The notes beneath the pieces are model-generated. The model was given only the letters and a program-made list of their open reading frames with translations, ran no database searches and had not been told where the DNA came from. Positions 1-64,000 of a stretch of DNA of 64,000 nucleotides are shown here, in pieces (the stretch's first letter is position 1; each line of letters opens with the position of its first letter). The DNA is from a virus, in the IMG/VR virus record IMGVR_UViG_3300027708_000022, positions 98,043 to 162,042 of that record. One strand, given 5' to 3'. Both the position numbers and the translations under genes were made by a program.

Positions 1-258
1 TGCACGGAAGAAATAGGCTAACACTAGCATACCAACAATGACTAGCACAACCTTACCAATAACTAACCATTTCTCAATTGGATCAGGAGTATGGTGACTT
101 TCTATAACTTTATATTCATCTGACATATTACTTCCCTTTAATTGTTTTAATACCTGATGGTCAATATACTTGGCTATCTCTTTTGATTTCTCAGTTAATA
201 CTCTCTCCGGTCTCATAGGCGGACAGGTATGTACTTTATTACACCGTGGGCATATCAT
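1..258 (-). CDS. Small zinc-knuckle/membrane protein, 3' end off window
   Basis: The reading frame stays open from an ATG at 258 to the window edge (86 codons), so the C terminus is missing. It begins with a CPRC...C pattern, like half of a zinc ribbon, continues with a charged helix, and ends in one hydrophobic segment rich in Val, Ile and Leu (about residues 64-84) followed by Phe-Phe-Arg. The ATG at 258 is preceded by GAGGG at good spacing. A second in-frame ATG at 126 also has a strong AAGGGA ribosome site, so a short form holding only the membrane segment may be made. The start overlaps the upstream gene by 20 nt. Function unknown. Confidence 0.6.
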   Translation of the reverse strand, partial: MICPRCNKVHTCPPMRPERVLTEKSKEIAKYIDHQVLKQLKGSNMSDEYKVIESHHTPDPIEKWLVIGKVVLVIVGMLVLAYFFRA

Positions 259-448
259 TTATTCCCTCTATCCATGCTCGGATAATCTTACCATCATGTC
301 TAATTACTCTATTCTCTACCCACTCCATATACCCAACTTTAGGGTCATTTGAATTGCTAGGACGATATTCATGGCATTCTTTACGCTCAACTTTCAATAA
401 CTTAGGTCGGCGTAGGGTTTTCTTAATTACTCTGATTGGTCTCATCAT
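239..448 (-). CDS. Hypothetical small basic protein
   Basis: A 69-residue protein, basic in the N-terminal third (Arg/Lys-rich) and mixed after that; no known motif recognised. The ATG at 448 is preceded by GGAAT. It overlaps both neighbours (26 nt with the gene at 423-764, 20 nt with the gene at 1-258), as expected for an early phage operon of small genes. The residues MEWVENRVIRHDGKI suggest a compact beta-rich fold, but this is inference. Confidence 0.55.
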   Translation of the reverse strand: MMRPIRVIKKTLRRPKLLKVERKECHEYRPSNSNDPKVGYMEWVENRVIRHDGKIIRAWIEGINDMPTV

Positions 449-764
449 TTATATTCCTAATCATTTCTGCATATTCTTTTTTAAGTATACTGGCATAGGC
501 ATTGTCTAGCTCATACTTACCATACTTTTGTTCTGATAATACTCTAATAAGTAAATCTTGCTCTCTTACTCTGGATTCCAATTCTTTCAGTCGGTTCTGA
601 GCGGCCTCAGCCTTTTTGTGTGATTCATAATCTCTTTTAATATATGGGTGTAGTGATAGCATACTATTGCACAAGGTATTCTGTTCTTTGAAATGGTCAC
701 GCTGCTTCTGTAGCTTTAATATCTTTTTCTTCAGTCGGCCTATGGTTACAGATTCTTCAGTCAT
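423..764 (-). CDS. Hypothetical coiled-coil protein
   Basis: 113 residues, highly charged, with heptad-like spacing of Leu/Ile through most of the length (LKKKILKLQKQRDHFKEQN, RLKELESRVREQDLLIRVL). A long coiled coil is therefore likely. No enzymatic motif was seen. It sits in the run of small genes at the left of the window and its 3' end overlaps the next gene by 26 nt. The role is unknown; such proteins are common in the early regions of T4-like phages. Confidence 0.6.
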   Translation of the reverse strand: MTEESVTIGRLKKKILKLQKQRDHFKEQNTLCNSMLSLHPYIKRDYESHKKAEAAQNRLKELESRVREQDLLIRVLSEQKYGKYELDNAYASILKKEYAEMIRNINDETNQSN

Positions 765-772
765 TTCGTCAC

Positions 773-1015
773 CTAATCAAGAATGTAAACAGGTATTGCG
801 CCATACTCATCGGAGTCGCACGTTAAAAATCCGTCTAGCACATCACCCTCGCTAGTTGTGCGCCGACCAATCCACGCAACAGGATTCAACTCTTTCAACT
901 CACGGGCTGCGTCGAGTGCTACAGTGTGGCGTAATTTTGTTAAACCCATAATGCTTGTGTCGTTTGTATGATGAGCAGACTCAAGAGCATCAATAATCAG
1001 ATCAAGTTTGTTCAT
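773..1015 (-). CDS. Hypothetical protein, phage-mosaic type
   Basis: 80 residues with an N-terminal helix (MNKLDLIIDALESA), then ARELKELNPVAWIG and a beta-rich acidic tail. Short proteins starting this way recur in unrelated phages of Gram-negative hosts; that is a recollection of the family type, not a search result. The DNA is visibly richer in G and C than the surrounding genes, suggesting recent acquisition. Function unknown. Confidence 0.6.
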   Translation of the reverse strand: MNKLDLIIDALESAHHTNDTSIMGLTKLRHTVALDAARELKELNPVAWIGRRTTSEGDVLDGFLTCDSDEYGAIPVYILD

Positions 1016-1109
1016 TTACTATCTCCACCGGTGGTAATTGTTCTCTCTGACTCTTGATATTGTCCATTATACCTTTCACCTCACCTCTGATTGGGTTATC
1101 ATGTGGCAT
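1002..1109 (-). CDS. Possible 35-residue ORF
   Basis: An ATG at 1109 opens a frame that ends at a TGA at 1002-1004 and overlaps the start of the 80-residue gene by 14 nt. The product would begin MPHDNPIRGEVKG and be rich in charged residues. There is no clear ribosome site before the ATG and no recognised family, so the gap 1016-1156 may instead be non-coding. Reported because it fills an otherwise empty gap in a region where genes abut. Confidence 0.25.
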   Translation of the reverse strand: MPHDNPIRGEVKGIMDNIKSQREQLPPVEIVNEQT

Positions 1110-1156
1110 ATAGCAATATATTCTATTCAATAGTCTTAATAGGTTGTTCGGATCCA

Positions 1157-1435
1157 TCAGTCATTGTCACATATATCTTTTGAATTTTTTGTTCTATTAG
1201 CGGCTCTTGCTCTGATTGCATTTGCACAATACCAAGCACCATCTGCGCCGCTAACATCATCACCCACAAGCCCTTCTGCCTCGTCCTCGCAAACTCTAGC
1301 ACAAGCCTCACGCTCATCCTGTCTGATTAACTCAGTAAATCGTGTTAGGTTTAATGTCCCCGACATGAAACACCCCCAGTCTTCCGACCAAACGCCACCC
1401 GCTTGCACCGCTAACTCTTTTAATCGTTCGTTCAT
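1157..1435 (-). CDS. Hypothetical protein with Cys/Ala-rich helical core
   Basis: 92 residues. The N-terminal part (LKELAVQAGGVW) is followed by ELIRQDEREACARVCE, a motif I associate with a widespread family of short phage proteins of unknown role. Like its neighbour at 773-1015 it has higher G+C than the rest of the window. The ATG lies 3 nt inside the end of the membrane-protein gene upstream (1432-1641), so the two are probably co-translated. Confidence 0.6.
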   Translation of the reverse strand: MNERLKELAVQAGGVWSEDWGCFMSGTLNLTRFTELIRQDEREACARVCEDEAEGLVGDDVSGADGAWYCANAIRARAANRTKNSKDICDND

Positions 1436-1641
1436 TTTTTATCTCTCAATTTACCAATAAACCCTAGATTCTTACCGCATTGACGGCATATCGCATCACA
1501 GGCCTGTGTCTCATTATACCCACCGTCATGCTTACACCTTGATTCTTTGTACCATTGTATAACACTAATGATTGTAATTGTGGCAATAGCTAATACTATT
1601 GCCAACACAGTCAATATATCACCAATTGTATAGATAAACAT
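1432..1641 (-). CDS. Small membrane protein with zinc-binding tail
   Basis: 69 residues. A hydrophobic segment of about 25 residues near the N terminus (LTVLAIVLAIATITIISVIQW) predicts one membrane span. The rest carries Cys and His in the pattern C-x-H...C...C-x2-C (ACDAICRQCGK), typical of a small zinc-binding module exposed on one side of the membrane. Its ATG overlaps the stop of the upstream zinc protein gene (TAATG). No enzymatic function is evident. Confidence 0.65.
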   Translation of the reverse strand: MFIYTIGDILTVLAIVLAIATITIISVIQWYKESRCKHDGGYNETQACDAICRQCGKNLGFIGKLRDKK

Positions 1642-1817
1642 TAGTATATACTCCCCTCTTGATTAGGTTCATTACTATTGGTACACTCAAGCTTATGGTC
1701 GGTGGCCTTTGGGCATCGTTTGTTCCCGCAGGTCGGACAGAGGCGCATACGCATAGTGAATGGTTTAAATGCAGTTAATGGTGTGCAAGTATGGCACCAA
1801 CATTCAAGTTGTTTCAT
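1641..1817 (-). CDS. 58-residue zinc-ribbon phage protein
   Basis: The frame starts at ATG 1817 and stops at TAA 1641-1643. It encodes 58 residues with WCHTC near the N terminus and CPTCGNKRCPKAT in the middle, i.e. repeated CxxC knuckles, followed by H-x-L-x-C and a TNSNEPNQ tail. This combination is a familiar short protein of phages of Gram-negative bacteria; the function is not known. Start and stop overlap both neighbours (ATGA and TAATG), which supports it being a real gene. Confidence 0.75.
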   Translation of the reverse strand: MKQLECWCHTCTPLTAFKPFTMRMRLCPTCGNKRCPKATDHKLECTNSNEPNQEGSIY

Positions 1818-2077
1818 AATAAATCTCCAACGATGTTACTATATTTTTTAAGTTTCTCTAGTTTACGGGACATGGCCAGTTCTATGCCTGTCTCAGATAT
1901 AAACCCTTGTTGCTCCAATAATACCACAATGCATAGCATATCACCAATCTCCTGTTCAAGGTCTAATCGGTTATTACCATTATCACCAAACCTACGGTAT
2001 TTGGATACTGCCTGAATTACCTCGGCACATTCTTCCTGCAATATACCGAGGGTCTCCATTAATTTGTTATCACTCAT
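1814..2077 (-). CDS. MazG-like nucleotide pyrophosphohydrolase
   Basis: 87 residues, close to the minimal size of the all-alpha NTP pyrophosphohydrolase fold. The sequence shows LQEECAEVIQ followed by LEQEIGDML, matching the ExxE...ExxD metal-binding pattern of MazG-type enzymes, which hydrolyse NTPs or dNTPs to monophosphates. In phages they are thought to modulate host nucleotide signalling or clean the nucleotide pool. A second protein of this fold is at 44441-44797. The stop overlaps the next ATG (ATGA). Confidence 0.75.
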   Translation of the reverse strand: MSDNKLMETLGILQEECAEVIQAVSKYRRFGDNGNNRLDLEQEIGDMLCIVVLLEQQGFISETGIELAMSRKLEKLKKYSNIVGDLL

Positions 2078-2235
2078 TTAATATTACACACAGCCCGAAT
2101 CTCTGATGCATCAAAACCTGCCATCATACCGGCAACGGTGCATTTATATTGAGTTTGAGTATGATACGCCGCAACACCAATCATCATAGCAATAAATAAT
2201 AGGCCTGTGATACAGGCTAAAATTCCTTCTTTCAT
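2074..2235 (-). CDS. 53-residue membrane-anchored protein
   Basis: ATG at 2235 to TGA at 2074-2076. The first 25 residues form a hydrophobic helix (ILACITGLLFIAMMIGVAAY); the remainder is short and polar with two cysteines (YKCTVAG, VCNIK), probably periplasmic. It overlaps both flanking genes by 4 nt, which is why I accept it despite its size. No family recognised. Confidence 0.6.
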   Translation of the reverse strand: MKEGILACITGLLFIAMMIGVAAYHTQTQYKCTVAGMMAGFDASEIRAVCNIK

Positions 2236-2624
2236 TTTACTTCTCCATTGTTAATATCATTTTTTAAATCGTAAATCTGCCATGCACCAGCATTTTTAAG
2301 CATTATACTAGTTGGTGCAACACCCATGCCGGCATTTGGATCCATGCCATTACTATTAAAGGGTGTGGTCGGCATATGAGGCGGTAATGTCTGTGAAGCT
2401 GACGCTTTGTGTACCTTACTTTTGTGTTTGATTATCTGTATCAATTCATTGATTTGGTTGAGGTCAGGTCTATCTTTATATGACCCGAGATAGAACCCTT
2501 CAATATTTTCCACCCCACGCAATTGTATGGGATCACTCACATAAACATATTCATTCGGGTTGTATCCCATCTTATCAATATGGTGGTTATATTCATGCCG
2601 ATTACCAGCAACAACGAATTTCAT
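2232..2624 (-). CDS. Hypothetical protein with Rossmann-like N terminus
   Basis: 130 residues. It begins MKFVVAGNRHEY and includes YVYVSDPIQLRGV and IEGFYLGSYKDRPDLNQI, an alternating beta-alpha pattern like a small nucleotide-binding or deacetylase-like fold, but no P-loop is present. The C-terminal third is Pro/Asn/Gly-rich and probably flexible. It lies inside a string of ATGA-overlapping genes. Function not recognised. Confidence 0.6.
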   Translation of the reverse strand: MKFVVAGNRHEYNHHIDKMGYNPNEYVYVSDPIQLRGVENIEGFYLGSYKDRPDLNQINELIQIIKHKSKVHKASASQTLPPHMPTTPFNSNGMDPNAGMGVAPTSIMLKNAGAWQIYDLKNDINNGEVK

Positions 2625-2887
2625 TCTTTATCCTCTATGCATTTCATATATTCCCGCTGCTCAAATTTCTGCTCTTGCATGGTCTTTTCACCCCAAGCCT
2701 TGCGAGGGTTCATGCAAGCAATACAATTTTTATTACCACAACCAAACATAGAACGCTTTGCATACTTGTGTGGATTGTCTACCACATTATCATAACCATA
2801 GGCCTTGGCTATCTTTACCTTTCTTACCACTTTCTTGGACTTTTGCTGTAAACGCTCTGAATGCTTGAGTTTATCATCTGTACTCAT
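2621..2887 (-). CDS. Conserved phage protein with GCGNxxCxxCxNPRK motif
   Basis: 88 residues, strongly basic. The central motif CGNKNCIACMNPRKAWGEKT, with three or four cysteines, is one I recognise from short proteins in many phages and in prophage-like regions; it probably binds zinc. An acidic-basic helical tail (MQEQKFEQREYMK) follows. Biochemical role unknown. It overlaps both neighbours by 4 nt. Confidence 0.65.
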   Translation of the reverse strand: MSTDDKLKHSERLQQKSKKVVRKVKIAKAYGYDNVVDNPHKYAKRSMFGCGNKNCIACMNPRKAWGEKTMQEQKFEQREYMKCIEDKE

Positions 2888-3066
2888 TTCTTAATCAATC
2901 TCTCTATCATTCTTTGTGTTTTACTAACCAATTGGCCACCATGTAATTGGTAGGCTAATATTTCAATTAAATCAACTGAATTAATTTCACCATCATAATC
3001 ATCATCAAACCATTTTTGAATCTTGTATAAACCATTTTCTTGTGTAATTTTGTATCTAACATTCAT
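2884..3066 (-). CDS. Hypothetical 60-residue protein
   Basis: Starts MNVRYKITQENGLYKIQKWFDDDYDGEI and ends in a basic helix. Aromatic residues and short beta-strand-like blocks suggest a small compact domain; no motif recognised. It overlaps the 2OG oxygenase gene upstream by 4 nt and the gene downstream by 4 nt, so it belongs to the same polycistronic unit. Confidence 0.5.
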   Translation of the reverse strand: MNVRYKITQENGLYKIQKWFDDDYDGEINSVDLIEILAYQLHGGQLVSKTQRMIERLIKK

Positions 3067-3680
3067 GATTTTAGCTCCGTAAGTTCACCTGTGTTACCAA
3101 TATCACCACGAATAAAGGTATTGAAGGCAAGGCTAGTTCTAAGGTTTTTGCCTTCTTTTTGTTCAACCATATGCTGCAGCTCAGATGGAAACATAACAAG
3201 GGCACCTGTACCGACAGGGAACCACCATGATTCTGAATTGTATAGATTCCATGTGGCTATATCAGGTTTGATTCTTTTGTATGCATCGGAACTATAGAAC
3301 ATGATCTTGTCTTTGTCCTTATTAGAATCAAGGTACAATACACCTGAGACCAGACTATTTGGGTGTGCATGGCGATGGTGGTATTCACCAGGTTTTGTGT
3401 AATTGATCCATGATTGTGTGATATATGGTTTAACCTTATCTTTCACACACATAATATTGGTATAATATTCGGTAACATATTCATCCAATACCTTTTTGAT
3501 ATTAGCCATCACAGGTTGATTCAAAATGTAAGTATCAACTGTGTTAACATTACCATTATTCTTTACAGTCTTGGATTGTTGTTGTTTAAAGAACGCCAGT
3601 TCTTCTTTAGTGTATGCTCGACCCATTTCACCAAACATAACAGGTGTCGGGAATAGGCCATGTACGATTGGTGTAATCAT
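3063..3680 (-). CDS. 2-oxoglutarate/Fe(II) oxygenase, TIGR02466-like
   Basis: 205 residues. The order of elements matches the phage 2OG-Fe(II) oxygenase family: FPTPV near the N terminus, then HHRHAHPNSLVSGVLYLD (about residues 101-118, carrying the first metal ligands), a late His in ELQHMV (about 170), and RTSLAFN (Arg about 181) for 2-oxoglutarate binding. Such enzymes hydroxylate or otherwise oxidise a protein, nucleic acid or small molecule using O2; the substrate is unknown. It is one of three oxygenases of this superfamily in the window (also 23319-24098 and 40747-41298). Confidence 0.75.
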   Translation of the reverse strand: MITPIVHGLFPTPVMFGEMGRAYTKEELAFFKQQQSKTVKNNGNVNTVDTYILNQPVMANIKKVLDEYVTEYYTNIMCVKDKVKPYITQSWINYTKPGEYHHRHAHPNSLVSGVLYLDSNKDKDKIMFYSSDAYKRIKPDIATWNLYNSESWWFPVGTGALVMFPSELQHMVEQKEGKNLRTSLAFNTFIRGDIGNTGELTELKS

Positions 3681-3961
3681 ATAAGTTTCTCTAATCTAAG
3701 TGTTTTGACTTGATTATCGGGTAGAACAAAGGCTCTTGCTCTGAATGATGCTGTACCTGAAAGTATATCTTCAGATTTAGTAAACTCAACGAGTTTGAGC
3801 TCAATCATAGCTTCAGCTATTTTATGTGCAAGTCTTTGTTTGATTTCATTTTCGGTCATGGTTCGACCAATTGTATCATAGTCACGAAGTTCCCATTGGC
3901 AAACTAAGGCCTTGCCGATGAGGTCAAACGATTTGATTTCTATTTGAGGGAGGTTGTTCAT
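3677..3961 (-). CDS. Hypothetical protein
   Basis: 94 residues with alternating strand and helix blocks (IEIKSFDLIGKALVCQWELRDYD; a central helix LAHKIAEAMIEL). No recognised family. It is the first gene of a transcription unit: an unusual sigma70-like promoter lies at 3982-4013, immediately upstream, and genes follow with 4-nt overlaps down to the left end of the window. Confidence 0.55.
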   Translation of the reverse strand: MNNLPQIEIKSFDLIGKALVCQWELRDYDTIGRTMTENEIKQRLAHKIAEAMIELKLVEFTKSEDILSGTASFRARAFVLPDNQVKTLRLEKLI

Positions 3962-3981
3962 AATATAGTCCTAATGTCACC

Positions 3982-4013
3982 AGTATATCATAGTCTATAA
4001 AAACTTGCGGCAA
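3982..4013 (-). promoter_or_regulatory. Promoter of the TTGCC(A/G)-N20-TATAAT group
   Basis: On the minus strand TTGCCG (4013-4008) is followed after exactly 20 nt by TATACT (3987-3982), preceded by TGA and followed by GG. Three other promoters in the window (43833, 47499, 52519) share the same boxes and the same 20-nt distance. It lies at the 3' end of the 3995-4609 gene and precedes the 94-residue gene. Confidence 0.65.
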
Positions 4014-4609
4014 GGATGAAAGAACATTGCCACAAATTTCTTACCGTCTTTAGATGCAGCATCTAATTTGTACCCAATGTTGATTACTACCGCACGATCA
4101 ATTGTATAGAACCATTTCATCTTGTACCACCAACCAATCTGGCCTTTTGAATTGGTTACTTTCCAAAAACTAGAGTGACTAGTCTTAGTACCCCATAATT
4201 CATTGTTATCTCTTGCAACCAAATATACCATGTCGTTTGAATCATAACCAAGGCTCTGACCGAACCCATATGCAGGGTTGCGACACAACCATAATATACG
4301 ATAGGCATAACGCACCAACCAATTTGTATCATAATCATACCTGCGTAGGAATTTTATTACACCACTCTGAAGTTCATAGTCGGCATAGTACATTTCATCA
4401 GCAGGTGCATCCGGTGTACTGAACCCTTTGAATATAGGCAATAGAAAGTCTCTCTTGAGGCCTGGATGTAATGATGGGAAACCTGTAACTTCTGATTCTT
4501 CTGCCTTGTATGTAAACAAAGCGATGATAGGTGAAAATACAATTGTCACCAGATCCAATAATAATAGTGCAGGCACCTTCAGTACCCATAATAGGATAGA
4601 TAATAACAT
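3995..4609 (-). CDS. Membrane-anchored DUF7338-like phage protein
   Basis: 204 residues. The first 35 form a long hydrophobic region (LLSILLWVLKVPALLLLDLVTIVFSPIIALF), probably one or two membrane spans. A soluble domain rich in Trp and Tyr follows, with a typical tail (QIGWWYKMKW, VVINIGYKLD). This layout matches a protein family found in many phages of Gram-negative hosts (DUF7338-like by recollection); the function is unknown. It is the last gene before a terminator hairpin on the upstream side. Confidence 0.6.
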   Translation of the reverse strand: MLLSILLWVLKVPALLLLDLVTIVFSPIIALFTYKAEESEVTGFPSLHPGLKRDFLLPIFKGFSTPDAPADEMYYADYELQSGVIKFLRRYDYDTNWLVRYAYRILWLCRNPAYGFGQSLGYDSNDMVYLVARDNNELWGTKTSHSSFWKVTNSKGQIGWWYKMKWFYTIDRAVVINIGYKLDAASKDGKKFVAMFFHPCRKFL

Positions 4610-4667
4610 TTTTTATTCCTTTTCTTGGATTATACTATTGTTCCATTACTTATAGTGGTAATGGTAC

Positions 4668-4690
4668 AAACCCACCAGAAAGGTGGGTTT
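4668..4690. terminator. Intrinsic terminator-like hairpin
   Basis: A perfect 9-bp inverted repeat (4668-4676 with 4682-4690, AAACCCACC/GGTGGGTTT) around a 5-nt loop lies just after the stop of the gene at 4706-4924. The stem is GC-rich in an otherwise AT-rich region. The T run on the minus strand is short (TTT), so termination may be partial. Confidence 0.6.
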
Positions 4691-4705
4691 ATTTGAGACA
4701 ATTGC

Positions 4706-4924
4706 CTATACTGACAATTCTTCTTGTGGATCTTTTGAGGTCACAAAATTGACATACTCTACTGCATCATCTTCCTCTGTAAAATACCGAACGATGGTCT
4801 GTCCGGTATATAATGAGGTGAACAACAATAAAATATTACAATTTCGATATACGGAAAACTTAATAGCCCACCCGTTGCGGGATACAGGGCTAAAACTTTT
4901 TGATTTAGCCTTTATTTCCAACAT
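4706..4924 (-). CDS. Hypothetical protein
   Basis: The likely start is the ATG at 4924, giving 72 residues beginning MLEIKAKSKSF; an in-frame ATG at 4990 would add 22 residues but would lie deep inside the upstream gene. The product has beta-strand-like blocks (WAIKFSVYRN, TIVRYFTEEDDAVEYVNFV) resembling a small alpha/beta domain. Its 5' end overlaps the phasin-like gene by 20 nt. It is followed by a terminator hairpin at 4668-4690. Function unknown. Confidence 0.5.
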   Translation of the reverse strand: MLEIKAKSKSFSPVSRNGWAIKFSVYRNCNILLLFTSLYTGQTIVRYFTEEDDAVEYVNFVTSKDPQEELSV

Positions 4925-5162
4925 AAGCAAATGACTTGAGTTTTCCGGTTTTGACGATTTCTTTTGCATTTTCGCTACATTCTTTAACAATATCTATTAC
5001 CTTACTGGTGTATGTAGTAAATGTAGAATTTGTAAGTTGGTCAAATGATTTGATGTTGGACACCTGAAATGCTTCAATAGTATTTAATACTGATTCAGCA
5101 TATGATTTAATTTTGGCGTCAAATTGACTGACCATTGATTGTGGGTTAAACATATTAAACAT
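4905..5162 (-). CDS. Phasin-like protein
   Basis: 85 residues, almost entirely amphipathic helix, beginning MFNMFNPQSM and continuing with AKIKSYAESVLNTIEAFQ, SFDQLTNSTFTTYTSKVIDIVKEC and AKEIVKTGKLKSF. The N-terminal pattern and the repeated Phe/Ser/Thr helices resemble small phasins, which coat polyhydroxyalkanoate granules. If correct, the phage may act on host carbon-storage granules or use the protein as a DNA- or membrane-associated chaperone. The match is by pattern only and other helical proteins could look similar. Confidence 0.45.
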   Translation of the reverse strand: MFNMFNPQSMVSQFDAKIKSYAESVLNTIEAFQVSNIKSFDQLTNSTFTTYTSKVIDIVKECSENAKEIVKTGKLKSFAYVGNKG

Positions 5163-5163
5163 A

Positions 5164-5259
5164 TTATTTTCCTGTTTTAGTGTAGTATTCGATTCGTTGC
5201 AATCTGGCTTCTACGATTGCTGTAAATAGAACGGTGAAATATTTTGAAATTGTTTGCAT
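5164..5259 (-). CDS. 31-residue ORF upstream of the phasin-like gene
   Basis: The frame from ATG 5259 to TAA 5164-5166 encodes MQTISKYFTVLFTAIVEAR and a short basic, Tyr-rich tail. TTAGGA lies at good distance upstream of the ATG. It sits between two genes with no spare sequence, and its stop is 2 nt from the start of the phasin-like gene. Short proteins like this are common beside phasin-like genes in phages I have seen, but I cannot name a family. Confidence 0.45.
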   Translation of the reverse strand: MQTISKYFTVLFTAIVEARLQRIEYYTKTGK

Positions 5260-5267
5260 GGCTATTC

Positions 5268-5399
5268 CTAATTAAATTTGGTTTGCGTATAGATTCTCAT
5301 TAAATTCTCAACTTCTGAAATAGTCTGAGGATTATTCTTTAGAATAAATGCCTCAAACTGACACTTTGGTTTTAAATAAGATAAAAGTTTCTTAATCAT
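5268..5399 (-). CDS. 43-residue ORF
   Basis: ATG 5399 to TAG 5268-5270, with an AAGGA ribosome site 6 nt before the start. The product begins MIKKLLSYLKPKCQFEAFI and contains NNPQTISEVENLMRIY, resembling the short DUF3563-type proteins (Lys-Pro-x-x-x-Phe-Glu-x-Phe, then a helical tail). It is the first minus-strand gene left of the plus-strand homing endonuclease. A TATAAT box at about 5461-5466 may drive it, but the -35 region is weak. Confidence 0.5.
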   Translation of the reverse strand: MIKKLLSYLKPKCQFEAFILKNNPQTISEVENLMRIYTQTKFN

Positions 5400-5512
5400 A
5401 AATTGTCCTTACTAAGTATTTTAATAGGTATCGTTTGTACTAATACTTTTATTTAGACAATATTATACTGCAAACGCACATTTTTTTAGGTATATTTGAA
5501 ATTAACAACTGT

Positions 5513-5520
5513 TATAAATA
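5513..5520 (+). promoter_or_regulatory. T4-type late promoter TATAAATA
   Basis: A perfect match to the T4 late promoter, on the plus strand, 58 nt before the ATG of the GIY-YIG gene at 5579. The gp55 sigma factor that would read it is encoded at 62049-62642. The second plus-strand homing gene has the same element at 45902-45909. Confidence 0.75.
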
Positions 5521-5578
5521 GGTGTAGGTCACCGAGCTGTAACTCGTACCTACTCTAACATTGTAAAGGAATGCCAGC
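5521..5578 (+). ncRNA. Structured leader of the GIY-YIG gene (copy A)
   Basis: The leader folds into a 6-bp outer stem (5524-5529 with 5548-5553), a CAC bulge on the 5' side (5530-5532), a 4-bp inner stem (5533-5536 with 5543-5546), a 6-nt loop CTGTAA, and a single T bulge (5547), followed by TCTAACATT. Copy B at 45911-45969 has the same layout with different bases in both stems: six base pairs change on both sides. The ribosome site AAGGA follows at 5566-5570. This is good evidence for a selected RNA structure controlling expression. Confidence 0.7.
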
Positions 5579-6205
5579 ATGAATATTTATAAATCGCCAA
5601 CACAGCGACAAATTGACAATTTCAAACCAACATTTTTATACTTAAAACGCCATAAGGATACTAAACTTTATTATTTTGGAAAAACTGCTACATCCGATCC
5701 TGTAAAATACAACGGTTCTGGTAAATATTGGAAAAACCATTTGAAAAAATATGGCAAAAATATTGAAACTGTTTGGTACCAGAAATTTTACGACATACAG
5801 AAGTTAATTGGTTTTGCTTCAGCGTTTTCAGAAATTTTTGATATATCAAATTCAGAATTGTTTGCAAATTTATGTGAAGAAAATGGTTTAGATGGTGGAG
5901 ATCCAGGTAAAGCCGCATCAAAAAAAACTAGTCTTGCTCTGAAAGGCAGAAAACAGCCTCAATCTAGTATAGATAAACGAAAGAAAACCCTTTCAGAGAA
6001 TCCTATCATTTTTACAGAAAGTCGTAAACAAAAAATATCAAAATCTTTAACTGGTAAAAAATTATCACAAAAACACATTGAAGCTATGAAACTTGGTTCA
6101 AAAACTGAAAAAAGCGTAGAATCTAGGAAACTTAATTTTGACAGAACCGGTAAAATACCTTGGAATAAAGGTATTAAAACCGGTAATAAAAACTTAATCT
6201 CCTAA
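5579..6205 (+). CDS. GIY-YIG homing endonuclease (Seg-like) with NUMOD3 repeats
   Basis: 208 residues, one of two complete genes on the plus strand. The N-terminal GIY-YIG nuclease domain is divergent: FLYLKRH...YYFGKT stands for GIY...YIG, followed by YNGSGKYWKNHLKKYG. The C-terminal half holds basic DNA-binding modules of the NUMOD3 type (RKQKISKSLTGKKLSQKH, GKIPWNKGIKTGN). Homing endonucleases of this kind cut related phage genomes and are copied into the break. It has its own late promoter and structured leader, and its 3' end overlaps the convergent phoH gene by 12 nt. Confidence 0.85.
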   Translation: MNIYKSPTQRQIDNFKPTFLYLKRHKDTKLYYFGKTATSDPVKYNGSGKYWKNHLKKYGKNIETVWYQKFYDIQKLIGFASAFSEIFDISNSELFANLCEENGLDGGDPGKAASKKTSLALKGRKQPQSSIDKRKKTLSENPIIFTESRKQKISKSLTGKKLSQKHIEAMKLGSKTEKSVESRKLNFDRTGKIPWNKGIKTGNKNLIS

Positions 6206-6937
6206 TTTTTCGCAAGCTATAATCCAAGATTTAACCAATGAAGATCGGCAGATATCTTCAGGAGTAAAATGAATCCTACTGAATTCAGGCATGGTTTCAG
6301 CAACCCTAAGAAAATCACCTAATCCGGAAATATCGTGTTTATTCTTAATTAGATCATTTTGTTTTGTGTCACCACAGAAAATTATCTTGGATCTGTAACC
6401 AACTCTAGTCACAATAGAAGATAACTCGTGGAATGTCATTGATTGACATTCATCAACTACTACAATAGCATCATCAAAAGTACAACCTCTAAGAAAACTT
6501 GTACTTACAAATTGAATAAAATCCTGTTCACAAAGTCTCTGGTAAGCATCTTTGCGACCAAATAGAGTTTCGCAAATTTGGTGATAAGGTTGTTCATATA
6601 AACTCATCTTATCTTCGACCGATCCTGGAGTAAATCCCATGTCTCGGCCTTGAACAGCTGACCGCACAATGATAACCTTTTTGAAAGGATTGGACTTATC
6701 CAATACTTCTTCTAAAGCTTTGTATAAAGCAATAAAAGATTTACCCACACCAGCTGATCCTGACAACATCATAAAGTAGTCTTGTCTCTTGTATGCATCA
6801 AAAAATAGTTTCTGATTCTCAGTCAATGGGTCAAATGTCTTTAGGTCATCTATCCTGATCTTCAGTTGTGTACCAGGTCGTGGTGTTGTAGGTTTAGGTT
6901 CTACAAAGGTGTCGGTTGTTTGCTGCTTTCTGGCCAT
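6194..6937 (-). CDS. phoH: PhoH-family ATPase
   Basis: 248 residues from the ATG at 6937 (an in-frame start at 6985 would extend into the upstream gene). A Walker A motif GSAGVGKSF and a Walker B motif VVVDECQS are present, with the PhoH hallmarks VIIVRSAVQGRDMGFTPG and FCGDTKQND. PhoH is an RNA-helicase-like ATPase common in marine and freshwater T4-like phages. Its phage role is not settled; links to phosphate stress or RNA turnover have been proposed. Its start overlaps the preceding GIY-YIG gene by 37 nt. Confidence 0.9.
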   Translation of the reverse strand: MARKQQTTDTFVEPKPTTPRPGTQLKIRIDDLKTFDPLTENQKLFFDAYKRQDYFMMLSGSAGVGKSFIALYKALEEVLDKSNPFKKVIIVRSAVQGRDMGFTPGSVEDKMSLYEQPYHQICETLFGRKDAYQRLCEQDFIQFVSTSFLRGCTFDDAIVVVDECQSMTFHELSSIVTRVGYRSKIIFCGDTKQNDLIKNKHDISGLGDFLRVAETMPEFSRIHFTPEDICRSSLVKSWIIACEKLGD

Positions 6938-7347
6938 TTTAGTTTTCCTAATACATGGGTTTTGTGAATCTTGCAAGTTACCCAAGAGTTATAATACTGG
7001 TCACTCAATAGGGCGTGCCTGTTAAAAATCTCAAATGTTTCTAAATAATTACATTCGGATCTAGTCTTACAAAGGTGTAGTATCTCTCTAGTAAATTTGT
7101 CCTCTCCTTCATGTTTAACTTCTGCTTGCAATTCTGTATTGCTTCCCCAATACTCTAGCCAATCACTGGCCTTCCGTACCTTTTTCTTTTTACCCTTGAT
7201 TTGACGATAACCAGCCTTAGTGAACAATTTCTTGCCCACATACCGTTTACCTGTTTGAATATTGGTGATAAGATACACATAGCCAATGTTATCGGCTATG
7301 TGTTCTTCTTTGAATTCTTCTGCTGTATTATGATAAAACCAAGTCAA
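6901..7347 (-). CDS. GIY-YIG nuclease-domain protein, resident type
   Basis: 148 residues. VYLITNIQTGKRYVGKK is a clear GIY-YIG core, followed by a lysine-rich insert and DWLEYWGSN, then a conserved Glu region (NYLETFEIF). It lacks NUMOD repeats. Unlike the two homing enzymes it lies on the minus strand in the middle of an operon, and proteins of this form recur next to phoH in T4-like aquatic phages. It may be a domesticated repair or restriction-like nuclease rather than a mobile one. Confidence 0.75.
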   Translation of the reverse strand: MTWFYHNTAEEFKEEHIADNIGYVYLITNIQTGKRYVGKKLFTKAGYRQIKGKKKKVRKASDWLEYWGSNTELQAEVKHEGEDKFTREILHLCKTRSECNYLETFEIFNRHALLSDQYYNSWVTCKIHKTHVLGKLKWPESSKQPTPL

Positions 7348-7349
7348 TA

Positions 7350-7496
7350 TTATTCCTCGTCTTGTTCCAACTCATTCTCTAGTATATATTCTGCACAGAA
7401 GGGACAAAACTTTGGATCATCTTCACATAACAACTCATCATAATCAATTGTAAATTTAGAATCACAATTTGAACAATGGTGCTTTAAACTTTTCAT
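7350..7496 (-). CDS. 48-residue zinc-ribbon protein
   Basis: ATG 7496 to TAA 7350-7352. The product begins MKSLKHHCSNCDSKF and contains CPFCAEYI, so two CxxC knuckles separated by about 20 acidic residues, with an acidic C terminus. This is a typical rubredoxin-like or zinc-ribbon phage microprotein. It fits exactly between its neighbours (the stop lies 2 nt before the GIY-YIG start; the start abuts the stop of the 37-residue ORF). Confidence 0.65.
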   Translation of the reverse strand: MKSLKHHCSNCDSKFTIDYDELLCEDDPKFCPFCAEYILENELEQDEE

Positions 7497-7610
7497 TTAT
7501 TTACCAAAATATGATTTAATTTTTGCCTGTGCGGCTACAGCCCAAAATGGTTGCGGAAAATTCCACCCAACAAAAACACCAACTGCGGACCAAAATAGAA
7601 TTTCTAGCAT
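7497..7610 (-). CDS. 37-residue membrane microprotein
   Basis: ATG 7610 to TAA 7497-7499. The sequence begins with LEILFWSAVGVFVGWNFPQP, one hydrophobic helix with a conserved-looking GWNFPQP turn, and ends in a basic tail. Similar tiny proteins occur in aquatic T4-like phages; no function is known. It lies directly between the zinc protein and the nuclease gene. Confidence 0.55.
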   Translation of the reverse strand: MLEILFWSAVGVFVGWNFPQPFWAVAAQAKIKSYFGK

Positions 7611-7626
7611 TTAAATCTCCTTGTTA

Positions 7627-8430
7627 TCATTTACATTTACTATGTTTTTCTTTGAGTGCTGCATCAAAATTGACAGGCCATAGTGGCAATTTTGAGTTCT
7701 TATTTGCATTGGACGGCACAGGTATTACCATACCGGCATACTTCTCAATCTCCGCAACCGTTGTTTGTACAGATGATATATTAGAACCTAATCCATTCTT
7801 ATGTGGAAATAGAAAAGCGAAAGTCTCTCCTGTTTGAGTATCTATAACAACTTTGAAAAACGCTTTAGGAACAACAACTTTATTCACACCTATGGATGGG
7901 TCTCCGTATGCATATATTGGTCCAGTCGTAATTTGTAATGTGTGATTGCGCTGCCAAGCCCATACACGAACATCAGTTTCTAATACCTTCCAAATACCAC
8001 GATTAAGGTTTGGTAATTGTGGAGACATATTGGTCATTAAAAATGATTCTAACTGAATATATTGGTCATATGATAAATCACCATCAGGAACATTATGTCC
8101 CTTATCATATCCTGTATCTGCATAGTCATCTGGTGTAGACCTTTTGTCTTTAGGTAAGGACACATCAGTAGCAAATGAATTAGTGCGTGGCCAACAACCC
8201 AACGCATTCTCAGGTTTTAGTGTGTATACTACATAAACAGGAATCTTTGCAATATTATCATATACAGTATAGTAACCGTGCCGACAAATGGATGTTGTGT
8301 CTTTCTTTTGTATCACTGGTGCACCATAAGGTACAAACTGAGCACATGATTGGACAGGCAATGGTGCCTGTTGATCCCAACCAAACGCTGAAGGTACCAC
8401 AAATAGTAATGTTAATAATAGATGTTTCAT
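7627..8430 (-). CDS. Secreted NucA/NUC1-type nonspecific nuclease
   Basis: 267 residues from the ATG at 8430, which gives a clean signal peptide (MKHLLLTLLFVVPSAFGW); the longer frame to 8475 would hide it. The catalytic region reads DKGHNVPDGDLSYD (a variant of the DRGH motif, with the general-base His), then TNMSPQLPNLNRGIW, where the Asn binds the metal. Such beta-beta-alpha-metal nucleases cut DNA and RNA without sequence preference. Export suggests action in the periplasm or outside the cell. The ribosome site AAGGA overlaps the nrdB stop. Confidence 0.85.
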   Translation of the reverse strand: MKHLLLTLLFVVPSAFGWDQQAPLPVQSCAQFVPYGAPVIQKKDTTSICRHGYYTVYDNIAKIPVYVVYTLKPENALGCWPRTNSFATDVSLPKDKRSTPDDYADTGYDKGHNVPDGDLSYDQYIQLESFLMTNMSPQLPNLNRGIWKVLETDVRVWAWQRNHTLQITTGPIYAYGDPSIGVNKVVVPKAFFKVVIDTQTGETFAFLFPHKNGLGSNISSVQTTVAEIEKYAGMVIPVPSNANKNSKLPLWPVNFDAALKEKHSKCK

Positions 8431-8431
8431 T

Positions 8432-9430
8432 TTAATCCTTATTAGCACTACCCCACACATCATTCCATGTACCACTCAATGCACCCTTCGCATAGTCGGT
8501 AGCACGATTCTCAAAGAAATTGGTGTGAGTCGGTGCGTTAATCATTACTTCCACCCACGGTAATGGGTTGCGTTTGACTTTGAAAATGCCTTTCATGCCT
8601 AGGCCAATCAATCGTCTATCTGCTATATATCTAATATATTTCTTTACATCTTCTTTAGTGAGGTTTTCACCTTCTACAATACCAAAGGCTAGGTCAATAA
8701 ACCTATCTTCTAGTTCAACCATTTTCTCTGCAATGGCGTATATACTTGATTTCAGTTCATCATTCCAAATCTCTGGGTTCTCGTTAATATAGGTCTTAAA
8801 CAACTTCATCATGTTCTCAGCGTGCATTGTTTCATCAACAATAGACCAAGTAATGATTTGACCCATGCCCTTCATCTTACCGTGACGAGGAAAGTTTAGT
8901 AACATAATAAAGGAACTAAACAACTGCATACCCTCTGTGAATGCTGAGAACACCGCAATGTGACGAGCTGTGTTCTCTTTTGTGCCATTCTTGTCTGAAA
9001 TATCTAGAACATAATCATGTTTGTCTTTCATCTCCTGATACTGTAGAAATTCATTGTATGTGGTATCAGGCAAACCAAGTGTTTCAATCAGGTGTGAGTA
9101 TGCAGCAATATGTAATGCCTCACGAGCCGCAAAGCCCATCAACATCATACGAACCTCTGGTTGTGGGAAATATGGTAAATAGTTCTTTACATAACCACCT
9201 GCTACATCAATATCACCTTGAGTAAAGAATCGGAAGATATGTGTTAGAAATTGTTTCTCACCTTCTGTTAGTTTCTTTTTCCAATCTTTAACATCTTCAA
9301 GCATTGGTACTTCTGAGTGAATCCAATGCGACTGCTCATGTTTTAACCATGCATCATATGCCCAAGGATAGTTAAATGGCTTAAAACTATCTCTTGCATC
9401 TGTAATTTTACTTTCTATTTTCTTAATCAT
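8432..9430 (-). CDS. nrdB: Class Ia ribonucleotide reductase, small subunit
   Basis: 332 residues from ATG 9430 (ATG 9442 adds four). Metal ligands of the di-iron centre are visible in AAREALHIAAYSHL (Glu, His, and the radical Tyr four residues after the His), AFTEGMQLF (Glu) and IVDETMHAENM (Glu, His), with an acidic ligand in TQGDIDV. It makes the tyrosyl radical used by NrdA to reduce ribonucleotides for phage DNA synthesis. It is separated from nrdA by one conserved gene of unknown role. Confidence 0.93.
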   Translation of the reverse strand: MIKKIESKITDARDSFKPFNYPWAYDAWLKHEQSHWIHSEVPMLEDVKDWKKKLTEGEKQFLTHIFRFFTQGDIDVAGGYVKNYLPYFPQPEVRMMLMGFAAREALHIAAYSHLIETLGLPDTTYNEFLQYQEMKDKHDYVLDISDKNGTKENTARHIAVFSAFTEGMQLFSSFIMLLNFPRHGKMKGMGQIITWSIVDETMHAENMMKLFKTYINENPEIWNDELKSSIYAIAEKMVELEDRFIDLAFGIVEGENLTKEDVKKYIRYIADRRLIGLGMKGIFKVKRNPLPWVEVMINAPTHTNFFENRATDYAKGALSGTWNDVWGSANKD

Positions 9431-10058
9431 CTTTTTTCTCATACATTGTGGTGTTTGTATCTCCTAGTGCCCATTTAGCATCAGTCTCTACAGACCATCG
9501 CTTCGTTGCTACTCTGAAATCAGGGAGTTTTAATTCTTTGGGATTGCTACTTGGTTCCAAGATTATCATTCTATTGTTTGGTTGTGCTGCGTATTGACCA
9601 TTATCACATTTAATAAAGTTATATGACTTATGATCTTCAACATCTTCACTAAAACCAGTATCAATTATATTAAAATCAGGGTGAGCCGAATCAACTGTAA
9701 ACATATACTCACCATATCTCCAATCACCGACTTTCGTTTTAAACTTACACTTCATAGATTGCAATTGTGCCTTTTTAATTACTGTAATATCATATGACAA
9801 ACAATCCCACAATTGTAAATAATCTAAAGGCATTTCATTTTCAACTTTTTTCCAACAAAATGCATGAAGTGGTAACTTATCATACAATGCACCATATTCA
9901 TTAAGATAGGCTTCAATACGGAAGGCCTGACCTCTTAATGATTTGATTGATACCCACCAACAAGGAACTAATTCACCAAATCCTTTTTGAAAATCATAAA
10001 GAAACTCTTTACGAACAAAACATTTTACTGGTGGTAGATTTGCAATAATATGTGCCAT
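9423..10058 (-). CDS. Conserved protein between nrdA and nrdB
   Basis: 211 residues from the ATG at 10058, 5 nt after the nrdA stop and preceded by GAAGG; ATG 10100 would overlap nrdA by 38 nt. Features include VKCFVRKEFLYDF, WWVSIKSLRGQAFRIEAYL and CWKKVENEMPLDYLQLWDCLSYD, i.e. a Trp/Cys-rich alpha/beta domain. A similar gene sits between nrdA and nrdB in T4-like aquatic phages, suggesting a link to dNTP synthesis, but no function is known to me. Confidence 0.7.
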   Translation of the reverse strand: MAHIIANLPPVKCFVRKEFLYDFQKGFGELVPCWWVSIKSLRGQAFRIEAYLNEYGALYDKLPLHAFCWKKVENEMPLDYLQLWDCLSYDITVIKKAQLQSMKCKFKTKVGDWRYGEYMFTVDSAHPDFNIIDTGFSEDVEDHKSYNFIKCDNGQYAAQPNNRMIILEPSSNPKELKLPDFRVATKRWSVETDAKWALGDTNTTMYEKKDD

Positions 10059-10062
10059 GTTG

Positions 10063-11853
10063 CTAGCCTTCGCAAGCAATGCAAATTTCACCGGCAGCAA
10101 TTGCTGACATATCCAATTCTTTAATAATTTCTCTTTCTATTCTTTTTGATACCTTATCAGCTTTAGCTAATTTCTCTGAGCGAGCATAGTAAAGCGTTTT
10201 TACTTTTCTTTTCCAGGCCATAAAATGAACAGCATGGAGATACTTCACATTAACATCTGGCCTAAAGAATAGATTTAACGATTGAGCTTGGTCAATATGT
10301 TGTTGGCGATCAGCAGCGTGTTCAATTACCCAAAATTGGTCAATTTCCATTGCTGTCTTGAATACAAACTTTTCATTTTCATCAAGCATCGTTAGGTGTT
10401 GTACTGAACCATCATTAGCAATGATACTAGACCATGTATCGGCCATCTGGTCATCAGTTAAATTTTTACTGCGAAGCAATGCATCAAGAAATTTATTCTT
10501 ATTCAGGTGAGAACCTGACAAAGTATCTTGACGGTAAGCATTAGCCCGATAAGGTTCAATACTAGGGCTAGTATTACCCATGATAATGGAACTGGATGCA
10601 TTTGGTGCTATCGCCATAACATGACTAAAACGAAAACCAGTGCCCACAGCGTCAGGAGCTTCACCCCGTTCTTGGCCAAGTTGAATATTAGCATCATTTA
10701 ATCCTTTTCTAATATGACTAAACATTTGATTGTTTGCGATTTTAGCCATCACACCTTCAAATGCCAAGTTTTTCTTCTGTAGGTAGGCATGGAAACCTAA
10801 TGCACCAACACCAATCGACCTCTCACGCATTGCAGAGAATTTAGCACGAGCAATACCATCATGTGCATGGTCAATGAAATACTGTAATACATTATCTAGC
10901 ATCTCAGCTATGTCTTTTAGAAACAATGGATTATCTTTCCATTCATCATAGTATTCTAGGTTGACTGATGATAAACAACACACCGCGGTGCGGTCTTTGT
11001 CAGTAGGTAGAATAATCTCGGAACAGAGGTTTGATTGCTTAATTGATAGACCAAGTTTCTTTTGAAACTCAGGCATGGCACGGTTGCTTGTGTCGATGTA
11101 ATGAATATATGGTTCACCTGTTAACATACGAGTTTCAAGTATGCGTTGCCATAATTCACGAGCAGGAATGGTATCACGCACTTCACCAGAAGCGGGGTCT
11201 TTTAGTTCCCATGTATCGTCCACATTGGCATCCAACATAGAGGCCTCAACCAATTGCATGAAGTCATCGGTGATATTAACACCGTGATGCAGGTTAAGTG
11301 TACGCATATTCTGGTCACCCGTTGGTTTACGCATCTCTAAAAACATTAGAATGTCTGGATGATTGATATCAAGGTATGCAGCATAACTACCACGGCGTGT
11401 GCGGCCTTGACGATATGCCAATGACGATGCATCATAGGTTCTAAGGTGAGGCATAACACCGGTTGATTTATCACCTGCACTACGAATGCCTACACCAATA
11501 CCAATGCCACCACCCAACATTGATAACCAGTTTACTTCCGAGAGACAATCGACCAAACCTTCTGCGCTATCATGAAGATAAGGTAAGAAGCATGATATAG
11601 GAAGGCCACGAGCACTACGCCCAAAAGAAAGAATGGGAGTAGAATAACTGAGCCAATGGTTACTGCTGTAGTCATATAATCTCTGCGAATGTTCCAAGTT
11701 TGACCCGAACGCTTTCGATACATATGCAAACCTCTCCTGTGGTGATTTTTCTTCTTCTTTCATGTACGATTCTTTCAATCGTAAAATACCTAATTCATCA
11801 AACAAACCATCACGAGAATAGTCTACCATAATACCGTTAACGATATCTTGCAT
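10063..11853 (-). CDS. nrdA: Class Ia ribonucleotide reductase, large subunit
   Basis: 596 residues. The active-site Cys/Glu motif QSNLCSEI, the redox Cys pair (LPISC near residue 90 and AVCCLSSVNLEYY), the tyrosine pair TLYYARSE and the C-terminal cysteines CIACEG are all present. The N-terminal ATP-cone found in many cellular NrdA proteins is absent, so allosteric inhibition by dATP is probably lost, as is usual in phage enzymes. With NrdB it makes dNTPs. Confidence 0.95.
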   Translation of the reverse strand: MQDIVNGIMVDYSRDGLFDELGILRLKESYMKEEEKSPQERFAYVSKAFGSNLEHSQRLYDYSSNHWLSYSTPILSFGRSARGLPISCFLPYLHDSAEGLVDCLSEVNWLSMLGGGIGIGVGIRSAGDKSTGVMPHLRTYDASSLAYRQGRTRRGSYAAYLDINHPDILMFLEMRKPTGDQNMRTLNLHHGVNITDDFMQLVEASMLDANVDDTWELKDPASGEVRDTIPARELWQRILETRMLTGEPYIHYIDTSNRAMPEFQKKLGLSIKQSNLCSEIILPTDKDRTAVCCLSSVNLEYYDEWKDNPLFLKDIAEMLDNVLQYFIDHAHDGIARAKFSAMRERSIGVGALGFHAYLQKKNLAFEGVMAKIANNQMFSHIRKGLNDANIQLGQERGEAPDAVGTGFRFSHVMAIAPNASSSIIMGNTSPSIEPYRANAYRQDTLSGSHLNKNKFLDALLRSKNLTDDQMADTWSSIIANDGSVQHLTMLDENEKFVFKTAMEIDQFWVIEHAADRQQHIDQAQSLNLFFRPDVNVKYLHAVHFMAWKRKVKTLYYARSEKLAKADKVSKRIEREIIKELDMSAIAAGEICIACEG

Positions 11854-11870
11854 TAAAAACTCCGTTATTA

Positions 11871-12551
11871 TTATTTTGTTACAAACTCTGACGCCATCGG
11901 GAATACTTTGGCAATTACTTCAGCACAGGCTCTTGCGACCTGCATATGTTCTTTTTGCGTACCGTTACCTGAACGCACTTGAATAAAGTGTAGCCAACTT
12001 CTGAGAGTGCCATTAACATATAAACGACTTACTGTTAGACCTTCTGGTAATACAACACGAGCTTGTTCTTTTGCAATACCATGTGTTACTGCCCACTCAT
12101 AAGCTTTCTTTGAAGAATTGATTACGTCTTGTTGTAACCATTTCCATTGTTCTTTAAGATTTTCACCAAATAAAGTATCTTCAATCTCTACACTATTCTG
12201 ACGATTCTTTGTGTCTTGCAACCTTGCTTCTCTCAATACGAAATCCAAATCTTTGGTTGGGTCAGCATATCGTTGACTAAATTCCTGGAAGGAAAAACTT
12301 CGGTGTCTTAGTATTTGTCTAGCAATATCCCTGGTGGTGGTAACCTCTAGACACACACTCACAGTTTCCAATGGACTCCAATGAGCATTCTTTACCAAAT
12401 AATTGATAAGTTTTTCTGAGGTTTCTGTATTGAGTTGGTTACTAGGGTTTGATACACGAGCGCAGAATGCAACCAAGTCTTGCATATTTTCTAAGCCTTC
12501 ATTACGCATTTCTTCTGTTGGCTGACTATAGCTTATAATTTTCACGTTCAT
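11871..12551 (-). CDS. thyX: Flavin-dependent thymidylate synthase
   Basis: 226 residues from ATG 12551 (GGAA upstream; ATG 12563 adds four). The ThyX motif RHRSFSFQEFSQRY is exact to the RHRxxSxNxxSxRY consensus except Gln for Asn. TLRSWLHFIQVR holds the second FAD/dUMP-binding stretch. It methylates dUMP to dTMP using FADH2 and methylene-tetrahydrofolate. The gene follows primase with a 4-nt overlap and precedes nrdA, forming a nucleotide-synthesis block. Confidence 0.93.
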   Translation of the reverse strand: MNVKIISYSQPTEEMRNEGLENMQDLVAFCARVSNPSNQLNTETSEKLINYLVKNAHWSPLETVSVCLEVTTTRDIARQILRHRSFSFQEFSQRYADPTKDLDFVLREARLQDTKNRQNSVEIEDTLFGENLKEQWKWLQQDVINSSKKAYEWAVTHGIAKEQARVVLPEGLTVSRLYVNGTLRSWLHFIQVRSGNGTQKEHMQVARACAEVIAKVFPMASEFVTK

Positions 12552-13576
12552 ACTTTTTTCCATTGATTAAATTTTATTTGAGCTTGCAACCCTCTGAAGG
12601 TGTTACTACTTATAATACTTTCTATTTCATCCGGTGAAATACCAGACATTATCACCTCATTTATATCTTTACCTTGCAACGTATCAGGCCAAATCACAAT
12701 GTTATGTCCTAATGTAATTGCAGATTGCATCATTCTCACAATATCCTTGTTTCGGTTTTCATTGTCATAAATTAAAACCTTATTAACGGCAGAAATTTTA
12801 TCTGCTACTTGTATAAGGTTTGCATCAGCAGCTGCAAGACAGTTATTTATGAATAAACTATCTATAGGACCCTCTACAATCTTTACCGTATCATGTATAT
12901 TTAATCTATCCATACCGAATATAAGTTTATTATCACTAGTATCTGTCCGCACAGTAACATATCTCAGAGTCTTGTCCGAAGTCTCCAATGCACGGCCAGA
13001 CACAGCTACAAGACTGTTGTACTCATCATAGAACGGTATAACTAGTCGTGCATCATCAAACAATACTTTGCCGTGATCTGGTACCAAGGCATCAATAAAC
13101 TTCTTATAGTGTTGGGTGAACAATAATTTGCCATGTACACTATTGGGTATCTTTCTCTTAGTTAGGTATGTTAGGCAGAAATGACCAGTAGGCAACTTGT
13201 CACACCATTCGGCGTGTTCAAATGTTTTTTCTTTATCAACCTTATCAAATCTAGGTGATGGTACATTAAAGGTTGGTTGTTTGGCATTAGTATGACCACT
13301 ATTGCCAGACCTATATCGTTCAAGGATATATTCCTTGTATAGTGTACTATCAACGTGCTCAAGTAACTTACCTAGACTAGTGCCTAGGCCACAGTTTTTA
13401 CATGAGTAGAAGAGGTTATTGCCTTTTTTGTAGACGTAACCGCGAGCCTTGGTAAGGTTCTTGGTTGAGTCGCCACAAACAGGACAGGAAAAGTTCCAAA
13501 GGTAATCATTTTTACGTTTGAAATTACGGAGACGGTGGGACAAGAGTCCCACAAATTTTGTTTCAATATGTATCAT
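12548..13576 (-). CDS. 61: DNA primase (T4 gp61-like, DnaG-type)
   Basis: 342 residues. An N-terminal zinc finger (CPVCGD...CKNCG, about residues 31-63) is followed by a TOPRIM domain with IVEGPIDSLF and LIYDNENRNKD as the acidic metal-binding motifs. It lays RNA primers on the lagging strand together with the helicase at 37890-39287. It starts its own transcription unit: a TTGCAT-N17-TATACT promoter lies at 13583-13611. Confidence 0.88.
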   Translation of the reverse strand: MIHIETKFVGLLSHRLRNFKRKNDYLWNFSCPVCGDSTKNLTKARGYVYKKGNNLFYSCKNCGLGTSLGKLLEHVDSTLYKEYILERYRSGNSGHTNAKQPTFNVPSPRFDKVDKEKTFEHAEWCDKLPTGHFCLTYLTKRKIPNSVHGKLLFTQHYKKFIDALVPDHGKVLFDDARLVIPFYDEYNSLVAVSGRALETSDKTLRYVTVRTDTSDNKLIFGMDRLNIHDTVKIVEGPIDSLFINNCLAAADANLIQVADKISAVNKVLIYDNENRNKDIVRMMQSAITLGHNIVIWPDTLQGKDINEVIMSGISPDEIESIISSNTFRGLQAQIKFNQWKKV

Positions 13577-13582
13577 AATATA

Positions 13583-13611
13583 AGTATAACATAAAAACTA
13601 AGGCAATGCAA
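13583..13611 (-). promoter_or_regulatory. Sigma70-like promoter for primase/thyX
   Basis: On the minus strand TTGCAT (13611-13606), 17 nt, TATACT (13588-13583), ending 7 nt before the primase ATG. The very short leader means the ribosome site lies close to or downstream of the transcription start, so the exact start codon use deserves a check. Confidence 0.6.
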
Positions 13612-13613
13612 AC

Positions 13614-14111
13614 TTATTTTAACAATTTCTCTACAATATCTAGATGCCCAAACAACCATCCACCAATACCGATGGCACCAACAATCATCCATTTCCACTT
13701 TTCTATTTCAGCAACCCTGTCACCAATTTTGCCTTTGTCCACATCTTTCTCGACAACCTTGTTTTGATTTTCATCTTGAGGTTTATGGTTAATCAAATCA
13801 GATCGTAATGCATCAATCCTTTCGGTAATGCGATGCTCAACTTGGTCTATCCTATCATGAATTTCACGGTTGATTGTTGTAATTCTAGAATGAAGCTCTT
13901 TATAATCTTGCTTCAAATCATATTCTGCTCTCTCATGTTGCTCATGTTTATTATCATGCAAAGCGATCATCCTTATAAGGTTCATATTCATTTCTTGAAT
14001 CTTTTCGATAGATTCGGATAGCTTGTCACATAACAAGCTGGTGTGCTGAATGTCTTTGTTCAACAAACCGACTTGTAATTTGACTTCATTGAATTCTTGT
14101 TCGATAGCCAT
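13614..14111 (-). CDS. Coiled-coil protein with C-terminal membrane segment
   Basis: 165 residues. A long coiled coil covers residues 1-110 (for example KDIQHTSLLCDKLSESIEKI and RIDQVEHRITERIDALRSDL), a charged linker follows, and a tail IEKWKWMIVGAIGIGGWLFG forms one membrane span. The design resembles XhlA-type proteins that work with holins. It has its own late promoter (14184-14191), which fits a lysis or virion role. Downstream of it the strand enters primase with only 37 nt between. Confidence 0.6.
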   Translation of the reverse strand: MAIEQEFNEVKLQVGLLNKDIQHTSLLCDKLSESIEKIQEMNMNLIRMIALHDNKHEQHERAEYDLKQDYKELHSRITTINREIHDRIDQVEHRITERIDALRSDLINHKPQDENQNKVVEKDVDKGKIGDRVAEIEKWKWMIVGAIGIGGWLFGHLDIVEKLLK

Positions 14112-14183
14112 TGTTTGATTCCATGTTTCTATATACCTTTATGATTGTTATTGCCCTATAAAGGCCTTTGGTATAAGTATTCT

Positions 14184-14191
14184 TATTTATA
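14184..14191 (-). promoter_or_regulatory. T4-type late promoter TATAAATA
   Basis: Perfect match on the minus strand, 73 nt upstream of the coiled-coil membrane protein start at 14111. The surrounding gap 14112-14297 otherwise holds only short inverted repeats and no ORF. Confidence 0.7.
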
Positions 14192-14297
14192 TTGATCTTA
14201 CCATGGTAATCTATAGACTATCAAAAGCATACACCACCAATTATAACATCGTCAAGAGGGTTAAAGTGGTAATGTTATCAATTTATTTTAAGAATAC

Positions 14298-14552
14298 CTA
14301 CAATGGTGGTTGGTGTGCAGGTGGTTGTGTGAAATTAGAAGTTATTTGAGTATTGTTGTTTTCACTAGAACTTATATCATCCATCGTTGCAAAACCCATA
14401 TACGAACCAACCACAGCAGATACAAAGAGATAAAACGGCATTGCAATTGTACCAAGTGTGGGTGATTCAGATACTAAAATAAGTAACGGAAACACCAATC
14501 CAGCAAGCATTGATAGCCATGCCATTCTGCGCCTGTTTTTCCAACGATCCAT
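14298..14552 (-). CDS. Holin candidate (two-span membrane protein)
   Basis: 84 residues starting MDRWKNRRRMAWLSM, with two hydrophobic segments (LAGLVFPLLILVS and MPFYLFVSAVVGSYMGFA) separated by a short turn, and a polar, Pro-rich tail. A positively charged N terminus with two spans fits a class II holin. The position immediately downstream of the endolysin gene (1-nt overlap) supports this. Members of this family are annotated only as phage membrane proteins elsewhere, so the holin call is inferred from context. Confidence 0.6.
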   Translation of the reverse strand: MDRWKNRRRMAWLSMLAGLVFPLLILVSESPTLGTIAMPFYLFVSAVVGSYMGFATMDDISSSENNNTQITSNFTQPPAHQPPL

Positions 14553-15178
14553 TACACACCTAATATTCGTAATGCGTTTTCATAATATTTCTTTCTTTCT
14601 TCAAGACCATTATAACCACCATTGATGGCTCTTGTCAATCCTACTATATCACCGATATCAGCAAATCTATTTAGATTATTAATTTTCCAGAACCAGCAGG
14701 CAGATTGTACAGCTAAATTTGGTTGTGAAACCAACTCAGGTTTAAGTAACGCTTCGTTATCTTCAGACATGGAAAAGGATGCATAGTTATCTTTACCTGT
14801 TAACTGAATTAAACCACGACCACGATATTTGTAGCCATCACCAGAAGCTTCATCACCGTTACCTAAATCAGCACGGTTACCATATGCTCTGTTTGCAATA
14901 GCCTCTTGTTTGTTAGGCATTGCAACATAACGTGCAGCCACATCAGGAGGAAATCGAGTTGGCCATAGTCTTGTCAATGTTTCAGCACGATAATTCAAAT
15001 TCTCTTCTAGTACCGTAAACTGACCAGACTCATGTGAACATTGTGCAATAAAGGCAGCAATGCGTAATGGTGTGGTTATATCGTAATTTGGCAATACCGA
15101 CAACAGAGCTTCATGCCATTGAGCAACATAGTGGTTATTTGGAATCATTTGTTGCAATTGTTCCCGTGATAAATCCAT
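14552..15178 (-). CDS. GH19 endolysin (chitinase-like lysozyme)
   Basis: 208 residues from ATG 15178; the longer frame starts with TTG. FIAQCSHESGQF carries the catalytic Glu of glycoside hydrolase family 19, and KYRGRGLIQLTGKDNY and AINGGYNGLEER are conserved substrate-cleft motifs. There is no signal peptide, so release depends on the holin. It cleaves peptidoglycan at the end of infection. The gene lies between the spanin pair and the holin candidate. Confidence 0.88.
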   Translation of the reverse strand: MDLSREQLQQMIPNNHYVAQWHEALLSVLPNYDITTPLRIAAFIAQCSHESGQFTVLEENLNYRAETLTRLWPTRFPPDVAARYVAMPNKQEAIANRAYGNRADLGNGDEASGDGYKYRGRGLIQLTGKDNYASFSMSEDNEALLKPELVSQPNLAVQSACWFWKINNLNRFADIGDIVGLTRAINGGYNGLEERKKYYENALRILGV

Positions 15179-15179
15179 G

Positions 15180-15446
15180 TTATTTAACCAGTTCAAATAT
15201 TTGTTTTTGTTTATTATACCAATTAATCCATGACTCTGATTTTATCAAACACTCTTGATATAAACCATAATTTACAGAAACAACCCTAACAACATCGCTG
15301 AATTTTTTTGTGTTAGGATCAATTTCCATTAGATCTGGACATTTTACTTTTAAGTAACTAGGTACTTCAGGGAATTTACGCTCGACGGGTGTTGCTACAC
15401 ACCCAGTTAAAACCATAATAGATAAGACCATAAGTATTTTTTTCAT
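15180..15446 (-). CDS. Outer-membrane spanin lipoprotein (Rz1-like)
   Basis: 88 residues. The N terminus MKKILMVLSIMVLTGC is a lipoprotein signal with lipobox LTGC (Cys about residue 16). A Pro-containing linker and a periplasmic helical part follow. It directly follows the inner-membrane spanin gene with a 4-nt overlap and precedes the endolysin, the usual order of a two-component spanin. It would link to the inner spanin to fuse the membranes of a Gram-negative host. Confidence 0.78.
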   Translation of the reverse strand: MKKILMVLSIMVLTGCVATPVERKFPEVPSYLKVKCPDLMEIDPNTKKFSDVVRVVSVNYGLYQECLIKSESWINWYNKQKQIFELVK

Positions 15447-15886
15447 TTCTTGTTTCTCGCAGCATCATTTAAAATTGAAATAGCTTCAGGTGGTACAACA
15501 CAAACAGAATCAAGTTTTACAATCTCTTTAAGTATTCTATCTTGTATTGCAATTTGCACATCTTTTATTTTTTGATTATTATCGTCTAACAATTTTTGTA
15601 ATTCTTTATTAGCATTGTCAGATTGTAGTTGACTAACTTTAACTTTTTCTTCTAAGACCAAAACTCTTTCTTTCCAAACCTTCTCATTATATAATGTGCC
15701 CTCAAAAAACACACCCACAACAAAAAATATCGCACAACCTATACGCAATGGTAAATTATATTGTGTGATAAATGGAATATTTTTGATGAAATAAGTGGCA
15801 ACACATCCAGCCATGCCAATTAAAACCATTAAGTGGATTAAAGATGCCCATATAGAATGAAATAAATCTGTTATGAAAAACATCAT
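15443..15886 (-). CDS. Inner-membrane spanin (Rz-like)
   Basis: 147 residues. Two hydrophobic segments (LIHLMVLIGMAGCVATYFI and GCAIFFVVGVFFEGTLY) are followed by a long periplasmic coiled coil (RVLVLEEKVKVSQLQSDNANKELQKLL) and a tail VCVVPPEAISILNDAARNKK of the kind seen in Rz proteins. The second span replaces the single N-terminal anchor of classical Rz. The 4-nt overlap with the lipoprotein gene supports the pairing. Confidence 0.72.
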   Translation of the reverse strand: MMFFITDLFHSIWASLIHLMVLIGMAGCVATYFIKNIPFITQYNLPLRIGCAIFFVVGVFFEGTLYNEKVWKERVLVLEEKVKVSQLQSDNANKELQKLLDDNNQKIKDVQIAIQDRILKEIVKLDSVCVVPPEAISILNDAARNKK

Positions 15887-16062
15887 GCAACCTCCTGTGG
15901 GATTTTCCTACGAAAAAATGATTTAAAAGGTATAGGTTTCTTGCGCTTACCAACACCAGGTTCGCCTTTCGGGCCAACACCGAGGCCTGCAATTTCACCA
16001 TCACCAGTATTGTTTACAGGTATACCACCTACCATTACAACACCATCTTCTTTTAATTTCAT
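15883..16062 (-). CDS. 59-residue Gly/Pro-rich virion-associated protein candidate
   Basis: ATG 16062 to TGA 15883-15885. It reads MVGGIPVNNTGDGEIAGLGV, then a collagen-like PKGEPGVGKRKK stretch and a basic tail. Short proteins of this form occur beside structural genes in T4-like aquatic phages. It overlaps both neighbours by 4 nt. No function known. Confidence 0.65.
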   Translation of the reverse strand: MKLKEDGVVMVGGIPVNNTGDGEIAGLGVGPKGEPGVGKRKKPIPFKSFFRRKIPQEVA

Positions 16063-16451
16063 TTGATAGTCCTTAATGCATTTGCAATACTTGTATCAAC
16101 CGGTATTTCCGATGATAGTATATCTTTACCTTTAATACTCCTCACGGTATCTGGCATACAACTTAGGAATACCAAATAGGTTTTTAATGATGAATAATCT
16201 TCTTTTGCCATCTTATAGAACAATAACCTAGTAGCAGGTTCTGGACCAAATACATTACAGAGTACAACAAGGTGATTCAATATCAGACGCTCTCTTATTT
16301 CACCAGTCTTACGGTGTCTAAAGAATAATCGTTTAAGATAATTGAATCGTTTCATGTCCTCTTTAAATTCACTCATTATACAATTAGGTTTGTCGTAAAC
16401 TTTCATTGCGTAAATCAAGATATTTTCACTACTCAAGTCATCAAAGGACAT
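16059..16451 (-). CDS. Conserved helical phage protein (DUF7207-like)
   Basis: 130 residues, all-helical. Characteristic stretches are DMKRFNYLKRLFFRH, GEIRERLILNHLVVL and EPATRLLFYKMA. I recognise this as a protein conserved among T4-like phages of aquatic bacteria near late genes, with no assigned function. It overlaps both flanking genes (4 nt with 15883-16062, 1 nt with 16451-16816). Confidence 0.65.
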   Translation of the reverse strand: MSFDDLSSENILIYAMKVYDKPNCIMSEFKEDMKRFNYLKRLFFRHRKTGEIRERLILNHLVVLCNVFGPEPATRLLFYKMAKEDYSSLKTYLVFLSCMPDTVRSIKGKDILSSEIPVDTSIANALRTIK

Positions 16452-16816
16452 TAATCTTCTTCTTCTAAACCCTCATCCTTAGATAGCATTTCTTCTACAC
16501 CAGCTTCATCTGTCAATTTAGCATAGAAATCATAATTACCATCATCGGTGAGATAATATAAAACATACAATAAAGAACCATCATGCAAATCAAAAACCGA
16601 CTCATCTCCTTCTTCTTCGATATCATAAAGCACTGGCAAGTCAAAACCATACCTATGCAACACTTTACGCATCTTATAGAAACCAATTTCAGGAGACAAT
16701 ATGATATCATCAAGTTCCATTTCCAAATCGTGATTGACAGCGCCAGCAACAACCAAATCTAAATCTGGTACTGTTACTGGCATAGCCAATTCTTTAAGAA
16801 ACTCGGTGAATTTCAT
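16451..16816 (-). CDS. Hypothetical acidic protein
   Basis: 121 residues from ATG 16816 (MKFTEFLKELAM); an ATG at 16837 would overlap the upstream gene. It is acidic, with a beta-rich middle (VFDLHDGSLLYVLYYLTDDGNYDFYAKL) and a Glu/Asp tail. The opening MKFTEFLKE superficially resembles the capsid-targeting-like N termini at 17411-23271, but no modular tail follows. It lies in the late block; role unknown. Confidence 0.6.
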   Translation of the reverse strand: MKFTEFLKELAMPVTVPDLDLVVAGAVNHDLEMELDDIILSPEIGFYKMRKVLHRYGFDLPVLYDIEEEGDESVFDLHDGSLLYVLYYLTDDGNYDFYAKLTDEAGVEEMLSKDEGLEEED

Positions 16817-16817
16817 A

Positions 16818-17378
16818 TTAGAATACTGGATCGCCATCGCCAGTCATTGAACCCATAGAAACTATAGTTTCAGTTGTTACACGATTAGCACGGCCACCCA
16901 TTGTTACTGTGAACACAGCATTACCTGTATTTGGTGTAGCGATTGGTGTATTTGCATATGAACCACCGCTAACAACAGTAATTGATGTAATATATCCAGC
17001 GGTATTAACGGCTACGTTTGCAACAGCAGCTGTGTTACCTGTACCACCGGCACCATTACCTTGAGTGATAGTAATAAAACTATTAACTGCAACGGCACCT
17101 GAGTTAGCTGTGATAGATACAATCGGACCAGTTCCAACTTTACGAACAACCCAACCTGCGTGCTGCGGTTTGCCAGATAATCCAGTTGCATTGGTTTGTT
17201 CTGTTGTATCTACACCAAAAATACCTAGTGCAGAGTTGGCCATGAAAGCGTTAATTCTTGTGTTCGCAAAATAGACTTGGCCATTTTGCGATACTTGTGG
17301 TGTATTGCCGCCGTAGCCAACCATTTCTGATTGCTTTGGTACATTGTTAGCAGCATCTAGGTTCCCCCATAAACTCAT
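16818..17378 (-). CDS. Virion structural protein (MSLWGN family)
   Basis: 186 residues, Gly/Thr/Val/Asn-rich, beta-structured. It begins MSLWGNLDAANN and contains IFGVDTTEQTNATGLSGKP, HAGWVVRKVGTGPI and FTVTMGGRANRVTTET, motifs I associate with a structural protein conserved in T4-like cyanophages and relatives. Expression late in infection fits a late-promoter-like CATAAATA at 17408-17415, 30 nt upstream. The exact place in the virion is not known. Confidence 0.75.
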   Translation of the reverse strand: MSLWGNLDAANNVPKQSEMVGYGGNTPQVSQNGQVYFANTRINAFMANSALGIFGVDTTEQTNATGLSGKPQHAGWVVRKVGTGPIVSITANSGAVAVNSFITITQGNGAGGTGNTAAVANVAVNTAGYITSITVVSGGSYANTPIATPNTGNAVFTVTMGGRANRVTTETIVSMGSMTGDGDPVF

Positions 17379-17407
17379 TTTATTTCTCCTAAAATTCTGT
17401 TATATTC

Positions 17408-17415
17408 TATTTATG
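17408..17415 (-). promoter_or_regulatory. Late-promoter-like element CATAAATA
   Basis: One base from the TATAAATA consensus, on the minus strand, 30 nt before the start of the structural protein gene at 17378. It overlaps the last codons of the preceding gene (stop at 17411). Confidence 0.5.
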
Positions 17416-19360
17416 TGTTTTTTGTTATACTGGAAGTTAACTCAGGCTCTGATTGAAACTTATCATCTCCACCTGGAGTAACCTTTTGTTCTTTTTTTTT
17501 AATTGCATCTTTTTTCTTTGCATCAGCCATGGCTTCACGAACAATCTGTAATTGACGAGATTCATATACGAGAGTTTCTAGTTTCTTTGGTGTTGCCTTC
17601 AACGACAATTGTGCAGGTGTTCCAATGTCAGCAGGCATATTAGCCGTAGTTTTAGAAACTTCTTCTTTAGCTAATTTTCTAGTTGCTTTGATAATACCAT
17701 TATATCTTTTTTCAAAATGGTCACCGTATTCTTTTGTTACTCCAGGTTTACCAGATTTAGCCTCAATACCAGCATTAATACCCTTTTTACTTAAATCTCT
17801 GGCTGCAGCAGGAATATAACTTTTTAAAGTATTCTTGCTCAATTCTTCGATTGGTTCTACTTCTTCTTTCATCTCGGAGTACATATAGTCAGCTGCGGTT
17901 TGAATGTAATCAGTAGCAAGAGTAATCTTAGACTGCACCCACTCTGGCATATCTGTATCAGGCTTCAATAATTCTTTAATCATATCAGCACAACGAGTTA
18001 GCGTTGCTAATTGATTCAAAGCCATATCGCCTTCATAGCCATACTCTTGCTCATCTTTGGATTCTTTGATGTGACCATACTTCTTTTTATACCATTCAGG
18101 CATTCCATTCTTTTGACGGAAATATCTAACGGTTGCAGAATCATTGGCTTGGTCACGATATTTGTTTTCTGCGGTTGTGTTATGACTCTTCATTGCTTCA
18201 GCAGCTGCATGAGCATCTTTAGCAATATGAATCAAGGCCTCATTAGATTTTTTATGATACTCATGGCCTTCAAGTGGGTGTCTTTGTGAAGGACGGCCTT
18301 CTTGAACGAATTCTTCTTTAACTGAAGATTTTTGTGGTGTGACTGAGTGGATGTTAATGTTCTTTTTACCACGCTTCTTCAAATCACTTTCTGCATAACG
18401 TCTTGCTGAATCTTTATCCGGTGCGTGTAGTGATAAATTACCAGAAGCAATACCATTTCCACTTGAGGAATCGTGACTATATCGAACACGATGTAAAGTT
18501 CCTTTAGCAGCTTCATCAACAAGTTCTGATTCTTCCGATACAGATTTCCAACCACCACCCATTTCTTTATATTTTTTTGATGCCCAACCATTAGCATAGG
18601 CAGATGGATATACATCAAATTTAGATTTTGCTTGAGCAATTGCTCTTGACCATAACTCAGGGTTAGTTGGTTTATTTTTTTCGTCTAATTGTTTCATATT
18701 TTCATTTACCTTACTTTTAACATTGATTGGTGCGCCTTGTCTTTCGGCATTTGGATCTTGTTGCCTTTTTCTTCTCACAGCAGATGCTCTTTCTTTTTTA
18801 CTTAAAGATGCTCTTTGTGCTTGTGACATACACTTAGGTTTAGGTTCACCAGGTTCTCTTGCACAAGGACCAATTGCTTCACCCTTACTATTAATTCTTT
18901 TCCAATCGCCTTTTGGATCGGTCTTACTAAACCATTTTCGTAAATCTTCTTTGAGTTCTGCTCTTCTCTCAGCATTAGATTTACGATTTGGGCTATCTGG
19001 ATTCTTATAAGGAGTTTTTCTCATTCCTTCTTTGTCGTAATCACCTGATTTCTGTTTTGCGATTGCAGTAGCAGCAGCAATTGCAGCCGCAGCAGATTCA
19101 TTCACAGCACCGTGAATTTTACACATACCACAATCTGGACAAGTCATTTCCATAACCTCATGACTCTCGTTGTGTTTATTTTTGCCAGCACAATGAGCTT
19201 TTTGACTGAATCCTTTAGGATGTGAACAGTTAATTGAACTCTTATATTTCTGACTCCAACTTTCTTTCATGCAAGAGCCAGGAGAGAATGCTTTTTTGCC
19301 TGGCTTTGGTTTATAACCAGGCCAGCATCTTCCCTCTAAGAACTCAGACCACTTTTTCAT
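17411..19360 (-). CDS. Modular internal-head polyprotein candidate (649 aa)
   Basis: The N terminus MKKWSEFLEG resembles the T4 capsid-targeting sequence. Modules follow: a Cys-rich block (residues 11-80, CWPGYKPKPGKKAFSPGSC and CPDCGMC), an Arg/Lys-rich DUF5872-like block (about 128-275, with NPELWSRAIAQAKSKF), a helical block with MPEWVQSKITLATDYIQTA (471-489), and an ELSKNTLKSYIPAAARDLSKKG module (506-527) shared with the next protein. LxE/IxE sites (136-138, 431-433, 504-506) fall near module borders, as expected for prohead-protease processing. Highly basic and low in hydrophobics, suited to DNA packing. Confidence 0.65.
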   Translation of the reverse strand: MKKWSEFLEGRCWPGYKPKPGKKAFSPGSCMKESWSQKYKSSINCSHPKGFSQKAHCAGKNKHNESHEVMEMTCPDCGMCKIHGAVNESAAAAIAAATAIAKQKSGDYDKEGMRKTPYKNPDSPNRKSNAERRAELKEDLRKWFSKTDPKGDWKRINSKGEAIGPCAREPGEPKPKCMSQAQRASLSKKERASAVRRKRQQDPNAERQGAPINVKSKVNENMKQLDEKNKPTNPELWSRAIAQAKSKFDVYPSAYANGWASKKYKEMGGGWKSVSEESELVDEAAKGTLHRVRYSHDSSSGNGIASGNLSLHAPDKDSARRYAESDLKKRGKKNINIHSVTPQKSSVKEEFVQEGRPSQRHPLEGHEYHKKSNEALIHIAKDAHAAAEAMKSHNTTAENKYRDQANDSATVRYFRQKNGMPEWYKKKYGHIKESKDEQEYGYEGDMALNQLATLTRCADMIKELLKPDTDMPEWVQSKITLATDYIQTAADYMYSEMKEEVEPIEELSKNTLKSYIPAAARDLSKKGINAGIEAKSGKPGVTKEYGDHFEKRYNGIIKATRKLAKEEVSKTTANMPADIGTPAQLSLKATPKKLETLVYESRQLQIVREAMADAKKKDAIKKKEQKVTPGGDDKFQSEPELTSSITKNT

Positions 19361-20814
19361 TACTCGCCTTTAGCCTGTTTGGTTGCTGTTGCATACATCA
19401 CAGACTTAGCATCTTTACCGTAACGATCTTTGAAACCAGATAATCCTTTTTTCATTGATTTAACAATTTCTTCTTTCTTATCCGTTTCTGCATCAGTCAA
19501 CTTACGTTCTGTTAAATCAATCTCAGCATACTTAACACCATTCACATCATTGTAGTCAATGAATTCTACGGTTGTGTGAGTTTGTTCTTCAACTTGTTCA
19601 ACACCTTCTTTAGCTAATCTATCAACTGCTTTTTTAACTCCAGCATCTCTATTTTTGAGAGTTACTGATGCCTTTTGGTATGCTTTTTTACCTTCAGCAC
19701 CATCTGGTATGTCATTTGCTTTACGTGCTATCGAATCATACGACTTAAATGCTTTTTTGGCATATGATCCTAGTGTTTTCTTTGACAATTCATCCAACTG
19801 CTCATACTCTTCAGTCTGCATAAATTCTTCAAGTTCTTCTGGTGTGAAATCTTCCAAAGTTAACTCAATTTCTTCATTCTGAACAGCCTGAACAGCAGCC
19901 TTTGCAACTTCTGGTTGCTTCTTTGTACCAGCAGCACGTTGCTTTGCATCATCCAATTGAGCATCAAACTCAGCACTTGTTGGTTCTTCTGCTAATACTC
20001 TAAAAAGACCCTTAACACCACCTTCTGTGTAAGATTCAATCATCTCTGAGAATTTACGGCGGTGTACAACACCCTTACCTGTTTTCTCCATTTCACCTTG
20101 AGTAGTTTTCTTCTTCTCGCCTTTCTTCATATCTTGTGGTGCCTTACCATATTTCTTTTCGTATTCTGGAGTACCTGGAAACATTTCTTCAATTTCTTCT
20201 ACTTCTTCTTTTCTCATTGAAGCCATAGCTCTTTGCGCTAATGATTTAGCACGATCCATTTCTTTACCTTTTTGTACAGGCTTCTTGAAATTGCTTGGGT
20301 CATAATGTGATTTAGGTTTACCATATTCTTTATGGAAATCATTATGACTTAAATCTTTTAAGTCAGCATCTAATTGTGCCATTTTACTTTCATCTAAATC
20401 AACTTCTTCTGGTAATTTACCTTTTGGGCCATGTGTACCTAAAGCCGCTTTGATAGCTGGCTTAAGTTGCTTTGCTCTATCTTCACGGCGTTTTTTGGCA
20501 TAAGCATCAGTTTCTTTACTATTACCTGGAGTATTCATTGCTGGAATATTTTCTAGATTGGTTTGACCCGACCGAGGAAACTTATGAGGCAAGTTCATAC
20601 CTGTGCGGGCAAGCAAGGTATCAGCTTCTTCAACACTTTCAACTTCTTCTTTCTTCATTGAGCGAAGCTTCTTAAAGTCCTGAGCAGTCAATTCATCTTT
20701 TTCTGGTTCATGTACATCTAGTTTTTGTTGATTTGCGGTTAATGCTTTCTCACCCATCATAATGCGAGCAGCAGCTTCAGCAACACTTCTCAGTTTTTTA
20801 TTTTCGAATTCCAT
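19360..20814 (-). CDS. Modular internal-head or scaffold protein candidate (484 aa)
   Basis: Lys/Glu-rich and helical throughout. LDE (140-142), LAE (274-276), LDE (340-342) and LTE (434-436) match the T4 prohead protease pattern. Residues 339-405 carry the ELSKKTLGSYAKKA...RLAKE module found also in the 649-residue neighbour, and residues 455-481 (KKGLSGFKDRYGKDAKSVMY) form a C-terminal module that I know from other T4-like structural proteins. Probably a scaffold core or packaged protein. It is in the late operon beginning at 23306 and overlaps its downstream neighbour by 1 nt. Confidence 0.6.
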   Translation of the reverse strand: MEFENKKLRSVAEAAARIMMGEKALTANQQKLDVHEPEKDELTAQDFKKLRSMKKEEVESVEEADTLLARTGMNLPHKFPRSGQTNLENIPAMNTPGNSKETDAYAKKRREDRAKQLKPAIKAALGTHGPKGKLPEEVDLDESKMAQLDADLKDLSHNDFHKEYGKPKSHYDPSNFKKPVQKGKEMDRAKSLAQRAMASMRKEEVEEIEEMFPGTPEYEKKYGKAPQDMKKGEKKKTTQGEMEKTGKGVVHRRKFSEMIESYTEGGVKGLFRVLAEEPTSAEFDAQLDDAKQRAAGTKKQPEVAKAAVQAVQNEEIELTLEDFTPEELEEFMQTEEYEQLDELSKKTLGSYAKKAFKSYDSIARKANDIPDGAEGKKAYQKASVTLKNRDAGVKKAVDRLAKEGVEQVEEQTHTTVEFIDYNDVNGVKYAEIDLTERKLTDAETDKKEEIVKSMKKGLSGFKDRYGKDAKSVMYATATKQAKGE

Positions 20815-20830
20815 GTTTTTTCCTTTTGAA

Positions 20831-21136
20831 TTAACAATTCCATTTTCTTAGTGCTTTATTAATACGGCTATCAGGATCTCTGGCGGTTTCAGCAGATGTG
20901 AGTTTTGATTTCATGCCACCCATTCTGGCACAAAATGATTTGCGGCGATTTGCTGATTTAGAACCTGGTTTCAACTTAGAAGGTTTAGTAGTAACTGCCA
21001 TTGAAAGTTTTGAACCTGGATTATCACGGCGATATGATTCAATACCTTTACGATTCAAACCACCTGCCTCTGATTTACCTTCTTTGCGAGTCCATGCAGG
21101 AGAGGCCTCAGCAATAAAATCTCTTAGTCTTTTCAT
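20831..21136 (-). CDS. DUF6321-type basic internal-head protein candidate
   Basis: 101 residues, strongly basic. The N terminus MKRLRDFIAEA is very close to the T4 capsid-targeting sequence (Phe-Ile-Ala-Glu then Ala), with a prohead protease site IAE|A at residues 8-10. The rest, including SPAWTRKEG, RRKSFCARMGGMKSKLT and TARDPDSRINKALRKW, matches the DUF6321 family of aquatic phages. A small, basic, cleavable protein in the head-gene operon suggests packaging with the DNA. Confidence 0.72.
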   Translation of the reverse strand: MKRLRDFIAEASPAWTRKEGKSEAGGLNRKGIESYRRDNPGSKLSMAVTTKPSKLKPGSKSANRRKSFCARMGGMKSKLTSAETARDPDSRINKALRKWNC

Positions 21137-23271
21137 GCTGCGTAATTCCTTTTACGGAAAGAAGTTAGGTTGATACCAACTTTCTTTAGTTCATCTTCTT
21201 TTTGGTCACCAATAGATGCCGTAGTTTCATCACCTTGTATTTCTTTAAATGGTTTCAGTTTGCCATTCTTGTCATAATTATCACCACCACCACGACCAAG
21301 ACTTTCTCCAGATTGTGCCATCGAAAGTCCTGGTTCAATACTCATATCTATAGCTTCGGTAATGGCTTTTTCTTTTTTGGCCCGGATTTGTGCGAGGGTG
21401 ATTTTGGTTTTGGACTTGGAGATTTCTTCGGTGATGGTTTCGCTTGAACCACTGGCTCTTCCACCGGTACTATTGGTATGACGTATACTGGCGCCGACAC
21501 TTCCAAAACGGTCGGTGATTGAACTTCTTTCTTCTTGAATAGACTCATTAGTTTCTTTAGCATTTGGATTTCCTTTGATTTTGATAACATAAACTTTACC
21601 CATTGGATAAACAACACCATCATGTGTATGGGCTTCTTTAGCAGCAGAACGGCGTAAAATGAATGTTCTTACTTTACCGGTTTTATCTTTCAATAGCTGA
21701 CTATAATTTGAGTTAGAATATTCATTTATTTCTTCAAATGATTCATTAAAGAAACTTTCAAATTCTTCGTTAACTTTCTTAGTCACAGGTGCTTGCACTG
21801 GTTGTAGTTTATCATGTACTGAACGGTGTGTAACTTTATTGTCTTTACCGTAGCGACCAAAACCATAATAGTCCAAACCTAGTTTACGAGCTTCTTCTGC
21901 GGCCTTTGAATCTGGATGTGGTGAGGTCTTTGCGTCTTTCTTTGATACGGTAAGACTGTCTTTCTTTTGCAATTCAGCAGAAACCCACTCTCTAGCCTGT
22001 TTGCTTTTTGGTGGTGTACTTACAAACTTTTGTATTTGTTTGTAAAGGTCCAGCATTTCTTTCTTTTTAGCCTTAACAATATCAGGGTGTGCTGAGCGCA
22101 AATCTTCTGAATTATCAAACTCAGTATAATTTTCACCAAATATTTTTGCTAAATCTGGTCTTGCATTTTGCACAGACTGCCATTTCTCTCTTCTAAGGTT
22201 CTCTGGTACTGTACGACCACCACGTTGTCCACGTTCAACATTACGCATGGATGATACATCATCTTTAGTATTAATTAAAACCATTGAAGTATCATAACCT
22301 AATTCTTCTAGGCGACCTTTGATTTTCTTAATTTTCTCTGGATCATCACCAGTACCATTGATGATAACACCATTACGACCATGCAAAGCAAGACGCTCTC
22401 TCAATTCGGTTATACTCTTTGCTCTACCACGAGTAATATCACGTTCAGTTTTTTCAGAATCAGGCATGGTTTTATTCAGACCCTGCTTGTCCATAAGATA
22501 TTCAAGTGCTTTATCTGAATTGATTTCTGTTAGACCATGACCTGAAAGTGTGTTATCAAGAATATAATCTTTACCTGAACCTGGACCACCCGCTAAGAAT
22601 ACAGCCTTAAAGATGGCCTTATCATGTACACCTTCAACCAACAATTCTTCAAATGATGCATCAACATCTTCTTTAACACCCATGTGGTGACGTACATCAT
22701 TGTACAATTCTTTTGCATGGTGTTCTGGTACATGACTAGGAACACCCTTCTTGAATTCATTGAAGTTACCACTAGAAGCGTGTGCTCGCATTTTCGAAGC
22801 AGACATACCTTCTGCACCTTCGGCATCAGGGTCTCTCTCACCTGCGGAGTGTACTTTTATGTGTTTAAAATTAAACAATGCACCTTCGTGGGTGCCATTG
22901 TATTTGTGTAACAACTTGTGATATTCTCCAGTGCGGTCTGAACCAGCAACCATGTGTAGGTGTGTCACACCTTGTTTGTGGAGTTTTGCAGCTTGTGTTA
23001 GGAAGTTTGGATGTTCTTTGTTCGATACTGTAATATTAGTTTTCGGAAAGAATCTTTTGGCGTGTTTGAATTTTGTTTCTGATGATAGAGGATTCTTCGT
23101 CTTATCCTGCGAATGCGATAAGACTACATGATGTGAAGCATTATGCTCTTTGGCAATTTCTTTTACTTTATCAACCAGTTTACCGTGACCGATTGTTGGA
23201 GGATTCATACGACCAAAGGCCAATACAGCGTGATTGTCCTTTGATTCTCTAATAAATTCTTTAAACTTCAT
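21133..23271 (-). CDS. Nucleotidyltransferase-kinase fusion with capsid-targeting-like N terminus
   Basis: 712 residues. MKFKEFIRES resembles the T4 capsid-targeting sequence (site IRE at 7-9). Residues 14-195 form a cytidylyltransferase/NMNAT-type domain with PPTIGHG (24-30) and SASKMR (157-162). LVE at 211-213 precedes a P-loop kinase domain with GGPGSGKD (228-235), INGTG and a basic lid. Later modules include LGLDYYGFGRYGKDNKVTHR (464-483), and INE, IQE and ITE sites (515-517, 578-580, 613-615, 637-639) separate them. NadR-like NAD salvage or end-repair activity is possible. It starts the late operon at 23306. Confidence 0.7.
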   Translation of the reverse strand: MKFKEFIRESKDNHAVLAFGRMNPPTIGHGKLVDKVKEIAKEHNASHHVVLSHSQDKTKNPLSSETKFKHAKRFFPKTNITVSNKEHPNFLTQAAKLHKQGVTHLHMVAGSDRTGEYHKLLHKYNGTHEGALFNFKHIKVHSAGERDPDAEGAEGMSASKMRAHASSGNFNEFKKGVPSHVPEHHAKELYNDVRHHMGVKEDVDASFEELLVEGVHDKAIFKAVFLAGGPGSGKDYILDNTLSGHGLTEINSDKALEYLMDKQGLNKTMPDSEKTERDITRGRAKSITELRERLALHGRNGVIINGTGDDPEKIKKIKGRLEELGYDTSMVLINTKDDVSSMRNVERGQRGGRTVPENLRREKWQSVQNARPDLAKIFGENYTEFDNSEDLRSAHPDIVKAKKKEMLDLYKQIQKFVSTPPKSKQAREWVSAELQKKDSLTVSKKDAKTSPHPDSKAAEEARKLGLDYYGFGRYGKDNKVTHRSVHDKLQPVQAPVTKKVNEEFESFFNESFEEINEYSNSNYSQLLKDKTGKVRTFILRRSAAKEAHTHDGVVYPMGKVYVIKIKGNPNAKETNESIQEERSSITDRFGSVGASIRHTNSTGGRASGSSETITEEISKSKTKITLAQIRAKKEKAITEAIDMSIEPGLSMAQSGESLGRGGGDNYDKNGKLKPFKEIQGDETTASIGDQKEDELKKVGINLTSFRKRNYAA

Positions 23272-23305
23272 TTTATCCGCCTCTATAGCGTTATTGTTTA
23301 TGATC

Positions 23306-23313
23306 TATTTATA
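23306..23313 (-). promoter_or_regulatory. T4-type late promoter TATAAATA
   Basis: Perfect match on the minus strand, 35 nt upstream of the fusion-protein start at 23271. It would drive the head-protein operon 23271 to about 17411. Confidence 0.75.
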
Positions 23314-23318
23314 CAATT

Positions 23319-24098
23319 TTAAATTCTATAAACCTCAGCAGAAGTCTTAGAATTAGACCTTTTTTTAATCAAATCCAAAACAACCGGGTCATTCATTTGG
23401 TCACCATAAGGTGCAAAGAATGCTCTATCGTGCTGTTCTGAATTGACTCTAGGCTCACATAGGTAGTATATCGCCAGACTCTTACGATACACATTTTTTG
23501 GACAATCAATAGCCTCTGGCAATCCATGCCATGAGTTTTGTGTGGTATCAAACAACACAGCACGATTGAATTTATTATGGACTTTGGTTACACATTCTTT
23601 TGGCAAATTGGTATCAGGGTCATGTGACCAAAATTCAAGTCCACCACCCCATTCTTCTTTCCAATTCGGTGTCAAGTAAATAATAACATTGATTCTTCTT
23701 TCCATTCCTAATTTAGGATGTATAGAATAATCCTTGTGCATATTCAATTTACCACCACGTTGATGCATATGCCAACCACCACCATGCATACCATAATCAG
23801 CCACCAGATCATTAATACCCGTAAGTAACCTAATCTTGTGTACATATTCTGGTGTGTTCATTAAAGAAAATGCCTGATATGTGGTCTTTGGAAACAAATC
23901 CCAATTTGGTGTCAGTTTCTTATCTTCAATAGCATTCTTATACACAGACCAAATTTTTGGGTCATTGTAATCTGGAAATTCATCAGATAACTTTAGTGCT
24001 GTTTCTTCATCAAAGAAATTGTCAATTATCACATAATTAAATGGTTTAGCAGTTTTAAATTCATTGTGAAATTTTAAGTAATCAAAGTAATTAATCAT
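23319..24098 (-). CDS. 2OG-Fe(II) oxygenase, prolyl-4-hydroxylase-like
   Basis: 259 residues. The double-stranded beta-helix ligands are visible: MHKDYSIH (His-x-Asp) followed by RINVIIYLTPNW, WGGGLEFW and NSWHGLP (distal His), then YRKSLAIYYL for 2-oxoglutarate. It is the last gene of the glycan/cyclitol operon and could hydroxylate a sugar, cyclitol or surface protein. The late promoter of the next operon lies just beyond its stop. Confidence 0.78.
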   Translation of the reverse strand: MINYFDYLKFHNEFKTAKPFNYVIIDNFFDEETALKLSDEFPDYNDPKIWSVYKNAIEDKKLTPNWDLFPKTTYQAFSLMNTPEYVHKIRLLTGINDLVADYGMHGGGWHMHQRGGKLNMHKDYSIHPKLGMERRINVIIYLTPNWKEEWGGGLEFWSHDPDTNLPKECVTKVHNKFNRAVLFDTTQNSWHGLPEAIDCPKNVYRKSLAIYYLCEPRVNSEQHDRAFFAPYGDQMNDPVVLDLIKKRSNSKTSAEVYRI

Positions 24099-24745
24099 AA
24101 AGGGTATTTTTTGACAGTTATATTTTTATGTAATATGTTATGTAAGGAGAATAACCTTTCTACCACAAATGGAAAGTTTGGCACAAAATGGCCATTATAT
24201 TCTTTACCTTTCACATATATGTATTCGTTCAGAACCGGATCTTCTGCACATATCTTTAAACATTTATCAATAAAATTCATATAATTTGTCCAAAATTTAG
24301 AATTACCTACAAAATAATTACAAGTTGCAAACTCTTCGGCTGTGTACCTGTATTCTCCTACTCTAGTTTCAATACCAAGTTTTGGAAATAATCTGTTACA
24401 GAAATCTATCATTCCAGGACACCACACATCTCCTTGTGTCCAAATATTTGCATATTGATGTGGTAACTCTGGAAATGGGTCAATGTGATATACATCAAAT
24501 CCAGGATTCTCTAGCATCCAATTCTTAAACACCTGTGCAGGTACTCTTGTTTTGTCAAACCATAACCAAGACATAAGACCCCAATAAGCATCAGAGTCTT
24601 TGTGTTTCTCCAATAGTTTTTGCCACATTGGATATTCTCTCAAATGTGGCTGTGCGTTGATTGTATTGTCGTATGTTATGAATGCAGGATCTAAATGTGG
24701 TATTTGTTCCTGTCTATAGTATGCCTGATATATCTCTAGTTTCAT
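24095..24745 (-). CDS. Hypothetical protein of the glycan operon
   Basis: 216 residues, rich in aromatic residues, with LEIYQAYYRQEQIPHLDPAF near the start and HLREYPMWQKLLEKHKDSDAYWGLMSW. It resembles uncharacterised proteins seen beside glycosyltransferase genes; the opening and the position suggest a glycosyltransferase-like role, without a clear DxD motif. It overlaps both neighbours by 4 nt, so it is translated with the sugar enzymes. Confidence 0.55.
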   Translation of the reverse strand: MKLEIYQAYYRQEQIPHLDPAFITYDNTINAQPHLREYPMWQKLLEKHKDSDAYWGLMSWLWFDKTRVPAQVFKNWMLENPGFDVYHIDPFPELPHQYANIWTQGDVWCPGMIDFCNRLFPKLGIETRVGEYRYTAEEFATCNYFVGNSKFWTNYMNFIDKCLKICAEDPVLNEYIYVKGKEYNGHFVPNFPFVVERLFSLHNILHKNITVKKYPL

Positions 24746-25563
24746 TTTACCATATCTTCAACTATTTGTCTGATATCATACTTAGGAATGTAACCTAATG
24801 ACTTTAACTTATCGTTTTTCATCCACATTGACTTGACCTGCACCTTCTGATGGAACATAGGGATTTCGATTGGAACTAACTTCCCATCACCACCGATCAG
24901 GTCTTTTGCATACCCAATAATATCTTTGAAAAAGATTCTCTTGCCGTTGCCTATATTGTAGATAGTATCAGTCTCACCCATTTCAATTACCAAATTGATA
25001 GCAGCTGCAACATCTTCCACATGGATGTAATCACGATAAAGGTTACCGCCATCATATACATTCACATCACGACCAGCTTTCAATTCATTAATCATATGTT
25101 GTAGGGCATTCTTCTGTGGTGATGCCTTCTTGTCTCCTTGACCCGCTACATTAGCTAATCTAAGAATTCTATATTTAATATTGAATGTTTCACAATAAGA
25201 AATTAATAATTGTTCAGCACACCGTTTGGTGATAGAATAGAAACCTGTTGGGTTACAGTATGATGTTTCTTTTGCAGGCATCTCAGTATCACCATAGACA
25301 AACCATGAGCTGATGAAGTTGAAGATAATACCTGTATCTTTACATTGCTCAAGTACCCTTATCATAGTAGTTAGATTTGTATCAATATCAACATAAGGGT
25401 CAACCTTAACATTATAATTGGTTACAGTTGAAATGAAATACACAATTTCAGTTGCATCTAAGGACACTCTGTAATCGTTTCGGCCATTTACAATCATATC
25501 ATGTTTTGTTTTAACATACTCAGACCCAACAAACCCTTTACCACCAAATACTTGTATTGTCAT
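24742..25563 (-). CDS. NAD-dependent sugar epimerase/reductase
   Basis: 273 residues, extended short-chain dehydrogenase fold. GGKGFVGSEY is the nucleotide-binding loop, FISSWFVYGD carries the catalytic Ser, and YSITK is the YxxxK pair. NVYDGGNLYRDYIHVEDVA is typical of nucleotide-sugar epimerases. In an operon with an RfbH-like dehydrase it could act at C4, like abequose or paratose synthases. The substrate is an inference. Confidence 0.78.
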   Translation of the reverse strand: MTIQVFGGKGFVGSEYVKTKHDMIVNGRNDYRVSLDATEIVYFISTVTNYNVKVDPYVDIDTNLTTMIRVLEQCKDTGIIFNFISSWFVYGDTEMPAKETSYCNPTGFYSITKRCAEQLLISYCETFNIKYRILRLANVAGQGDKKASPQKNALQHMINELKAGRDVNVYDGGNLYRDYIHVEDVAAAINLVIEMGETDTIYNIGNGKRIFFKDIIGYAKDLIGGDGKLVPIEIPMFHQKVQVKSMWMKNDKLKSLGYIPKYDIRQIVEDMVK

Positions 25564-25745
25564 AATGCAGCTTTTAATTTTTCAATTTCTGAACTTGACA
25601 TATAAATTTTATTAGTATAAGTTTGAACCTTATCGTCCTTTTTCACCTCACGGCGAAATACCAATTCATATGTATCTGGTATATTAGTTAATTTGTTTTT
25701 TTCCAAAATTAACTTATAATCATTTCTTTCTATAATTACGGACAT
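25560..25745 (-). CDS. 61-residue hypothetical protein
   Basis: A small beta-rich protein (YKLILEKNKLTNIPDTYELVFRR in several strands, then a helix SSSEIEKLKAAL). It lies between the RfbH-like dehydrase and the epimerase and overlaps both (10 and 4 nt). Proteins of this kind are scattered in T4-like phages; no role is known. Confidence 0.5.
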   Translation of the reverse strand: MSVIIERNDYKLILEKNKLTNIPDTYELVFRREVKKDDKVQTYTNKIYMSSSEIEKLKAAL

Positions 25746-27016
25746 TTTTTTAATACCTCTTCGATATATTCAAAAACTTTATCATTCCAAAATGGTGGGC
25801 ATCCTAAGATAAACACATGAGACAATGCTTTGTTTGCTAGTGGATACTTATTGTAATCATCTAAATGTTTAAAACCTGGATGTAACAGAATATTACCAGC
25901 AAAATAATTGCGTGTTTGGATCTTATTAGCTTCTAAGTATGCAACTAATTTCTCTTTTTCTTGTTGTGTCTCACAAATGATTGGCACACCAAACCAAGAC
26001 GGATCAGATTGAGGTAAAGTATCTGCAATTCGAACATTCAAATATTTTTCTAACAATAGGGACAATCGAGCTTTATGTTCACGGCGTTTTGTATCAATAA
26101 AGTCCACTTTCTCCAACTGAGCAATACCAATTGCTCCTTGCATATCGAGTGGCTTTAGATTGTATCCTGCATGGGAGAAAATATACTTGTGGTCAATGAT
26201 ACCATCATATGTATCTAACCAACGGTCAAATCTATTACCACAAGTACCGCATGGCAATTGGTTATTTGAACCAACACAATAGCAATCTCTACCCCACCAG
26301 CTTAGTGAGCGCACAATGTCAATAAATTCTGGTGTATTGGATGAAACCATGCCACCCTCACCAGTTGAAATGTGGTGTGCAGGATAGAATGATGTTGACC
26401 AACAGAAGTACATATCGGTAAGAAGTTTACCATTCCATTTTGTACCCAATGAGTCACAGTTATCACCAACTAGAATCAAATTATGTCGTTCACATAATTC
26501 TCTAATAAAATCCATGTCAGGTGGATTAGCAAGAACAGGTGATACAACAATAGCCTTTGTTCTAGGTGTAATCTTTGCTTCAATTAGATTAACATCAAAG
26601 TTTAGTGTATCAAACTCAATATCAACGAATACAGGTTTAAGATTGTTCTGCATCAATGGTGCAATCGTTGTTGGGAAACCAACTGGTGATACAATCACCT
26701 CATCATTATCTTGCCATTTGAAATGCTTCTTCAATGCACCAATCATCACCAAGTTGGCTGAACTACCTGAGTTGACCATGTGTGATTGTTTTACATTATA
26801 TTTCTTTGAGAATCTAATTTGAAATTTCTCAACATTCTCGCCAGCAGAAATCCATTTGCCAGTTAGGAACGCCTTGAGAGATAACTCCATCTCCCTTTCG
26901 TCCCACAATTGACCTGAGTACATGACATAATCTTCACCGGGTTTGAAGTTGTCATAGTTCTGTAGGTACTTTGGTTTAGCCAGTTTTGCTAATTCTTTAA
27001 TTTTCTCGTCAATCAT
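25736..27016 (-). CDS. RfbH-type PMP/[2Fe-2S] sugar 3-dehydrase
   Basis: 426 residues of the DegT/DnrJ/EryC1/StrS fold. The internal-aldimine Lys is replaced by His: SFYPAHHISTGEGG (His about 214), the hallmark of C3 dehydrases that use PMP. Four Cys in a cluster (about 245, 247, 256, 259; WGRDCYC...PCGTCG) match the [2Fe-2S] site of CDP-4-keto-6-deoxyglucose 3-dehydrase (E1, RfbH). It would remove the C3 hydroxyl on the way to a 3,6-dideoxyhexose. No RfbI-type reductase was found in the window. Confidence 0.82.
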   Translation of the reverse strand: MIDEKIKELAKLAKPKYLQNYDNFKPGEDYVMYSGQLWDEREMELSLKAFLTGKWISAGENVEKFQIRFSKKYNVKQSHMVNSGSSANLVMIGALKKHFKWQDNDEVIVSPVGFPTTIAPLMQNNLKPVFVDIEFDTLNFDVNLIEAKITPRTKAIVVSPVLANPPDMDFIRELCERHNLILVGDNCDSLGTKWNGKLLTDMYFCWSTSFYPAHHISTGEGGMVSSNTPEFIDIVRSLSWWGRDCYCVGSNNQLPCGTCGNRFDRWLDTYDGIIDHKYIFSHAGYNLKPLDMQGAIGIAQLEKVDFIDTKRREHKARLSLLLEKYLNVRIADTLPQSDPSWFGVPIICETQQEKEKLVAYLEANKIQTRNYFAGNILLHPGFKHLDDYNKYPLANKALSHVFILGCPPFWNDKVFEYIEEVLKKCP

Positions 27017-27729
27017 TAATATCTCTCAATTTGGCCATTGCCTGCCAAAACCCCCTCACAATATAAATTATCAAATTGTACCAAGTATTCTTTCTTAATG
27101 TTACCAAAATGTGCGTGTTCAGTATCCACACCAAACTTATTGATAGTATTATATATCTGTGGTAATGTGTGTAAGTAATCATCCATTAACGATACACAGA
27201 ACGAATACATTCTTGTAATCAATAAGTGGTCACAAGAAGATTCAATTTGTTTATTTGGTGGCAACCAAGACGGAATAGATTTTTTAAATACATACTTACC
27301 ATACAAGTCATCATATGCCTTTGGATCATATCCTTCAAGTATATTTGTTCTACCTGACAATTTGAATACTCTACGAACACCAGCCATCATTTGCTGTAAT
27401 TCAGGATGAAATTTCAAAGAATTTAAAGTTTTAAACAATAACACAATTTCGGCTTGGGATTTAAGACCTGCATTTGCAAGAGACATTGAATCTTCATTAC
27501 CAAAAAGATTGATAAATTTATCAGAATATTGGCAAACACTAGCCATTGTGGCTTCGTCAACCATTCTTGATGAGGCATCTACTAATAAAATTATAGCAGA
27601 AGGTACACGTTTGCGTAAAGATTTTAATCCTAAAATTGTTTGATTCAATCTTGCTTCATCATCAATAACACCAATGCTAGTTTTTAGGGCGGAGGTTACG
27701 ATGAACAAGTCTCTATTAGGTATAATCAT
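27016..27729 (-). CDS. Hypothetical protein of the glycan operon
   Basis: 237 residues from ATG 27729, chosen because it gives the 4-nt ATGA overlap usual here; ATG 27738 is possible. It begins MIIPNRDLFIVTSALKT with a beta-alpha-beta start (SAIILLVDAS), and the layout resembles a glycosyltransferase or WavE-like fold without a clear DxD. Its position between the SDR and RfbH-like genes suggests a role in surface glycan assembly. Confidence 0.55.
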   Translation of the reverse strand: MIIPNRDLFIVTSALKTSIGVIDDEARLNQTILGLKSLRKRVPSAIILLVDASSRMVDEATMASVCQYSDKFINLFGNEDSMSLANAGLKSQAEIVLLFKTLNSLKFHPELQQMMAGVRRVFKLSGRTNILEGYDPKAYDDLYGKYVFKKSIPSWLPPNKQIESSCDHLLITRMYSFCVSLMDDYLHTLPQIYNTINKFGVDTEHAHFGNIKKEYLVQFDNLYCEGVLAGNGQIERY

Positions 27730-28397
27730 TTGTGCCATTCCGTATCAGGAAACATCTTAATCGTTTTATATTCAATGTTGAATTTACTATTATACACGAA
27801 GTCAATCAATTTTACAAGTTCTATTGGTGAAATTGCCTTACTTACATCACCACATGGGTAAGGTATATCTCTATTCCATAATGGTGTATCAATACCGCCT
27901 GGATGAATACTTGTTACTTTGATTCCTCTTGGTCGCAATTCTTGGCCAAGAACACCAGCAAATCCTGTAAGTCCGTGCTTAGAAGAACAGTATGCTGATT
28001 GATTCTCCAGTTCTTCAAGACCTGCAACTGAATTAATAAAGAAGATACGACTGCCTTTTTTCATCTTCTGCAAAGCAAATTTAGTCACATACATAGCTCC
28101 TTTAAGATTGATATCAATCATATCATCAATTTCATCAATACTAGTTTGTGAAAATGGTTTCATCTTAAACACAGCTGCATTGTTAACTAGAATGTCAATA
28201 TTGCCAATCTGTTCAAAAACAACACTTAGTAAATATGGATTGGTGATATCAACCTCAAAGTGTTTATAGTTTTCAAATTGAAATATAGATTCACCACGAG
28301 CAAAACCAATTACAGTCCATCCCTTCTCAATGTAATCATGTGCGATTGCTGCACCAACACCACTGGTTGTACCAGTAATCAAAATAGTCTTATTCAT
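27726..28397 (-). CDS. Short-chain dehydrogenase/reductase
   Basis: 223 residues from ATG 28397 (the longer frame starts with TTG). TGTTSGVG is the cofactor loop, NNAA the structural motif, and NSVAG with YCSSK the catalytic Ser and YxxxK. The lack of an insert suggests a simple NAD(P)H keto-reductase. It directly follows the cyclase gene (8-nt overlap), so reduction or oxidation of a cyclitol ketone is a reasonable guess. Confidence 0.82.
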   Translation of the reverse strand: MNKTILITGTTSGVGAAIAHDYIEKGWTVIGFARGESIFQFENYKHFEVDITNPYLLSVVFEQIGNIDILVNNAAVFKMKPFSQTSIDEIDDMIDINLKGAMYVTKFALQKMKKGSRIFFINSVAGLEELENQSAYCSSKHGLTGFAGVLGQELRPRGIKVTSIHPGGIDTPLWNRDIPYPCGDVSKAISPIELVKLIDFVYNSKFNIEYKTIKMFPDTEWHK

Positions 28398-29532
28398 AGT
28401 TAACTTCTTCAAACAAATCTGAAGCTTTCTTTATCTCTTCATCGGTTACATCATTCAGTATCATATAGTTACCAATGCCAACAGGTACAGGTAAGTATTG
28501 ATTACCGTTTCGATGTTTCATTGTATCAGATAATGATTTTTTAAGCAAGTCAAAATTACAGAAATCTTTATGAAATACAGGCAATTTTAAACTGTGTGCT
28601 GTCTTAAAGATTCTTTCTAAGGTTTCAGTATCAATATAACCACGAACATTAGCAAGACAAGAACTCAACAGGCAATCTAGCACAACAGCCTCACCATGCT
28701 GTAATGTGTCCATATTCTGCATTTCAATAATAGGACTAAATGAATGACCAAAGTCAACGCATCGGTCTAGTTTTTTCTCCCATAGATTTGGTGCTAATTC
28801 TTCAATCATGCCTGTAATGGCAGAATTGATTACTCGAACTGGTACGGCACCAAACTGGAATTTCTCGGTGATTAATTGCTCTGCGCTTGTCTCTAGCAAC
28901 TCAAACAATTCTTTGTCTTTGATTACTGCAAGTTTAAATATCTCCGCAATACCATTAACAATGTTTCTCTCATCTTGTGTAGCAATAAACTTCTTATCCA
29001 ATAATGTTGCAATTGGTGGGTAATATGCACCTATACGATTTCTACGACCAAAGTGGTTAGCCGCAACTTTAACACCAACCGAAGCATCTACAATGGCCAA
29101 TAGTGTAGTTGGCACCTTAACATAAGGAATGCCTCTACGATAGATTGAGCAACAGAAACCAACCAAGTCTAACAGAACACCACCGCCAATAACGATGATG
29201 GCTTCTCTACGCAAAACACCAACTCTTTCAAAGAAACCTAAAATCTGGTCGGTATGATACCAATCTTTGTTTTCTTCTGTGGCATCAACCACAAACAATT
29301 CTAATTCTACCTGAAATGTTTTGAAGTATGTTTCTAATTGTTCGCCATATAGTTTATATACAGTTTCATCTATGACAACCACTCTGCGATTGGACTCACC
29401 AAAACTCAACAGGTCGTGATTGTTTACATTGAATACATCACTAGAGTACTTTAATGTAAACTCAATTGGTAGTTCGGCCTTGACAGACCATGTGCGTTTG
29501 TAATTATCAAATTTCGTTAATACATTTTCCAT
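28390..29532 (-). CDS. Sugar phosphate cyclase, 2-epi-5-epi-valiolone synthase type
   Basis: 380 residues of the DHQ-synthase superfamily. Diagnostic stretches follow the sedoheptulose-7-phosphate cyclase branch rather than DHQ synthase: RRGIPYVKVPTTL (132-144), VDASVGVK (148-155), NHFGRRNRIGAYYPP (159-173), NGIAEIFKLA (193-202, DHQS has KYG), DFGHSFSP (260-267), QHGEAVVLD (278-286) and KHRNGNQYLPVPVGIG (339-354). Glu197, His263 and His279 are the likely metal ligands. It would cyclise sedoheptulose 7-phosphate to a C7 cyclitol. Confidence 0.85.
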   Translation of the reverse strand: MENVLTKFDNYKRTWSVKAELPIEFTLKYSSDVFNVNNHDLLSFGESNRRVVVIDETVYKLYGEQLETYFKTFQVELELFVVDATEENKDWYHTDQILGFFERVGVLRREAIIVIGGGVLLDLVGFCCSIYRRGIPYVKVPTTLLAIVDASVGVKVAANHFGRRNRIGAYYPPIATLLDKKFIATQDERNIVNGIAEIFKLAVIKDKELFELLETSAEQLITEKFQFGAVPVRVINSAITGMIEELAPNLWEKKLDRCVDFGHSFSPIIEMQNMDTLQHGEAVVLDCLLSSCLANVRGYIDTETLERIFKTAHSLKLPVFHKDFCNFDLLKKSLSDTMKHRNGNQYLPVPVGIGNYMILNDVTDEEIKKASDLFEEVNYE

Positions 29533-30494
29533 TATTTAAAAACCTTACTCAATAAATGGCAAGCATGGACATAGAAGAACATTGCCTTCTCTGTTTCACC
29601 CGCTGCACATTTGAATGGCAACATACGAATGAATTGTGTTGCCTCTAATACATCAATTGTCTTTTTCTCCCATGGGTCAATTCTATCTTCAAATAGTTTA
29701 TTAAATACAATAAAATTATTTGGAATACTACCGTGATATCCCACCGATGGGCCAACAACTTTTACTCCTCGGTCAGTAATATAACCATAATGACTTCTTG
29801 AGCATTGTAACACCTGTGAATAATCTAAGAGGCGAGAATCAAGACAACTTTCTTCATAAGGATCAATAAACATCACTCTATCCTCTTTAAAGGAATACAT
29901 CATGTTTTCAAGAGTTGGATTACCATGGATAGTTTCTTCTGTTGTAAGATTTAGCTGACTAAAGAAGTTCTCCAGTTCTGGCATAAAGTTCTGAATGCCA
30001 TGTGTAATCTGGCCATTATATTCAAAAGAATCCAACAAACCAGATTCGTAGAAATCAGAAAACTTTTGGTACTTAAAGGCATCATATAGTTTCTGTAAAA
30101 CTTCTTCTTTGAAGTATAATGAACCTGCACCCTTAATTGGCAAATACATTTTACTATGTAGGCTATCAAATGAACACCATACAGATTCGTTTATTTTTTC
30201 TATAACATCATGTGTTATAGTATCTTCGGTCAAAATGGTTTTAATATCTCTATACCCTTCTAGGTATTCAATATCAAAATAAGCCGTTTCTTCTCTCATG
30301 CCAACACGCAAGACTTTAGGAAATAGTCCTGTTGCTTCAAATCTTTGTAGTTTCTTTAATTGAGAATACCAACGAACATAACCATATTCACGATTATCTT
30401 TTGTGCTAACAGATTTACGAATAAATTTATTAGCACCACCTTCATGTAAAGAGGTGTTACTCAAAGAGCCACCTTTCAATTTAGTAATCTTCAT
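29532..30494 (-). CDS. Aminoglycoside/choline-kinase-fold protein with altered catalytic motif
   Basis: 320 residues. The Brenner motif reads HGNPTLEN (190-197) where active kinases have HGDxxxxN, and FIDPYEES (209-216) supplies the metal-binding Asp. The N-terminal nucleotide-binding lobe is divergent. Placed between the cyclase and the nucleotidyltransferase, it is the natural candidate for phosphorylating a cyclitol, but the Asp-to-Asn change makes activity uncertain. Confidence 0.7.
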   Translation of the reverse strand: MKITKLKGGSLSNTSLHEGGANKFIRKSVSTKDNREYGYVRWYSQLKKLQRFEATGLFPKVLRVGMREETAYFDIEYLEGYRDIKTILTEDTITHDVIEKINESVWCSFDSLHSKMYLPIKGAGSLYFKEEVLQKLYDAFKYQKFSDFYESGLLDSFEYNGQITHGIQNFMPELENFFSQLNLTTEETIHGNPTLENMMYSFKEDRVMFIDPYEESCLDSRLLDYSQVLQCSRSHYGYITDRGVKVVGPSVGYHGSIPNNFIVFNKLFEDRIDPWEKKTIDVLEATQFIRMLPFKCAAGETEKAMFFYVHACHLLSKVFK

Positions 30495-31213
30495 CTTGCC
30501 TTTAAACTCTGTTTAGTGACTTCAAGACCATATTCTTGTGGACTACCAAGGACAATTGTTTCATATTCATTATTCAGTTCATTTAGACCAATAGATTCAC
30601 CATTCCTAATCATGTGGCCTAGTACATTCGCAATATACAATTCTTTACCTGTGAATCCATTTAATACTAATTCGTAATTATCTTCATATATTTCTGCATT
30701 ACGAAAACCATATAGGCCTGAACTTGCAAAAGGAGAGATAGCGCACTTCTCAACAATCTCGGTTACAATTCCATCTTTTGACCTAACATACGAATACTTT
30801 GGGTTGGTAGCAACAAATACATCAACATAAGCATGAGCCATGTAGCTTTCAATTTCTTTAAAATTTCTACCCGTAAGAATTGTATCAGCATTATGAACAA
30901 AGAATGGTTGTTTTTTGTTTTTAATTAATGAAGCACCGATGTATGCGGTGTGAGCTTGTCCATTAGTATCGCCGATATAATGGATGTTATCTTCTGTTAG
31001 TCCAAGTGGTTTAATTGTTTCAACCAACTCTTTCTTAAAATACACATCACGTTTATTGGCCAATAAAATAACCTCATCAAACTTTCCTAATTCTTTAAGA
31101 ATGTTATGAATGATTGTTTCTTCACCCCAAGGTAACAGATATTTTGGAATATCAAAACCAACATCATGGAATCTGGTGTTTAAACCAGCCATACAAATTA
31201 CTAGCGCACCCAT
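30491..31213 (-). CDS. Sugar/cyclitol-1-phosphate nucleotidyltransferase
   Basis: 240 residues. CMAGLNTRF...IPKYLLPW is the nucleotide-binding signature of the NTP-transferase family, FFVHNADTIL provides the metal-binding Asp and SSGLYGFRN is a typical later motif. It would activate a phosphorylated sugar or cyclitol with an NTP for transfer. The neighbouring cyclase and kinase-fold genes suggest an NDP-cyclitol as in validamycin-type pathways. Confidence 0.75.
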   Translation of the reverse strand: MGALVICMAGLNTRFHDVGFDIPKYLLPWGEETIIHNILKELGKFDEVILLANKRDVYFKKELVETIKPLGLTEDNIHYIGDTNGQAHTAYIGASLIKNKKQPFFVHNADTILTGRNFKEIESYMAHAYVDVFVATNPKYSYVRSKDGIVTEIVEKCAISPFASSGLYGFRNAEIYEDNYELVLNGFTGKELYIANVLGHMIRNGESIGLNELNNEYETIVLGSPQEYGLEVTKQSLKAR

Positions 31214-31908
31214 TTTTCAAAATCCTCACGAATTAAACTATGCCATGTTCCATTATTTTCACCAGGTGGAAATGGATGATTCATATTACAGTAAACCAAA
31301 TTCTCACCAACAAAACCTTTTTCTTTCCAATTGGCACTCATCATATCTTCACACATCATCTGTACACCACTTTCATAGAATCTATCCAAGTGTGTGAATG
31401 TGTCAGCATACTTATCCATATTTTCTGAAGATGAGAATGCGAACTGGTCATTACCAAAATCACGATTAGGAACTTGCCTGCAATTTGGAATATAAAGTTT
31501 AGTGCTATCTAGTTCTGCAAATGGAATTTTAACATTGATTGCAAAATCAAAACGAGAACGAATAACCCAATCAAATTTCATATCGTATAGGATTTCAAAT
31601 TCTGATTTTAGCCAATTGCATTTCTTAATGCTATACAATTGATTCCATGTTGCACGAGCTGGTTCTTTTACTTTCCAGTTTGGTTGTGGTGGTGGAACAT
31701 TGGTGTACTTTGATAAATCATTTGTTAGTGCTGGATCTACTTGCCACGATCTAGCTTCATATTGAATTATAGCCTCATGTGTCTGTTCACTTTCCCATGT
31801 GTGAATAAACACCTCAACATCATGGTCTTTTAATAGATTCTCATAAACAAACTCATAGCCTTGTTTAAAGCTACGAGGTTGTCCTGAAAGGCATAGTGCT
31901 ATCTTCAT
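31201..31908 (-). CDS. Glycosyltransferase-like protein
   Basis: 235 residues starting MKIALCLSGQPRSFKQGYEF, an opening I associate with a phage and bacterial glycosyltransferase-like family; IRSRFDFAI is the candidate metal-binding region. VGENLVYCNMNHPFPPGEN appears near the end. The gene overlaps the nucleotidyltransferase by 13 nt. The acceptor is unknown. Confidence 0.65.
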   Translation of the reverse strand: MKIALCLSGQPRSFKQGYEFVYENLLKDHDVEVFIHTWESEQTHEAIIQYEARSWQVDPALTNDLSKYTNVPPPQPNWKVKEPARATWNQLYSIKKCNWLKSEFEILYDMKFDWVIRSRFDFAINVKIPFAELDSTKLYIPNCRQVPNRDFGNDQFAFSSSENMDKYADTFTHLDRFYESGVQMMCEDMMSANWKEKGFVGENLVYCNMNHPFPPGENNGTWHSLIREDFEKWVR

Positions 31909-32576
31909 AAATCTTTTCCAATATTTTCCTTATTATCTGTAATACCAAACTCTTTATAGGCTTCTTTCTCAAAGACCACAATACTATTGTAAAAAGAAAC
32001 ACTATTCAAACCTTTATACCTTTCAAGGGTTTGTGGCAGAATATAGTTATTACCTTGAAAGTGTTGTTGATTCATAGAGTCGGTAACCTTCTTTGCGTGT
32101 TCAAGAAAAGTTTGTGGCTCTTTGTAACCACCACCCCAATTCTGCCAATAACTTGTATGAGTATCTTCAACAGCAAAGACACCATCATCATTCAAATGTG
32201 GGAACATACAGTTTAATGTGGTAATTTGTTGGTTCATTGTGTGACCACCATCATCAATAATGATATCAAAGGTACCATACTCTTCTGCAAATTGTTTCCA
32301 GAATTCTGGTGAAGATTGGTCACCCATAATGATCTGTACATCACCATCATACTTATAATTTAAGCATTCAGGATTAACATCAACAGCAATTACCGATGTG
32401 TCTTTACCAAAGTACTTCAACCACATTTCAATTGAACCACCACCTAAAACTCCAATCTCCAGAATTCTTGGTGATTTATCAACAAACTTGTTAAGGTGTT
32501 TTTCATACACATCAAAGTAACCAGACCACTTAGTCGAACCTTTCTCTAGGTTCCAAAAGATTTCTTTCAATTTCAT
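31905..32576 (-). CDS. SAM-dependent sugar methyltransferase
   Basis: 223 residues from ATG 32576 (ATGA overlap). ILEIGVLGGGSIEMW is motif I of class I SAM methyltransferases, VIAVDVNPEC binds the cofactor ribose, and FDIIIDDGGHTMNQQ with FAVEDTHTSYW matches sugar O-methyltransferases such as those of the MycE/CmcI group. It probably O-methylates a sugar made by this operon. Confidence 0.8.
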   Translation of the reverse strand: MKLKEIFWNLEKGSTKWSGYFDVYEKHLNKFVDKSPRILEIGVLGGGSIEMWLKYFGKDTSVIAVDVNPECLNYKYDGDVQIIMGDQSSPEFWKQFAEEYGTFDIIIDDGGHTMNQQITTLNCMFPHLNDDGVFAVEDTHTSYWQNWGGGYKEPQTFLEHAKKVTDSMNQQHFQGNNYILPQTLERYKGLNSVSFYNSIVVFEKEAYKEFGITDNKENIGKDL

Positions 32577-33601
32577 CTGAGCCATTTATCATTCTCCAAA
32601 GACCATTGAACCATACCTTCAATTCTTTCACGCAATGAAATATTTGGCTTCCAACCTAAAGATTCCATATAAGAGCCAGACAAAGCGTAGCGTAAATCAT
32701 GGCCAGGTCTGGATGAATGAAAATCAACCATCTCATATTTTAACTCCTTACCTTGTGCTGCAGCAATTAACCTAGCTAATTCTAGGTTATCAATCTCATC
32801 GGGACCAACAATATTAAATTTAGGAATCTTAGCACCACCAAAATCAGGCACTCTTGCATAATCTTTTGGTAGATTAAGAATGAACATAAGACCGTCTGAA
32901 ACATCTTTAGCATGAACATAGTGGCGTGAACCAGCTTTTGTTTTAGTTGCATCAGAATGGATGGTTAGTGTAAGACCATCACGAGCATAACGAATGGCTT
33001 TAGGAATAAACTTCTCAGGATGCTGACGTTCACCAAATACATTCATCGTATGAGTAACAATAATTGGCATCTTGTAAGTGTTTTCAAATGCTACACACAT
33101 CTCCTCACCGGCTGCCTTTGATGCTGAGTATGGGTTAGTTGCGTTGTAACGATCACGTTCGGTGTAATCAACACCAGCTGGTGCAGGACCAAATACCTCA
33201 TCTGTACTAAAGTATACAAACTTCTCCAGATTAGGAAGTGTACGAGCAAACTGTAATAGGTTAACTGTACCAACTACGTTATCTTGTACAAACTCCATTG
33301 GGAATTCAATAGAACGGTCAACGTGTGAACCTGCTGCAAGATGTAGAACCAATTGACAATCACCAATCAAACCAGAAGTCTGTGGGTTAATCTCAGCTCT
33401 TAAATCGTGAAATACAATCTCAACACGCTTCTTGGTATCACGATCATATTTCTTCATAATATCTTCAAGGCGATTTAGATTGCCAGAGAAATCAAGTCGA
33501 TCAAGTGACACAATTGTCCAGTCAGTTTGGTCAAGGATTGTTTCAATCAAATGGTGTGCAATGAACCCTGCTCCACCGGTAATCAATACTCTTTTAGTCA
33601 T
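32573..33601 (-). CDS. NDP-glucose 4,6-dehydratase
   Basis: 342 residues, extended SDR fold. GGAGFIAHH is the cofactor loop, FSTDEVFGP carries the Thr-Asp-Glu triad specific to 4,6-dehydratases, and YSASKAA is the YxxxK pair. It makes the 4-keto-6-deoxy sugar that the RfbH-like dehydrase (25736-27016) would use. The nucleotide (dTDP, CDP or GDP) cannot be told from the sequence. Confidence 0.85.
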   Translation of the reverse strand: MTKRVLITGGAGFIAHHLIETILDQTDWTIVSLDRLDFSGNLNRLEDIMKKYDRDTKKRVEIVFHDLRAEINPQTSGLIGDCQLVLHLAAGSHVDRSIEFPMEFVQDNVVGTVNLLQFARTLPNLEKFVYFSTDEVFGPAPAGVDYTERDRYNATNPYSASKAAGEEMCVAFENTYKMPIIVTHTMNVFGERQHPEKFIPKAIRYARDGLTLTIHSDATKTKAGSRHYVHAKDVSDGLMFILNLPKDYARVPDFGGAKIPKFNIVGPDEIDNLELARLIAAAQGKELKYEMVDFHSSRPGHDLRYALSGSYMESLGWKPNISLRERIEGMVQWSLENDKWLR

Positions 33602-34436
33602 TATATGTTTCCTCTATACGTTCTTTCCATCCTGGTATCCGATCATATTGGTGAGCAATTGTAAAGACATTTCCTTTAGAAGTTGCAACTTCGCCGTTAA
33701 TCATAACAGGTGAAGGTTCTAATAGGAATGGACCGAATTGTTCTTTTTTACTTGGGTCTACCGTTGTGCCAAGTTGTGCTGCCCATCCAGATTCGGATGC
33801 CATATATGCCGATGTTGTGATATATGGATGTTGTGCAACCATAAAATTGAATGTCGATTGGTCAACAATAGGAATCGGGCGATTGATTGACATAACAAAA
33901 ATGTTTGCAGCCAAATCTCTCATACAAGTGGATCTACCAGCAAGCACACCCACATTGAAGATTACATTCTCTTTGAAAATATCATGGAAGAATGGACCAA
34001 ATGTTTCAATTAGATTTTGGTTACCCCAAGGTTCGTCTTTATAGTGCATACTCTCACTGGCAAACATCAGGTTCTTATCACCTAACCTTTCCTCAAGGAA
34101 TGTAATTGGGTTCTTTTGAAAGACAACATCCTTCACATCGGTTGTAATAACATACCGATATTCATTATTTCTTAGGTGATTGTAAATGTGGATGAATCGT
34201 TCAACGTGAACAGGTAAACTAGACTGATAAACATATCGTCTGTTTTCTTCATCCTTTTTTCCTGGCAAGATGACTTCAAAGCCAGATTGAACCAGTTTTT
34301 CGATAGTATCAAAACTGATGTTGAAGGCCACCATTGCTTTGTGACCTTCATAACCACAACGGTTAATAGAATTAACCCAATACTTTAATTTATTCCAATC
34401 GTAATTGGTACAGCATCCTATAATTAAATCTTTCAT
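33594..34436 (-). CDS. Glycosyltransferase-like protein (GT-A)
   Basis: 280 residues. It begins MKDLIIGCCTNYDW, with YVITTDVKDVVFQKNP as a candidate metal/nucleotide site and NVGVLAG downstream. It is the promoter-proximal gene of the 14-gene operon that runs to 23319. It lies after a 110-nt gap containing a strong hairpin (34461-34497). Confidence 0.65.
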   Translation of the reverse strand: MKDLIIGCCTNYDWNKLKYWVNSINRCGYEGHKAMVAFNISFDTIEKLVQSGFEVILPGKKDEENRRYVYQSSLPVHVERFIHIYNHLRNNEYRYVITTDVKDVVFQKNPITFLEERLGDKNLMFASESMHYKDEPWGNQNLIETFGPFFHDIFKENVIFNVGVLAGRSTCMRDLAANIFVMSINRPIPIVDQSTFNFMVAQHPYITTSAYMASESGWAAQLGTTVDPSKKEQFGPFLLEPSPVMINGEVATSKGNVFTIAHQYDRIPGWKERIEETYND

Positions 34437-34460
34437 TTCTCACTCACTTATAATAATGTT

Positions 34461-34497
34461 AATATATCACTCAATTATCAAAAGTGAGTGATATATT
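34461..34497. terminator. 13-bp perfect hairpin between the late orphan gene and the glycan operon
   Basis: AATATATCACTCA (34461-34473) is perfectly complementary to 34485-34497, with an 11-nt loop. It lies 49 nt after the stop of the 34546-35988 gene and 24 nt before the first gene of the operon. There is no T run, so it may act as an attenuator, RNA-processing site or mRNA stabiliser rather than a full terminator. Confidence 0.5.
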
Positions 34498-34545
34498 ATA
34501 TATAATTCAGATAATTCTTAAACGAGGCAAATTTATTAATAACAT

Positions 34546-35988
34546 TTATTTTGCGATTACATATCTACCAGAAGAAGGTGACATAGCAGATGCATACATA
34601 TAAATTTCCATTATAACATTATTTTTTTTAATTTGTAAATTTATATCTTTTTGTGTTACGTTTTCTTTAGTAATATCTTGCACTCTTCTACCTTCAGTAA
34701 AATAAGCCCTTATCAATCCTTCAAAACTGCCAACTATATGTGTAATACTTAATAATATTCTTTCATTTTGATAAGTTTCATATAGTGTTGGTTTTAAATT
34801 CATAATTGAGTTAATATTAGTCATACCAAGTTTTTTTTTATAATCAAATCTACCATTTGATTTTAGAATTTGTTCAATGTGTTCTTTTGTAGCTTCTATC
34901 TTTTTTATTTCAGCTTTTAATTGTAGGCCAGTTGTTTTTTTTCCTGTTTCTTTTTTTACCATATTTGAATACTTTGTATTCAAATTATCAATTCCAGTTT
35001 TATAATCAGTGACACCTTTGTTATAAGAAACAACTAATTTTTTAGCATAATTAGAATCAACCCGGGCCCAAAGGTCAGTAAATCCTGTTGCACTTGAACT
35101 ATTTGTTCCAGTTCCAAAACTAGTTAAAGAACCAAGCCTAGAATTTTTACCCTCAATCTCAACTTTTACTGATAAACTTACTCCTAAATTTTCACTATAA
35201 GGATCATGTCTTATTTTAATAAATGGTTTGGTTTTTGAACTACCAAAATATATTGCAATGTCTCTATCTGTTCCCTTATTTTCAGAAATATCTAGATATT
35301 TAACATTTTCTAATATTTTTTGATTTTCTTCTTCTGTAAAATTAATTCTGTAAATATCAACTTTATCTGGAGCTTTCTTTAAAGAAACTCCTAATAAATC
35401 TCCAGATTCTATTAAACCATTCATAAGTTGATTTAAATTTATAAAATTAAATCCTTGAGGTGGTTTACTAACATAGTCTTGAATTTTTTTCTCTGCATTT
35501 TTAGAAGCAAAATATATATCTGCTGGACTCCATTTATTTACATCTCCAAATAATTTGTCTTGTTTGTTTGCAATCTTAAACAGTTCTTCAATATCTTCCA
35601 TCACAGACCTACCACCTTTAGCTCCACGATAATATAAGAAATCTGTCCATCCTGGTCTTTGAATTTTCTTAAAATCTTCGTCTATTTCATCTATATCGTC
35701 AATGAGTTTTATAGCAACATTTATTGACGATTTATACCAATCAACATCTTTATTTAAAATCTTCTCTATTAATTCCAACCCAACGCCAGTAGTTTTTATT
35801 TTTGAAAATGAATCAGTTACTAATTTTTTATTGTTTGATTTAAATTCACCATATGTTGGATATCCAATTGGACGAGGTTGATAATTTAAAACTTTTTTAG
35901 CTTTTGCTGCTCCAAGAAAGTCAGCCATAGCACAAAATAGTGCTTGAGCACTTTCAAAAGCTTTTGTGTCGCTATCACTCTCTGCCAT
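34546..35988 (-). CDS. Late virion-associated protein candidate, unknown family
   Basis: 480 residues, Lys/Asn/Ile-rich and more AT-rich than its neighbours. It contains WSPADIYFASKNAEKKIQDY, LGSLTSFGTGTNSSSATGFTD and a coiled-coil region near residues 330-390. A perfect late promoter (36015-36022) lies 27 nt upstream, so it is a late gene and probably part of, or packaged in, the particle. No family recognised with confidence. Confidence 0.6.
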   Translation of the reverse strand: MAESDSDTKAFESAQALFCAMADFLGAAKAKKVLNYQPRPIGYPTYGEFKSNNKKLVTDSFSKIKTTGVGLELIEKILNKDVDWYKSSINVAIKLIDDIDEIDEDFKKIQRPGWTDFLYYRGAKGGRSVMEDIEELFKIANKQDKLFGDVNKWSPADIYFASKNAEKKIQDYVSKPPQGFNFINLNQLMNGLIESGDLLGVSLKKAPDKVDIYRINFTEEENQKILENVKYLDISENKGTDRDIAIYFGSSKTKPFIKIRHDPYSENLGVSLSVKVEIEGKNSRLGSLTSFGTGTNSSSATGFTDLWARVDSNYAKKLVVSYNKGVTDYKTGIDNLNTKYSNMVKKETGKKTTGLQLKAEIKKIEATKEHIEQILKSNGRFDYKKKLGMTNINSIMNLKPTLYETYQNERILLSITHIVGSFEGLIRAYFTEGRRVQDITKENVTQKDINLQIKKNNVIMEIYMYASAMSPSSGRYVIAK

Positions 35989-36014
35989 ATAATACTCCTA
36001 TTAATTTATTGAAT

Positions 36015-36022
36015 TATTTATA
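36015..36022 (-). promoter_or_regulatory. T4-type late promoter TATAAATA
   Basis: Perfect match on the minus strand, just before the 34546-35988 gene and immediately after the stop of the methyltransferase gene at 36023. It may also feed the glycan operon by read-through of the hairpin at 34461-34497. Confidence 0.75.
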
Positions 36023-37294
36023 CTATTCAAAAAATGATTCTAAGGTAGATTTTTCTGTCTTTGGATATTCTGAATTTCCTCTACGAAATACCCAGACTGG
36101 TTCAATAAACACACCTTTATGCTCTGCCGTATTTGGTCTTGCCATCATACGCATACCTATCTTACCAACATAAAAAGAGTCTTTAAATGACTTAAAATGA
36201 TCGACCATGTCATCACATAGATTGAGTCGTTTAGACCCCTTGGTGCGCGGTTCTATGATGTTTATCATCATGTATCCGTTGTGTTTGATTGTCTTCCAAA
36301 CAGCCTCAGTTACCTTAAAGAAGAAGTCATATTTCCATCCTTTAAACGAATCATACCTTGCCCACGATTGATTATCTACCTTATCATTATCTGTACCATA
36401 TTTCTCTGTTTCAAAATATGGCGGAGAGGTAAAGTAGAAATCAAAGGTATCAACATACAAATCCCAATTCACATCTTCGGATGGTAAGTTCCATATCTTA
36501 ACTGTTTTTAAACCAATGCATTCAAAATAATCTTTCGTTTCAATTAACTGTGGTTTTCCACCAATCATTGTTTCATAAGCTATACATTGTTTTTTATACA
36601 CCTCAAATACATCAGGATTAGGATCACAACCAACGTACAACTTAGTTCCTGGTGTTCCATAGAAACCAGCAAGCCTATCACCCCAACCACAAGATGTATC
36701 TAATACATTTATTGCATTATGTTTTTCATATAATGCCTTTGCAACTGATGGTTTGAATTGTGTTGCGGTATATACACCAAGTCTAAAGGCTTCACGAAAA
36801 GAGATTTCATTTAAATCTTTATCTTGCATAACACCTGGACGCCAAAATGTCCAATTCATCTTACTCAGCTTGTCTTTATTATTCCATATGTCTGACGGTG
36901 CGAATGATGAATTCGATCCACACTTCATTCTATTTTTTTGTTGAAAATAATCACTTACTTTGTTGAAGAAATTAGATTTATCAATAACACCCAAAGGCAT
37001 ATCTGAATATTTGTATTTGTATTCATATCTTTCTTCAACAACATCAAAGTCTTTATATTGATCGTAATGCTGTCGGTGATAAAAATTTCTGAATGAGGTT
37101 TCTATCTCATGATATTCATATTCATTTGTTGGAAAAGGAATATTGTTTCGATGCACATATTCAGCCAAAGATTGACGAATATCATCTTTATCATATTGAG
37201 CTATAAACTCAAGCCAAGCAGAATTACTGATATTAGGAATGCCACGAGCATCACAGTTATCGGCAAAGTATTTTACTATTTCTTCTTTAATCAT
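36023..37294 (-). CDS. DNA methyltransferase-like protein (SPPYF), paralog 1
   Basis: 423 residues. VLDTSCGWGDRLAGFY is the SAM-binding motif I and FYFTSPPYFETEKYG the catalytic SPPY motif of amino-methyltransferases (N6-adenine or N4-cytosine). A large N-terminal helical region without known motifs precedes them. A second protein of the same architecture is encoded at 56512-58083. Roles could include protecting phage DNA from restriction; the target sequence is unknown. Confidence 0.75.
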   Translation of the reverse strand: MIKEEIVKYFADNCDARGIPNISNSAWLEFIAQYDKDDIRQSLAEYVHRNNIPFPTNEYEYHEIETSFRNFYHRQHYDQYKDFDVVEERYEYKYKYSDMPLGVIDKSNFFNKVSDYFQQKNRMKCGSNSSFAPSDIWNNKDKLSKMNWTFWRPGVMQDKDLNEISFREAFRLGVYTATQFKPSVAKALYEKHNAINVLDTSCGWGDRLAGFYGTPGTKLYVGCDPNPDVFEVYKKQCIAYETMIGGKPQLIETKDYFECIGLKTVKIWNLPSEDVNWDLYVDTFDFYFTSPPYFETEKYGTDNDKVDNQSWARYDSFKGWKYDFFFKVTEAVWKTIKHNGYMMINIIEPRTKGSKRLNLCDDMVDHFKSFKDSFYVGKIGMRMMARPNTAEHKGVFIEPVWVFRRGNSEYPKTEKSTLESFFE

Positions 37295-37890
37295 AAGGAT
37301 ATTTTATCTTCAAATTTGTAGCACTTCTTTAAAAATCTATTATACACTATCGAATCATTTTTTGCAAACAATTCTTGGTACTTTTCCATAATACACGAAA
37401 AGCTTAGTAGTCTAAGGTCTATTACTGCCTCTAGAGCATAGGCGTCAATCTCATCATAGTCGCCGTAATATTCCATATCATATTTTAATTCTTCATCAGC
37501 AACCGTGCTTCGGTATTTCCTACAAAATACCTTTCCTCTTTTACGAAATTGATAACGGTGTCTCTTCTCATGTACATAAGTCTTAAACATTTCATCAATG
37601 ATTAGTTTAGCACCACCCTCACAAATGTCAAATTGTATTTTCTTATCATCTTCGTTAAACACAATATACAATTCAATAGAGCTATCACCAAACTGTTTCA
37701 TTGGATCAAAGAAACCACCAATCGTGTAACCACTCAATGCAGCGTTAGACTCATCAATGATTCGACTAACAGGTATGTTATGTTGTTTCATCATCTTACG
37801 AGACCAATACATTATCTGCCCCATAGTTTTAGCACCAACAAACTTTGGAGCAAAGGAATGCATCTTCTTATATAGGGCTTTATACTTCAT
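37291..37890 (-). CDS. HExxH zinc metallopeptidase-like protein
   Basis: 199 residues. YVHEKRHRYQFRKRG holds an HExxH motif (His107, Glu108, His111) and DEIDAYALEA about 36 residues later supplies a candidate third ligand Glu. SprT- or M48-like small phage peptidases have this layout. No signal peptide is present, so it would act in the cytoplasm or virion. It overlaps the helicase gene by 1 nt and the methyltransferase by 4 nt. Confidence 0.65.
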   Translation of the reverse strand: MKYKALYKKMHSFAPKFVGAKTMGQIMYWSRKMMKQHNIPVSRIIDESNAALSGYTIGGFFDPMKQFGDSSIELYIVFNEDDKKIQFDICEGGAKLIIDEMFKTYVHEKRHRYQFRKRGKVFCRKYRSTVADEELKYDMEYYGDYDEIDAYALEAVIDLRLLSFSCIMEKYQELFAKNDSIVYNRFLKKCYKFEDKISL

Positions 37891-39287
37891 TATATCTTAA
37901 CACCGTCAAACTTGGAATTGAATCTACGTTCTCTGTTACCAAATGTGTTCAATGGCTTATCATCATCAGGTACACCAGTATCTACAATACCGGTCTGAGC
38001 AGATGGTTCTGCATCATACAACCGCATCTTGGATCTATCAACACCAACAACAAATCGTTTATACAGGTTTGGATCACCATAGCGATTCTTCAGTTGTTTA
38101 ACCATAATCTGATTCAACTGTTCAAGTTCTTCTGTACTAATCAAAGCAAACATAAAATCGGCCGTTGCAGGCAAACCAAATGACTCTGAAGTATCTTCTA
38201 GACCAACATCGGTGTTACTGAAACCACTACGAGTTGTTTGTGTGGCACTCACAACAGGCACAGCAAACTCTACAGCCAGACCTCTCAATTCTTCTGCAAT
38301 AGATTTAATATAGGCATATGAATTGATACTTGCACCCATCTTAATTCTACTTGAACAACAGATGTTCAGGTAATCAATAAAGATAATATCTGGTGTAAAA
38401 TTCTTCTTCAGTTTTAACTCATTCAACAAAGAACGGAAATGTCCCGCATGAGCAGAAGCTGTTGGATATTCTTTGATGATTAGTTTACCTTGTGTCTTAT
38501 CTTTCAGGACACCAAACTTACGCAGGTAATCTTCACGGGTCAATGTTTGTAATTCACTCAGGTCAACATTCAATAAGTTTGCATCAATACGTTCAGCAAT
38601 TCTTTCTTCTGCCATTTCCATCGTGATATACAATACATTCTTACCTTGACTCAAAGCCGCAGCAGAGCAATGGCACATGAACAAGGATTTACCAACACCA
38701 GTTCCAGCCAATGCGATGTTCAAGGTCTTAACTGGAAAACCACCCTTTGTAATTTTGTTGAACAAGTCAAGGTCAAATCGAATACGAGATTCAACACGGT
38801 GATAGAAATCATACCGTGAATCTGAATCGTTTAAGTAATCATGACCAACAGAGTTATCAAATGAAATGCCAAGAGCATCACTCAATAGTTTTGGGATTTC
38901 ACCTTTAGATTTCATGTGTGTCTTGTCATCTAGAATTGAAACAGATTCCATGATGGCGTTATATATGGCTTTGTCCTGGCAAAACTTTTCTGTTTGCTCT
39001 GTTAACCATTGTTGTTCACTTGGATCTTTATCATCATGTATTTCATTTAGCAAAGTAATTGCATTACGGACTTCTGGTTCTGACAAATTACTTTCGGTGA
39101 AATTGATGACTAGAGCTTCGTGTGTTGGTAGGGTTTTAAACTTGCTTGTGAAATTATATATTGCTTTAAATACATTTCTTTCCGTTAAATCCGAAAAGTA
39201 ATCTTGTTTAATGAATGGTACGACTTTACGAGCATACTCTTCACAATAAATCAGATTCTTCAGGATCGTGGTTTCCAATCTTTTCAT
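37890..39287 (-). CDS. 41: Replicative DNA helicase (T4 gp41, DnaB family)
   Basis: 465 residues from ATG 39287, preceded by AAGGG; the longer frame starts with GTG. AGTGVGKSLF is Walker A, IIFIDYLNI Walker B, and VSATQTTRSGF a DnaB-family motif. It unwinds DNA at the fork and works with the primase at 12548-13576. It overlaps the upstream gene by 47 nt. Confidence 0.92.
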   Translation of the reverse strand: MKRLETTILKNLIYCEEYARKVVPFIKQDYFSDLTERNVFKAIYNFTSKFKTLPTHEALVINFTESNLSEPEVRNAITLLNEIHDDKDPSEQQWLTEQTEKFCQDKAIYNAIMESVSILDDKTHMKSKGEIPKLLSDALGISFDNSVGHDYLNDSDSRYDFYHRVESRIRFDLDLFNKITKGGFPVKTLNIALAGTGVGKSLFMCHCSAAALSQGKNVLYITMEMAEERIAERIDANLLNVDLSELQTLTREDYLRKFGVLKDKTQGKLIIKEYPTASAHAGHFRSLLNELKLKKNFTPDIIFIDYLNICCSSRIKMGASINSYAYIKSIAEELRGLAVEFAVPVVSATQTTRSGFSNTDVGLEDTSESFGLPATADFMFALISTEELEQLNQIMVKQLKNRYGDPNLYKRFVVGVDRSKMRLYDAEPSAQTGIVDTGVPDDDKPLNTFGNRERRFNSKFDGVKI

Positions 39288-39582
39288 TATCACCCTTAGT
39301 TAAAATTTCAGAAAGTACATCTCCCATTATTGTAACAAATCCCTCATCTTTTTGCAAGAGGTCTATGTCGTGTTTGCCTGGGTTAACTAATGTAAATCCA
39401 AACTCTAACGTGGCAAATTCACCTTGCTCTTTTACTCGGACTTTGCCATAATGGTAGACTACACCAGAATACTCACCTTTGAGTACCATAATGCCTGTAA
39501 GGTCAGAATCGGTGAAGTCTATAAATTTATAGTCCTCACCTTCCTTCGGCACTATCTTTTTCTTGCGGCCGAAATTAAACAT
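39241..39582 (-). CDS. Conserved T4-like protein between uvsX and 41
   Basis: 113 residues starting MFNFGRKKKIVPKEGEDYKF, with ILTKGDNEKIGNHDPEESDLL at the acidic end. Strand-rich middle (GIMVLKGEYSGVVYHYGKVRVK). A small gene at this place occurs in related aquatic T4-like phages; no function is known. The 1-nt overlap with uvsX and 47-nt overlap with 41 tie it to recombination-dependent replication by position only. Confidence 0.65.
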   Translation of the reverse strand: MFNFGRKKKIVPKEGEDYKFIDFTDSDLTGIMVLKGEYSGVVYHYGKVRVKEQGEFATLEFGFTLVNPGKHDIDLLQKDEGFVTIMGDVLSEILTKGDNEKIGNHDPEESDLL

Positions 39583-40676
39583 TACTCATCATCCTCTTGT
39601 AGTAATTGTGATTCAGGTTCTTCTAATTCTTCTTCATCTTGCAACAAACTACCGTATGCAATGCCGTATTTTTGCTTGATGTGTTCTTTGAATTTTTCAC
39701 TCTTCATAATTGGATTCCAAAATTCAGAAGTCTGTGTTTTGTCAAATGGCATCATTTCACCGACTTCACCAGTTTCTTGGTCAACCACAGCATAGCCAGT
39801 TGAACGACTATACTTACCAACTGAAACCATATTTGCTTCGGTTGCTAATTCTAATAGACCAGAATATTTTTGAATACCACCATCAAATGTAACTAAGAAG
39901 GGAAACTTTGACTTCTCTTTTACGAAACGAGATTTCTCAATATTGATTGTAAAATTATAACCAAGCAATTCTTTATCACCAGATGCTGATTTTTCTTGTG
40001 CTTTACCAATAATGAAAACTTGATTAGCAGAATACATACCACCAGTACCACCAGACATGACAGCCTTAGAGTACATCTCCATTGTTTGATAGGTGTGATT
40101 AACCGCAATCATTGGCAGGTCTTTTATAGTCAAGTGTGGCGTAACAATACGCCACAATGATTTCATTACACGAGCTCTTGTCATATCTGCAACAGATTTA
40201 CCATCTAGCGCATCTTCAACTTCTTTTTTGGATGCCAAATTACCAACAGAATCAATAAAAATAATAGCTTTATCACCACGCTCAATAACTTCAAGTCGTT
40301 GTGAAATATCAAACTTCAATTGTTCAAGGTGTTCGATTTGTATATGAATAACACGGCTGGTGTCGATACCATTTGTTTGAATATACTCTGGTGTAATACC
40401 AAATTCAGAATCATAGAATAGACAAACAGCATCTTTGTATTTGTCCATGTAGGCCTTAACAAGAACCAGACCTAGTAATGATTTGAAATGTCGTGATGGA
40501 CCGGCAAGAAAAGTTAAACCGGAAATAAGACCGCCTTCTGGATCAGCAGACATGGCAATATTAATAATTGGCACATCTGTTACGATTGGGTCTTTTTTGT
40601 TGAAGAATGTTGATTCACTCAATACTTCTGCCGATTTGATCGAACCGGACTTTTTTAGTTTGTCTAATAGACTCAT
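39582..40676 (-). CDS. uvsX: UvsX recombinase (RecA-like)
   Basis: 364 residues. The P-loop reads GPSRHFKS as in UvsX proteins, IIFIDSVGNLA is Walker B, and VNHTYQTMEMYSKAVMSGGTGG corresponds to loop L2 of DNA binding. The acidic tail EEELEEPESQLLQEDDE is typical. It drives strand exchange in recombination-dependent replication. A hairpin (40705-40723) and an AAGGA ribosome site lie just upstream. Confidence 0.93.
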   Translation of the reverse strand: MSLLDKLKKSGSIKSAEVLSESTFFNKKDPIVTDVPIINIAMSADPEGGLISGLTFLAGPSRHFKSLLGLVLVKAYMDKYKDAVCLFYDSEFGITPEYIQTNGIDTSRVIHIQIEHLEQLKFDISQRLEVIERGDKAIIFIDSVGNLASKKEVEDALDGKSVADMTRARVMKSLWRIVTPHLTIKDLPMIAVNHTYQTMEMYSKAVMSGGTGGMYSANQVFIIGKAQEKSASGDKELLGYNFTINIEKSRFVKEKSKFPFLVTFDGGIQKYSGLLELATEANMVSVGKYSRSTGYAVVDQETGEVGEMMPFDKTQTSEFWNPIMKSEKFKEHIKQKYGIAYGSLLQDEEELEEPESQLLQEDDE

Positions 40677-40704
40677 TTGTTTTCCTTAATGTTGATTGTT
40701 TTAA

Positions 40705-40723
40705 AGAGGGTTACTATCCCTCT
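40705..40723 (-). terminator. Hairpin upstream of uvsX
   Basis: AGAGGG (40705-40710) pairs with CCCTCT (40718-40723) across a 7-nt loop, followed on the minus strand by TTTAAAA. It may end transcripts from the hydroxylase gene or shape the uvsX leader. The short T run makes termination uncertain. Confidence 0.4.
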
Positions 40724-40746
40724 ACTAGTATGTATAACAGTTATTA

Positions 40747-41298
40747 CTAATATGGCTTGTTGTTTTTGTGTGGAACATCAAACACAAAGGTAATTCTTGT
40801 ACAATCGCCGACATTAACTGTGCCATGCATCTTCTTATTGTTGAACCATAATAATGTTCCAGGTTCTACAATTGTTACATCGTCTCCACAATGGTATTCA
40901 TACCTTCCCTGTATTGATAGGTGATACCTATCTTTAGTTAAGTAATATGTACCTACATCAATGTGGCTATCTACTACACCACCAATCGGTAGAGACAAAT
41001 AACCGCAACGCCTAAAATTCTTAAAGTGTCTCTGTAAGAATCTAACCATTTCGGTGTGTTTATGGAATGCTGGAGTTGGTACACATATCTCTGTATCACC
41101 AACAAAATCATTCACACTTCTTACGCCACCAACAACCAGTTGCAAAACATCAGCACTTAGTTCTTGGTAGCCATAATTCAATAAAGAATCAACATTATCC
41201 ATTTTAGACTGGCTACCCCAATCTTCTGGATGTTGTTCCAATTGTTTCAACATCTTAGAGACATTGATGCCTGTTTTTATGATTCTAATATCGTTCAA
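40747..41298 (-). CDS. Aspartyl/asparaginyl beta-hydroxylase-family oxygenase
   Basis: 183 residues. GGVVDSHIDVGTYYL gives the first His-x-Asp pair, DRYHLSIQG the conserved Arg and His, PGTLLWFNNKKMHGTVN the distal His and RITFVFDVPH the end of the fold. This 2OG-dependent family hydroxylates Asp/Asn or similar residues in proteins, though phage members may have other targets. It lies between the DNA polymerase gene (4-nt overlap) and uvsX, an unusual place for such an enzyme. Confidence 0.78.
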   Translation of the reverse strand: MNDIRIIKTGINVSKMLKQLEQHPEDWGSQSKMDNVDSLLNYGYQELSADVLQLVVGGVRSVNDFVGDTEICVPTPAFHKHTEMVRFLQRHFKNFRRCGYLSLPIGGVVDSHIDVGTYYLTKDRYHLSIQGRYEYHCGDDVTIVEPGTLLWFNNKKMHGTVNVGDCTRITFVFDVPHKNNKPY

Positions 41299-43826
41299 TT
41301 AAAGAAATCCTGTAGTGAACTGGTTTTTTCTGTAGTCCAACCAACACAATTTAAAATCACTTTGATTGGCTCGAGAAAGGCCTTCTCAAATTGTAAATCA
41401 TAATCAATATATTCATGCAGACCAAATTCTTTTGGCAGTCTAACAGGATATGAAATCACATTATCTTTAAATTTATTTGGTTGTCTGAGATAAGTATATT
41501 TCAACTTCTCACCTTCTTTAATGTATGGGTATTGTTTATCTAAGCCGAGAGTTTTCAAATAGTGATTGTAAAGAATTGCACCACGAACTTGAATTGGTGT
41601 GCCTTTCTTATACATCATCACTTTGTCTGAGTACTCTTTTATACCATTACATCCACGAGGGAAAGAAACTTCTTCAGGTGGTAATCCCCAAAACTCTATA
41701 CGGAAATCAGCAATGAATTTATGGATATCTTCTTCTGTTCCATTCACAACAAGAGAAATAGTCTTTTTCATCTTGTCACGGATAACCGATGGTGTTGATG
41801 ATTTAACCATTTCAAGACCCATAACTTTCAGGTGTGGTTCATTGTACTGAACGCCTTCGTTATTGTATACGTTTAAGATATACCGTTTCTTGGCAGTCCA
41901 GATACCTTTGTCAGATAGGCCTTCACGTTTCATCTGCATCTTCTGAGCATAGGCATGGACATATTCAGCCAACTCTTCGTATGATTTATCAATGAACGGT
42001 TGAATCTTATCTTCACAGATTTTATCCATGAGAGAAATAACCTTTTGTTTATCGGATGTATCTTTAATAAACTTATCAACAAGTTCGGCCATGCGGAGGT
42101 AAATTGAATCTGTATCAGAAGCAATAACATAATCAGCATCTGTATTCAATAACTTATTCATATACTGATTGATCTTAGCTTCAATCCAACGAATAGACAA
42201 TTGACCGGCACTGGTTACACCAAGAGCCAAACGTAAATCATAGAAACGAAAGTATTGTGAACCAAGAGCACCGTAGGCAGAATTTAACGATAACTTCTTT
42301 GCAAGTTGTAGGTTGTTGAATCTAGCAATACGTTTTTCAATATCATACTTCTTACTTTCATCTTTCTCATTCTCATACTCTTGTTGAGCCTTGAGCATCA
42401 TCTTCTTAAATTTCTTACGATCATCATACATTTCTTCCATCATTTTAGGTAAGAAACCTTGAACATCTGTCCGAAAGAATTGGCCATTAGGTGTTAGTGT
42501 AACACCTTTCAGTTTACTTGTATCAACACTTTTATTCAACACCTTATCAACAGAAACACCATTCATAATAATACTACGCATATCATCGGTGTAATCTGCC
42601 ACTTCGATTAGTGTTTCTGGTGAAATGTTATACTGCATCATCAGGTGTGGATAAAGACTATTCAAGTCAAAACTAGCAACCCAATTGTGCAAACCAACTT
42701 GTGGTTCTTTAACATATGCACCTTCAAATGCAGAGGACTTATCTTTAGTAACTTTAGGTGGAACAACAATGCCTTTTTCCAAAAGATAGGAATAAGTCAG
42801 GGCATCCCACATACGAGTCTGTGCAAAGATATCTTCATAGTTGGACTTTGTATCGTAGGCCAAAGTAAGACCAAGCTCAAGCAACTTCAACTTATCTTCC
42901 AAGCGGATGATAAGGTCAACGTCTTTGATGTTATACTCAATAAACTTTTGAAAATTCTCACGATATAAAGCATGAAGGTTATCATACTCATCATACGAAA
43001 GTTTACTATCACCAAGTTCTGCATTAGCAATAGTCTCAAGTTTATTATCTTCTTGTGACTTGCCATTCGGCGCATACCAACGATATAACTCCATGTAATC
43101 TAATGAAGATACACCAAGGATTTCATATACAATCTTTTCGCTGTTATTAGCAGATACCTTGCGCTCACTAATCATACCCCATGGTGATAGTTTCTTAACT
43201 TCATCTTCACCTACAATTTTAGTCAGTCGATTAACCAAATATGGAATATCAAAAAACTTTGTGTACCAACCAGTAACAACATCCGGACAATTATCTTGCC
43301 AATATTGTAGAAATGATTTACATAAGGTGTACTCATCTTTACACTTGATGTAGTTCTCTTTGCCTTTCGTTTCATATTCACCACAGCCAAACACCACCGT
43401 TTCACCTTTCAGAAAGGTGATACAGATTGCGGTAATAGGCTCAGTAGCAAGGTGCGGTTCAGGAAATCCATTCTCAGAACCAACCTCAATATCAATGACT
43501 GCAATGGAGATATCATCAATATTCCAATCAATCATATTTGGATGTTCATCAGCAATAAATGCATACTGATATCCCGTGTTGCCATAGATTTTGAAATTAG
43601 ATACTTCATCATATCTCTTAACAAAATCACGAGCCTCACGGATGGATTCAAACTTCATTGGTTCAAGATATTCACCGTTGAGAGTTTTGAATTTTGTTTC
43701 TTTCTTCGCTGGCAGAAATAGAGTGGGCGTATAGCCAATTTTCATCTTGACTCTACGCCCATCTTTGATGCCACGGTATAGAATGTTGTTGCCCACCATG
43801 GCAACATTTGTGTAATATTTAATCAT
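41295..43826 (-). CDS. 43: DNA polymerase, family B (T4 gp43)
   Basis: 843 residues, close to T4 gp43. The proofreading exonuclease motif IDIEVGSENG is present near residue 110, polymerase motif A as FDLNSLYPHLM, motif B as KLSLNSAYGALGS and motif C as ASDTDSIY. It lacks introns or inteins. A promoter of the TTGCC(A/G)-N20 group overlaps the preceding gene's stop codon at 43833-43864, only a few bases before the ATG. Confidence 0.95.
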   Translation of the reverse strand: MIKYYTNVAMVGNNILYRGIKDGRRVKMKIGYTPTLFLPAKKETKFKTLNGEYLEPMKFESIREARDFVKRYDEVSNFKIYGNTGYQYAFIADEHPNMIDWNIDDISIAVIDIEVGSENGFPEPHLATEPITAICITFLKGETVVFGCGEYETKGKENYIKCKDEYTLCKSFLQYWQDNCPDVVTGWYTKFFDIPYLVNRLTKIVGEDEVKKLSPWGMISERKVSANNSEKIVYEILGVSSLDYMELYRWYAPNGKSQEDNKLETIANAELGDSKLSYDEYDNLHALYRENFQKFIEYNIKDVDLIIRLEDKLKLLELGLTLAYDTKSNYEDIFAQTRMWDALTYSYLLEKGIVVPPKVTKDKSSAFEGAYVKEPQVGLHNWVASFDLNSLYPHLMMQYNISPETLIEVADYTDDMRSIIMNGVSVDKVLNKSVDTSKLKGVTLTPNGQFFRTDVQGFLPKMMEEMYDDRKKFKKMMLKAQQEYENEKDESKKYDIEKRIARFNNLQLAKKLSLNSAYGALGSQYFRFYDLRLALGVTSAGQLSIRWIEAKINQYMNKLLNTDADYVIASDTDSIYLRMAELVDKFIKDTSDKQKVISLMDKICEDKIQPFIDKSYEELAEYVHAYAQKMQMKREGLSDKGIWTAKKRYILNVYNNEGVQYNEPHLKVMGLEMVKSSTPSVIRDKMKKTISLVVNGTEEDIHKFIADFRIEFWGLPPEEVSFPRGCNGIKEYSDKVMMYKKGTPIQVRGAILYNHYLKTLGLDKQYPYIKEGEKLKYTYLRQPNKFKDNVISYPVRLPKEFGLHEYIDYDLQFEKAFLEPIKVILNCVGWTTEKTSSLQDFFN

Positions 43827-43832
43827 TCATCC

Positions 43833-43864
43833 ATTATATCAGAGTTTAGGGATGGAAGTGGCAA
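43833..43864 (-). promoter_or_regulatory. Promoter of the TTGCC(A/G)-N20-TATAAT group (polymerase)
   Basis: TTGCCA (43864-43859), 20 nt, TATAAT (43838-43833) with TGA before and GG after, on the minus strand. The TGA is also the stop codon of the Sm-like gene at 43839-44156. The start of transcription would fall at or inside the polymerase start region, so a nearly leaderless message is likely. Confidence 0.6.
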
Positions 43865-44156
43865 TTTGGATTCCGCTCCCAAAGATTTTACTATATTGAT
43901 TCATTACTTCCTTAACTGGTGTCGAAATCATCAAAATGTCATCATTATAAATTTTGAATCCAGTTCTGAATTCTTCTGCATATTCCACAAAAGGAGAGAA
44001 TGCAATAGTTGTTGTTTCATTTGGACCTTGTGGCGGAACAGATACAACTTGAACTGGATATTTTATTAATGTGTAGGCAATATTATTTGCCACAGCCTGT
44101 TCAATATCACCTAGAATTGTATGATTCGTTTTGAGTGTTATTAATTTTAGTGACAT
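43839..44156 (-). CDS. Sm-like protein, paralog 1
   Basis: 105 residues. The pattern LKLITLKTNHTILGDI, VVSVPPQG, TIAFSPFVEY and DDILMISTPVKEVMNQYSKIFG gives five beta strands after a short start, as in the Sm-like proteins known from cyanophages. The protein at 62813-63217 has the same plan. Such proteins may bind RNA, but the phage role is unknown. It directly precedes the polymerase gene. Confidence 0.6.
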   Translation of the reverse strand: MSLKLITLKTNHTILGDIEQAVANNIAYTLIKYPVQVVSVPPQGPNETTTIAFSPFVEYAEEFRTGFKIYNDDILMISTPVKEVMNQYSKIFGSGIQIATSIPKL

Positions 44157-44380
44157 TATACAGCCACCTTATATGATGCTTCATATACTGCAAGGGTAAC
44201 CCAGCGTTTTGGGAATAACATTTCACGACCACGGAAGTCATTCATGTTAAGAGTTGGGTCTTGTATCAGACCAATCAATTCAACCTTGTTGTCGAATTCA
44301 CGGAGAAATAAATCATACTTATCGGCACGTGGAAGTTTATGTTCTACAGCCATCTTTTTTGCGAGTTCACGAATGTTCAT
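44156..44380 (-). CDS. Conserved hypothetical protein
   Basis: 74 residues: MNIRELAKKMAVEHKLPRAD, then KVELIGLIQDPTLNMNDFRGREML, ending in a strand-helix. It is a small protein typical of the region next to the Sm-like and polymerase genes in aquatic T4-like phages, of unknown role. A clear promoter (44409-44437) precedes it, and it overlaps the next gene by 1 nt. Confidence 0.6.
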   Translation of the reverse strand: MNIRELAKKMAVEHKLPRADKYDLFLREFDNKVELIGLIQDPTLNMNDFRGREMLFPKRWVTLAVYEASYKVAV

Positions 44381-44408
44381 TTTAGGACCTTATTAACATA
44401 GAAAAATC

Positions 44409-44437
44409 ATTATAACATATTACTTGTTATCGTGCAA
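44409..44437 (-). promoter_or_regulatory. Sigma70-like promoter
   Basis: TTGCAC (44437-44432), 17 nt, TATAAT (44414-44409) on the minus strand, about 29 nt before the ATG at 44380. Same form as the promoters at 50661 and 56208 (TTGCA- with 17-nt spacing). Confidence 0.65.
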
Positions 44438-44440
44438 GGA

Positions 44441-44797
44441 TTATGTTACTATAAATGGGGTTAAGTTTGGAGGTTGCCAGCCTTCAGGTTTTAATACTTT
44501 ACCGTCATGGCGTTTGTTCACCTTACCTGTGGCAGAATCAATCTTACTTAGGTTAGATTTAGCAACTTCTTCCCATGCACCCTTTACATCATAGCCTTTT
44601 GCATAGCAGTAACCAAGAATAACCCAAATCATATCCATGCAGGCATCAAGCTGTTCAACTTCATCTTCTTGGTGTCTGGCTACAAGAAATTCATTATACT
44701 CTTCTTCAATTAACCTTGTATATAAATTTACACTATCAATTGTTGGTTTTTGGTTACAGGCTTCAATGAAGGTGACTACATCTTTATACATATTCAT
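44441..44797 (-). CDS. MazG/HisE-fold nucleotide pyrophosphohydrolase
   Basis: 118 residues. LIEEEYNEFLVA and DACMDMIWVILGYCYAKG carry the ExxE and ExxD-type acidic residues of the all-alpha NTP-PPase fold; GKVLKPEGWQPPNL is a tail common to phage members. It probably removes non-canonical or excess dNTPs or PRA-like substrates. It is a different subfamily from the MazG-like gene at 1814-2077 and lies beside dCMP deaminase. Confidence 0.78.
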   Translation of the reverse strand: MNMYKDVVTFIEACNQKPTIDSVNLYTRLIEEEYNEFLVARHQEDEVEQLDACMDMIWVILGYCYAKGYDVKGAWEEVAKSNLSKIDSATGKVNKRHDGKVLKPEGWQPPNLTPFIVT

Positions 44798-45213
44798 TCT
44801 TTAGTCCTTTCAACAATATCTTTATAACCAGACCATGATGGATGAATACCATCTGGTTGCAAACCACGAATTGGTAATACTTTATCACCATAATATGCAG
44901 CTAATTCTTTCACAATACTTTGAATCTGTTCAATTGACACACCACTACCTTTTGCTACTCCAGCAGGTAGTACCCAAAACACATTCTTAGCACCAACTCG
45001 CTGACGCATCTCAAATAATTCATCATAGGTCTTAACACCCTTATGGTCATTAGAACCTAAACTAATAATGAGTGTGTCGGCATAAAATGAACCCTTGTAC
45101 ATTTTATTAAACTGCCATGTATTGATACCACCTTTACCTTGCAATTCACAATGAGGTGCAAATATCTTGGTACCAACTGCAATACTATCACCGACAATTA
45201 AGCATTCCAACAT
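44794..45213 (-). CDS. SGNH/GDSL-type hydrolase
   Basis: 139 residues. IVGDSIAVG (block I, catalytic Ser), GGINTW (block II Gly), LGSNDHKG (block III Asn) and DGIHPSWSG (block V Asp/His) are all present. The enzyme is therefore complete despite its small size. It has no signal peptide. Such esterases can deacylate surface glycans or lipids. Its start overlaps the stop of the AbrB-like gene (TAATG). Confidence 0.8.
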   Translation of the reverse strand: MLECLIVGDSIAVGTKIFAPHCELQGKGGINTWQFNKMYKGSFYADTLIISLGSNDHKGVKTYDELFEMRQRVGAKNVFWVLPAGVAKGSGVSIEQIQSIVKELAAYYGDKVLPIRGLQPDGIHPSWSGYKDIVERTKE

Positions 45214-45389
45214 TACTTTCTTTCCTTCAATGATAAATTTGTAACATAAACTGAACCATCTTTCATTTGATAGTCTAGTTTATCACCCACTTTCCAACCA
45301 AGTTTTTCCATAAGTTCTTCTGGCAATTCTACAATAGCGTCACCATTATTACAAATTTCTAAAACTTTACTGTTATACCTTTTTGACAT
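45213..45389 (-). CDS. AbrB/MazE-like DNA-binding microprotein
   Basis: ATG 45389 to TAA 45213-45215, 58 residues. It reads AIVELPEELMEKLGWKVGDKLDY, the swapped-hairpin SpoVT-AbrB pattern (residues about 18-40) typical of AbrB regulators and MazE antitoxins. No toxin gene is adjacent; the neighbours are an SGNH hydrolase and dCMP deaminase. It may be a small transcription regulator. Confidence 0.7.
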   Translation of the reverse strand: MSKRYNSKVLEICNNGDAIVELPEELMEKLGWKVGDKLDYQMKDGSVYVTNLSLKERK

Positions 45390-45879
45390 TGATGTTACAC
45401 TTCTCTAAGAAATCAATACCATCGGTTGAACGATAGGTATTGCGATAGTAAACGGAATTGATTCCGGCCTGGTGTATAATCTTTGCACAATCTAAACAAG
45501 GTGCATGAGTCACAAACAATGCAGCACCATCACTTGAGTTTGTGCTGCGAGCAATCTTTGCGATAGCATTTGTCTCAGCGTGCATTACGTCTGGTTTACT
45601 TTTCAATCCATAGCGGACAACACGACCAACACCATTGTGCCAACCGTTGTAAGGATATGCTGTATCCATCTCTTCTTGGGTCAAATATGGTCCAGAACCC
45701 GGATCCCATACACGATCTTCACAATCATTTGTCCATCCTGATGGCATACCATTGTAACCAATACCAATGATTGTGTTATCTTTTACAACAACACAACCAA
45801 CTTGGAGGCGTTTAGCTGAGGACAACTGAGCATAGACCTCAGCTGCCTTCATGTGTGCATCAATGAATTTCTCTTTCAT
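45373..45879 (-). CDS. cd: dCMP deaminase
   Basis: 168 residues from ATG 45879 (ATG 45891 adds four). VMHAETNAIAKI supplies the zinc-binding His and catalytic Glu, and APCLDCAKII the two Cys ligands. It converts dCMP to dUMP, the substrate for ThyX at 11871-12551. Its start lies 23 nt left of the late promoter of the plus-strand homing gene, so the two divergently transcribed genes share a short intergenic space. Confidence 0.9.
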   Translation of the reverse strand: MKEKFIDAHMKAAEVYAQLSSAKRLQVGCVVVKDNTIIGIGYNGMPSGWTNDCEDRVWDPGSGPYLTQEEMDTAYPYNGWHNGVGRVVRYGLKSKPDVMHAETNAIAKIARSTNSSDGAALFVTHAPCLDCAKIIHQAGINSVYYRNTYRSTDGIDFLEKCNINVKKV

Positions 45880-45901
45880 ACTAAAACCCATTATCAAATT
45901 A

Positions 45902-45909
45902 TATAAATA
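45902..45909 (+). promoter_or_regulatory. T4-type late promoter TATAAATA
   Basis: Perfect match on the plus strand, 60 nt before the ATG of the second GIY-YIG gene, in the same relative position as the one at 5513-5520. Confidence 0.75.
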
Positions 45910-45910
45910 A

Positions 45911-45969
45911 GGTGCTAGTCACGATGCTACCAACATCTACTAGCTCTAACATTAAACAGGAATGTCAGC
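45911..45969 (+). ncRNA. Structured leader of the GIY-YIG gene (copy B)
   Basis: 6-bp outer stem (45914-45919 with 45939-45944), CAC bulge (45920-45922), 4-bp inner stem (45923-45926 with 45934-45937), 7-nt loop CTACCAA, single T bulge (45938), then TCTAACATT. Copy A at 5521-5578 has the same parts with six compensatory pair changes. Unpaired parts GGTG, CAC, T and TCTAACATT are identical in the two copies, and the ribosome site CAGGAATG follows. Confidence 0.7.
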
Positions 45970-46641
45970 ATGAATATATATACTCCCCGCCTAATCTACT
46001 ACGTCTATGCCTATCTCAGACCAGATGGCACACCTTACTACATCGGTAAAGGTAAAGATAACAGAGCTTGGCAAAAATCTAAAGGTCATATCCCACCTAA
46101 TGATAACACAAGAATAATAATAATAGAGGCAAACTTAACCGAACTCGGAGCTTTTGCTCTTGAACGTAGAATGATTAAATGGTATGGTCGTAAGGATATT
46201 GGTACAGGTATTTTAAGAAATAAAACTGATGGAGGAGATGGCACCAGTGGTTACAAACAAACTGCCGATCACACTAATAAGATTAGATCCGCATTAATTG
46301 GAAGACCTAGTAAATATAAAGGAATTTTAAGACCAAGAACTGGACCATCAATTTCCAAAACAAAATTTGCTGCTAATAAAAAATATTCTACAGAAGAACG
46401 AAATAATGTGAGTATAGGAACAAAATTGGCTATGAGTGATTCAACTATAAAAACTAAATGTGCTGCCCCACATATAAGAGAGTGGATAATTACACTACCA
46501 ACTGACATAGAAATAAAAATCAAAAATCTAAATCAATTTTGTAGGGATAATAATCTAAATATTGCCACGATAAAGTCTGCTGCTAGAAATGGATGGAGAA
46601 CTTCATCGGGATACAGAGTGAGAAAAGTTAAATCTCTATAA
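45970..46641 (+). CDS. GIY-YIG homing endonuclease
   Basis: 223 residues. [20 protein letters not shown] is a canonical GIY-YIG core, with [13 protein letters not shown] supplying the Glu region. The C-terminal half carries NUMOD-like basic modules ([15 protein letters not shown]) and a DNA-binding helix-turn-helix-like end ([24 protein letters not shown], shown in parts: [17 protein letters not shown]). It is the second complete plus-strand gene; the nuclease domains of the two are not close relatives although their leaders are alike. Its 3' end overlaps the convergent phosphoesterase gene by 14 nt. Confidence 0.85.
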
Positions 46642-47476
46642 TCTTTGGGTAATAAGGATCATCTTCTTGAGATCCTCTTTCATGAAATACATAACCACGT
46701 GGGTTACAAACAATTCGTGTTTCACCAATCACATAATCAAATGTTTCGTGTGTATGACCATGAGTCCACAATTTGATTTGTGGATTATCCAAAATGAATT
46801 GTGATAAATCAGAACTATATCCACCATTCATCAATGTTTCATTTTGATATCTTGGGTGTGTAGAAAGCTTTGATGGTGCATGGTGACCAACAACAACAAA
46901 CTTTTGATTGTCTTTACCTCTAACAACATGGTGAATATAGTCGACCATTTTTTTATGGTCTTCCACAGCATCTTGAGGTGAAAACTTGGCCGTTCGCTCA
47001 TGGAATTGACCATCAGCATCACGAAATGAAACTTTCTTATTGCTATTTTTGACAAGACGAAAATCATTCATCATGCTACCGATAGCATTAAGTGTCATTG
47101 GATCACTTTCATTCATATCAGTCCACAAAGTTCCACCAATAAAGGTAACACCGTCAAGTGTGACCGTCTCTTTATCTAAGATGTGTAAATTTTGGAGATA
47201 ATGGAGATTGTATTTCAAATCTCTTAATGTGGTGGCAAAGTCACCATGATAGTGTTCATGGTTGCCGGTAATATAGATAACGTGCTTAAATTCACCAGAG
47301 CAATTCTTAAAGAATTCATGGATTGCCTCTGACTTGTCTCTCTGTGAACCTAATTCCAATAAGTCTTTAGCCACGCAGATATCACCTGAAAGAATCAGAA
47401 CATCAGCATTATCTTTATTGGTTAAAATTAAGCCACCAAATTCAAGGTGCAAATCGGAACAAACTGCAATTTTCAT
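46628..47476 (-). CDS. Calcineurin-like metallophosphoesterase
   Basis: 282 residues. The full set of metal motifs is visible: [33 protein letters not shown] and THGHTHE. The family hydrolyses phosphodiesters or monoesters; phage substrates are unknown (nucleic acid ends and cyclic nucleotides are both possible). It is transcribed towards the homing gene and overlaps its 3' end by 14 nt. A TTGCCG-N20 promoter lies 23 nt upstream. Confidence 0.85.
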
Positions 47477-47498
47477 AATATATCCTCACAATACCACC

Positions 47499-47530
47499 AT
47501 TATATCATAGTGGTAAATCAAATGCGGCAA
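47499..47530 (-). promoter_or_regulatory. Promoter of the TTGCC(A/G)-N20-TATAAT group
   Basis: TTGCCG (47530-47525), 20 nt, TATAAT (47504-47499) on the minus strand with TGA before and GG after. It follows directly on the stop of the 55-residue ORF at 47531 and drives the phosphoesterase gene. Confidence 0.65.
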
Positions 47531-47698
47531 TCATCCAATGACGTTGAAGGCTGCCTTATTAACTAAAAATGTCCTTGATGGATTATCTTCTGAGTGTACC
47601 TTGATAAACACCTTATCATCAACTAATGAAGTTTCATTAATATTATGGCAATAAACGATATCGCCTGTGTAGATGTTTTTTAGTTTCGTAGGTTTCAT
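47531..47698 (-). CDS. 55-residue hypothetical protein
   Basis: ATG 47698 to TGA 47531-47533. A small strand-rich protein (KNIYTGDIVYCHNIN, DDKVFIKVHSED, TFLVNKAAFNVIG) resembling an SH3-like barrel. It lies 14 nt after regA with no other gene in that gap. No family known to me. Confidence 0.6.
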   Translation of the reverse strand: MKPTKLKNIYTGDIVYCHNINETSLVDDKVFIKVHSEDNPSRTFLVNKAAFNVIG

Positions 47699-47712
47699 AA
47701 TAAAAATCCATA

Positions 47713-48120
47713 TTAATGCATTTGGTCAGGTTTCTTACCAATGTTGTATTTGGTAACCAATTCCCATTCATTCTTTTCTTTGAACGATATAATCTTGATT
47801 TGATGTATCGGTGCAATGTTATCAATCATAATTTGTGGGTTTACAATAGTTACTAATCCCCATTCTTCCAATAACTTTGCAATAGCGTTACGTCTTTGTA
47901 TATCATTCTCAGATATGTTCGAAGGTTTACCATCTAATAAAAATAATTCTTTAAAGTGCGTTATGAAATATTGTCCTTGTTTATGGAGAATATGACATGA
48001 TTGGTACAACACTTTTTCTTTCCGTGAAGATACACCGATTCTGGTCAATGTCTCACGAACCTTCAAAAAATCATCCTGCTCGTTGAGTGTTACCTCAACA
48101 AACTGTTTTAAATCTACCAT
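47713..48120 (-). CDS. regA: RegA translational repressor
   Basis: 135 residues. The conserved T4 RegA core is plain: DFLKVRETLTRIGVSSRKEK, VLYQSCHILHKQGQYFITHF and AKLLEEWGLVTIVNP, then ISFKEKNEWELV. RegA binds early mRNAs at the start codon and blocks their translation. Gene order 45-44-62-regA follows T4, although a membrane protein gene is inserted between 44 and 62 here. Confidence 0.93.
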   Translation of the reverse strand: MVDLKQFVEVTLNEQDDFLKVRETLTRIGVSSRKEKVLYQSCHILHKQGQYFITHFKELFLLDGKPSNISENDIQRRNAIAKLLEEWGLVTIVNPQIMIDNIAPIHQIKIISFKEKNEWELVTKYNIGKKPDQMH

Positions 48121-48125
48121 GATGC

Positions 48126-48503
48126 TTATCCACCTGTATCGGTTTTCTCTTTTAATAGTTGGATTTGTTCATCACTTAGTAGGCGTAAAGCTTCAATAGC
48201 TTTGGAATCAGACAGACCGTAGGCCAGTTTAACACATTCTATATCTTCACTTTTTTCAGACTTAACCCACTTTGCGAAAGGTCTTTTCTTTGACCTAATC
48301 GTATTTAGTAGGAAATCATTTTGAAGCTTTTTATCTAGAAAGTGTCTCCGGTTCATTTCATTGGCATACATTATACAGTCGGAATGATAAGATAACGACC
48401 GATTAACAATAAAAGGTAGATACTCTTTTTCTGTTAATTCATCAACAATAATTTCTTTCTTATTCTGGAGAATGGCATTTACATAATCAAAAGGATTACT
48501 CAT
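48126..48503 (-). CDS. 62: Clamp-loader small subunit (T4 gp62)
   Basis: 125 residues: MSNPFDYVNAILQNKKEIIVD, then SYHSDCIMYANEMNRRHFLDKK and a Lys-rich tail. These are typical of gp62 in T4-like phages, though it is shorter than in T4. It joins four gp44 subunits to load the gp45 clamp. Position between 44 and regA supports the call. Confidence 0.85.
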   Translation of the reverse strand: MSNPFDYVNAILQNKKEIIVDELTEKEYLPFIVNRSLSYHSDCIMYANEMNRRHFLDKKLQNDFLLNTIRSKKRPFAKWVKSEKSEDIECVKLAYGLSDSKAIEALRLLSDEQIQLLKEKTDTGG

Positions 48504-48784
48504 AACATTCTCACTAGACCGATTGTATCAATAGTTGTTAACAAGATGTAGTTAGCAAGCATCCCAAATGATTTCCGAGTATAACTAGCCCAAGCATACA
48601 TGGCACAACCAGCGATCCAAACAGGATACAGAGCCAGAAGAGGAGGATTTGGGACGGTAAGTGCCATGGTAATTGAACAAGCAATGCTAATAGCCCAAGC
48701 CAACAACTCAACAATAAAACGAAACCGATGAGAAGTAAAGTCATCTTTTATCCATGAAAAGGTATTTAGAATTATGGTGTTCAT
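48500..48784 (-). CDS. Membrane protein inserted between genes 44 and 62
   Basis: 94 residues with three hydrophobic segments (FIVELLAWAISIACSITMALTV shown in parts: VELLAWAISIACSITM; PPLLALYPVWIAGCAMYAWA; ANYILLTTIDTIGLV). It overlaps gene 62 by 4 nt and gene 44 by 4 nt, so the clamp-loader genes are translated through it. I recall similar membrane proteins in aquatic T4-like phages. Its function is unknown; the link to the replisome may be only positional. Confidence 0.7.
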   Translation of the reverse strand: MNTIILNTFSWIKDDFTSHRFRFIVELLAWAISIACSITMALTVPNPPLLALYPVWIAGCAMYAWASYTRKSFGMLANYILLTTIDTIGLVRML

Positions 48785-49716
48785 TTAAACTCACACCCAA
48801 CCATGATTTCCGTAAGACAAGCCACAGTATTTATCTCAGAATCAGCTACGAATGCCTGTTTGTACTGATAATCAGCCAAAATAATTACGGCTTGTGGAAT
48901 ACTTTGTGGCTTTAAAACATCATACAGGTTATCATAGATTTTACGGAAGAATGTTGTTGCATCAATATCATTGCTAGCAACCCACTTACGAATAGCACCA
49001 AAGTCTTTGTCTTTGATGTATTTGATAATATCACCTATTGATACTTCCACTATATGTGCAAGAATGCCACTATCAATCTTACCAAACTGTGAGTACCTTT
49101 GTAACTCATTAATCACACGGCGAAAGTCTGGAAAGTGTTTCTTAACCAATTCGACAACAACCTTGTCCTCATACTCAATATTTTCACTTCGTAAAATTGA
49201 TTGAATTCTCTTAAAGAATTGAGTGGCCATCTGTGCCTTCTCATTGTTCTTTAGTGCAAAGTCAATAACTGCACAACGACTGTGCAAAGGGTCAATGATA
49301 CGATTCTTAAAGTTACAAGTGAAAATGAACGAGCAGTTACCAGCAAACTCTTCAATTGCATTACGCAAAGCAGGTTGGGTTGAATTTGGATTCAAGTAGT
49401 CAGCTTCATCAATGATGATGACCTTACGACCACCTGCAAGAGACATAGACGATGCAAAGTTTTTAATCTTCACACGAAATGTATCAATACCAGATTCATC
49501 CGAACCGTTAATGACCAGATAATCACAACCAATTTCTTCACACATGGCTTTAGCAACTGTAGTTTTACCTACACCTGCACCACCAGCTAGAAGAAGGTTG
49601 GGTATATTACTTTGCGTGACATACTCCTGAAACGGTGTTTTCAACCGTTCAGGAAGAATACAGTCAGCAATCTTTTTAGGACGGTATTTCTCCGTAAATA
49701 ATAAATGTTCCATCAT
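48781..49716 (-). CDS. 44: Clamp-loader ATPase (T4 gp44)
   Basis: 311 residues. GGAGVGKTTVA is Walker A, VIIIDEADYL Walker B, and FTCNFKNRI with RCAVIDF the sensor 1/SRC-like region. It loads the clamp onto DNA with gp62. It starts just 30 nt from the end of the 66-residue gene upstream. Confidence 0.93.
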   Translation of the reverse strand: MMEHLLFTEKYRPKKIADCILPERLKTPFQEYVTQSNIPNLLLAGGAGVGKTTVAKAMCEEIGCDYLVINGSDESGIDTFRVKIKNFASSMSLAGGRKVIIIDEADYLNPNSTQPALRNAIEEFAGNCSFIFTCNFKNRIIDPLHSRCAVIDFALKNNEKAQMATQFFKRIQSILRSENIEYEDKVVVELVKKHFPDFRRVINELQRYSQFGKIDSGILAHIVEVSIGDIIKYIKDKDFGAIRKWVASNDIDATTFFRKIYDNLYDVLKPQSIPQAVIILADYQYKQAFVADSEINTVACLTEIMVGCEFK

Positions 49717-49745
49717 TCACAAACTCCATAATATAAAATAAAAAC

Positions 49746-49946
49746 TCAGAAACCACGATTCATACTAGCAACAACATCAAGGTAAGGTTCTTCAACAGTC
49801 CATGTATTGTTACCAATGCCATAGATTGCAGTTACTTTCTCTTCTTCTTCATTTAGAATTTCAAAAACACTAATCACATGGTCAGGGTTAATGGCGATGG
49901 AATCTGTAGCATTACCCTTGAAGCTATTTGTAAAGTAGACTAGCAT
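49746..49946 (-). CDS. Conserved 66-residue protein between 45 and 44
   Basis: Small strand-rich protein: LVYFTNSFKGNATDSIAINPDHV, then KVTAIYGIGNNTWTVEEPYLD. It lies 1 nt from the clamp gene stop and is in the 45-44-62 operon. No function is known. Confidence 0.6.
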   Translation of the reverse strand: MLVYFTNSFKGNATDSIAINPDHVISVFEILNEEEEKVTAIYGIGNNTWTVEEPYLDVVASMNRGF

Positions 49947-49947
49947 A

Positions 49948-50631
49948 TTAAGCCTTTGTAAAAGTAGAACCAGTCTCAGTAGAGACCCAGTACTGAAGGT
50001 TTACAGTCTTGTGTTTGAAATTTGAAATGCCTTTTGATGAGATTTGAACATCATATCCACCGGAAAGCAACTTTGCAATATGCTCTGTCTTAAAGATGAA
50101 ACGGAACTTATCACCATTACCAGCAGAAACTTCAAGTGCATCAGTGTGTGCTGAGCTATCTGCACTATCAAATGTCAACAAAGTGACTTTCTCACCATCA
50201 GATTCAACAGCAAGTTGTGGTGAACCAAGAGCACCGGCTGCATTCATAACCCATTTGAAATCTTCATCAGACAATGTGAATGAGACCTCTGGATCAGGCA
50301 TGGCCAATTCTCTATCAGGTGGTGAATTGATGGAACTTGGCTCACAGAAACGATATCGAATCTTACTGCGACCTTTGTTGCCAACAATCTTAACTTCTTT
50401 CTCTGAAAACTCAAAGGTTGGGGCATCTTTGTGTAGAGAAACAACAGACAAAAATTTGTTCAAATCATAGATACCAAACTCATTTGGAACATCTTCTTTG
50501 ATTGTAACCTGAGCAAGAATGTTCTTACCAGAAGAAATTGTCTTTAAAACATTACCTTTCTTAAAAAGGATACCTTGGTTAATCTTACCAAAGTTTTTCA
50601 ATACTTCAATTGTATCCGTAGATAACTGCAT
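49948..50631 (-). CDS. 45: Sliding clamp (T4 gp45)
   Basis: 227 residues from ATG 50631, which has GGAG at good spacing (ATG 50643 is weaker). QLSTDTIEVLKNFGKINQGI opens the fold, and the two-domain clamp pattern follows, with LLTFDSADSSAHTDALEV and an FRFIFKTEHIAKLL stretch. Acts as a processivity ring and, with gp55, as the late transcription activator. Promoter at 50661-50689. Confidence 0.92.
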   Translation of the reverse strand: MQLSTDTIEVLKNFGKINQGILFKKGNVLKTISSGKNILAQVTIKEDVPNEFGIYDLNKFLSVVSLHKDAPTFEFSEKEVKIVGNKGRSKIRYRFCEPSSINSPPDRELAMPDPEVSFTLSDEDFKWVMNAAGALGSPQLAVESDGEKVTLLTFDSADSSAHTDALEVSAGNGDKFRFIFKTEHIAKLLSGGYDVQISSKGISNFKHKTVNLQYWVSTETGSTFTKA

Positions 50632-50660
50632 AATATACTCCATATTGTAATTGAAACACC

Positions 50661-50689
50661 ATTATACTACATCACTTTATAAATTGCAA
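50661..50689 (-). promoter_or_regulatory. Sigma70-like promoter for the clamp operon
   Basis: TTGCAA (50689-50684), 17 nt, TATAAT (50666-50661) on the minus strand, followed by GG. It lies partly inside the 3' end of the dNMP kinase gene (stop at 50672). Confidence 0.65.
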
Positions 50690-51280
50690 TACTCTTTCTA
50701 CATCTTTGCCTAAGTCTTGAATCGTACCATTGTTGGTAATCGTGTAATCAAATTCACAGCCTACCCAATCCCATTCCGATTTATGGATAAGTTCATGCAA
50801 CATGAACTTGGTTCTTTCGGTATCTAATTGAATTTTTTCTAAATGTTTAAACCAATCTGGATCTACACCACGTTTGACACGAATAACGATACCACCATTG
50901 TCTTGGATGTATTTAATTTCATTTTGAAATCGAACATCAGTAACAACTACATCTTTACCTTTTGCACGGTTCAGTAACGAAATGACCCAAATATCTTTAT
51001 GAAAGACCTCACGACCTGCCTCGGTGCCCATCTTCTGTAAAGCTTCACGAGGAGTAAATTCACGGCCGAATTTTTCACTCCAATAGGAATCAGGTTCTTC
51101 ACGCCACTTTCGGCTCATCTCGGTATCTCCCTCAAGGAGTTCCCGAGACCAACCAAACATTACTGCACAAGCATCTTTAAGTGGTTTGGCGAAACTGTCT
51201 TTGATGAAACCCTTTTGTTCAAGAATATCACCGACAGTTCCCTTGCCTGATCCGATAAAACCAACCAAACCAATTATCAT
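50672..51280 (-). CDS. 1: Deoxynucleoside monophosphate kinase (T4 gp1)
   Basis: 202 residues. GFIGSGKGTVGDIL is the P-loop, FAKPLKDACAVMFGW and TPREALQKMGTEAGR are motifs of the phage dNMP kinase family, and VVVTDVRFQNEI is the later acidic region. It phosphorylates dGMP, dTMP and often modified dCMP to diphosphates for NDP kinase. Confidence 0.9.
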   Translation of the reverse strand: MIIGLVGFIGSGKGTVGDILEQKGFIKDSFAKPLKDACAVMFGWSRELLEGDTEMSRKWREEPDSYWSEKFGREFTPREALQKMGTEAGREVFHKDIWVISLLNRAKGKDVVVTDVRFQNEIKYIQDNGGIVIRVKRGVDPDWFKHLEKIQLDTERTKFMLHELIHKSEWDWVGCEFDYTITNNGTIQDLGKDVERVLQFIK

Positions 51281-52092
51281 AATTTACCAGTATACTGAGC
51301 AACAGCAGGCATATTACCGCTAAAGGCATATGAACCAATATGTTGTAGTTTCATCCATGGGCATAGGTGAATCTTACCACCAATCTTACGCCACATTTGG
51401 CAGAACATATAGTCCTCTGACAGGTACCTTTCACTACCACCGCCTGTGATAGATTCTTTGGTGTCAATTACTGTATCAAAGTAAGCATGAATGTATCGTG
51501 AACCATCAAAGTTAGCCTGACCAACATGATCTGGTTTATATTTGATAAGTGGGTATGCTTCTTGCATCATATCAAATACATGACGTTTAATCAGCATATG
51601 TCCTGTACCAATCTCCATCACTTCTAATGGGTCTGATACTTGAAATGATTGTGTGCCTTTTACTACATTGAAAACATATTCACCAACCAACTCTTGCAAT
51701 GTTCCGGGATCCATTTCAGGATGTGCTCTTGCTGCAGCAGCAATATTACCCCAATTAATAGATTTCTTGGGATATGGACCACCAACAACATCTTTATCTA
51801 GAGCTAAAAGTGCAAGAACATCTTGTGGTGAGTAATGAATATCTGAGTCGATGAATAACAAATGAGTATATCCTGAACGGAGAAACTCATCAACTAGGTA
51901 ATTACGAGCGCGGGTAATAAGTGATTCATTAAACAAAAAGGAGAATCGTGTTTCGATTCCATACTTGTTAAATGTTGTTTGTAAATCTAAACAGGACTTC
52001 ATATAAAGTCCATGTGCCATACCGCCGTACATGGGTGTGGCAATAAAAATTTTATTCTTTTTTAATTCTTCAATATTGACTTGAATTTCCAT
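51277..52092 (-). CDS. Glycosyltransferase-like protein
   Basis: 271 residues from ATG 52092 (a longer frame would begin at 52152 with an unlikely hydrophobic leader). IFIATPMYGGMAHG, RARNYLVDEFL and LLFIDSDIHYSP (DxD) are GT-A features, and AHGLYMKSCLDL is also conserved. It lies in the nucleotide/replication region, overlapping the dNMP kinase by 4 nt. Possible role: modifying phage DNA bases or a surface glycan. Confidence 0.7.
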   Translation of the reverse strand: MEIQVNIEELKKNKIFIATPMYGGMAHGLYMKSCLDLQTTFNKYGIETRFSFLFNESLITRARNYLVDEFLRSGYTHLLFIDSDIHYSPQDVLALLALDKDVVGGPYPKKSINWGNIAAAARAHPEMDPGTLQELVGEYVFNVVKGTQSFQVSDPLEVMEIGTGHMLIKRHVFDMMQEAYPLIKYKPDHVGQANFDGSRYIHAYFDTVIDTKESITGGGSERYLSEDYMFCQMWRKIGGKIHLCPWMKLQHIGSYAFSGNMPAVAQYTGKL

Positions 52093-52164
52093 AGTGTATC
52101 CATAAAATAAAAAAAGGAGAGATACTAATATATATCTCTCCTTGCTCAACAAAACGCCGTTAAA

Positions 52165-52437
52165 TTAGGCGAATGTTGATTCACCGCTATGACGTAATGC
52201 CATAATACCTGCGGCAACCATACGTTTAGTTGGTGTGCCGAGGCGATAGAAAGAAACTTTCTCACCATTGGTGTTGATTCGGTTGTTCAGGTAAATTGCA
52301 TGACCTTCTTTACGCAAATCATTGACAGTAGCGCTTGGGTTTTTTACACCAAACTTAGCAGCCATCTGATTGGCGGTAAGTGTGTTGTATGTGCTGTCTT
52401 TGGTCAGGTAAGAGAGGACTTTTGATTTTGCTGACAT
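52165..52437 (-). CDS. Winged-helix-like DNA-binding protein
   Basis: 90 residues from ATG 52437, which avoids overlap with the hairpin region (a longer frame starts at 52473). SKVLSYLTKDSTYNTLTANQMAAKFGVKN, in short pieces, forms a helix-turn-helix (TANQMAAKFGVKNPSATVNDLRK), followed by a beta wing (VSFYRLGTP). It is likely a small regulator. Transcription could come from the promoter at 52519, but a terminator hairpin lies in between. Confidence 0.6.
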   Translation of the reverse strand: MSAKSKVLSYLTKDSTYNTLTANQMAAKFGVKNPSATVNDLRKEGHAIYLNNRINTNGEKVSFYRLGTPTKRMVAAGIMALRHSGESTFA

Positions 52438-52471
52438 TGTATAACTCCATAATTTAAAATGAATCACTTGC

Positions 52472-52515
52472 AAAAAAATCTTATCTGAGGTGTGATTCGA
52501 ACCTCTAGATAAGAT
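52472..52515 (-). terminator. tRNA T-arm-like hairpin with T7 tail
   Basis: On the minus strand a 9-bp stem (52507-52515 with 52478-52486), one bulged base (52506), a 4-bp inner stem GAGG/CCTC (52502-52505 with 52487-52490) and an 11-nt loop starting TTCGAAT are followed by seven T (52472-52478). This is a strong intrinsic terminator. The sequence GAGGTTCGAATCACACCTC resembles a tRNA T arm. Directly upstream lies the promoter at 52519-52550. Confidence 0.72.
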
Positions 52516-52518
52516 ACC

Positions 52519-52550
52519 ATTATATCATAAAGAATACTCATGTGTGGCAG
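52519..52550 (-). promoter_or_regulatory. Promoter of the TTGCC(A/G)-N20-TATAAT group, directly before a terminator
   Basis: CTGCCA (52550-52545), 20 nt, TATAAT (52524-52519) on the minus strand with TGA before and GG after. Predicted initiation falls within a few bases of the hairpin at 52515, so a transcript of about 45 nt is expected unless polymerase reads through to the winged-helix gene. CTCATG/CATGAG flanks the -35 box. Confidence 0.6.
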
Positions 52551-52566
52551 ACATGAGCATCATTAC

Positions 52567-53769
52567 CTAGAAAGGAATTTCTTCTGAAGGTTTAACTTCT
52601 TCGGCAACAACCGTTTGTGCCAAAATGGATTCGGTATTTGCACCTGCATCAACTTTCGTATACAGGTCAAGGAAAGACATTTTGGTATCGTCATCAAAAC
52701 GATTCAAGCACAACTCAATGGCTTTCATTCGATTACCGAATACACCATAAGTTTTTGAAATATGCACCAAACGGCGAGTAGAAATCACTTCATCAACTCC
52801 GCCTTCTACGAAAGTTTTACGAATCACATCTGCCCAAGTAACAAGTTTCTCGGCAAATTCATCATCGGCTTTACCAAATGATGTTAATTCTTTCTTGATA
52901 ATCTTACGCTCAACGGCAACTGGAGGCCAGTCTTGTTCGTATGTATTAAGGAATCGTTCAAGGAAGGCTTCGTTAAGGACATTGGTGAACATATAACGAC
53001 CATCTTCTGAACCTTTACCTTTTGTATTTGCAGTAGCAACAATGGTAAAACCTTCAGCAGGAACCACATTCTCATTCTTCTTTTTCAACAAGAATGGTTT
53101 GCCTTCAAGTACACGCTGCAAGCAGGAAAGGTTCTGAGCACCGTAATCAATTTCATCAATACACAATACAGCACCTTGACGAGCAGCAACCGTAACCGGG
53201 CCGTCACGCCATTCCATCTGACCGTTAATCAGAATAAAGTTACCAAGTAAATCACTTTCATCGGTTTCAGGTGTCATTGAAACGCAAATAAACTTGCGAC
53301 CAACTTTGGCACAAGCTTGCTCAACAGACATTGTTTTACCATTACCTGAATGACCAGTAATGAAGATTGGATAAAATTGGTTTGATGAAATGATTTTCAA
53401 CAAGTCATCATAGTTACCAAACGGCACATAATTTTTGTATACCTTGGGAACCAGATTTTCTGTTTCAAGGTCGGTAACAATATTCGCAATACGATTACCA
53501 ACAACCGGTTGGATTTCTGTTTGTTTCGGCATCTTAATAACCTGTGCTGTCATATCAATTGTAGCTGCGGCAGGCACAGCGCTAAAATTAGGGACTCGAT
53601 ACAAACCACGACCAACTCGATTCGATTCTTCCCGTGTAAACCAAGGTGCTGAAGAAATACCAATTTCTGAGCAAATCTGTTTAATTTCAGATTTGGTTAC
53701 GGTATCTTTACCGAGGTTTGTAAGCAAAGCGAAAAACTTCTCACGGACTTCAATTTTAGTGGTACGCAT
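52567..53769 (-). CDS. cobS: CobS-like AAA+ ATPase (MoxR-type)
   Basis: 400 residues. TGHSGNGKTMSVEQ is Walker A, VLCIDEIDYG Walker B, and FTIVATANTKGKGSEDGRY the sensor 1 region with the CobS/MoxR insert. An N-terminal winged-helix-like region (TVTKSEIKQICSEIG) precedes it. CobS-like ATPases in T4-like cyanophages partner the VWA protein next to them (53855-56179); action on a metal-chelatase-like or protein-remodelling complex is inferred. Promoter TTGACA-N18-TATAAT at 53799-53828. Confidence 0.88.
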   Translation of the reverse strand: MRTTKIEVREKFFALLTNLGKDTVTKSEIKQICSEIGISSAPWFTREESNRVGRGLYRVPNFSAVPAAATIDMTAQVIKMPKQTEIQPVVGNRIANIVTDLETENLVPKVYKNYVPFGNYDDLLKIISSNQFYPIFITGHSGNGKTMSVEQACAKVGRKFICVSMTPETDESDLLGNFILINGQMEWRDGPVTVAARQGAVLCIDEIDYGAQNLSCLQRVLEGKPFLLKKKNENVVPAEGFTIVATANTKGKGSEDGRYMFTNVLNEAFLERFLNTYEQDWPPVAVERKIIKKELTSFGKADDEFAEKLVTWADVIRKTFVEGGVDEVISTRRLVHISKTYGVFGNRMKAIELCLNRFDDDTKMSFLDLYTKVDAGANTESILAQTVVAEEVKPSEEIPF

Positions 53770-53798
53770 TTAAAACTCCAAATTTCACTAGAACTTCC

Positions 53799-53828
53799 AT
53801 TATACAATAAGATAGTACTGCCTGTCAA
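53799..53828 (-). promoter_or_regulatory. Sigma70 promoter of the CobS-like gene
   Basis: Consensus TTGACA (53828-53823), 18 nt, consensus TATAAT (53804-53799) on the minus strand, then GG. The best match to the bacterial consensus in the window. Confidence 0.75.
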
Positions 53829-53834
53829 GGCCTT

Positions 53835-53852
53835 TGTTGTAAAAATACAACA
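53835..53852. terminator. Hairpin after the CobT-like gene
   Basis: TGTTGTA (53835-53841) pairs with TACAACA (53846-53852) over a 4-A loop, immediately after the CobT-like stop codon. No T run follows on the minus strand, so its role as terminator is doubtful. Confidence 0.35.
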
Positions 53853-53854
53853 GT

Positions 53855-56179
53855 CTAGGCAGCAATACCATCAATGAACCGGTTAACCATCACTCGATTA
53901 ACTTGTTTCTTTTTGTTCATTTTCATAAACGCATTTTTCAATTTACTTGCCGTAACAGCACCAGTAACCGACAATTCATCATCTTCAATACCCAATTCTG
54001 AACCACCAGGCATCATAAAGAATGCATCATAACCAGGATTGAAAGATTCAAGGAACTTTTCACTCTTCAGTTTCTTACTTAAACTCTGAACAAATTCAGA
54101 ACGGTGATATTGCCAATGTGTATACTGAAAATCTTCATTGCAAATCTGTTTAATAGTACGACCTTTTTTATCGTAGTATTTGTTTGTAATAGAGATTGCT
54201 AAATTACGACCAGTTTCAGTAATAAAGAAACCAAAAATCTTAGCACCAGTCACAGCACGGAACCAATCAAAAATTGCAACACGCAAACTATCATCAATAT
54301 TGTAATGACTTTCGTTGTAATGAAAGTCAAGTTTGATTTGCAACTTTGAATCACGGTCTTTAATGTAAATATTCTCAATACGTGCTTGAAACCGTTTTGC
54401 TTCATATGGCAATTTGTTAAAATCTGTTTTTGACACCTCACGAGATTTAGTAACAAAATCGGCAGTATCAGCATCACCGTCATGTACGATTACAAGGTTA
54501 ACCAAATCAAGGTTGTTCATTTTGCGGAATTGTTTTGTAATTGAACCAAGAGCAACCATTGCCTGAACCAAAGGAGTATTACCCATAGATTCAGTAATAG
54601 GGATACCATGGCGAGATCCAGAATTATAAGCACTACGTAGAGCAATCATATTGCGAACAGCACCATTAAATTCAGCACCACTCATTTTAGAATTGAGGTA
54701 CTCTCGCAGATAAACTGGTTGCAAGTACAAAGAACCTTCTTCATAAGTAAAACCAGATTCTGGTGCTTGGCCTTTAAAATCAAATTTGCGAGCCGTTTGT
54801 GAATCGCCGAAACCATACACGACAAATGGAATATTCACTTTACGGCAGAACATGGTAAGAACCAAAATCTGTTCAATAGAAGCACCCATATTACCACGCA
54901 TAGAACCAGAGCAATCAAGCAACAGAACCAGTCCATGTGATTTGCCTTTTGGCACTCGCATGATTTTTTTGAAAATGTTATCTTCAACTTTATACTTGTA
55001 AAGTTTACCAATATCAATATCACCTGTGTTGGACACTTTGGCCTTTGCATATGACCGAGCAGCTTTCTTCATTTCAAATTCTTTTGCAAGCAGACCAATG
55101 TACCGGTCATTTTTCAATTTGAATTCTTTTACCAATGCATTACATTCAGCAACCTTTTGTTCTCTTTTATCAAAATAAAATTCATGCAAATGCTGATGCA
55201 CAACCTTAGCTGGTGTAACAATTTTTTCCAAATCTACTTGTGGAATTTTAGTATAAACAAAGGGACGGCATTTTTCATTAACCAGTTCCACTTCTTTATT
55301 GCGAAAGGCTTCATCTGTGGTGCAAACAGGTTCAAAATCATCATCAACATTTGGCTTTGAATCTTTGACACGATTCAATACAGAACCTTGTTGGTCGCCA
55401 GATTCACCTTCACCGTTTTCACCATCACCATCTTCTTCCGATTCTTCATCAGAATCACCAGATTTGTCAGAGGATTCAGCATCGCCGTCATCCGATTCTT
55501 CACCATCTTCACCAGAAGAAGAATCATCAGAATCGTAATCTGAGGAATCCGAATCACTATCATCAAATTCAGATTCACCGTTTGGATCAGGCAAGAAAAA
55601 TTGTTGTTGTGTTTCAAATTGCTCATCTTTCGAGTAACCGAAAACAACTTCAGTAACACGAACAACATCTTCCCATGTTTCACAATCTTCCACATCATTG
55701 ACCATTTTCACTTCTTCATCGGTGAAATTGATAACAATGGTGCCAGCAGATTTGGTGTAAATGTTTAAACGGTCGATGAATGATAATTCATTAACGTCAC
55801 GGGTTTTAATACCGAAGAAGTCACGGTCTAAAAGGCTTTGGTAACCTTTGACGAAAGACTGGCGAATGCCAGGATATTTGCGTTTGATTTTCTTTTCAAT
55901 ACGGGCATCTTCAACAACATTCAAGAAGCCTTTGAAATTACGACCACGACCTGAGATAGCATCATGCCATCCTTCAGCAGGTGTATATCGTGCATGACCA
56001 ACTTCATGACCTAGCAACAGGTCGTACAAATCGCCCGACATATCTTTCCAAATAGGACAGTATAAAATACGATTCGTTGGATCAAACCTTGCCGTAGAGA
56101 TTTTATCATGTACGATAGTCAGGTTTTCGGTGGCAAGTAATTTTGCCAATTGCGATTTCGTTTCAACAGTAAATGTCAT
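53855..56179 (-). CDS. cobT: CobT-like VWA protein with HExGH metallopeptidase motif
   Basis: 774 residues. An N-terminal domain contains HEVGHARY (His58, Glu59, His62), as in zinc peptidases. Residues 200-265 are a Ser/Asp/Glu-rich linker. The C-terminal part is a von Willebrand A domain with the MIDAS motif LLDCSGSMRGN (about 420-430). This is the CobT type of partner for the CobS-like ATPase. The metallopeptidase motif suggests it may do proteolysis as well; targets are unknown. Promoter at 56208-56236. Confidence 0.82.
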   Translation of the reverse strand: MTFTVETKSQLAKLLATENLTIVHDKISTARFDPTNRILYCPIWKDMSGDLYDLLLGHEVGHARYTPAEGWHDAISGRGRNFKGFLNVVEDARIEKKIKRKYPGIRQSFVKGYQSLLDRDFFGIKTRDVNELSFIDRLNIYTKSAGTIVINFTDEEVKMVNDVEDCETWEDVVRVTEVVFGYSKDEQFETQQQFFLPDPNGESEFDDSDSDSSDYDSDDSSSGEDGEESDDGDAESSDKSGDSDEESEEDGDGENGEGESGDQQGSVLNRVKDSKPNVDDDFEPVCTTDEAFRNKEVELVNEKCRPFVYTKIPQVDLEKIVTPAKVVHQHLHEFYFDKREQKVAECNALVKEFKLKNDRYIGLLAKEFEMKKAARSYAKAKVSNTGDIDIGKLYKYKVEDNIFKKIMRVPKGKSHGLVLLLDCSGSMRGNMGASIEQILVLTMFCRKVNIPFVVYGFGDSQTARKFDFKGQAPESGFTYEEGSLYLQPVYLREYLNSKMSGAEFNGAVRNMIALRSAYNSGSRHGIPITESMGNTPLVQAMVALGSITKQFRKMNNLDLVNLVIVHDGDADTADFVTKSREVSKTDFNKLPYEAKRFQARIENIYIKDRDSKLQIKLDFHYNESHYNIDDSLRVAIFDWFRAVTGAKIFGFFITETGRNLAISITNKYYDKKGRTIKQICNEDFQYTHWQYHRSEFVQSLSKKLKSEKFLESFNPGYDAFFMMPGGSELGIEDDELSVTGAVTASKLKNAFMKMNKKKQVNRVMVNRFIDGIAA

Positions 56180-56207
56180 AGTACGCTTTTTCTCATTAAG
56201 AACAACC

Positions 56208-56236
56208 AGTATAACACAATCCTACTTGGATTGCAA
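56208..56236 (-). promoter_or_regulatory. Sigma70-like promoter of the CobT-like gene
   Basis: TTGCAA (56236-56231), 17 nt, TATACT (56213-56208) on the minus strand, then GG. The -35 box lies inside the last codons of the 68-residue gene. Confidence 0.65.
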
Positions 56237-56428
56237 GGACTTTATATAGTCTGTAAGTTGTTGATTTAATTGAGGATTCTTACAGACTTCACTAAGGATA
56301 TCTTTAATACCGTGAGTCTGAAATGCATCCATAACGTCATGGATACAGGAGAAATAATGCATTTCCTGCTGTTCCAGTAATGTGTGGGAATAATCTTCTG
56401 AGGGTGCAAATTGAATTGTATCGTTCAT
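56222..56428 (-). CDS. 68-residue hypothetical acidic protein
   Basis: Starts MNDTIQFAPSEDYSHTLLEQQEMH and is mostly helical (FSCIHDVMDAFQTHGIKDILSEV). It has its own promoter (56452-56479) and an AGGAG ribosome site. A free-standing early gene of this size with a strong promoter is a candidate host-takeover protein, but this is speculation. Confidence 0.55.
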   Translation of the reverse strand: MNDTIQFAPSEDYSHTLLEQQEMHYFSCIHDVMDAFQTHGIKDILSEVCKNPQLNQQLTDYIKSLQSK

Positions 56429-56451
56429 GTATATCTCCTATCAATGCAACC

Positions 56452-56479
56452 AGTATAACACAACTGGTCACCATGTCAA
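56452..56479 (-). promoter_or_regulatory. Sigma70-like promoter
   Basis: Consensus TTGACA (56479-56474), 16 nt, TATACT (56457-56452) on the minus strand, followed by GG. It precedes the 68-residue gene by 24 nt. Confidence 0.65.
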
Positions 56480-56511
56480 GGCAATAATTGATTTGTTGCT
56501 TATTTACAACA

Positions 56512-58083
56512 CTATGGCTTATAAAATATAAAAATTGGCTCATACTTCAACCAGGTCTTATCGTTGATTTTACAAAAGTTTTTAGATTTAGGTAAACCGG
56601 TTACTGTGTCAATACGATTACCACCAGGCATTTGAGCTAATGCCATTTTCAATTTACCTTGATATTGCATTCCAAAGGAAGTTAAAAAGTCTATAGAATC
56701 TTGTTCCAATGGTAATGTTTTACCATCAAAAACAGCATCTGCAATATTCCATAAAAGATATCTATCATTACGAAGATACTCAACACAAGTTTCTAATGTT
56801 TTTCTAAGGAAACCATCTCTCCACAAATCATACTGAGAAAACTTTTTATATGATTGTTCACCATCTTCTGAATAAGCTTCTTTTGAAAAATATGGTGGTG
56901 ATGTAAAAATTATATCCAACTTTCCTTTATATTTCTGAAAAGCAGGATCTTTATGTATCTCTTCAGATCCATGTTGAAAGATTTCATAAGTATGTATTTT
57001 AGGAAACAATCCATTTGCACGATAAGTTTTCGTATTAAAGAATTCTGCAAAATCATGGTATTTTGTTTTACCATTTTCAATATTATGATCCGTATTAGGA
57101 TCAGTACCAATGTAATGAATATTTCTGCTATCATCAACAGATAAAGCACCCAACAATCTACCACCCCATCCTGCTGATGGATCATAGATATTGATTTGAT
57201 CTTGCGTCTTAAAATTTTCTGTAAATTTTTCATACAGAAATTTGGCAGTTAATGGTGGAAAGTTAACTGCACACTGACAAAATGAAATAAGAAAAGCTTT
57301 AAATCCAACAGGAAATAATTTTTGCCCTTTCTCATACAAACGAATACGAAATAATTGTGCATTTTTATGTTCAACATTTGTTTTACATTGTTCAGGTATA
57401 AAAAATGATAACAATTCATCTTTCGCAATTCGTAAGTAAGTTTGATCTTTCCATTCTTCATGAAAACCAGTATATTCTTTACCATCATTTGGTTCAAGCC
57501 AATAGTCATGTGTATCATATACTCTGGCTTTCGTTTCAAACCATTCAATGAATTCTTTTGTTGATGTAGCTTTAAAAACTAATGAATTAATCTCAATTAT
57601 ATCATTAAGTTTAATCGGTATTGAGTGATGATAAAAGGAATCTCTTTTAAAATGTCTTGAAGCATAAGTGATGAATGTATCTAATAATGAATCTTTTGCA
57701 AAGTAATCATAGATAGACTTACCCTTCTCAACATCTTTTGTGTAGTTGATTCTAGTTTTCATCATTGTAGGAAACCATTGATTAACAGCATTACCAATAT
57801 TGCTTGTATTACGAATTATATCCATTTCACCGGTAAATTCATCTTTAATAAGAAACTTATGAACAGGAAACGTAGACATTTTATTGAACTGGTCTATTAT
57901 TTGATGCTCATCATATCCAACTCTAGGTGGTTGTCCCTTTTCATCCCATAACTCAACAACAGTTTTACGAAGGCTAATAGCCCACTCTCGAAACTCGTCT
58001 TTAGTCATTTTCAAAACTTCTTCAAATTTCTTATTGCAAGTAGAATCTATTAGTTCTCTATTCTTTTCGTAAAAATATTTCAT
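56512..58083 (-). CDS. DNA methyltransferase-like protein (SPPYF), paralog 2
   Basis: 523 residues. YDPSAGWGGRLLGAL is motif I and FTSPPYFSKEAYSED the catalytic motif, in the same order and spacing class as in the 36023-37294 protein. The N-terminal 270 residues are helical and unlike any motif I know; they may recognise DNA. AT-rich gene with a high Lys/Ile/Asn content. The target base and sequence are unknown. Confidence 0.72.
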   Translation of the reverse strand: MKYFYEKNRELIDSTCNKKFEEVLKMTKDEFREWAISLRKTVVELWDEKGQPPRVGYDEHQIIDQFNKMSTFPVHKFLIKDEFTGEMDIIRNTSNIGNAVNQWFPTMMKTRINYTKDVEKGKSIYDYFAKDSLLDTFITYASRHFKRDSFYHHSIPIKLNDIIEINSLVFKATSTKEFIEWFETKARVYDTHDYWLEPNDGKEYTGFHEEWKDQTYLRIAKDELLSFFIPEQCKTNVEHKNAQLFRIRLYEKGQKLFPVGFKAFLISFCQCAVNFPPLTAKFLYEKFTENFKTQDQINIYDPSAGWGGRLLGALSVDDSRNIHYIGTDPNTDHNIENGKTKYHDFAEFFNTKTYRANGLFPKIHTYEIFQHGSEEIHKDPAFQKYKGKLDIIFTSPPYFSKEAYSEDGEQSYKKFSQYDLWRDGFLRKTLETCVEYLRNDRYLLWNIADAVFDGKTLPLEQDSIDFLTSFGMQYQGKLKMALAQMPGGNRIDTVTGLPKSKNFCKINDKTWLKYEPIFIFYKP

Positions 58084-58511
58084 AATCTCTCATGTTTATA
58101 AACTACACCTGGTATACTACCACCTGACCAACTAGTAACACCTACGTTCAACATACCATTTTTTTCATAAAATGCTCTTGCTCTAGGATTCTCAGCACGG
58201 ACAGTTAACCAAACAAGTTTATGCATATTAAAAAATTCATGTATTACTTTTTTTGCATTACCTGAACCTTGTTCTAGTGTAACAATCTGTCCTATATGTG
58301 CATCACCTTTTTCAGCTATCAATTCACCAATTCGCACCTTTCTCTTATAGACACCAAACACAATAACAACACCATCATGTAGAATGACATTATTATTGGC
58401 AAGTTTTCTTTTTAGGTAATCTTGCCTGATATGAGGAAAGTAGTCCTTTTTATATGGTGCAAATATGGATTCTATCACAGATAGATCGTCAATTGTGGCA
58501 ATATTAAGCAT
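58080..58511 (-). CDS. GNAT-family acetyltransferase
   Basis: 143 residues from ATG 58511 (overlapping the deformylase stop; TTGGA upstream). IVTLEQGSGNAKKVIHEF is the acetyl-CoA-binding region and LTVRAENPRARAFYEKNGM the GNAT motif B. The substrate is unknown; it could acetylate a protein, an aminosugar or a small molecule. Confidence 0.75.
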   Translation of the reverse strand: MLNIATIDDLSVIESIFAPYKKDYFPHIRQDYLKRKLANNNVILHDGVVIVFGVYKRKVRIGELIAEKGDAHIGQIVTLEQGSGNAKKVIHEFFNMHKLVWLTVRAENPRARAFYEKNGMLNVGVTSWSGGSIPGVVYKHERL

Positions 58512-59085
58512 TTTTATTTCCAAGTCGTTTAATTTTCTTAATAAGTTTACTCTGTCTATCTCTTGCTAATTGCAACGCAACTGGCTTTGAATAAGAGGTA
58601 TACTTGATGCCATTCATGTGGTCAAGTTCGTGTTTGAAACATCGGGCAGTTAACCCTTCCATACGCATCTGTTTCAGCTGCCCATTTTCATTGATGAATT
58701 GTGCCATGATCCACTCTGGTCTTTCTACATTTAAAGTTAGTCCCGGAAATGACAAACATCCTTCCTTTTCTTTAATAAAATTAGGTGATGCATCAATGAT
58801 ACTTGGGTTAATACAAGCCCATGAATCATCTGGTGTACCCATAACAAACACCCTTTCAAAGACACCACATTGGTTAGCAGATAGACCAATACCACTATAC
58901 ATCTTCATGGTCATTCGCAGTCTCTTCGAAAGCAATGTCATGTTTGCATTAGGTAAAGGTAAATCATATTCTGGAATACGTTGATCTAACATTGGATGGT
59001 TTTCACCAAACAAGGTCAATGGCTCAACAGTAGGTTCTGCAACACCTGCTTCTATTTCGGTATTAATTGTAAAGACTTCGCTCAT
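58504..59085 (-). CDS. def: Peptide deformylase
   Basis: 193 residues from ATG 59085. GIGLSANQCGV (motif 1), EGCLSFPG (motif 2, Cys ligand) and CFKHELDHMNG (motif 3, HExxH) are complete. It removes the formyl group from new proteins; phage copies are frequent in aquatic T4-like genomes. It overlaps the GNAT gene by 8 nt. Confidence 0.9.
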   Translation of the reverse strand: MSEVFTINTEIEAGVAEPTVEPLTLFGENHPMLDQRIPEYDLPLPNANMTLLSKRLRMTMKMYSGIGLSANQCGVFERVFVMGTPDDSWACINPSIIDASPNFIKEKEGCLSFPGLTLNVERPEWIMAQFINENGQLKQMRMEGLTARCFKHELDHMNGIKYTSYSKPVALQLARDRQSKLIKKIKRLGNKNA

Positions 59086-59279
59086 TATATTAACACCCAA
59101 TCCTCGGCAAAATTTTCTGCCGTTTGTTCGTTATCAAAAAATACAGCCTCATTATAGTTTGTTTCTGCAACATAAAGTAAAACCATATACCTACTATTAT
59201 CATTTTGTGTAACGTATACCTGACTAGTCTTGTTTTCTTTCTCGTCGGCATACTCACTCAATTTCCTAAACTCACTCAT
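59085..59279 (-). CDS. 64-residue conserved small protein
   Basis: MSEFRKLSEYADEKENKTSQ, then strands (YMVLLYVAETNYNEAVFFDNEQTAENFAEDW). It resembles proteins with a short beta-alpha domain found between gene 46 and other early genes in related phages. It overlaps gene 46 by 4 nt. Function unknown. Confidence 0.55.
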   Translation of the reverse strand: MSEFRKLSEYADEKENKTSQVYVTQNDNSRYMVLLYVAETNYNEAVFFDNEQTAENFAEDWVLI

Positions 59280-60988
59280 TTCATTATCCTTGAAAAATTC
59301 TTGACTTTCTCGAACCGGATTACTGACCTGAATTTATCTTGCAGTATATCACCCTTATGAGAAATAACAAACACATTAGTACCTTCTAACATTTGCAAAA
59401 TAGTCATTAGATACTCGGTACCATTAGCATCTAATGAAGAATCAAACACTTCATCTAAAATCAGAAGGTTAGTGTTTGCTGAATTCTTTAACTTAGCAAC
59501 TGCACGCCAGCTAAATAATAAAGCCAAATCAATCTTCTGTTTTTCACCTTCACTAAAACTAGCATATGTAAAATCATCTCTATGCCTTGATTTGATCGTT
59601 TCTTTAAATGATTCATCAAGGTTAAAATTTACAAAGAAATCAAATGATGCTAGATACTTGTTTACCAATTTATTGATGATTGGCAAATATTGTTTGATAA
59701 TCTTGGTTTTAATACCAGTATCTTTCAATAGTCCTGCTGCAGCATCATAGTAAACTTTCTCATCAATCAAGGCCTTCAATTCTTCTTTCAATGATTCTAG
59801 TTTTAATTCCAATTCTTTCAATTCACCTGAAGAATCTTCGGTGTTGGCCTTAGAAACTTTAAGCTCAGCAATCATCTTCTCAAGCTTCTTGATATACTTA
59901 TTAGTCTCTGTAATAGATGTATTGTTTGTTGCAATCTTAATTTGAAGTGCTTGTATCTTCTTCTGTACCTCAGAGATAACATTAAGTTTAGTCTGTTCTT
60001 CTAGGAGTTTTTCTTCCAACTTACCTAGTCCGTGATTACACTCACCGACCTTTAAAGATAATGAATGTAATTCCTCTTCCTTAAACCCCAAGGCAATGGT
60101 TTGCCGGCACGTGGGACAATTATCATTGCCTTGAAAGAAATTGATATCTCTTTGAAATTTGGATAAGTTGCTTTCAATCTGAGATTCAAGTTTCGTAAGT
60201 TTCTTGACTTTAGATTCTGTCTCAGTTTTAGATGCAATCGCCAATTGGTGCCGCTCGACTTCTGCCGTATAGGACTCAATCTCTCCTGATAGGGTGGATA
60301 TAATACTATTACTGCTGTTGATATCGTTGCCGTATTCAACAATCTTCTCATCATTGTTTTGTTTAAGTTCATCAATATGCTTCTTCTGTAATTCGTATTT
60401 TTGTTCACTCAACTCAATGTCGTATTTCTTTGAAGTGGTTAATTCTTTATTGTTTAGATTTTTATCTTTAAGGATGTTATTCATTGCTGAAAAGATTTGG
60501 ATGTCCAATAAATCTTCAATGATTTCTCTACGATCACCAGGTTTCAATTGCATGAATGGTGTAAATGATGCTGAACCAAGAATAACAATCTGTGTGAACG
60601 ACTTGTAGTTTAACTTCAAAATAAACTTTTCAAGGTATTCTTGGTAATCACGGACTGCGGCTTCTTGATTAATCATTACACCGTCACACCAGATTTCAAA
60701 CACAGCAGGCTTAATACCACGAACAATCTTATATGCTTTGTTGCCTGTATTAAACTCAACTTCAACGATACAATCTTTACCATTAATACTGTTCAATAAT
60801 TGAGGTTTAGTAATTGCACGAAAGGCCTTGCCAAACAAGGCGAAACACAACGCATCAAGCATCGTAGATTTACCTGAACCATTAGAACCAACAACTAGGG
60901 TATTAGGTGACTTGTCAAATTGTATTTCGGTAAAATAATTACCGGTACTTAAAAAGTTCCGCCAGCGAATTTTTCGGAATAGTATCAT
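59276..60988 (-). CDS. 46: Recombination exonuclease large subunit (T4 gp46, SbcC/Rad50-like)
   Basis: 570 residues. GSNGSGKSTML is Walker A; the coiled coils are joined by a zinc hook CPTC in the middle; FSEGEKQKIDLAL is the ABC signature and LLILDEVFDSS Walker B. With gp47 it resects DNA ends for recombination-dependent replication. It overlaps gene 47 by 4 nt. Confidence 0.93.
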   Translation of the reverse strand: MILFRKIRWRNFLSTGNYFTEIQFDKSPNTLVVGSNGSGKSTMLDALCFALFGKAFRAITKPQLLNSINGKDCIVEVEFNTGNKAYKIVRGIKPAVFEIWCDGVMINQEAAVRDYQEYLEKFILKLNYKSFTQIVILGSASFTPFMQLKPGDRREIIEDLLDIQIFSAMNNILKDKNLNNKELTTSKKYDIELSEQKYELQKKHIDELKQNNDEKIVEYGNDINSSNSIISTLSGEIESYTAEVERHQLAIASKTETESKVKKLTKLESQIESNLSKFQRDINFFQGNDNCPTCRQTIALGFKEEELHSLSLKVGECNHGLGKLEEKLLEEQTKLNVISEVQKKIQALQIKIATNNTSITETNKYIKKLEKMIAELKVSKANTEDSSGELKELELKLESLKEELKALIDEKVYYDAAAGLLKDTGIKTKIIKQYLPIINKLVNKYLASFDFFVNFNLDESFKETIKSRHRDDFTYASFSEGEKQKIDLALLFSWRAVAKLKNSANTNLLILDEVFDSSLDANGTEYLMTILQMLEGTNVFVISHKGDILQDKFRSVIRFEKVKNFSRIMK

Positions 60989-62052
60989 TCAGTTTCCGTG
61001 TTCAAAGCTTCAACATAAAGTTCTTTCATTAAAGTCTTTAGTTTATCATTATTCACATTCAAAGTGAGGTTATCAATATACTTAGATAAGATTGTCATCG
61101 TATCTTCTGCCTGGTCTATCAACTCTTGGTCATCATCTAAGGCAACATCGGTAAAGTCCTCAACGATTGATATGTCAGCAACACCTGCCTTATACAGGTT
61201 ATCAATCACATTATCAAATAGGTAAGGGTTCTGTTTGTTCAACACCACAACCTTAACAAATGTATCTTTCAAATTGTTAAAATCATAGTTCTTCCAATGT
61301 TCAAAGTCTTGAGCACCATCATCATAGTTGAGCTTGTAGAACATACGATTTGGATTAGGTACAAATGTCAGTTCTCTTGTCTCGGTATCAAACACATGAA
61401 ACCCACGTTGGTCATTGTAATCTGCCCATGTGATTTCATATTGATTACCAAGATAGAAGATTGAACCATCGTTGGACTTGTGATGGAAATGACCAGAAAG
61501 AACCATATCGAATCTATTAAACAAACTCTTATCTAGACCTGTGTGACAGATATTTCCTCTATCCATCTCAAACCCTGCAATCTCAAAATGCCCAAATACG
61601 ATTTGTGTTTTTGTATTTTCTAAGAAATCTAACGTCTGTTCATAGTTGCTAGAATTAATCCAAGGCACAAGAGCCACTTTTATACCAGCATATTCCATTT
61701 CAACCGGATCAATAAACACATTGATGTTTTCATAACGATCAAACAACTCATGCATGGCATTAATTTCATTTGTGTTCTTGTAAGTAACATCATGATTGCC
61801 AACAATAACGTCCATGTTGATACCATCTCTCTCAAGCACATCAAAGAATCTTTTTCGCCAGGAATTCAAAGTGACAAAGTTGATATATTTTCTACGGTCA
61901 ACAACGTCACCTAAGTGGCAAATCTGTGTGATGTTATTTTCTTTCAAATAAGGAAAGAATGTACCTTCCCAAAACTTAAAGAAATATTCATTAAATCTTG
62001 GGTCATCACCTCTTGCACCGGCGTGGGTGTCATTAATAATTGCTAGCTTCAT
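60985..62052 (-). CDS. 47: Recombination nuclease (T4 gp47, SbcD/Mre11-like)
   Basis: 355 residues. INDTHAGARGDD, HLGDVVDRRKY, VGNHDVTYKN and LSGHFHHK are the metallophosphoesterase motifs of Mre11-type nucleases. It overlaps gene 46 downstream and gene 55 upstream by 4 nt. Confidence 0.92.
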   Translation of the reverse strand: MKLAIINDTHAGARGDDPRFNEYFFKFWEGTFFPYLKENNITQICHLGDVVDRRKYINFVTLNSWRKRFFDVLERDGINMDVIVGNHDVTYKNTNEINAMHELFDRYENINVFIDPVEMEYAGIKVALVPWINSSNYEQTLDFLENTKTQIVFGHFEIAGFEMDRGNICHTGLDKSLFNRFDMVLSGHFHHKSNDGSIFYLGNQYEITWADYNDQRGFHVFDTETRELTFVPNPNRMFYKLNYDDGAQDFEHWKNYDFNNLKDTFVKVVVLNKQNPYLFDNVIDNLYKAGVADISIVEDFTDVALDDDQELIDQAEDTMTILSKYIDNLTLNVNNDKLKTLMKELYVEALNTETE

Positions 62053-62642
62053 TCTTTATCTTCTTCACCAATTTCATCGTGTATAATATCAATATCTTCA
62101 ATTAAAGGAATATCTTCCTCAATAAATTTCTCAAGACCTTTTATCTTTGCTTTCTTTTTGCTTTCTTTAGCTAACTCATATGTTTCAATAAACTCAGCAA
62201 TGTTATCATACATTTGAAATTGTTGCATCTTACCATGTGCATCTTCATACATTTCACCTTCATTGAGCAATCCAAATTGTTGTGTTGCCTTATACTTAAC
62301 ATATAACTGTTTCTTCTCTTTGGCAATCCTACGGAGAAAAGCAAAGTAAATAATTTGAGTGAAGTATGCAAAAGGATTCTTCGACTTATCGGGATCAAAA
62401 TTACGGAAGTATTGAATACAATTTTCAATACCATCACAAATCATTTCATCACGAAACGAATATGATATGAAGTTTGGATTTCGTGAAAAGTTTTCTGCAA
62501 TCTTTAAGAAACATTCGCCAATGTAATTTGGTATAGGCGGATCTTCTTTGCCATTTTCTTTAGCTATTGCACATCTATCGTGGTAATCAATTAATGATGC
62601 TAAAAAATCAGCATTGTTGACGTAATGGGTTTTCTTGCTCAT
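62049..62642 (-). CDS. 55: Late transcription sigma factor (T4 gp55)
   Basis: 197 residues. SFRDEMICDGIENCIQYFRN with KNPFAYFTQIIYFAFLRRI matches sigma region 2, the -10-binding part, of gp55 proteins. There is no region 4, as expected. It directs RNA polymerase to TATAAATA late promoters, five of which are visible in this window. Its own promoter is at 62684-62711. Confidence 0.88.
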   Translation of the reverse strand: MSKKTHYVNNADFLASLIDYHDRCAIAKENGKEDPPIPNYIGECFLKIAENFSRNPNFISYSFRDEMICDGIENCIQYFRNFDPDKSKNPFAYFTQIIYFAFLRRIAKEKKQLYVKYKATQQFGLLNEGEMYEDAHGKMQQFQMYDNIAEFIETYELAKESKKKAKIKGLEKFIEEDIPLIEDIDIIHDEIGEEDKE

Positions 62643-62683
62643 AAATTTTCCAATTCACCTTTAGTATTTACTAACATAGTATC

Positions 62684-62711
62684 ATTATAACATAATTTAC
62701 ACATAAGTCAA
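62684..62711 (-). promoter_or_regulatory. Sigma70-like promoter of gene 55
   Basis: TTGACT (62711-62706), 16 nt, TATAAT (62689-62684) on the minus strand. The interval 62712-62812 further upstream holds no gene; it contains short inverted repeats such as CACCAT/ATGGTG that may form a weak structure after the Sm-like gene. Confidence 0.65.
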
Positions 62712-62812
62712 GTTTTTTAGGTACTTATCACCATCATTGCCACATTTGTTACTTGACAAGTGATATCATGGTGGTGTTGCTTTGTTAAGTTAGATTATAA
62801 CCAGTAACCATA

Positions 62813-63217
62813 TTAGTGTAATGTTCTCTTCTTAGTACCCTGTTGATACTCCTCCAACTCTGCATATGCAGCTTCTTCTTCCTCTTCAGTAAGTTCTTCA
62901 TCATCATCTACCTCATCATCACTGGCATACATATCTTCTTCAACCTCAACCACGGTAGTATTGTAGTATTCAATGATATGTGGTTTTGGTTCAAACACAG
63001 CTAAAACATCCAATGAGAATATTCTTGCAGATGTATTCTCAACTATCTCCAATGGAATCCAAGGACTCATCATCATAACAGATTTGCCTGATGATAGTCT
63101 TTTAAATATCAATGACATTGGGTTGTTTAGAATAACCGAACTATCGCTATCATCCGAGGTATAATCAGCAATGATATCTTCACCGCTTTGTAGTCTTACA
63201 ATTTTTATATTATCCAT
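62813..63217 (-). CDS. Sm-like protein, paralog 2, with acidic tail
   Basis: 134 residues. IKIVRLQSGEDIIADYTSD, NPMSLIFKRL and MMMSPWIPLE resemble the plan of the 43839-44156 protein. After about residue 95 comes an acidic tail (VEEDMYASDDEVDDDEELTEEEEEAA in pieces) that may bind a basic partner. It overlaps the uvsW fragment by 8 nt. Confidence 0.6.
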   Translation of the reverse strand: MDNIKIVRLQSGEDIIADYTSDDSDSSVILNNPMSLIFKRLSSGKSVMMMSPWIPLEIVENTSARIFSLDVLAVFEPKPHIIEYYNTTVVEVEEDMYASDDEVDDDEELTEEEEEAAYAELEEYQQGTKKRTLH

Positions 63218-63908
63218 TTGCCAACTTTATAGGGTAAAATTTATAGTTAAACTTCTCTTCATCATATAGCTTAACTCTTTCTATTAAGTGTTTGATTGTG
63301 TAGTTGGTAAATTTACCAATTCTAAAGTCATCAGATATATCAAACAAAACTGCTTCTTCTTTATTATCACCTAACCTCAAACCTCGCCCAATGGATTGTA
63401 AATTGCGAATCTTAGATTTAGAGGGACTTGCAAATACAATATTGTGTAGGTTTCGTATGTTGACTCCAGTTGAGAAAGTGCCATAAGAAGCCACGATAAT
63501 AGCATCTTTTTCTTTTTCAGTAATAGAACGGATAGATTCACGGACTTCAACATCGGTACCTCCGTATACAAAAAATACTTGTCTATTCTTGGTGTGTTGT
63601 TTGATTAGTGCGTGTAAATCTCTACCATGTTTTTCTACAAACTGAAATAATATAAGAGTATTACCTTTCAATGATAAAGTTAAATTCTTAATGAATTCGT
63701 TTCTAGCAGGATTCATAACTATATATTCTACTTCTTGATTGTAGTCCCAATCTTTAGCCATCTTACAAATGGTATCAGGGTATTTCAGTATCAAACATTT
63801 AATTCTAAACGCTGCCAGTTGACCCTTTTCAATCAATTCTGCCGTTGATGTGGCCTTGTAAACTGGACCAAATAGTCCTTCTAACACCAATCTATGAACA
63901 TTACTCAT
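63210..63908 (-). CDS. uvsW: UvsW helicase, C-terminal part
   Basis: 232 residues, against nearly 590 in T4. The start MSNVHRLVLEGLFGPVYKA matches the stretch just after motif III of UvsW, so the N-terminal RecA-like domain with Walker A/B is missing from this frame. Motifs IV-VI are complete: GNTLILFQFVEKHG, VASYGTFSTGVN and IGRGLRLGDN. Upstream a second ORF, homing-endonuclease-like, ends 2 nt inside this start. The gene is therefore split by an inserted element, an intron, or a mobile-gene insertion. Confidence 0.8.
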   Translation of the reverse strand: MSNVHRLVLEGLFGPVYKATSTAELIEKGQLAAFRIKCLILKYPDTICKMAKDWDYNQEVEYIVMNPARNEFIKNLTLSLKGNTLILFQFVEKHGRDLHALIKQHTKNRQVFFVYGGTDVEVRESIRSITEKEKDAIIVASYGTFSTGVNIRNLHNIVFASPSKSKIRNLQSIGRGLRLGDNKEEAVLFDISDDFRIGKFTNYTIKHLIERVKLYDEEKFNYKFYPIKLANG

Positions 63909-64000
63909 TTTTTTCCATAATATTTTTTAACATTTGTTGTCGTCTTTTTTCTATCAATAATAAAGATTTTTCTTTACCTAAAAGTTCTTCGTATGTTTTG
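63901..64000 (-). CDS. 3' end of a homing-endonuclease-like ORF inside uvsW
   Basis: One frame is open from the window edge to a TAA at 63901-63903. It encodes KTYEELLGKEKSLLLIEKRRQQ and a basic tail; the K-T-Y-E-E-x-x-G-x-E-K pattern is the NUMOD-type motif of HNH and GIY-YIG homing endonucleases. The stop lies inside the start of the uvsW C-terminal gene. The 5' part is outside the window. Confidence 0.6.
   Translation of the reverse strand, partial: KTYEELLGKEKSLLLIEKRRQQMLKNIMEKNE

Follow-up and report, generated by a model that had tools for sequence, protein, structure and literature searches.

Whether a phage can carry its own enzymes for making and activating a carbocyclic sugar is the question raised by a short run of genes in the DNA analyzed here, a stretch of 64,000 nucleotides (hereafter the window) that spans positions 98043-162042 of a virus record 162 kb in length. 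The record was assigned to the T4-like phages by a match to the Gp23 major capsid protein (3.8e-142). An identity as a psbA-carrying cyanophage was rejected, since a search of the record for this cyanophage marker yielded no match and its DNA polymerase shares no more than about 50% identity with those of cyanophages.

The original prediction, made from the sequence alone, had proposed a cyclase acting on sedoheptulose 7-phosphate (SH7P) that is neighbored by a protein of aminoglycoside-phosphotransferase (APH) fold, a nucleotidyltransferase and a short-chain dehydrogenase/reductase (SDR), these enzymes together making up a pathway to an NDP-activated cyclitol. All four genes were found where they had been predicted and form a single minus-strand operon, in which the tightly packed genes overlap at their starts and stops by 1-13 bases (Table 1). 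The motifs on which the prediction had been based (VDASVGVK, NHFGRRNRIGAYYPP, DFGHSFSP and KHRNGNQ) are all present in the cyclase reading frame.

Table 1. Features of the proposed cyclitol locus in the window, with the four operon genes listed first.
Feature	Coordinates	Strand	Evidence
SH7P cyclase, EEVS type, 380 aa	28390..29532	-	ValA closest solved relative; E197/H263/H279; D260/H340; trees
APH-fold (aminoglycoside-phosphotransferase-like) protein, candidate cyclitol kinase, HGN for HGD	29532..30494	-	AF2, Foldseek, synteny, motif
Nucleotidyltransferase (NTP_transferase fold), 240 aa	30491..31213	-	PF00483 1.2e-9; 4evw profile match 2.1e-36
Short-chain dehydrogenase/reductase, probable ATG start at 28400	27726..28412	-	PF00106 8.8e-42; invariant residues; synteny
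Probable GT-A fold glycosyltransferase	27016..27738	-	AF2 pLDDT 93; Foldseek to glycogenin, Kre2
phrog_13607 protein, conserved neighbor, possible glycosyltransferase	31201..31908	-	phrog_13607 4.7e-27; synteny
Probable glycosyltransferase	33594..34436	-	phrog_1579 2.5e-7; synteny
RfbH/E1-like 3-dehydrase, accessory 3,6-dideoxyhexose gene	25736..27016	-	PRK15407 6.3e-111 (below cut-off); 3bcx 251 bits, SFYPAHH motif
NAD-dependent epimerase/dehydratase, accessory	24742..25563	-	PF01370 3.8e-32
dTDP-glucose 4,6-dehydratase-like protein, accessory	32573..33601	-	TIGR01181 8.9e-70 (below cut-off)
Methyltransferase, accessory	31905..32585	-	PF13578 7.1e-7; phrog_21658 8.2e-23

Family and type of the cyclase

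A phmmer search against the PDB identified ValA, the EEVS of validamycin biosynthesis, as the closest solved relative of the cyclase (306 bits), followed by the Anabaena DDGS (5tpr, 225 bits), DHQS (at most 132 bits) and DOIS (2d2x, BtrC; 82 bits), the comparison with DOIS being one of phmmer score only. Profile searches yielded 333-361 bits for EEVS-like proteins, about 224-282 bits for other cyanobacterial SH7P cyclases, most of them DDGS-like, and at most 181 bits for DHQS-like proteins.

For a comparison of active-site residues, the viral proteins were aligned with 5 EEVS-like, 13 DDGS-like, 4 EboD and 17 DHQS-like rows; the EEVS-like rows were assigned from NCBI annotation or similarity, one DDGS row and the EboD rows by their gene neighbors and the remaining DDGS-like rows by their resemblance to 5tpr. 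The metal ligands of ValA (E213, H284 and H300) correspond to E197, H263 and H279 of the phage cyclase and are invariant in the viral rows. D281 and H360 in ValA numbering, which we take, after Kean et al. (2014), to be the fingerprint sites, correspond to D260 and H340 and are present in all 22 viral rows as well as in three deeper ones, whereas DDGS carry Ala and Thr at these sites. Each of the 17 DHQS used carries Asp where the phage cyclase has N249, and Asn where it has D260. That an active-site fingerprint distinguishing EEVS from DDGS exists has been reported previously (PMC4426668). Among the 20 columns with a consistent difference between EEVS and DDGS, the commonest viral residue is the one of EEVS in 17.

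In a maximum-likelihood tree holding DHQS, DDGS, EEVS and EboD references, the viral cyclases formed one clade (25 rows, support 100/98), which was placed outside DHQS (100/100) and apart from the separate EboD clade (100/100), and whose sister was a single cyanobacterial EEVS-like protein (99/95). An AU test rejected a clade of viral proteins and DDGS (p=0.005) and did not reject one of viral proteins and EEVS (p=0.44). Since EEVS did not form a clade in this tree and the tree program issued a long-branch warning, the assignment to the EEVS type rests mainly on the residues. EboD identity is ruled out by score, residues and tree, and DDGS identity by the residues at the fingerprint sites together with the AU test. 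Judged from these sequence comparisons, both the family (SH7P cyclase) and the type (EEVS) are well supported, which bears out the predicted EEVS-type enzyme as opposed to a DHQ synthase. Across homologues 64-94% identical, the cyclase gene shows dN/dS values of 0.06-0.15, and these low values indicate that it is under selection.

Gene linkage across viruses and the APH-fold protein

Of two successive scans of IMG/VR with the cyclase, the first gave 27 and the second 98 viral matches that were confirmed. Scans starting from the APH-fold protein and from the nucleotidyltransferase yielded 115 and 101 matches, respectively, and recovered the same module. Pooling of the scans gave 73 distinct full-length cyclases from viral contigs; counts per locus exceed this number, since the same contig may be retrieved more than once. 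The gene for the APH-fold protein lies directly upstream and the SDR gene directly downstream of the cyclase gene in 71 of 71 testable cases each, and the nucleotidyltransferase gene adjoins this trio in 60 cases. The phages differ in gene order, which is either NTP-APH-CYC-SDR or, in a deeper lineage (L298, L299, L323), APH-CYC-SDR-NTP, and this implies that the linkage does not reflect one frozen locus. In a second lineage (L106-L119) the nucleotidyltransferase is only about 25% identical and is encoded about 1.5-3 kb upstream. Purifying selection acts on each of the four genes. The strongest argument for a single pathway is that the four genes stay linked in different phages, which carries the predicted grouping far beyond its original basis. 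As far as gene neighborhoods can tell, the conclusion that the four genes belong together is well supported.

The module was found in T4-like phages, in a 394-kb contig with the look of a jumbo phage and in others. The gene content of the 394-kb contig reads as that of a jumbo phage when judged by eye. Its assignment to a giant eukaryotic virus was rejected, as it gave no NCLDV capsid match, although the capsid control was positive nowhere.

In the SDR, the residues T9, G10, G14 and G16 as well as S124, Y137 and K141 are invariant, so that its catalytic residues are kept. The APH-fold protein, in contrast, had no match in Pfam or NCBIfam, and its assignment comes from structure prediction: the AF2 model (pLDDT 92) matched APH(2'')-Ia (E 5.7e-7, TM about 0.54) and methylthioribose (MTR) kinase in Foldseek, which places the predicted structure in the APH fold. 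The fold that had been claimed for this protein thus stands, whereas its kinase role is weaker than claimed. The catalytic Asp of the HGD-x4-N loop is replaced by Asn, the loop reading HGN(P/L/I)TLEN in 18 of 18 aligned sequences, and HGN is also found in the deeper lineages checked, where active kinases have HGD. The nearest phage homologue found, the distant gp311 of Bacillus phage G, carries HGD. Because HGN occurs throughout, a kinase step can be presumed only with doubt. A pseudokinase, or a protein with another activity such as binding, regulation or a different transfer, acting beside a nucleotidyltransferase that uses a host-derived sugar phosphate, is a rather unlikely reading, though the likeliest of the alternatives. 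The invariance of HGN in the cyclitol-linked clade, as opposed to HGD in gp311, speaks for it, whereas N197 and the second acidic residue (D211 of the ID motif) are invariant as well, the protein is under purifying selection and a pathway without it has no phosphorylation step. We regard the APH-fold protein as a candidate cyclitol kinase and as the most likely enzyme for this phosphorylation. No match to it was found in the 292 cyanobacterial genomes or in the plasmids searched.

The proposed pathway and its alternatives

On balance we favor a compact phage pathway to a nucleotide-activated C7-cyclitol (a carba-sugar), which in the lineage of the window would then be attached to a glycan; the order of steps, the product, the nucleotide, the kinase activity and the acceptor are the parts that we infer. 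The cyclase would turn SH7P of the host into 2-epi-5-epi-valiolone or a closely related stereoisomer. The SDR would reduce or oxidize the cyclitol, the APH-fold protein would phosphorylate it and the nucleotidyltransferase would turn the cyclitol phosphate into an NDP-cyclitol. With HGN in the APH-fold protein, the phosphorylation step could also be absent or different. In the lineage of the window, neighboring glycosyltransferases might put the cyclitol on a glycan of a virion protein or of the infected-cell surface, and the accessory genes could provide a 3,6-dideoxyhexose made alongside it. The RfbH-like, RmlB-like and epimerase genes are found only in the window and a subset of its relatives.

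It is rather improbable that the SH7P cyclase forms another product, 2-epi-valiolone or a new stereoisomer, that would still feed an NDP-cyclitol. At a few of the discriminating columns (V156, A169 and N273), the majority of the viral proteins carry a residue that none of the EEVS references has, and the comparison contained no EVS (2-epi-valiolone synthase) reference; nevertheless, both fingerprint residues are those of EEVS.

Slightly less probable still is that the cyclitol is no decoration and ends as a soluble molecule or a dead-end NDP-cyclitol that hampers the sugar metabolism of the host, as an NDP-glucose mimic or a valienamine-like inhibitor. Acarbose, which is made through an EEVS, inhibits alpha-glucosidase (PMC9200736), and three modules (L066, L068, L069) have no homologue of the glycosyltransferases of the window at their flanks, for which reason a glycan acceptor is not general. 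On the other hand, a free inhibitor needs no nucleotidyltransferase, and probable glycosyltransferases surround the module in the lineage of the window. Of these, the protein encoded next to the SDR is, according to its predicted structure, probably a GT-A glycosyltransferase, with homologues in 61 loci, all in the T4-like lineage. Attachment of the cyclitol to DNA, which the original prediction had considered besides a surface glycan, found no support as far as a route via hydroxymethylcytosine is concerned, since no match to the thymidylate-synthase/dCMP-hydroxymethylase family was obtained in the record, which is possibly incomplete.

That the cyclase is a DHQ synthase raising aromatic amino acid synthesis is very improbable: Pfam reports DHQ_synthase (1.7e-32), a label that covers the superfamily, and the cyclases of prasinoviruses have been read in this way (PMC5371798), but the phage protein scores 216 bits with the curated aroB model, well under the cut-off of 305, differs from DHQS at residues 249 and 260, falls outside DHQS in the tree and is encoded in a cluster of the window in which no shikimate genes were seen.

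Relation to known systems and possible meaning

The phage cyclase shares its fold, metal ligands and fingerprint with the EEVS of bacteria (ValA for validamycin, AcbC for acarbose) and vertebrates and likewise falls within the EEVS/DDGS group of the tree, apart from DDGS. It differs in being phage-borne, in an identity of about 40% with the bacterial EEVS that were found and in forming its own clade. The DDGS of the mycosporine/MAA pathway are relatives among the SH7P cyclases. EboD belongs to the same sugar phosphate cyclase superfamily, and the ebo partner genes were not seen here.

The validamycin and acarbose pathways (ValC/AcbM/AcbU, ValB/AcbR) likewise cluster a cyclase, a redox enzyme, a candidate kinase and a nucleotidyltransferase. 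However, both use ROK-family kinases, and the cyclitol nucleotidyltransferases of the bacterial clusters resemble ADP-glucose pyrophosphorylases (PMC9200736). A ROK-family kinase was found in three bacterial EEVS clusters and is absent from the conserved viral module, which has the APH-fold protein instead, together with a short, 4evw-like nucleotidyltransferase and neither an epimerase nor a phosphatase in its conserved core. The predicted likeness to validamycin-type pathways thus holds for function and fails for homology: a similar job done by different families suggests that the phage module works like these pathways and is not a member of them. In the sugar cluster of Bacillus phage G (gp309-gp313), the APH-fold protein gp311 likewise has a nucleotidyltransferase and a glycosyltransferase as neighbors, which is in line with the proposed grouping. 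This protein keeps HGD, however, an HAD phosphatase lies in between, and no cyclase was found in phage G.

No copy of the cyclase was detected in 50,697 phage records; the matches obtained there are at most about 31% identical, several are annotated as aroB, and they are probably host DNA. A search of about 990 genomes for SH7P cyclases, which covered part of bacterial diversity and did not extend to the chromosomes of Pseudomonadota and Actinomycetota, found none above threshold in the samples from the phyla of G002, G003 and G005 and, in cyanobacteria, DDGS-like proteins and one EEVS-like protein. One scan of genome contigs with the cyclase returned only weak, DHQS-like relatives. In the open literature, with subscription journals mostly outside its scope, no description of a phage EEVS or of such a module was found. 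Elsewhere, carbocyclic chemistry of this kind is, to our knowledge, known from the biosynthesis of antibiotics and sunscreens.

Among viruses with aquatic hosts, the prasinoviruses (OtV5 and its relatives), which infect eukaryotes and are likened here by their published description, also have a gene for a sugar phosphate cyclase. It has been reported as a '3-dehydroquinate synthase' (PMC5371798, PMC2386258) and is listed in OtV5 near a dTDP-glucose dehydratase gene (PMC2386258). The loci retained from a search of viral contigs for cyclases of the prasinovirus type all belonged to module lineages already known. The prasinovirus gene may deserve re-examination.

Few pathways to carbocyclic sugar mimics are known, and they yield drugs such as acarbose. 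More tentatively than the pathway itself, we consider that the phages may have a route of their own to an NDP-carba-sugar, built with enzyme families unlike the bacterial ones, among them an APH-fold enzyme lacking the catalytic Asp, and serving glycans that enzymes of the host or of its defence could not cleave. If true, viruses represented by more than 70 distinct sequences would be shown to make carbocyclic sugar mimics with a new set of cyclitol enzymes, and virus genes labeled '3-dehydroquinate synthase' may, as a warning, encode cyclitol synthases. What phages attach to their own surfaces or to the glycans of their hosts would also become open to a concrete test.

Catalytic loop of the APH-fold protein and flanking genes

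The catalytic aspartate of the APH loop was replaced by asparagine in all cyclitol-linked copies that were checked, including the one in the window, whereas gp311 of Bacillus phage G (L379) retains the aspartate. Genes for a glycosyltransferase, nucleotidyltransferase and HAD phosphatase lie alongside gp311.

In the second viral lineage, a RuBisCO-like protein (PF00016, 1.8e-32) is encoded just upstream of APH-cyclase-SDR in L119, as is a short ORF resembling a cupin; both were also found in this position in several of the loci L106-L118. A literature search for RuBisCO-like genes as phage auxiliary genes retrieved no paper.

Coordinates of the discussed features
Feature	Locus	Position (strand)
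APH-fold protein, candidate cyclitol kinase	window	29532-30494(-)
ORF reading like ThyX-type thymidylate synthase (by eye)	window	11871-12563(-)
ORF with SPPY and VLDTSCGWGDR motifs	window	36023-37294(-)
RuBisCO-like protein	L119	5940-7058(+)
EEVS-type cyclase, cyanobacterial	L137	8545-9816(+)

Possible nucleotide and nucleic acid genes in the window

One ORF reads, by eye, like a ThyX-type enzyme; a search of the virus record for PF00303 (thymidylate synthase/dCMP hydroxymethylase) gave no hit. Judged by eye, the ORF carrying the SPPY motif probably encodes a methyltransferase for DNA or another nucleic acid.

Related cyclases in cells and other viruses

In the tree, the nearest cellular relative of the viral cyclase clade is the cyanobacterial enzyme of L137. 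Since its gene adjoins an apparent methyltransferase and an apparent ATP-grasp gene, an EEVS-based mycosporine-like cluster is suggested. DHQ synthase matches occurred among phage-labelled records of the 50,697 searched (e.g., OR846630.1, OR848333.1, AFYI01000003.1); the matching records look like bacterial DNA. For algal viruses, "3-dehydroquinate synthase" genes have been reported in OtV5 (039f, listed close to a dTDP-glucose dehydratase) and prasinovirus relatives (PMC2386258, PMC5371798). These prasinovirus enzymes, OtV5 039f included and known here from the literature alone, may be SH7P cyclases as well.

Follow-up and report, generated by a model that had tools for sequence, protein, structure and literature searches.

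In T4-like phages, the gene uvsW codes for a helicase acting in recombination and repair. In the environmental T4-like phage studied here, it is very probably broken into two cistrons, uvsW-N and uvsW-C, by insertion of a free-standing HNH gene of the MobE family, which lies between them; the inserted gene would spread by homing, and UvsW would be assembled from two separately made pieces. The insertion and its borders, the empty alleles in two lineages, a transfer with its tract, and the selection acting on uvsW-C can all be read from the sequences.

The right edge of the window (the whole stretch of 64,000 nucleotides analysed, record positions 98043-162042) coincides with the end of a 162,042-b virus record, and the N-terminal part of uvsW is therefore not visible from the window alone. 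The locus was completed using the opposite end of the record and related contigs. Its features are listed below, with window positions given unless another sequence is named.

63210-63908, minus strand: uvsW-C, the RecA2 half of UvsW, 232 aa (UvsW structure match, Pfam, dN/dS)
63901-63908, minus strand: 8-nt overlap ATGAGTAA, with the HNH stop codon TAA inside the uvsW-C start (direct reading)
63901-64000, minus strand: 3' end of the predicted HNH (MobE-family) homing endonuclease gene, truncated where the record stops
63908-63914, minus strand: run of seven A residues just ahead of and into the uvsW-C start
record 4831-5493 (locus L006), minus strand: full copy of the HNH gene, 220 aa
record 5529-6302, minus strand: uvsW-N, 257 aa, ending in TGTLAN and a stop, immediately preceding the full HNH gene
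record 4838-4143, minus strand: copy of uvsW-C at the complete locus of the record's left end
L006:3595-4146, plus strand (also G001:C1:89956-90504): GIY-YIG-like ORF, with a related protein near window 45940-46299

The frame at 63210-63908 was originally predicted to be the part of uvsW beyond motif III, and it does match residues 273-501 of T4 UvsW (2OCA, E 1.9e-38) as well as Pfam Helicase_C. It begins MSNVHRLVLEGLFG, with its own ATG where the codons for DGTQT stood and four residues ahead of HRLVLEG. The HNH ORF enters from the window edge and ends in KTYEELLGKEKSLLLIEKRRQQMLKNIMEKNE and a stop; KTYEELLGKEK lies near its end, followed by a terminal KNE. The overlap of its stop codon with the uvsW-C start, noted originally, is indeed present (context GAAAAAAATGAGTAATG) and likely gives translational coupling of the two cistrons. 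An N-terminal part of uvsW had also been expected nearby, and there is one: uvsW-N contains UvsW_N and DEAD/ResIII (Pfam), and matches residues 10-262 of 1RIF/2OCA. Across the two halves, the UvsW_N domain and both RecA-like domains of a UvsW (SF2) helicase are present; the motifs SPTASGKS, DEAH, TGTL, and QSIGRGLR are found in the translations, and the split point lies between the two RecA-like domains.

The record, IMGVR_UViG_3300027708_000022, is evidently chimeric, its first ~5.2 kb belonging to one phage (phage A) and the rest to another (phage B, the phage of the window). Positions 1-5178 are 100% identical to contig IMGVR_UViG_3300010158_000028 (phage A, L008/G001), while past position 5178, the HNH gene aside, the record and the phage A contig are far less alike. 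The genes at record positions 1-4930 are similar to those of the window (68-80% identity) and stand in nearly the same order, and the uvsW locus is complete there. The chimeric join falls within the near-identical HNH gene common to A and B. A true duplication of gp46-gp47-gp55-uvsW within one genome was considered but discarded, since the left copy matches phage A at 100%. Contigs L102 and L103, in which uvsW is uninterrupted, track the record from 10312 to 5541 at 93%, and then from 161938 to 157855 at 94-96%; this jump shows that the two ends of the record belong to a single locus of the actual genome. By this evidence, the true B locus runs from the uvsW-C of the window through HNH to the uvsW-N of the record, an arrangement pieced from two ends of one chimeric record, with the join supported by L102 and L103. 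Once the duplicated A-derived end is taken off (162042-4930), the genome of phage B would be about 157.1 kb long. Phage A contains a cytidylyltransferase-like gene between gp47 and gp55 (L006:2033-2515, minus strand), which the window phage does not have at that place.

The insert is 711 nt long in A as in B, and stands in place of precisely 15 nt, GATGGTACACARACA, the conserved DGTQT codons that follow motif III. In the direction of uvsW, it is preceded by ACATTA (T-L of motif III) and followed by CATAGA (H-R). At its upstream end, uvsW-N acquires two new codons and a TAA, after which a 35-nt gap leads to the HNH ATG, with CATAAATA sitting 5 nt ahead of this ATG.

The ORF between the uvsW halves, described in the original prediction as homing-endonuclease-like, is on homology grounds predicted to code for an HNH homing endonuclease. 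The protein matches the homing endonuclease family phrog_655 (1.6e-37) and T4 MobE (33% over 189 aa, 4e-24), a homology that places it in the MobE family; the HNH motif HHIIP..GG....N..LTAREHF..H is present, and Pfam HNH and NUMOD3 traces were seen below cut-off only. In B, a strong perfect hairpin, TACTCGGACAATGTCCGAGTA (L006:5427-5451, -16.5 kcal/mol, z -5.1), lies within the first HNH codons, and two of the four A/B differences in the gene fall within the hairpin and weaken it in A. An internal terminator like that of T4 mobE is not claimed, because the terminator-like call at the hairpin is on the opposite strand, and because T4 mobE itself gave no terminator in the same scan. The sequence NATAAATA is depleted in the phage B part of the record (34 occurrences versus about 97 expected). 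Yet for the 170 ORFs of B that begin with ATG and span 100 aa or more, it occurs 16 times in the 60 nt ahead of the start, and many ORFs, virion genes among them, have it upstream. Since it is rare overall yet frequent upstream of ORFs, it may be a T4-type late promoter motif; that it acts for the HNH gene is offered as a suggestion only.

Phages A and B are collinear and about 71% identical over the 39.6 kb that can be aligned. Their HNH genes differ at four out of 660 nt (99.4% identity), and exact runs of 40 nt or more shared by A and B were observed at the uvsW/HNH locus only. Split in A and B, uvsW is whole in every close relative of either half that could be evaluated, with empty alleles, i.e., uninterrupted uvsW, in L100-L104 of lineage B and in L192-L198 of lineage A. 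Degenerate-pattern scans of viral contigs for other uvsW splits at the same point returned phage A contigs only. As judged from these comparisons, the insert has spread recently between two different phage lineages.

The DNA that flanks the insert carries the marks of a transfer in which break repair co-converted one side only. In the upstream uvsW region, phage A is 93-100% identical to L192 from about 1260 nt upstream until 780 nt before the uvsW-N stop. From there on it resembles lineage B, most 60-nt bins being 95-100% identical to L101 and three being lower (72-87%), and it reverts to its own lineage directly after HNH. The ~780 nt of lineage B uvsW on the 5' side in phage A are, by the look of these identities, a typical homing conversion tract. 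Over the final ~50 coding positions ahead of the insert, A and B are near-identical but share only about two-thirds identity with the empty alleles of lineage B, as would be expected of flanking DNA that travelled together with the element. Past the 3' border, A and B follow their respective lineages almost at once. Transfer from lineage B to lineage A is the most economical direction.

Two further observations were made around the insert. A stretch of about 240 nt in the B uvsW-N (L006:5649-5888) reaches no more than 62-78% identity to any of A, L101, and L192, and looks as though derived from a third lineage. Directly downstream of the phage A uvsW-C, on the opposite strand, lies the GIY-YIG-like ORF (YVYAYLRDNNLPYYIGKG, weak NUMOD3). 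Because this ORF is absent in seven close relatives, phage A seems to have two endonuclease insertions around uvsW-C.

The original prediction had left a choice between a group I intron and a two-gene split; the latter stands, while the former is very unlikely. A self-splicing intron, of group I or another type, that contained the endonuclease ORF and restored the uvsW frame on splicing would suit an insert located within a conserved coding segment, and HNH endonucleases of this type are often intron-encoded (PMC2988022). However, an intron core (P3-P7), sought beyond the window with Rfam in E-value mode over record positions 3500-7000, gave no match at E<=5, while the T4 nrdB group I intron, used as a control, was detected in the same mode at 2.7e-6. 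Only the E-value mode counts here, because the gathering mode misses the T4 nrdB control too. The 220-codon ORF takes up almost all of the 711-nt insert and so leaves no space for an intron core outside it, and the invariant DGTQT codons are missing from both flanks, so that excision cannot restore an uninterrupted uvsW. Fractured genes, reportedly described by Dassa et al. in 2009, in a paper listed in PMC10448857, and mostly from phages, are said to combine split inteins with an endonuclease gene placed between the halves of a gene for a DNA-repair enzyme. The uvsW locus, whose halves lie on either side of a free-standing endonuclease gene, has just this layout, and UvsW halves joined by protein trans-splicing would be its consequence. 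Unlike those genes, the uvsW halves are without intein fragments: uvsW-N stops two residues past motif III, uvsW-C starts four residues before HRLVLEG, and neither piece has intein residues. The original exclusion of an intein fusion was thus correct, and the probability of a split intein is negligible.

The chimeric nature of the record, with its first 5178 b being 100% phage A, could suggest that the whole arrangement is an assembly artefact. Such an artefact accounts for the duplicated end of the record, but not for the insertion. The phage A locus is also present in three further contigs, L007, L009, and L013, and the order uvsW-N, short gap, HNH gene, uvsW-C is continuous in L007 and L008 and partial in L009 and L013; the B junction is independently backed by L102 and L103. 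We consider an artefact extremely improbable. More serious, though still unlikely, is the view that the insertion killed uvsW and that the halves are decaying pseudogene remnants in a phage that lives without UvsW. The insert removed five conserved codons, and uvsW is single-copy in each genome (the chimeric duplicate set aside). Yet both halves are open in two lineages, without stops or frameshifts, and uvsW-C has gained a start codon. In addition, dN/dS of uvsW-C versus intact relatives is about 0.03 (0.027-0.034 for the B copy versus L101-L103), a value that spans the time both before and after insertion and that indicates strong purifying selection on this half. A very recent insertion could nevertheless leave the same picture of open, conserved halves. 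For uvsW-N, which includes recombined stretches, dN/dS is higher, about 0.19.

A variation on the separate translation of the halves is suggested by contig L009, which has six A residues in place of the seven-A run. There, HNH is fused in frame to uvsW-C over 458 codons (L009:149-1525), and the contig encodes exactly an HNH-UvsW-C fusion as one frame; the one-A deletion may be either a real variant or a sequencing error. Slippage of ribosomes or transcripts on the seven-A run could, besides the separate halves, yield such a nuclease-helicase fusion, which we regard as distinctly unlikely. If it did occur, a selfish gene would supply the start of a hybrid recombination enzyme.

According to the reading that we favor, insertion of a free-standing homing endonuclease gene, the HNH gene has entered uvsW between the RecA-like motor domains, replacing the 15 nt of the DGTQT codons. 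During mixed infection, the endonuclease would nick or cut an uninterrupted uvsW in its conserved motif-III region, and repair would copy the insert, together with neighboring uvsW DNA, into the recipient. Alleles that already hold the insert lack the target codons and would for that reason escape cutting. The halves would be translated separately, uvsW-C being coupled to HNH, and the pieces would associate into a working helicase. We infer this assembly by analogy with the ribonucleotide reductase of Aeromonas phage Aeh1, whose nrdA is split by mobE and whose two-piece enzyme is fully functional (PMC2988022). Indirect support comes from the purifying selection on uvsW-C and from a break that falls between domains; of T4 UvsW, the N-terminal 282 residues have been solved as a separate chain (1RIF).

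A core gene split by an endonuclease gene, whole in relatives and with no intron or intein to rejoin the pieces, makes uvsW/HNH a well-supported additional case of genes in pieces, with an unusually clear homing footprint. As in Aeh1 nrdA/mobE, a MobE-family HNH gene, without intron or intein, occupies a conserved site of a core gene and leaves two ORFs. Unlike in Aeh1, the host gene is that of the helicase UvsW rather than nrdA, the function of the split enzyme is predicted from sequence, and transfer between lineages as well as empty alleles are directly seen. The T4 topoisomerase gene 60/39 with mobA, and gene 43A/43B of Aeromonas phage 25 (PMC2988022), likewise code for a core replication enzyme in two pieces at a free-standing endonuclease gene, but the host genes are others and the gene 43 split is not clearly caused by the endonuclease. 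T4 segE, a free-standing homing endonuclease gene targeting uvsW (PMC2988022), differs from the HNH gene in that it is of the GIY-YIG type, is located between inh and uvsW, and leaves uvsW unsplit. The uvsW and uvsW.1 genes of T4-like phages were described as a two-gene uvsW (PMC1524935; PMC6486255); uvsW.1, however, is an ORF of its own (~76 aa) that follows the helicase and involves no endonuclease gene, whereas the break reported here is between RecA1 and RecA2. A literature search, short on subscription journals, revealed no report of a helicase, or of uvsW, split at a homing endonuclease gene.

NrdA, topoisomerase, and DNA polymerase make up the short list of phage enzymes known to be broken at such a gene. 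The present analysis also flags a 162-kb public virus record as chimeric. With both lineages offering occupied as well as empty alleles, and with the conversion tract mapped, the locus cleanly documents homing as it occurs naturally among uncultured phages. Since UvsW is a recombination and repair helicase, an element that would spread by break repair has split an enzyme of its own pathway.
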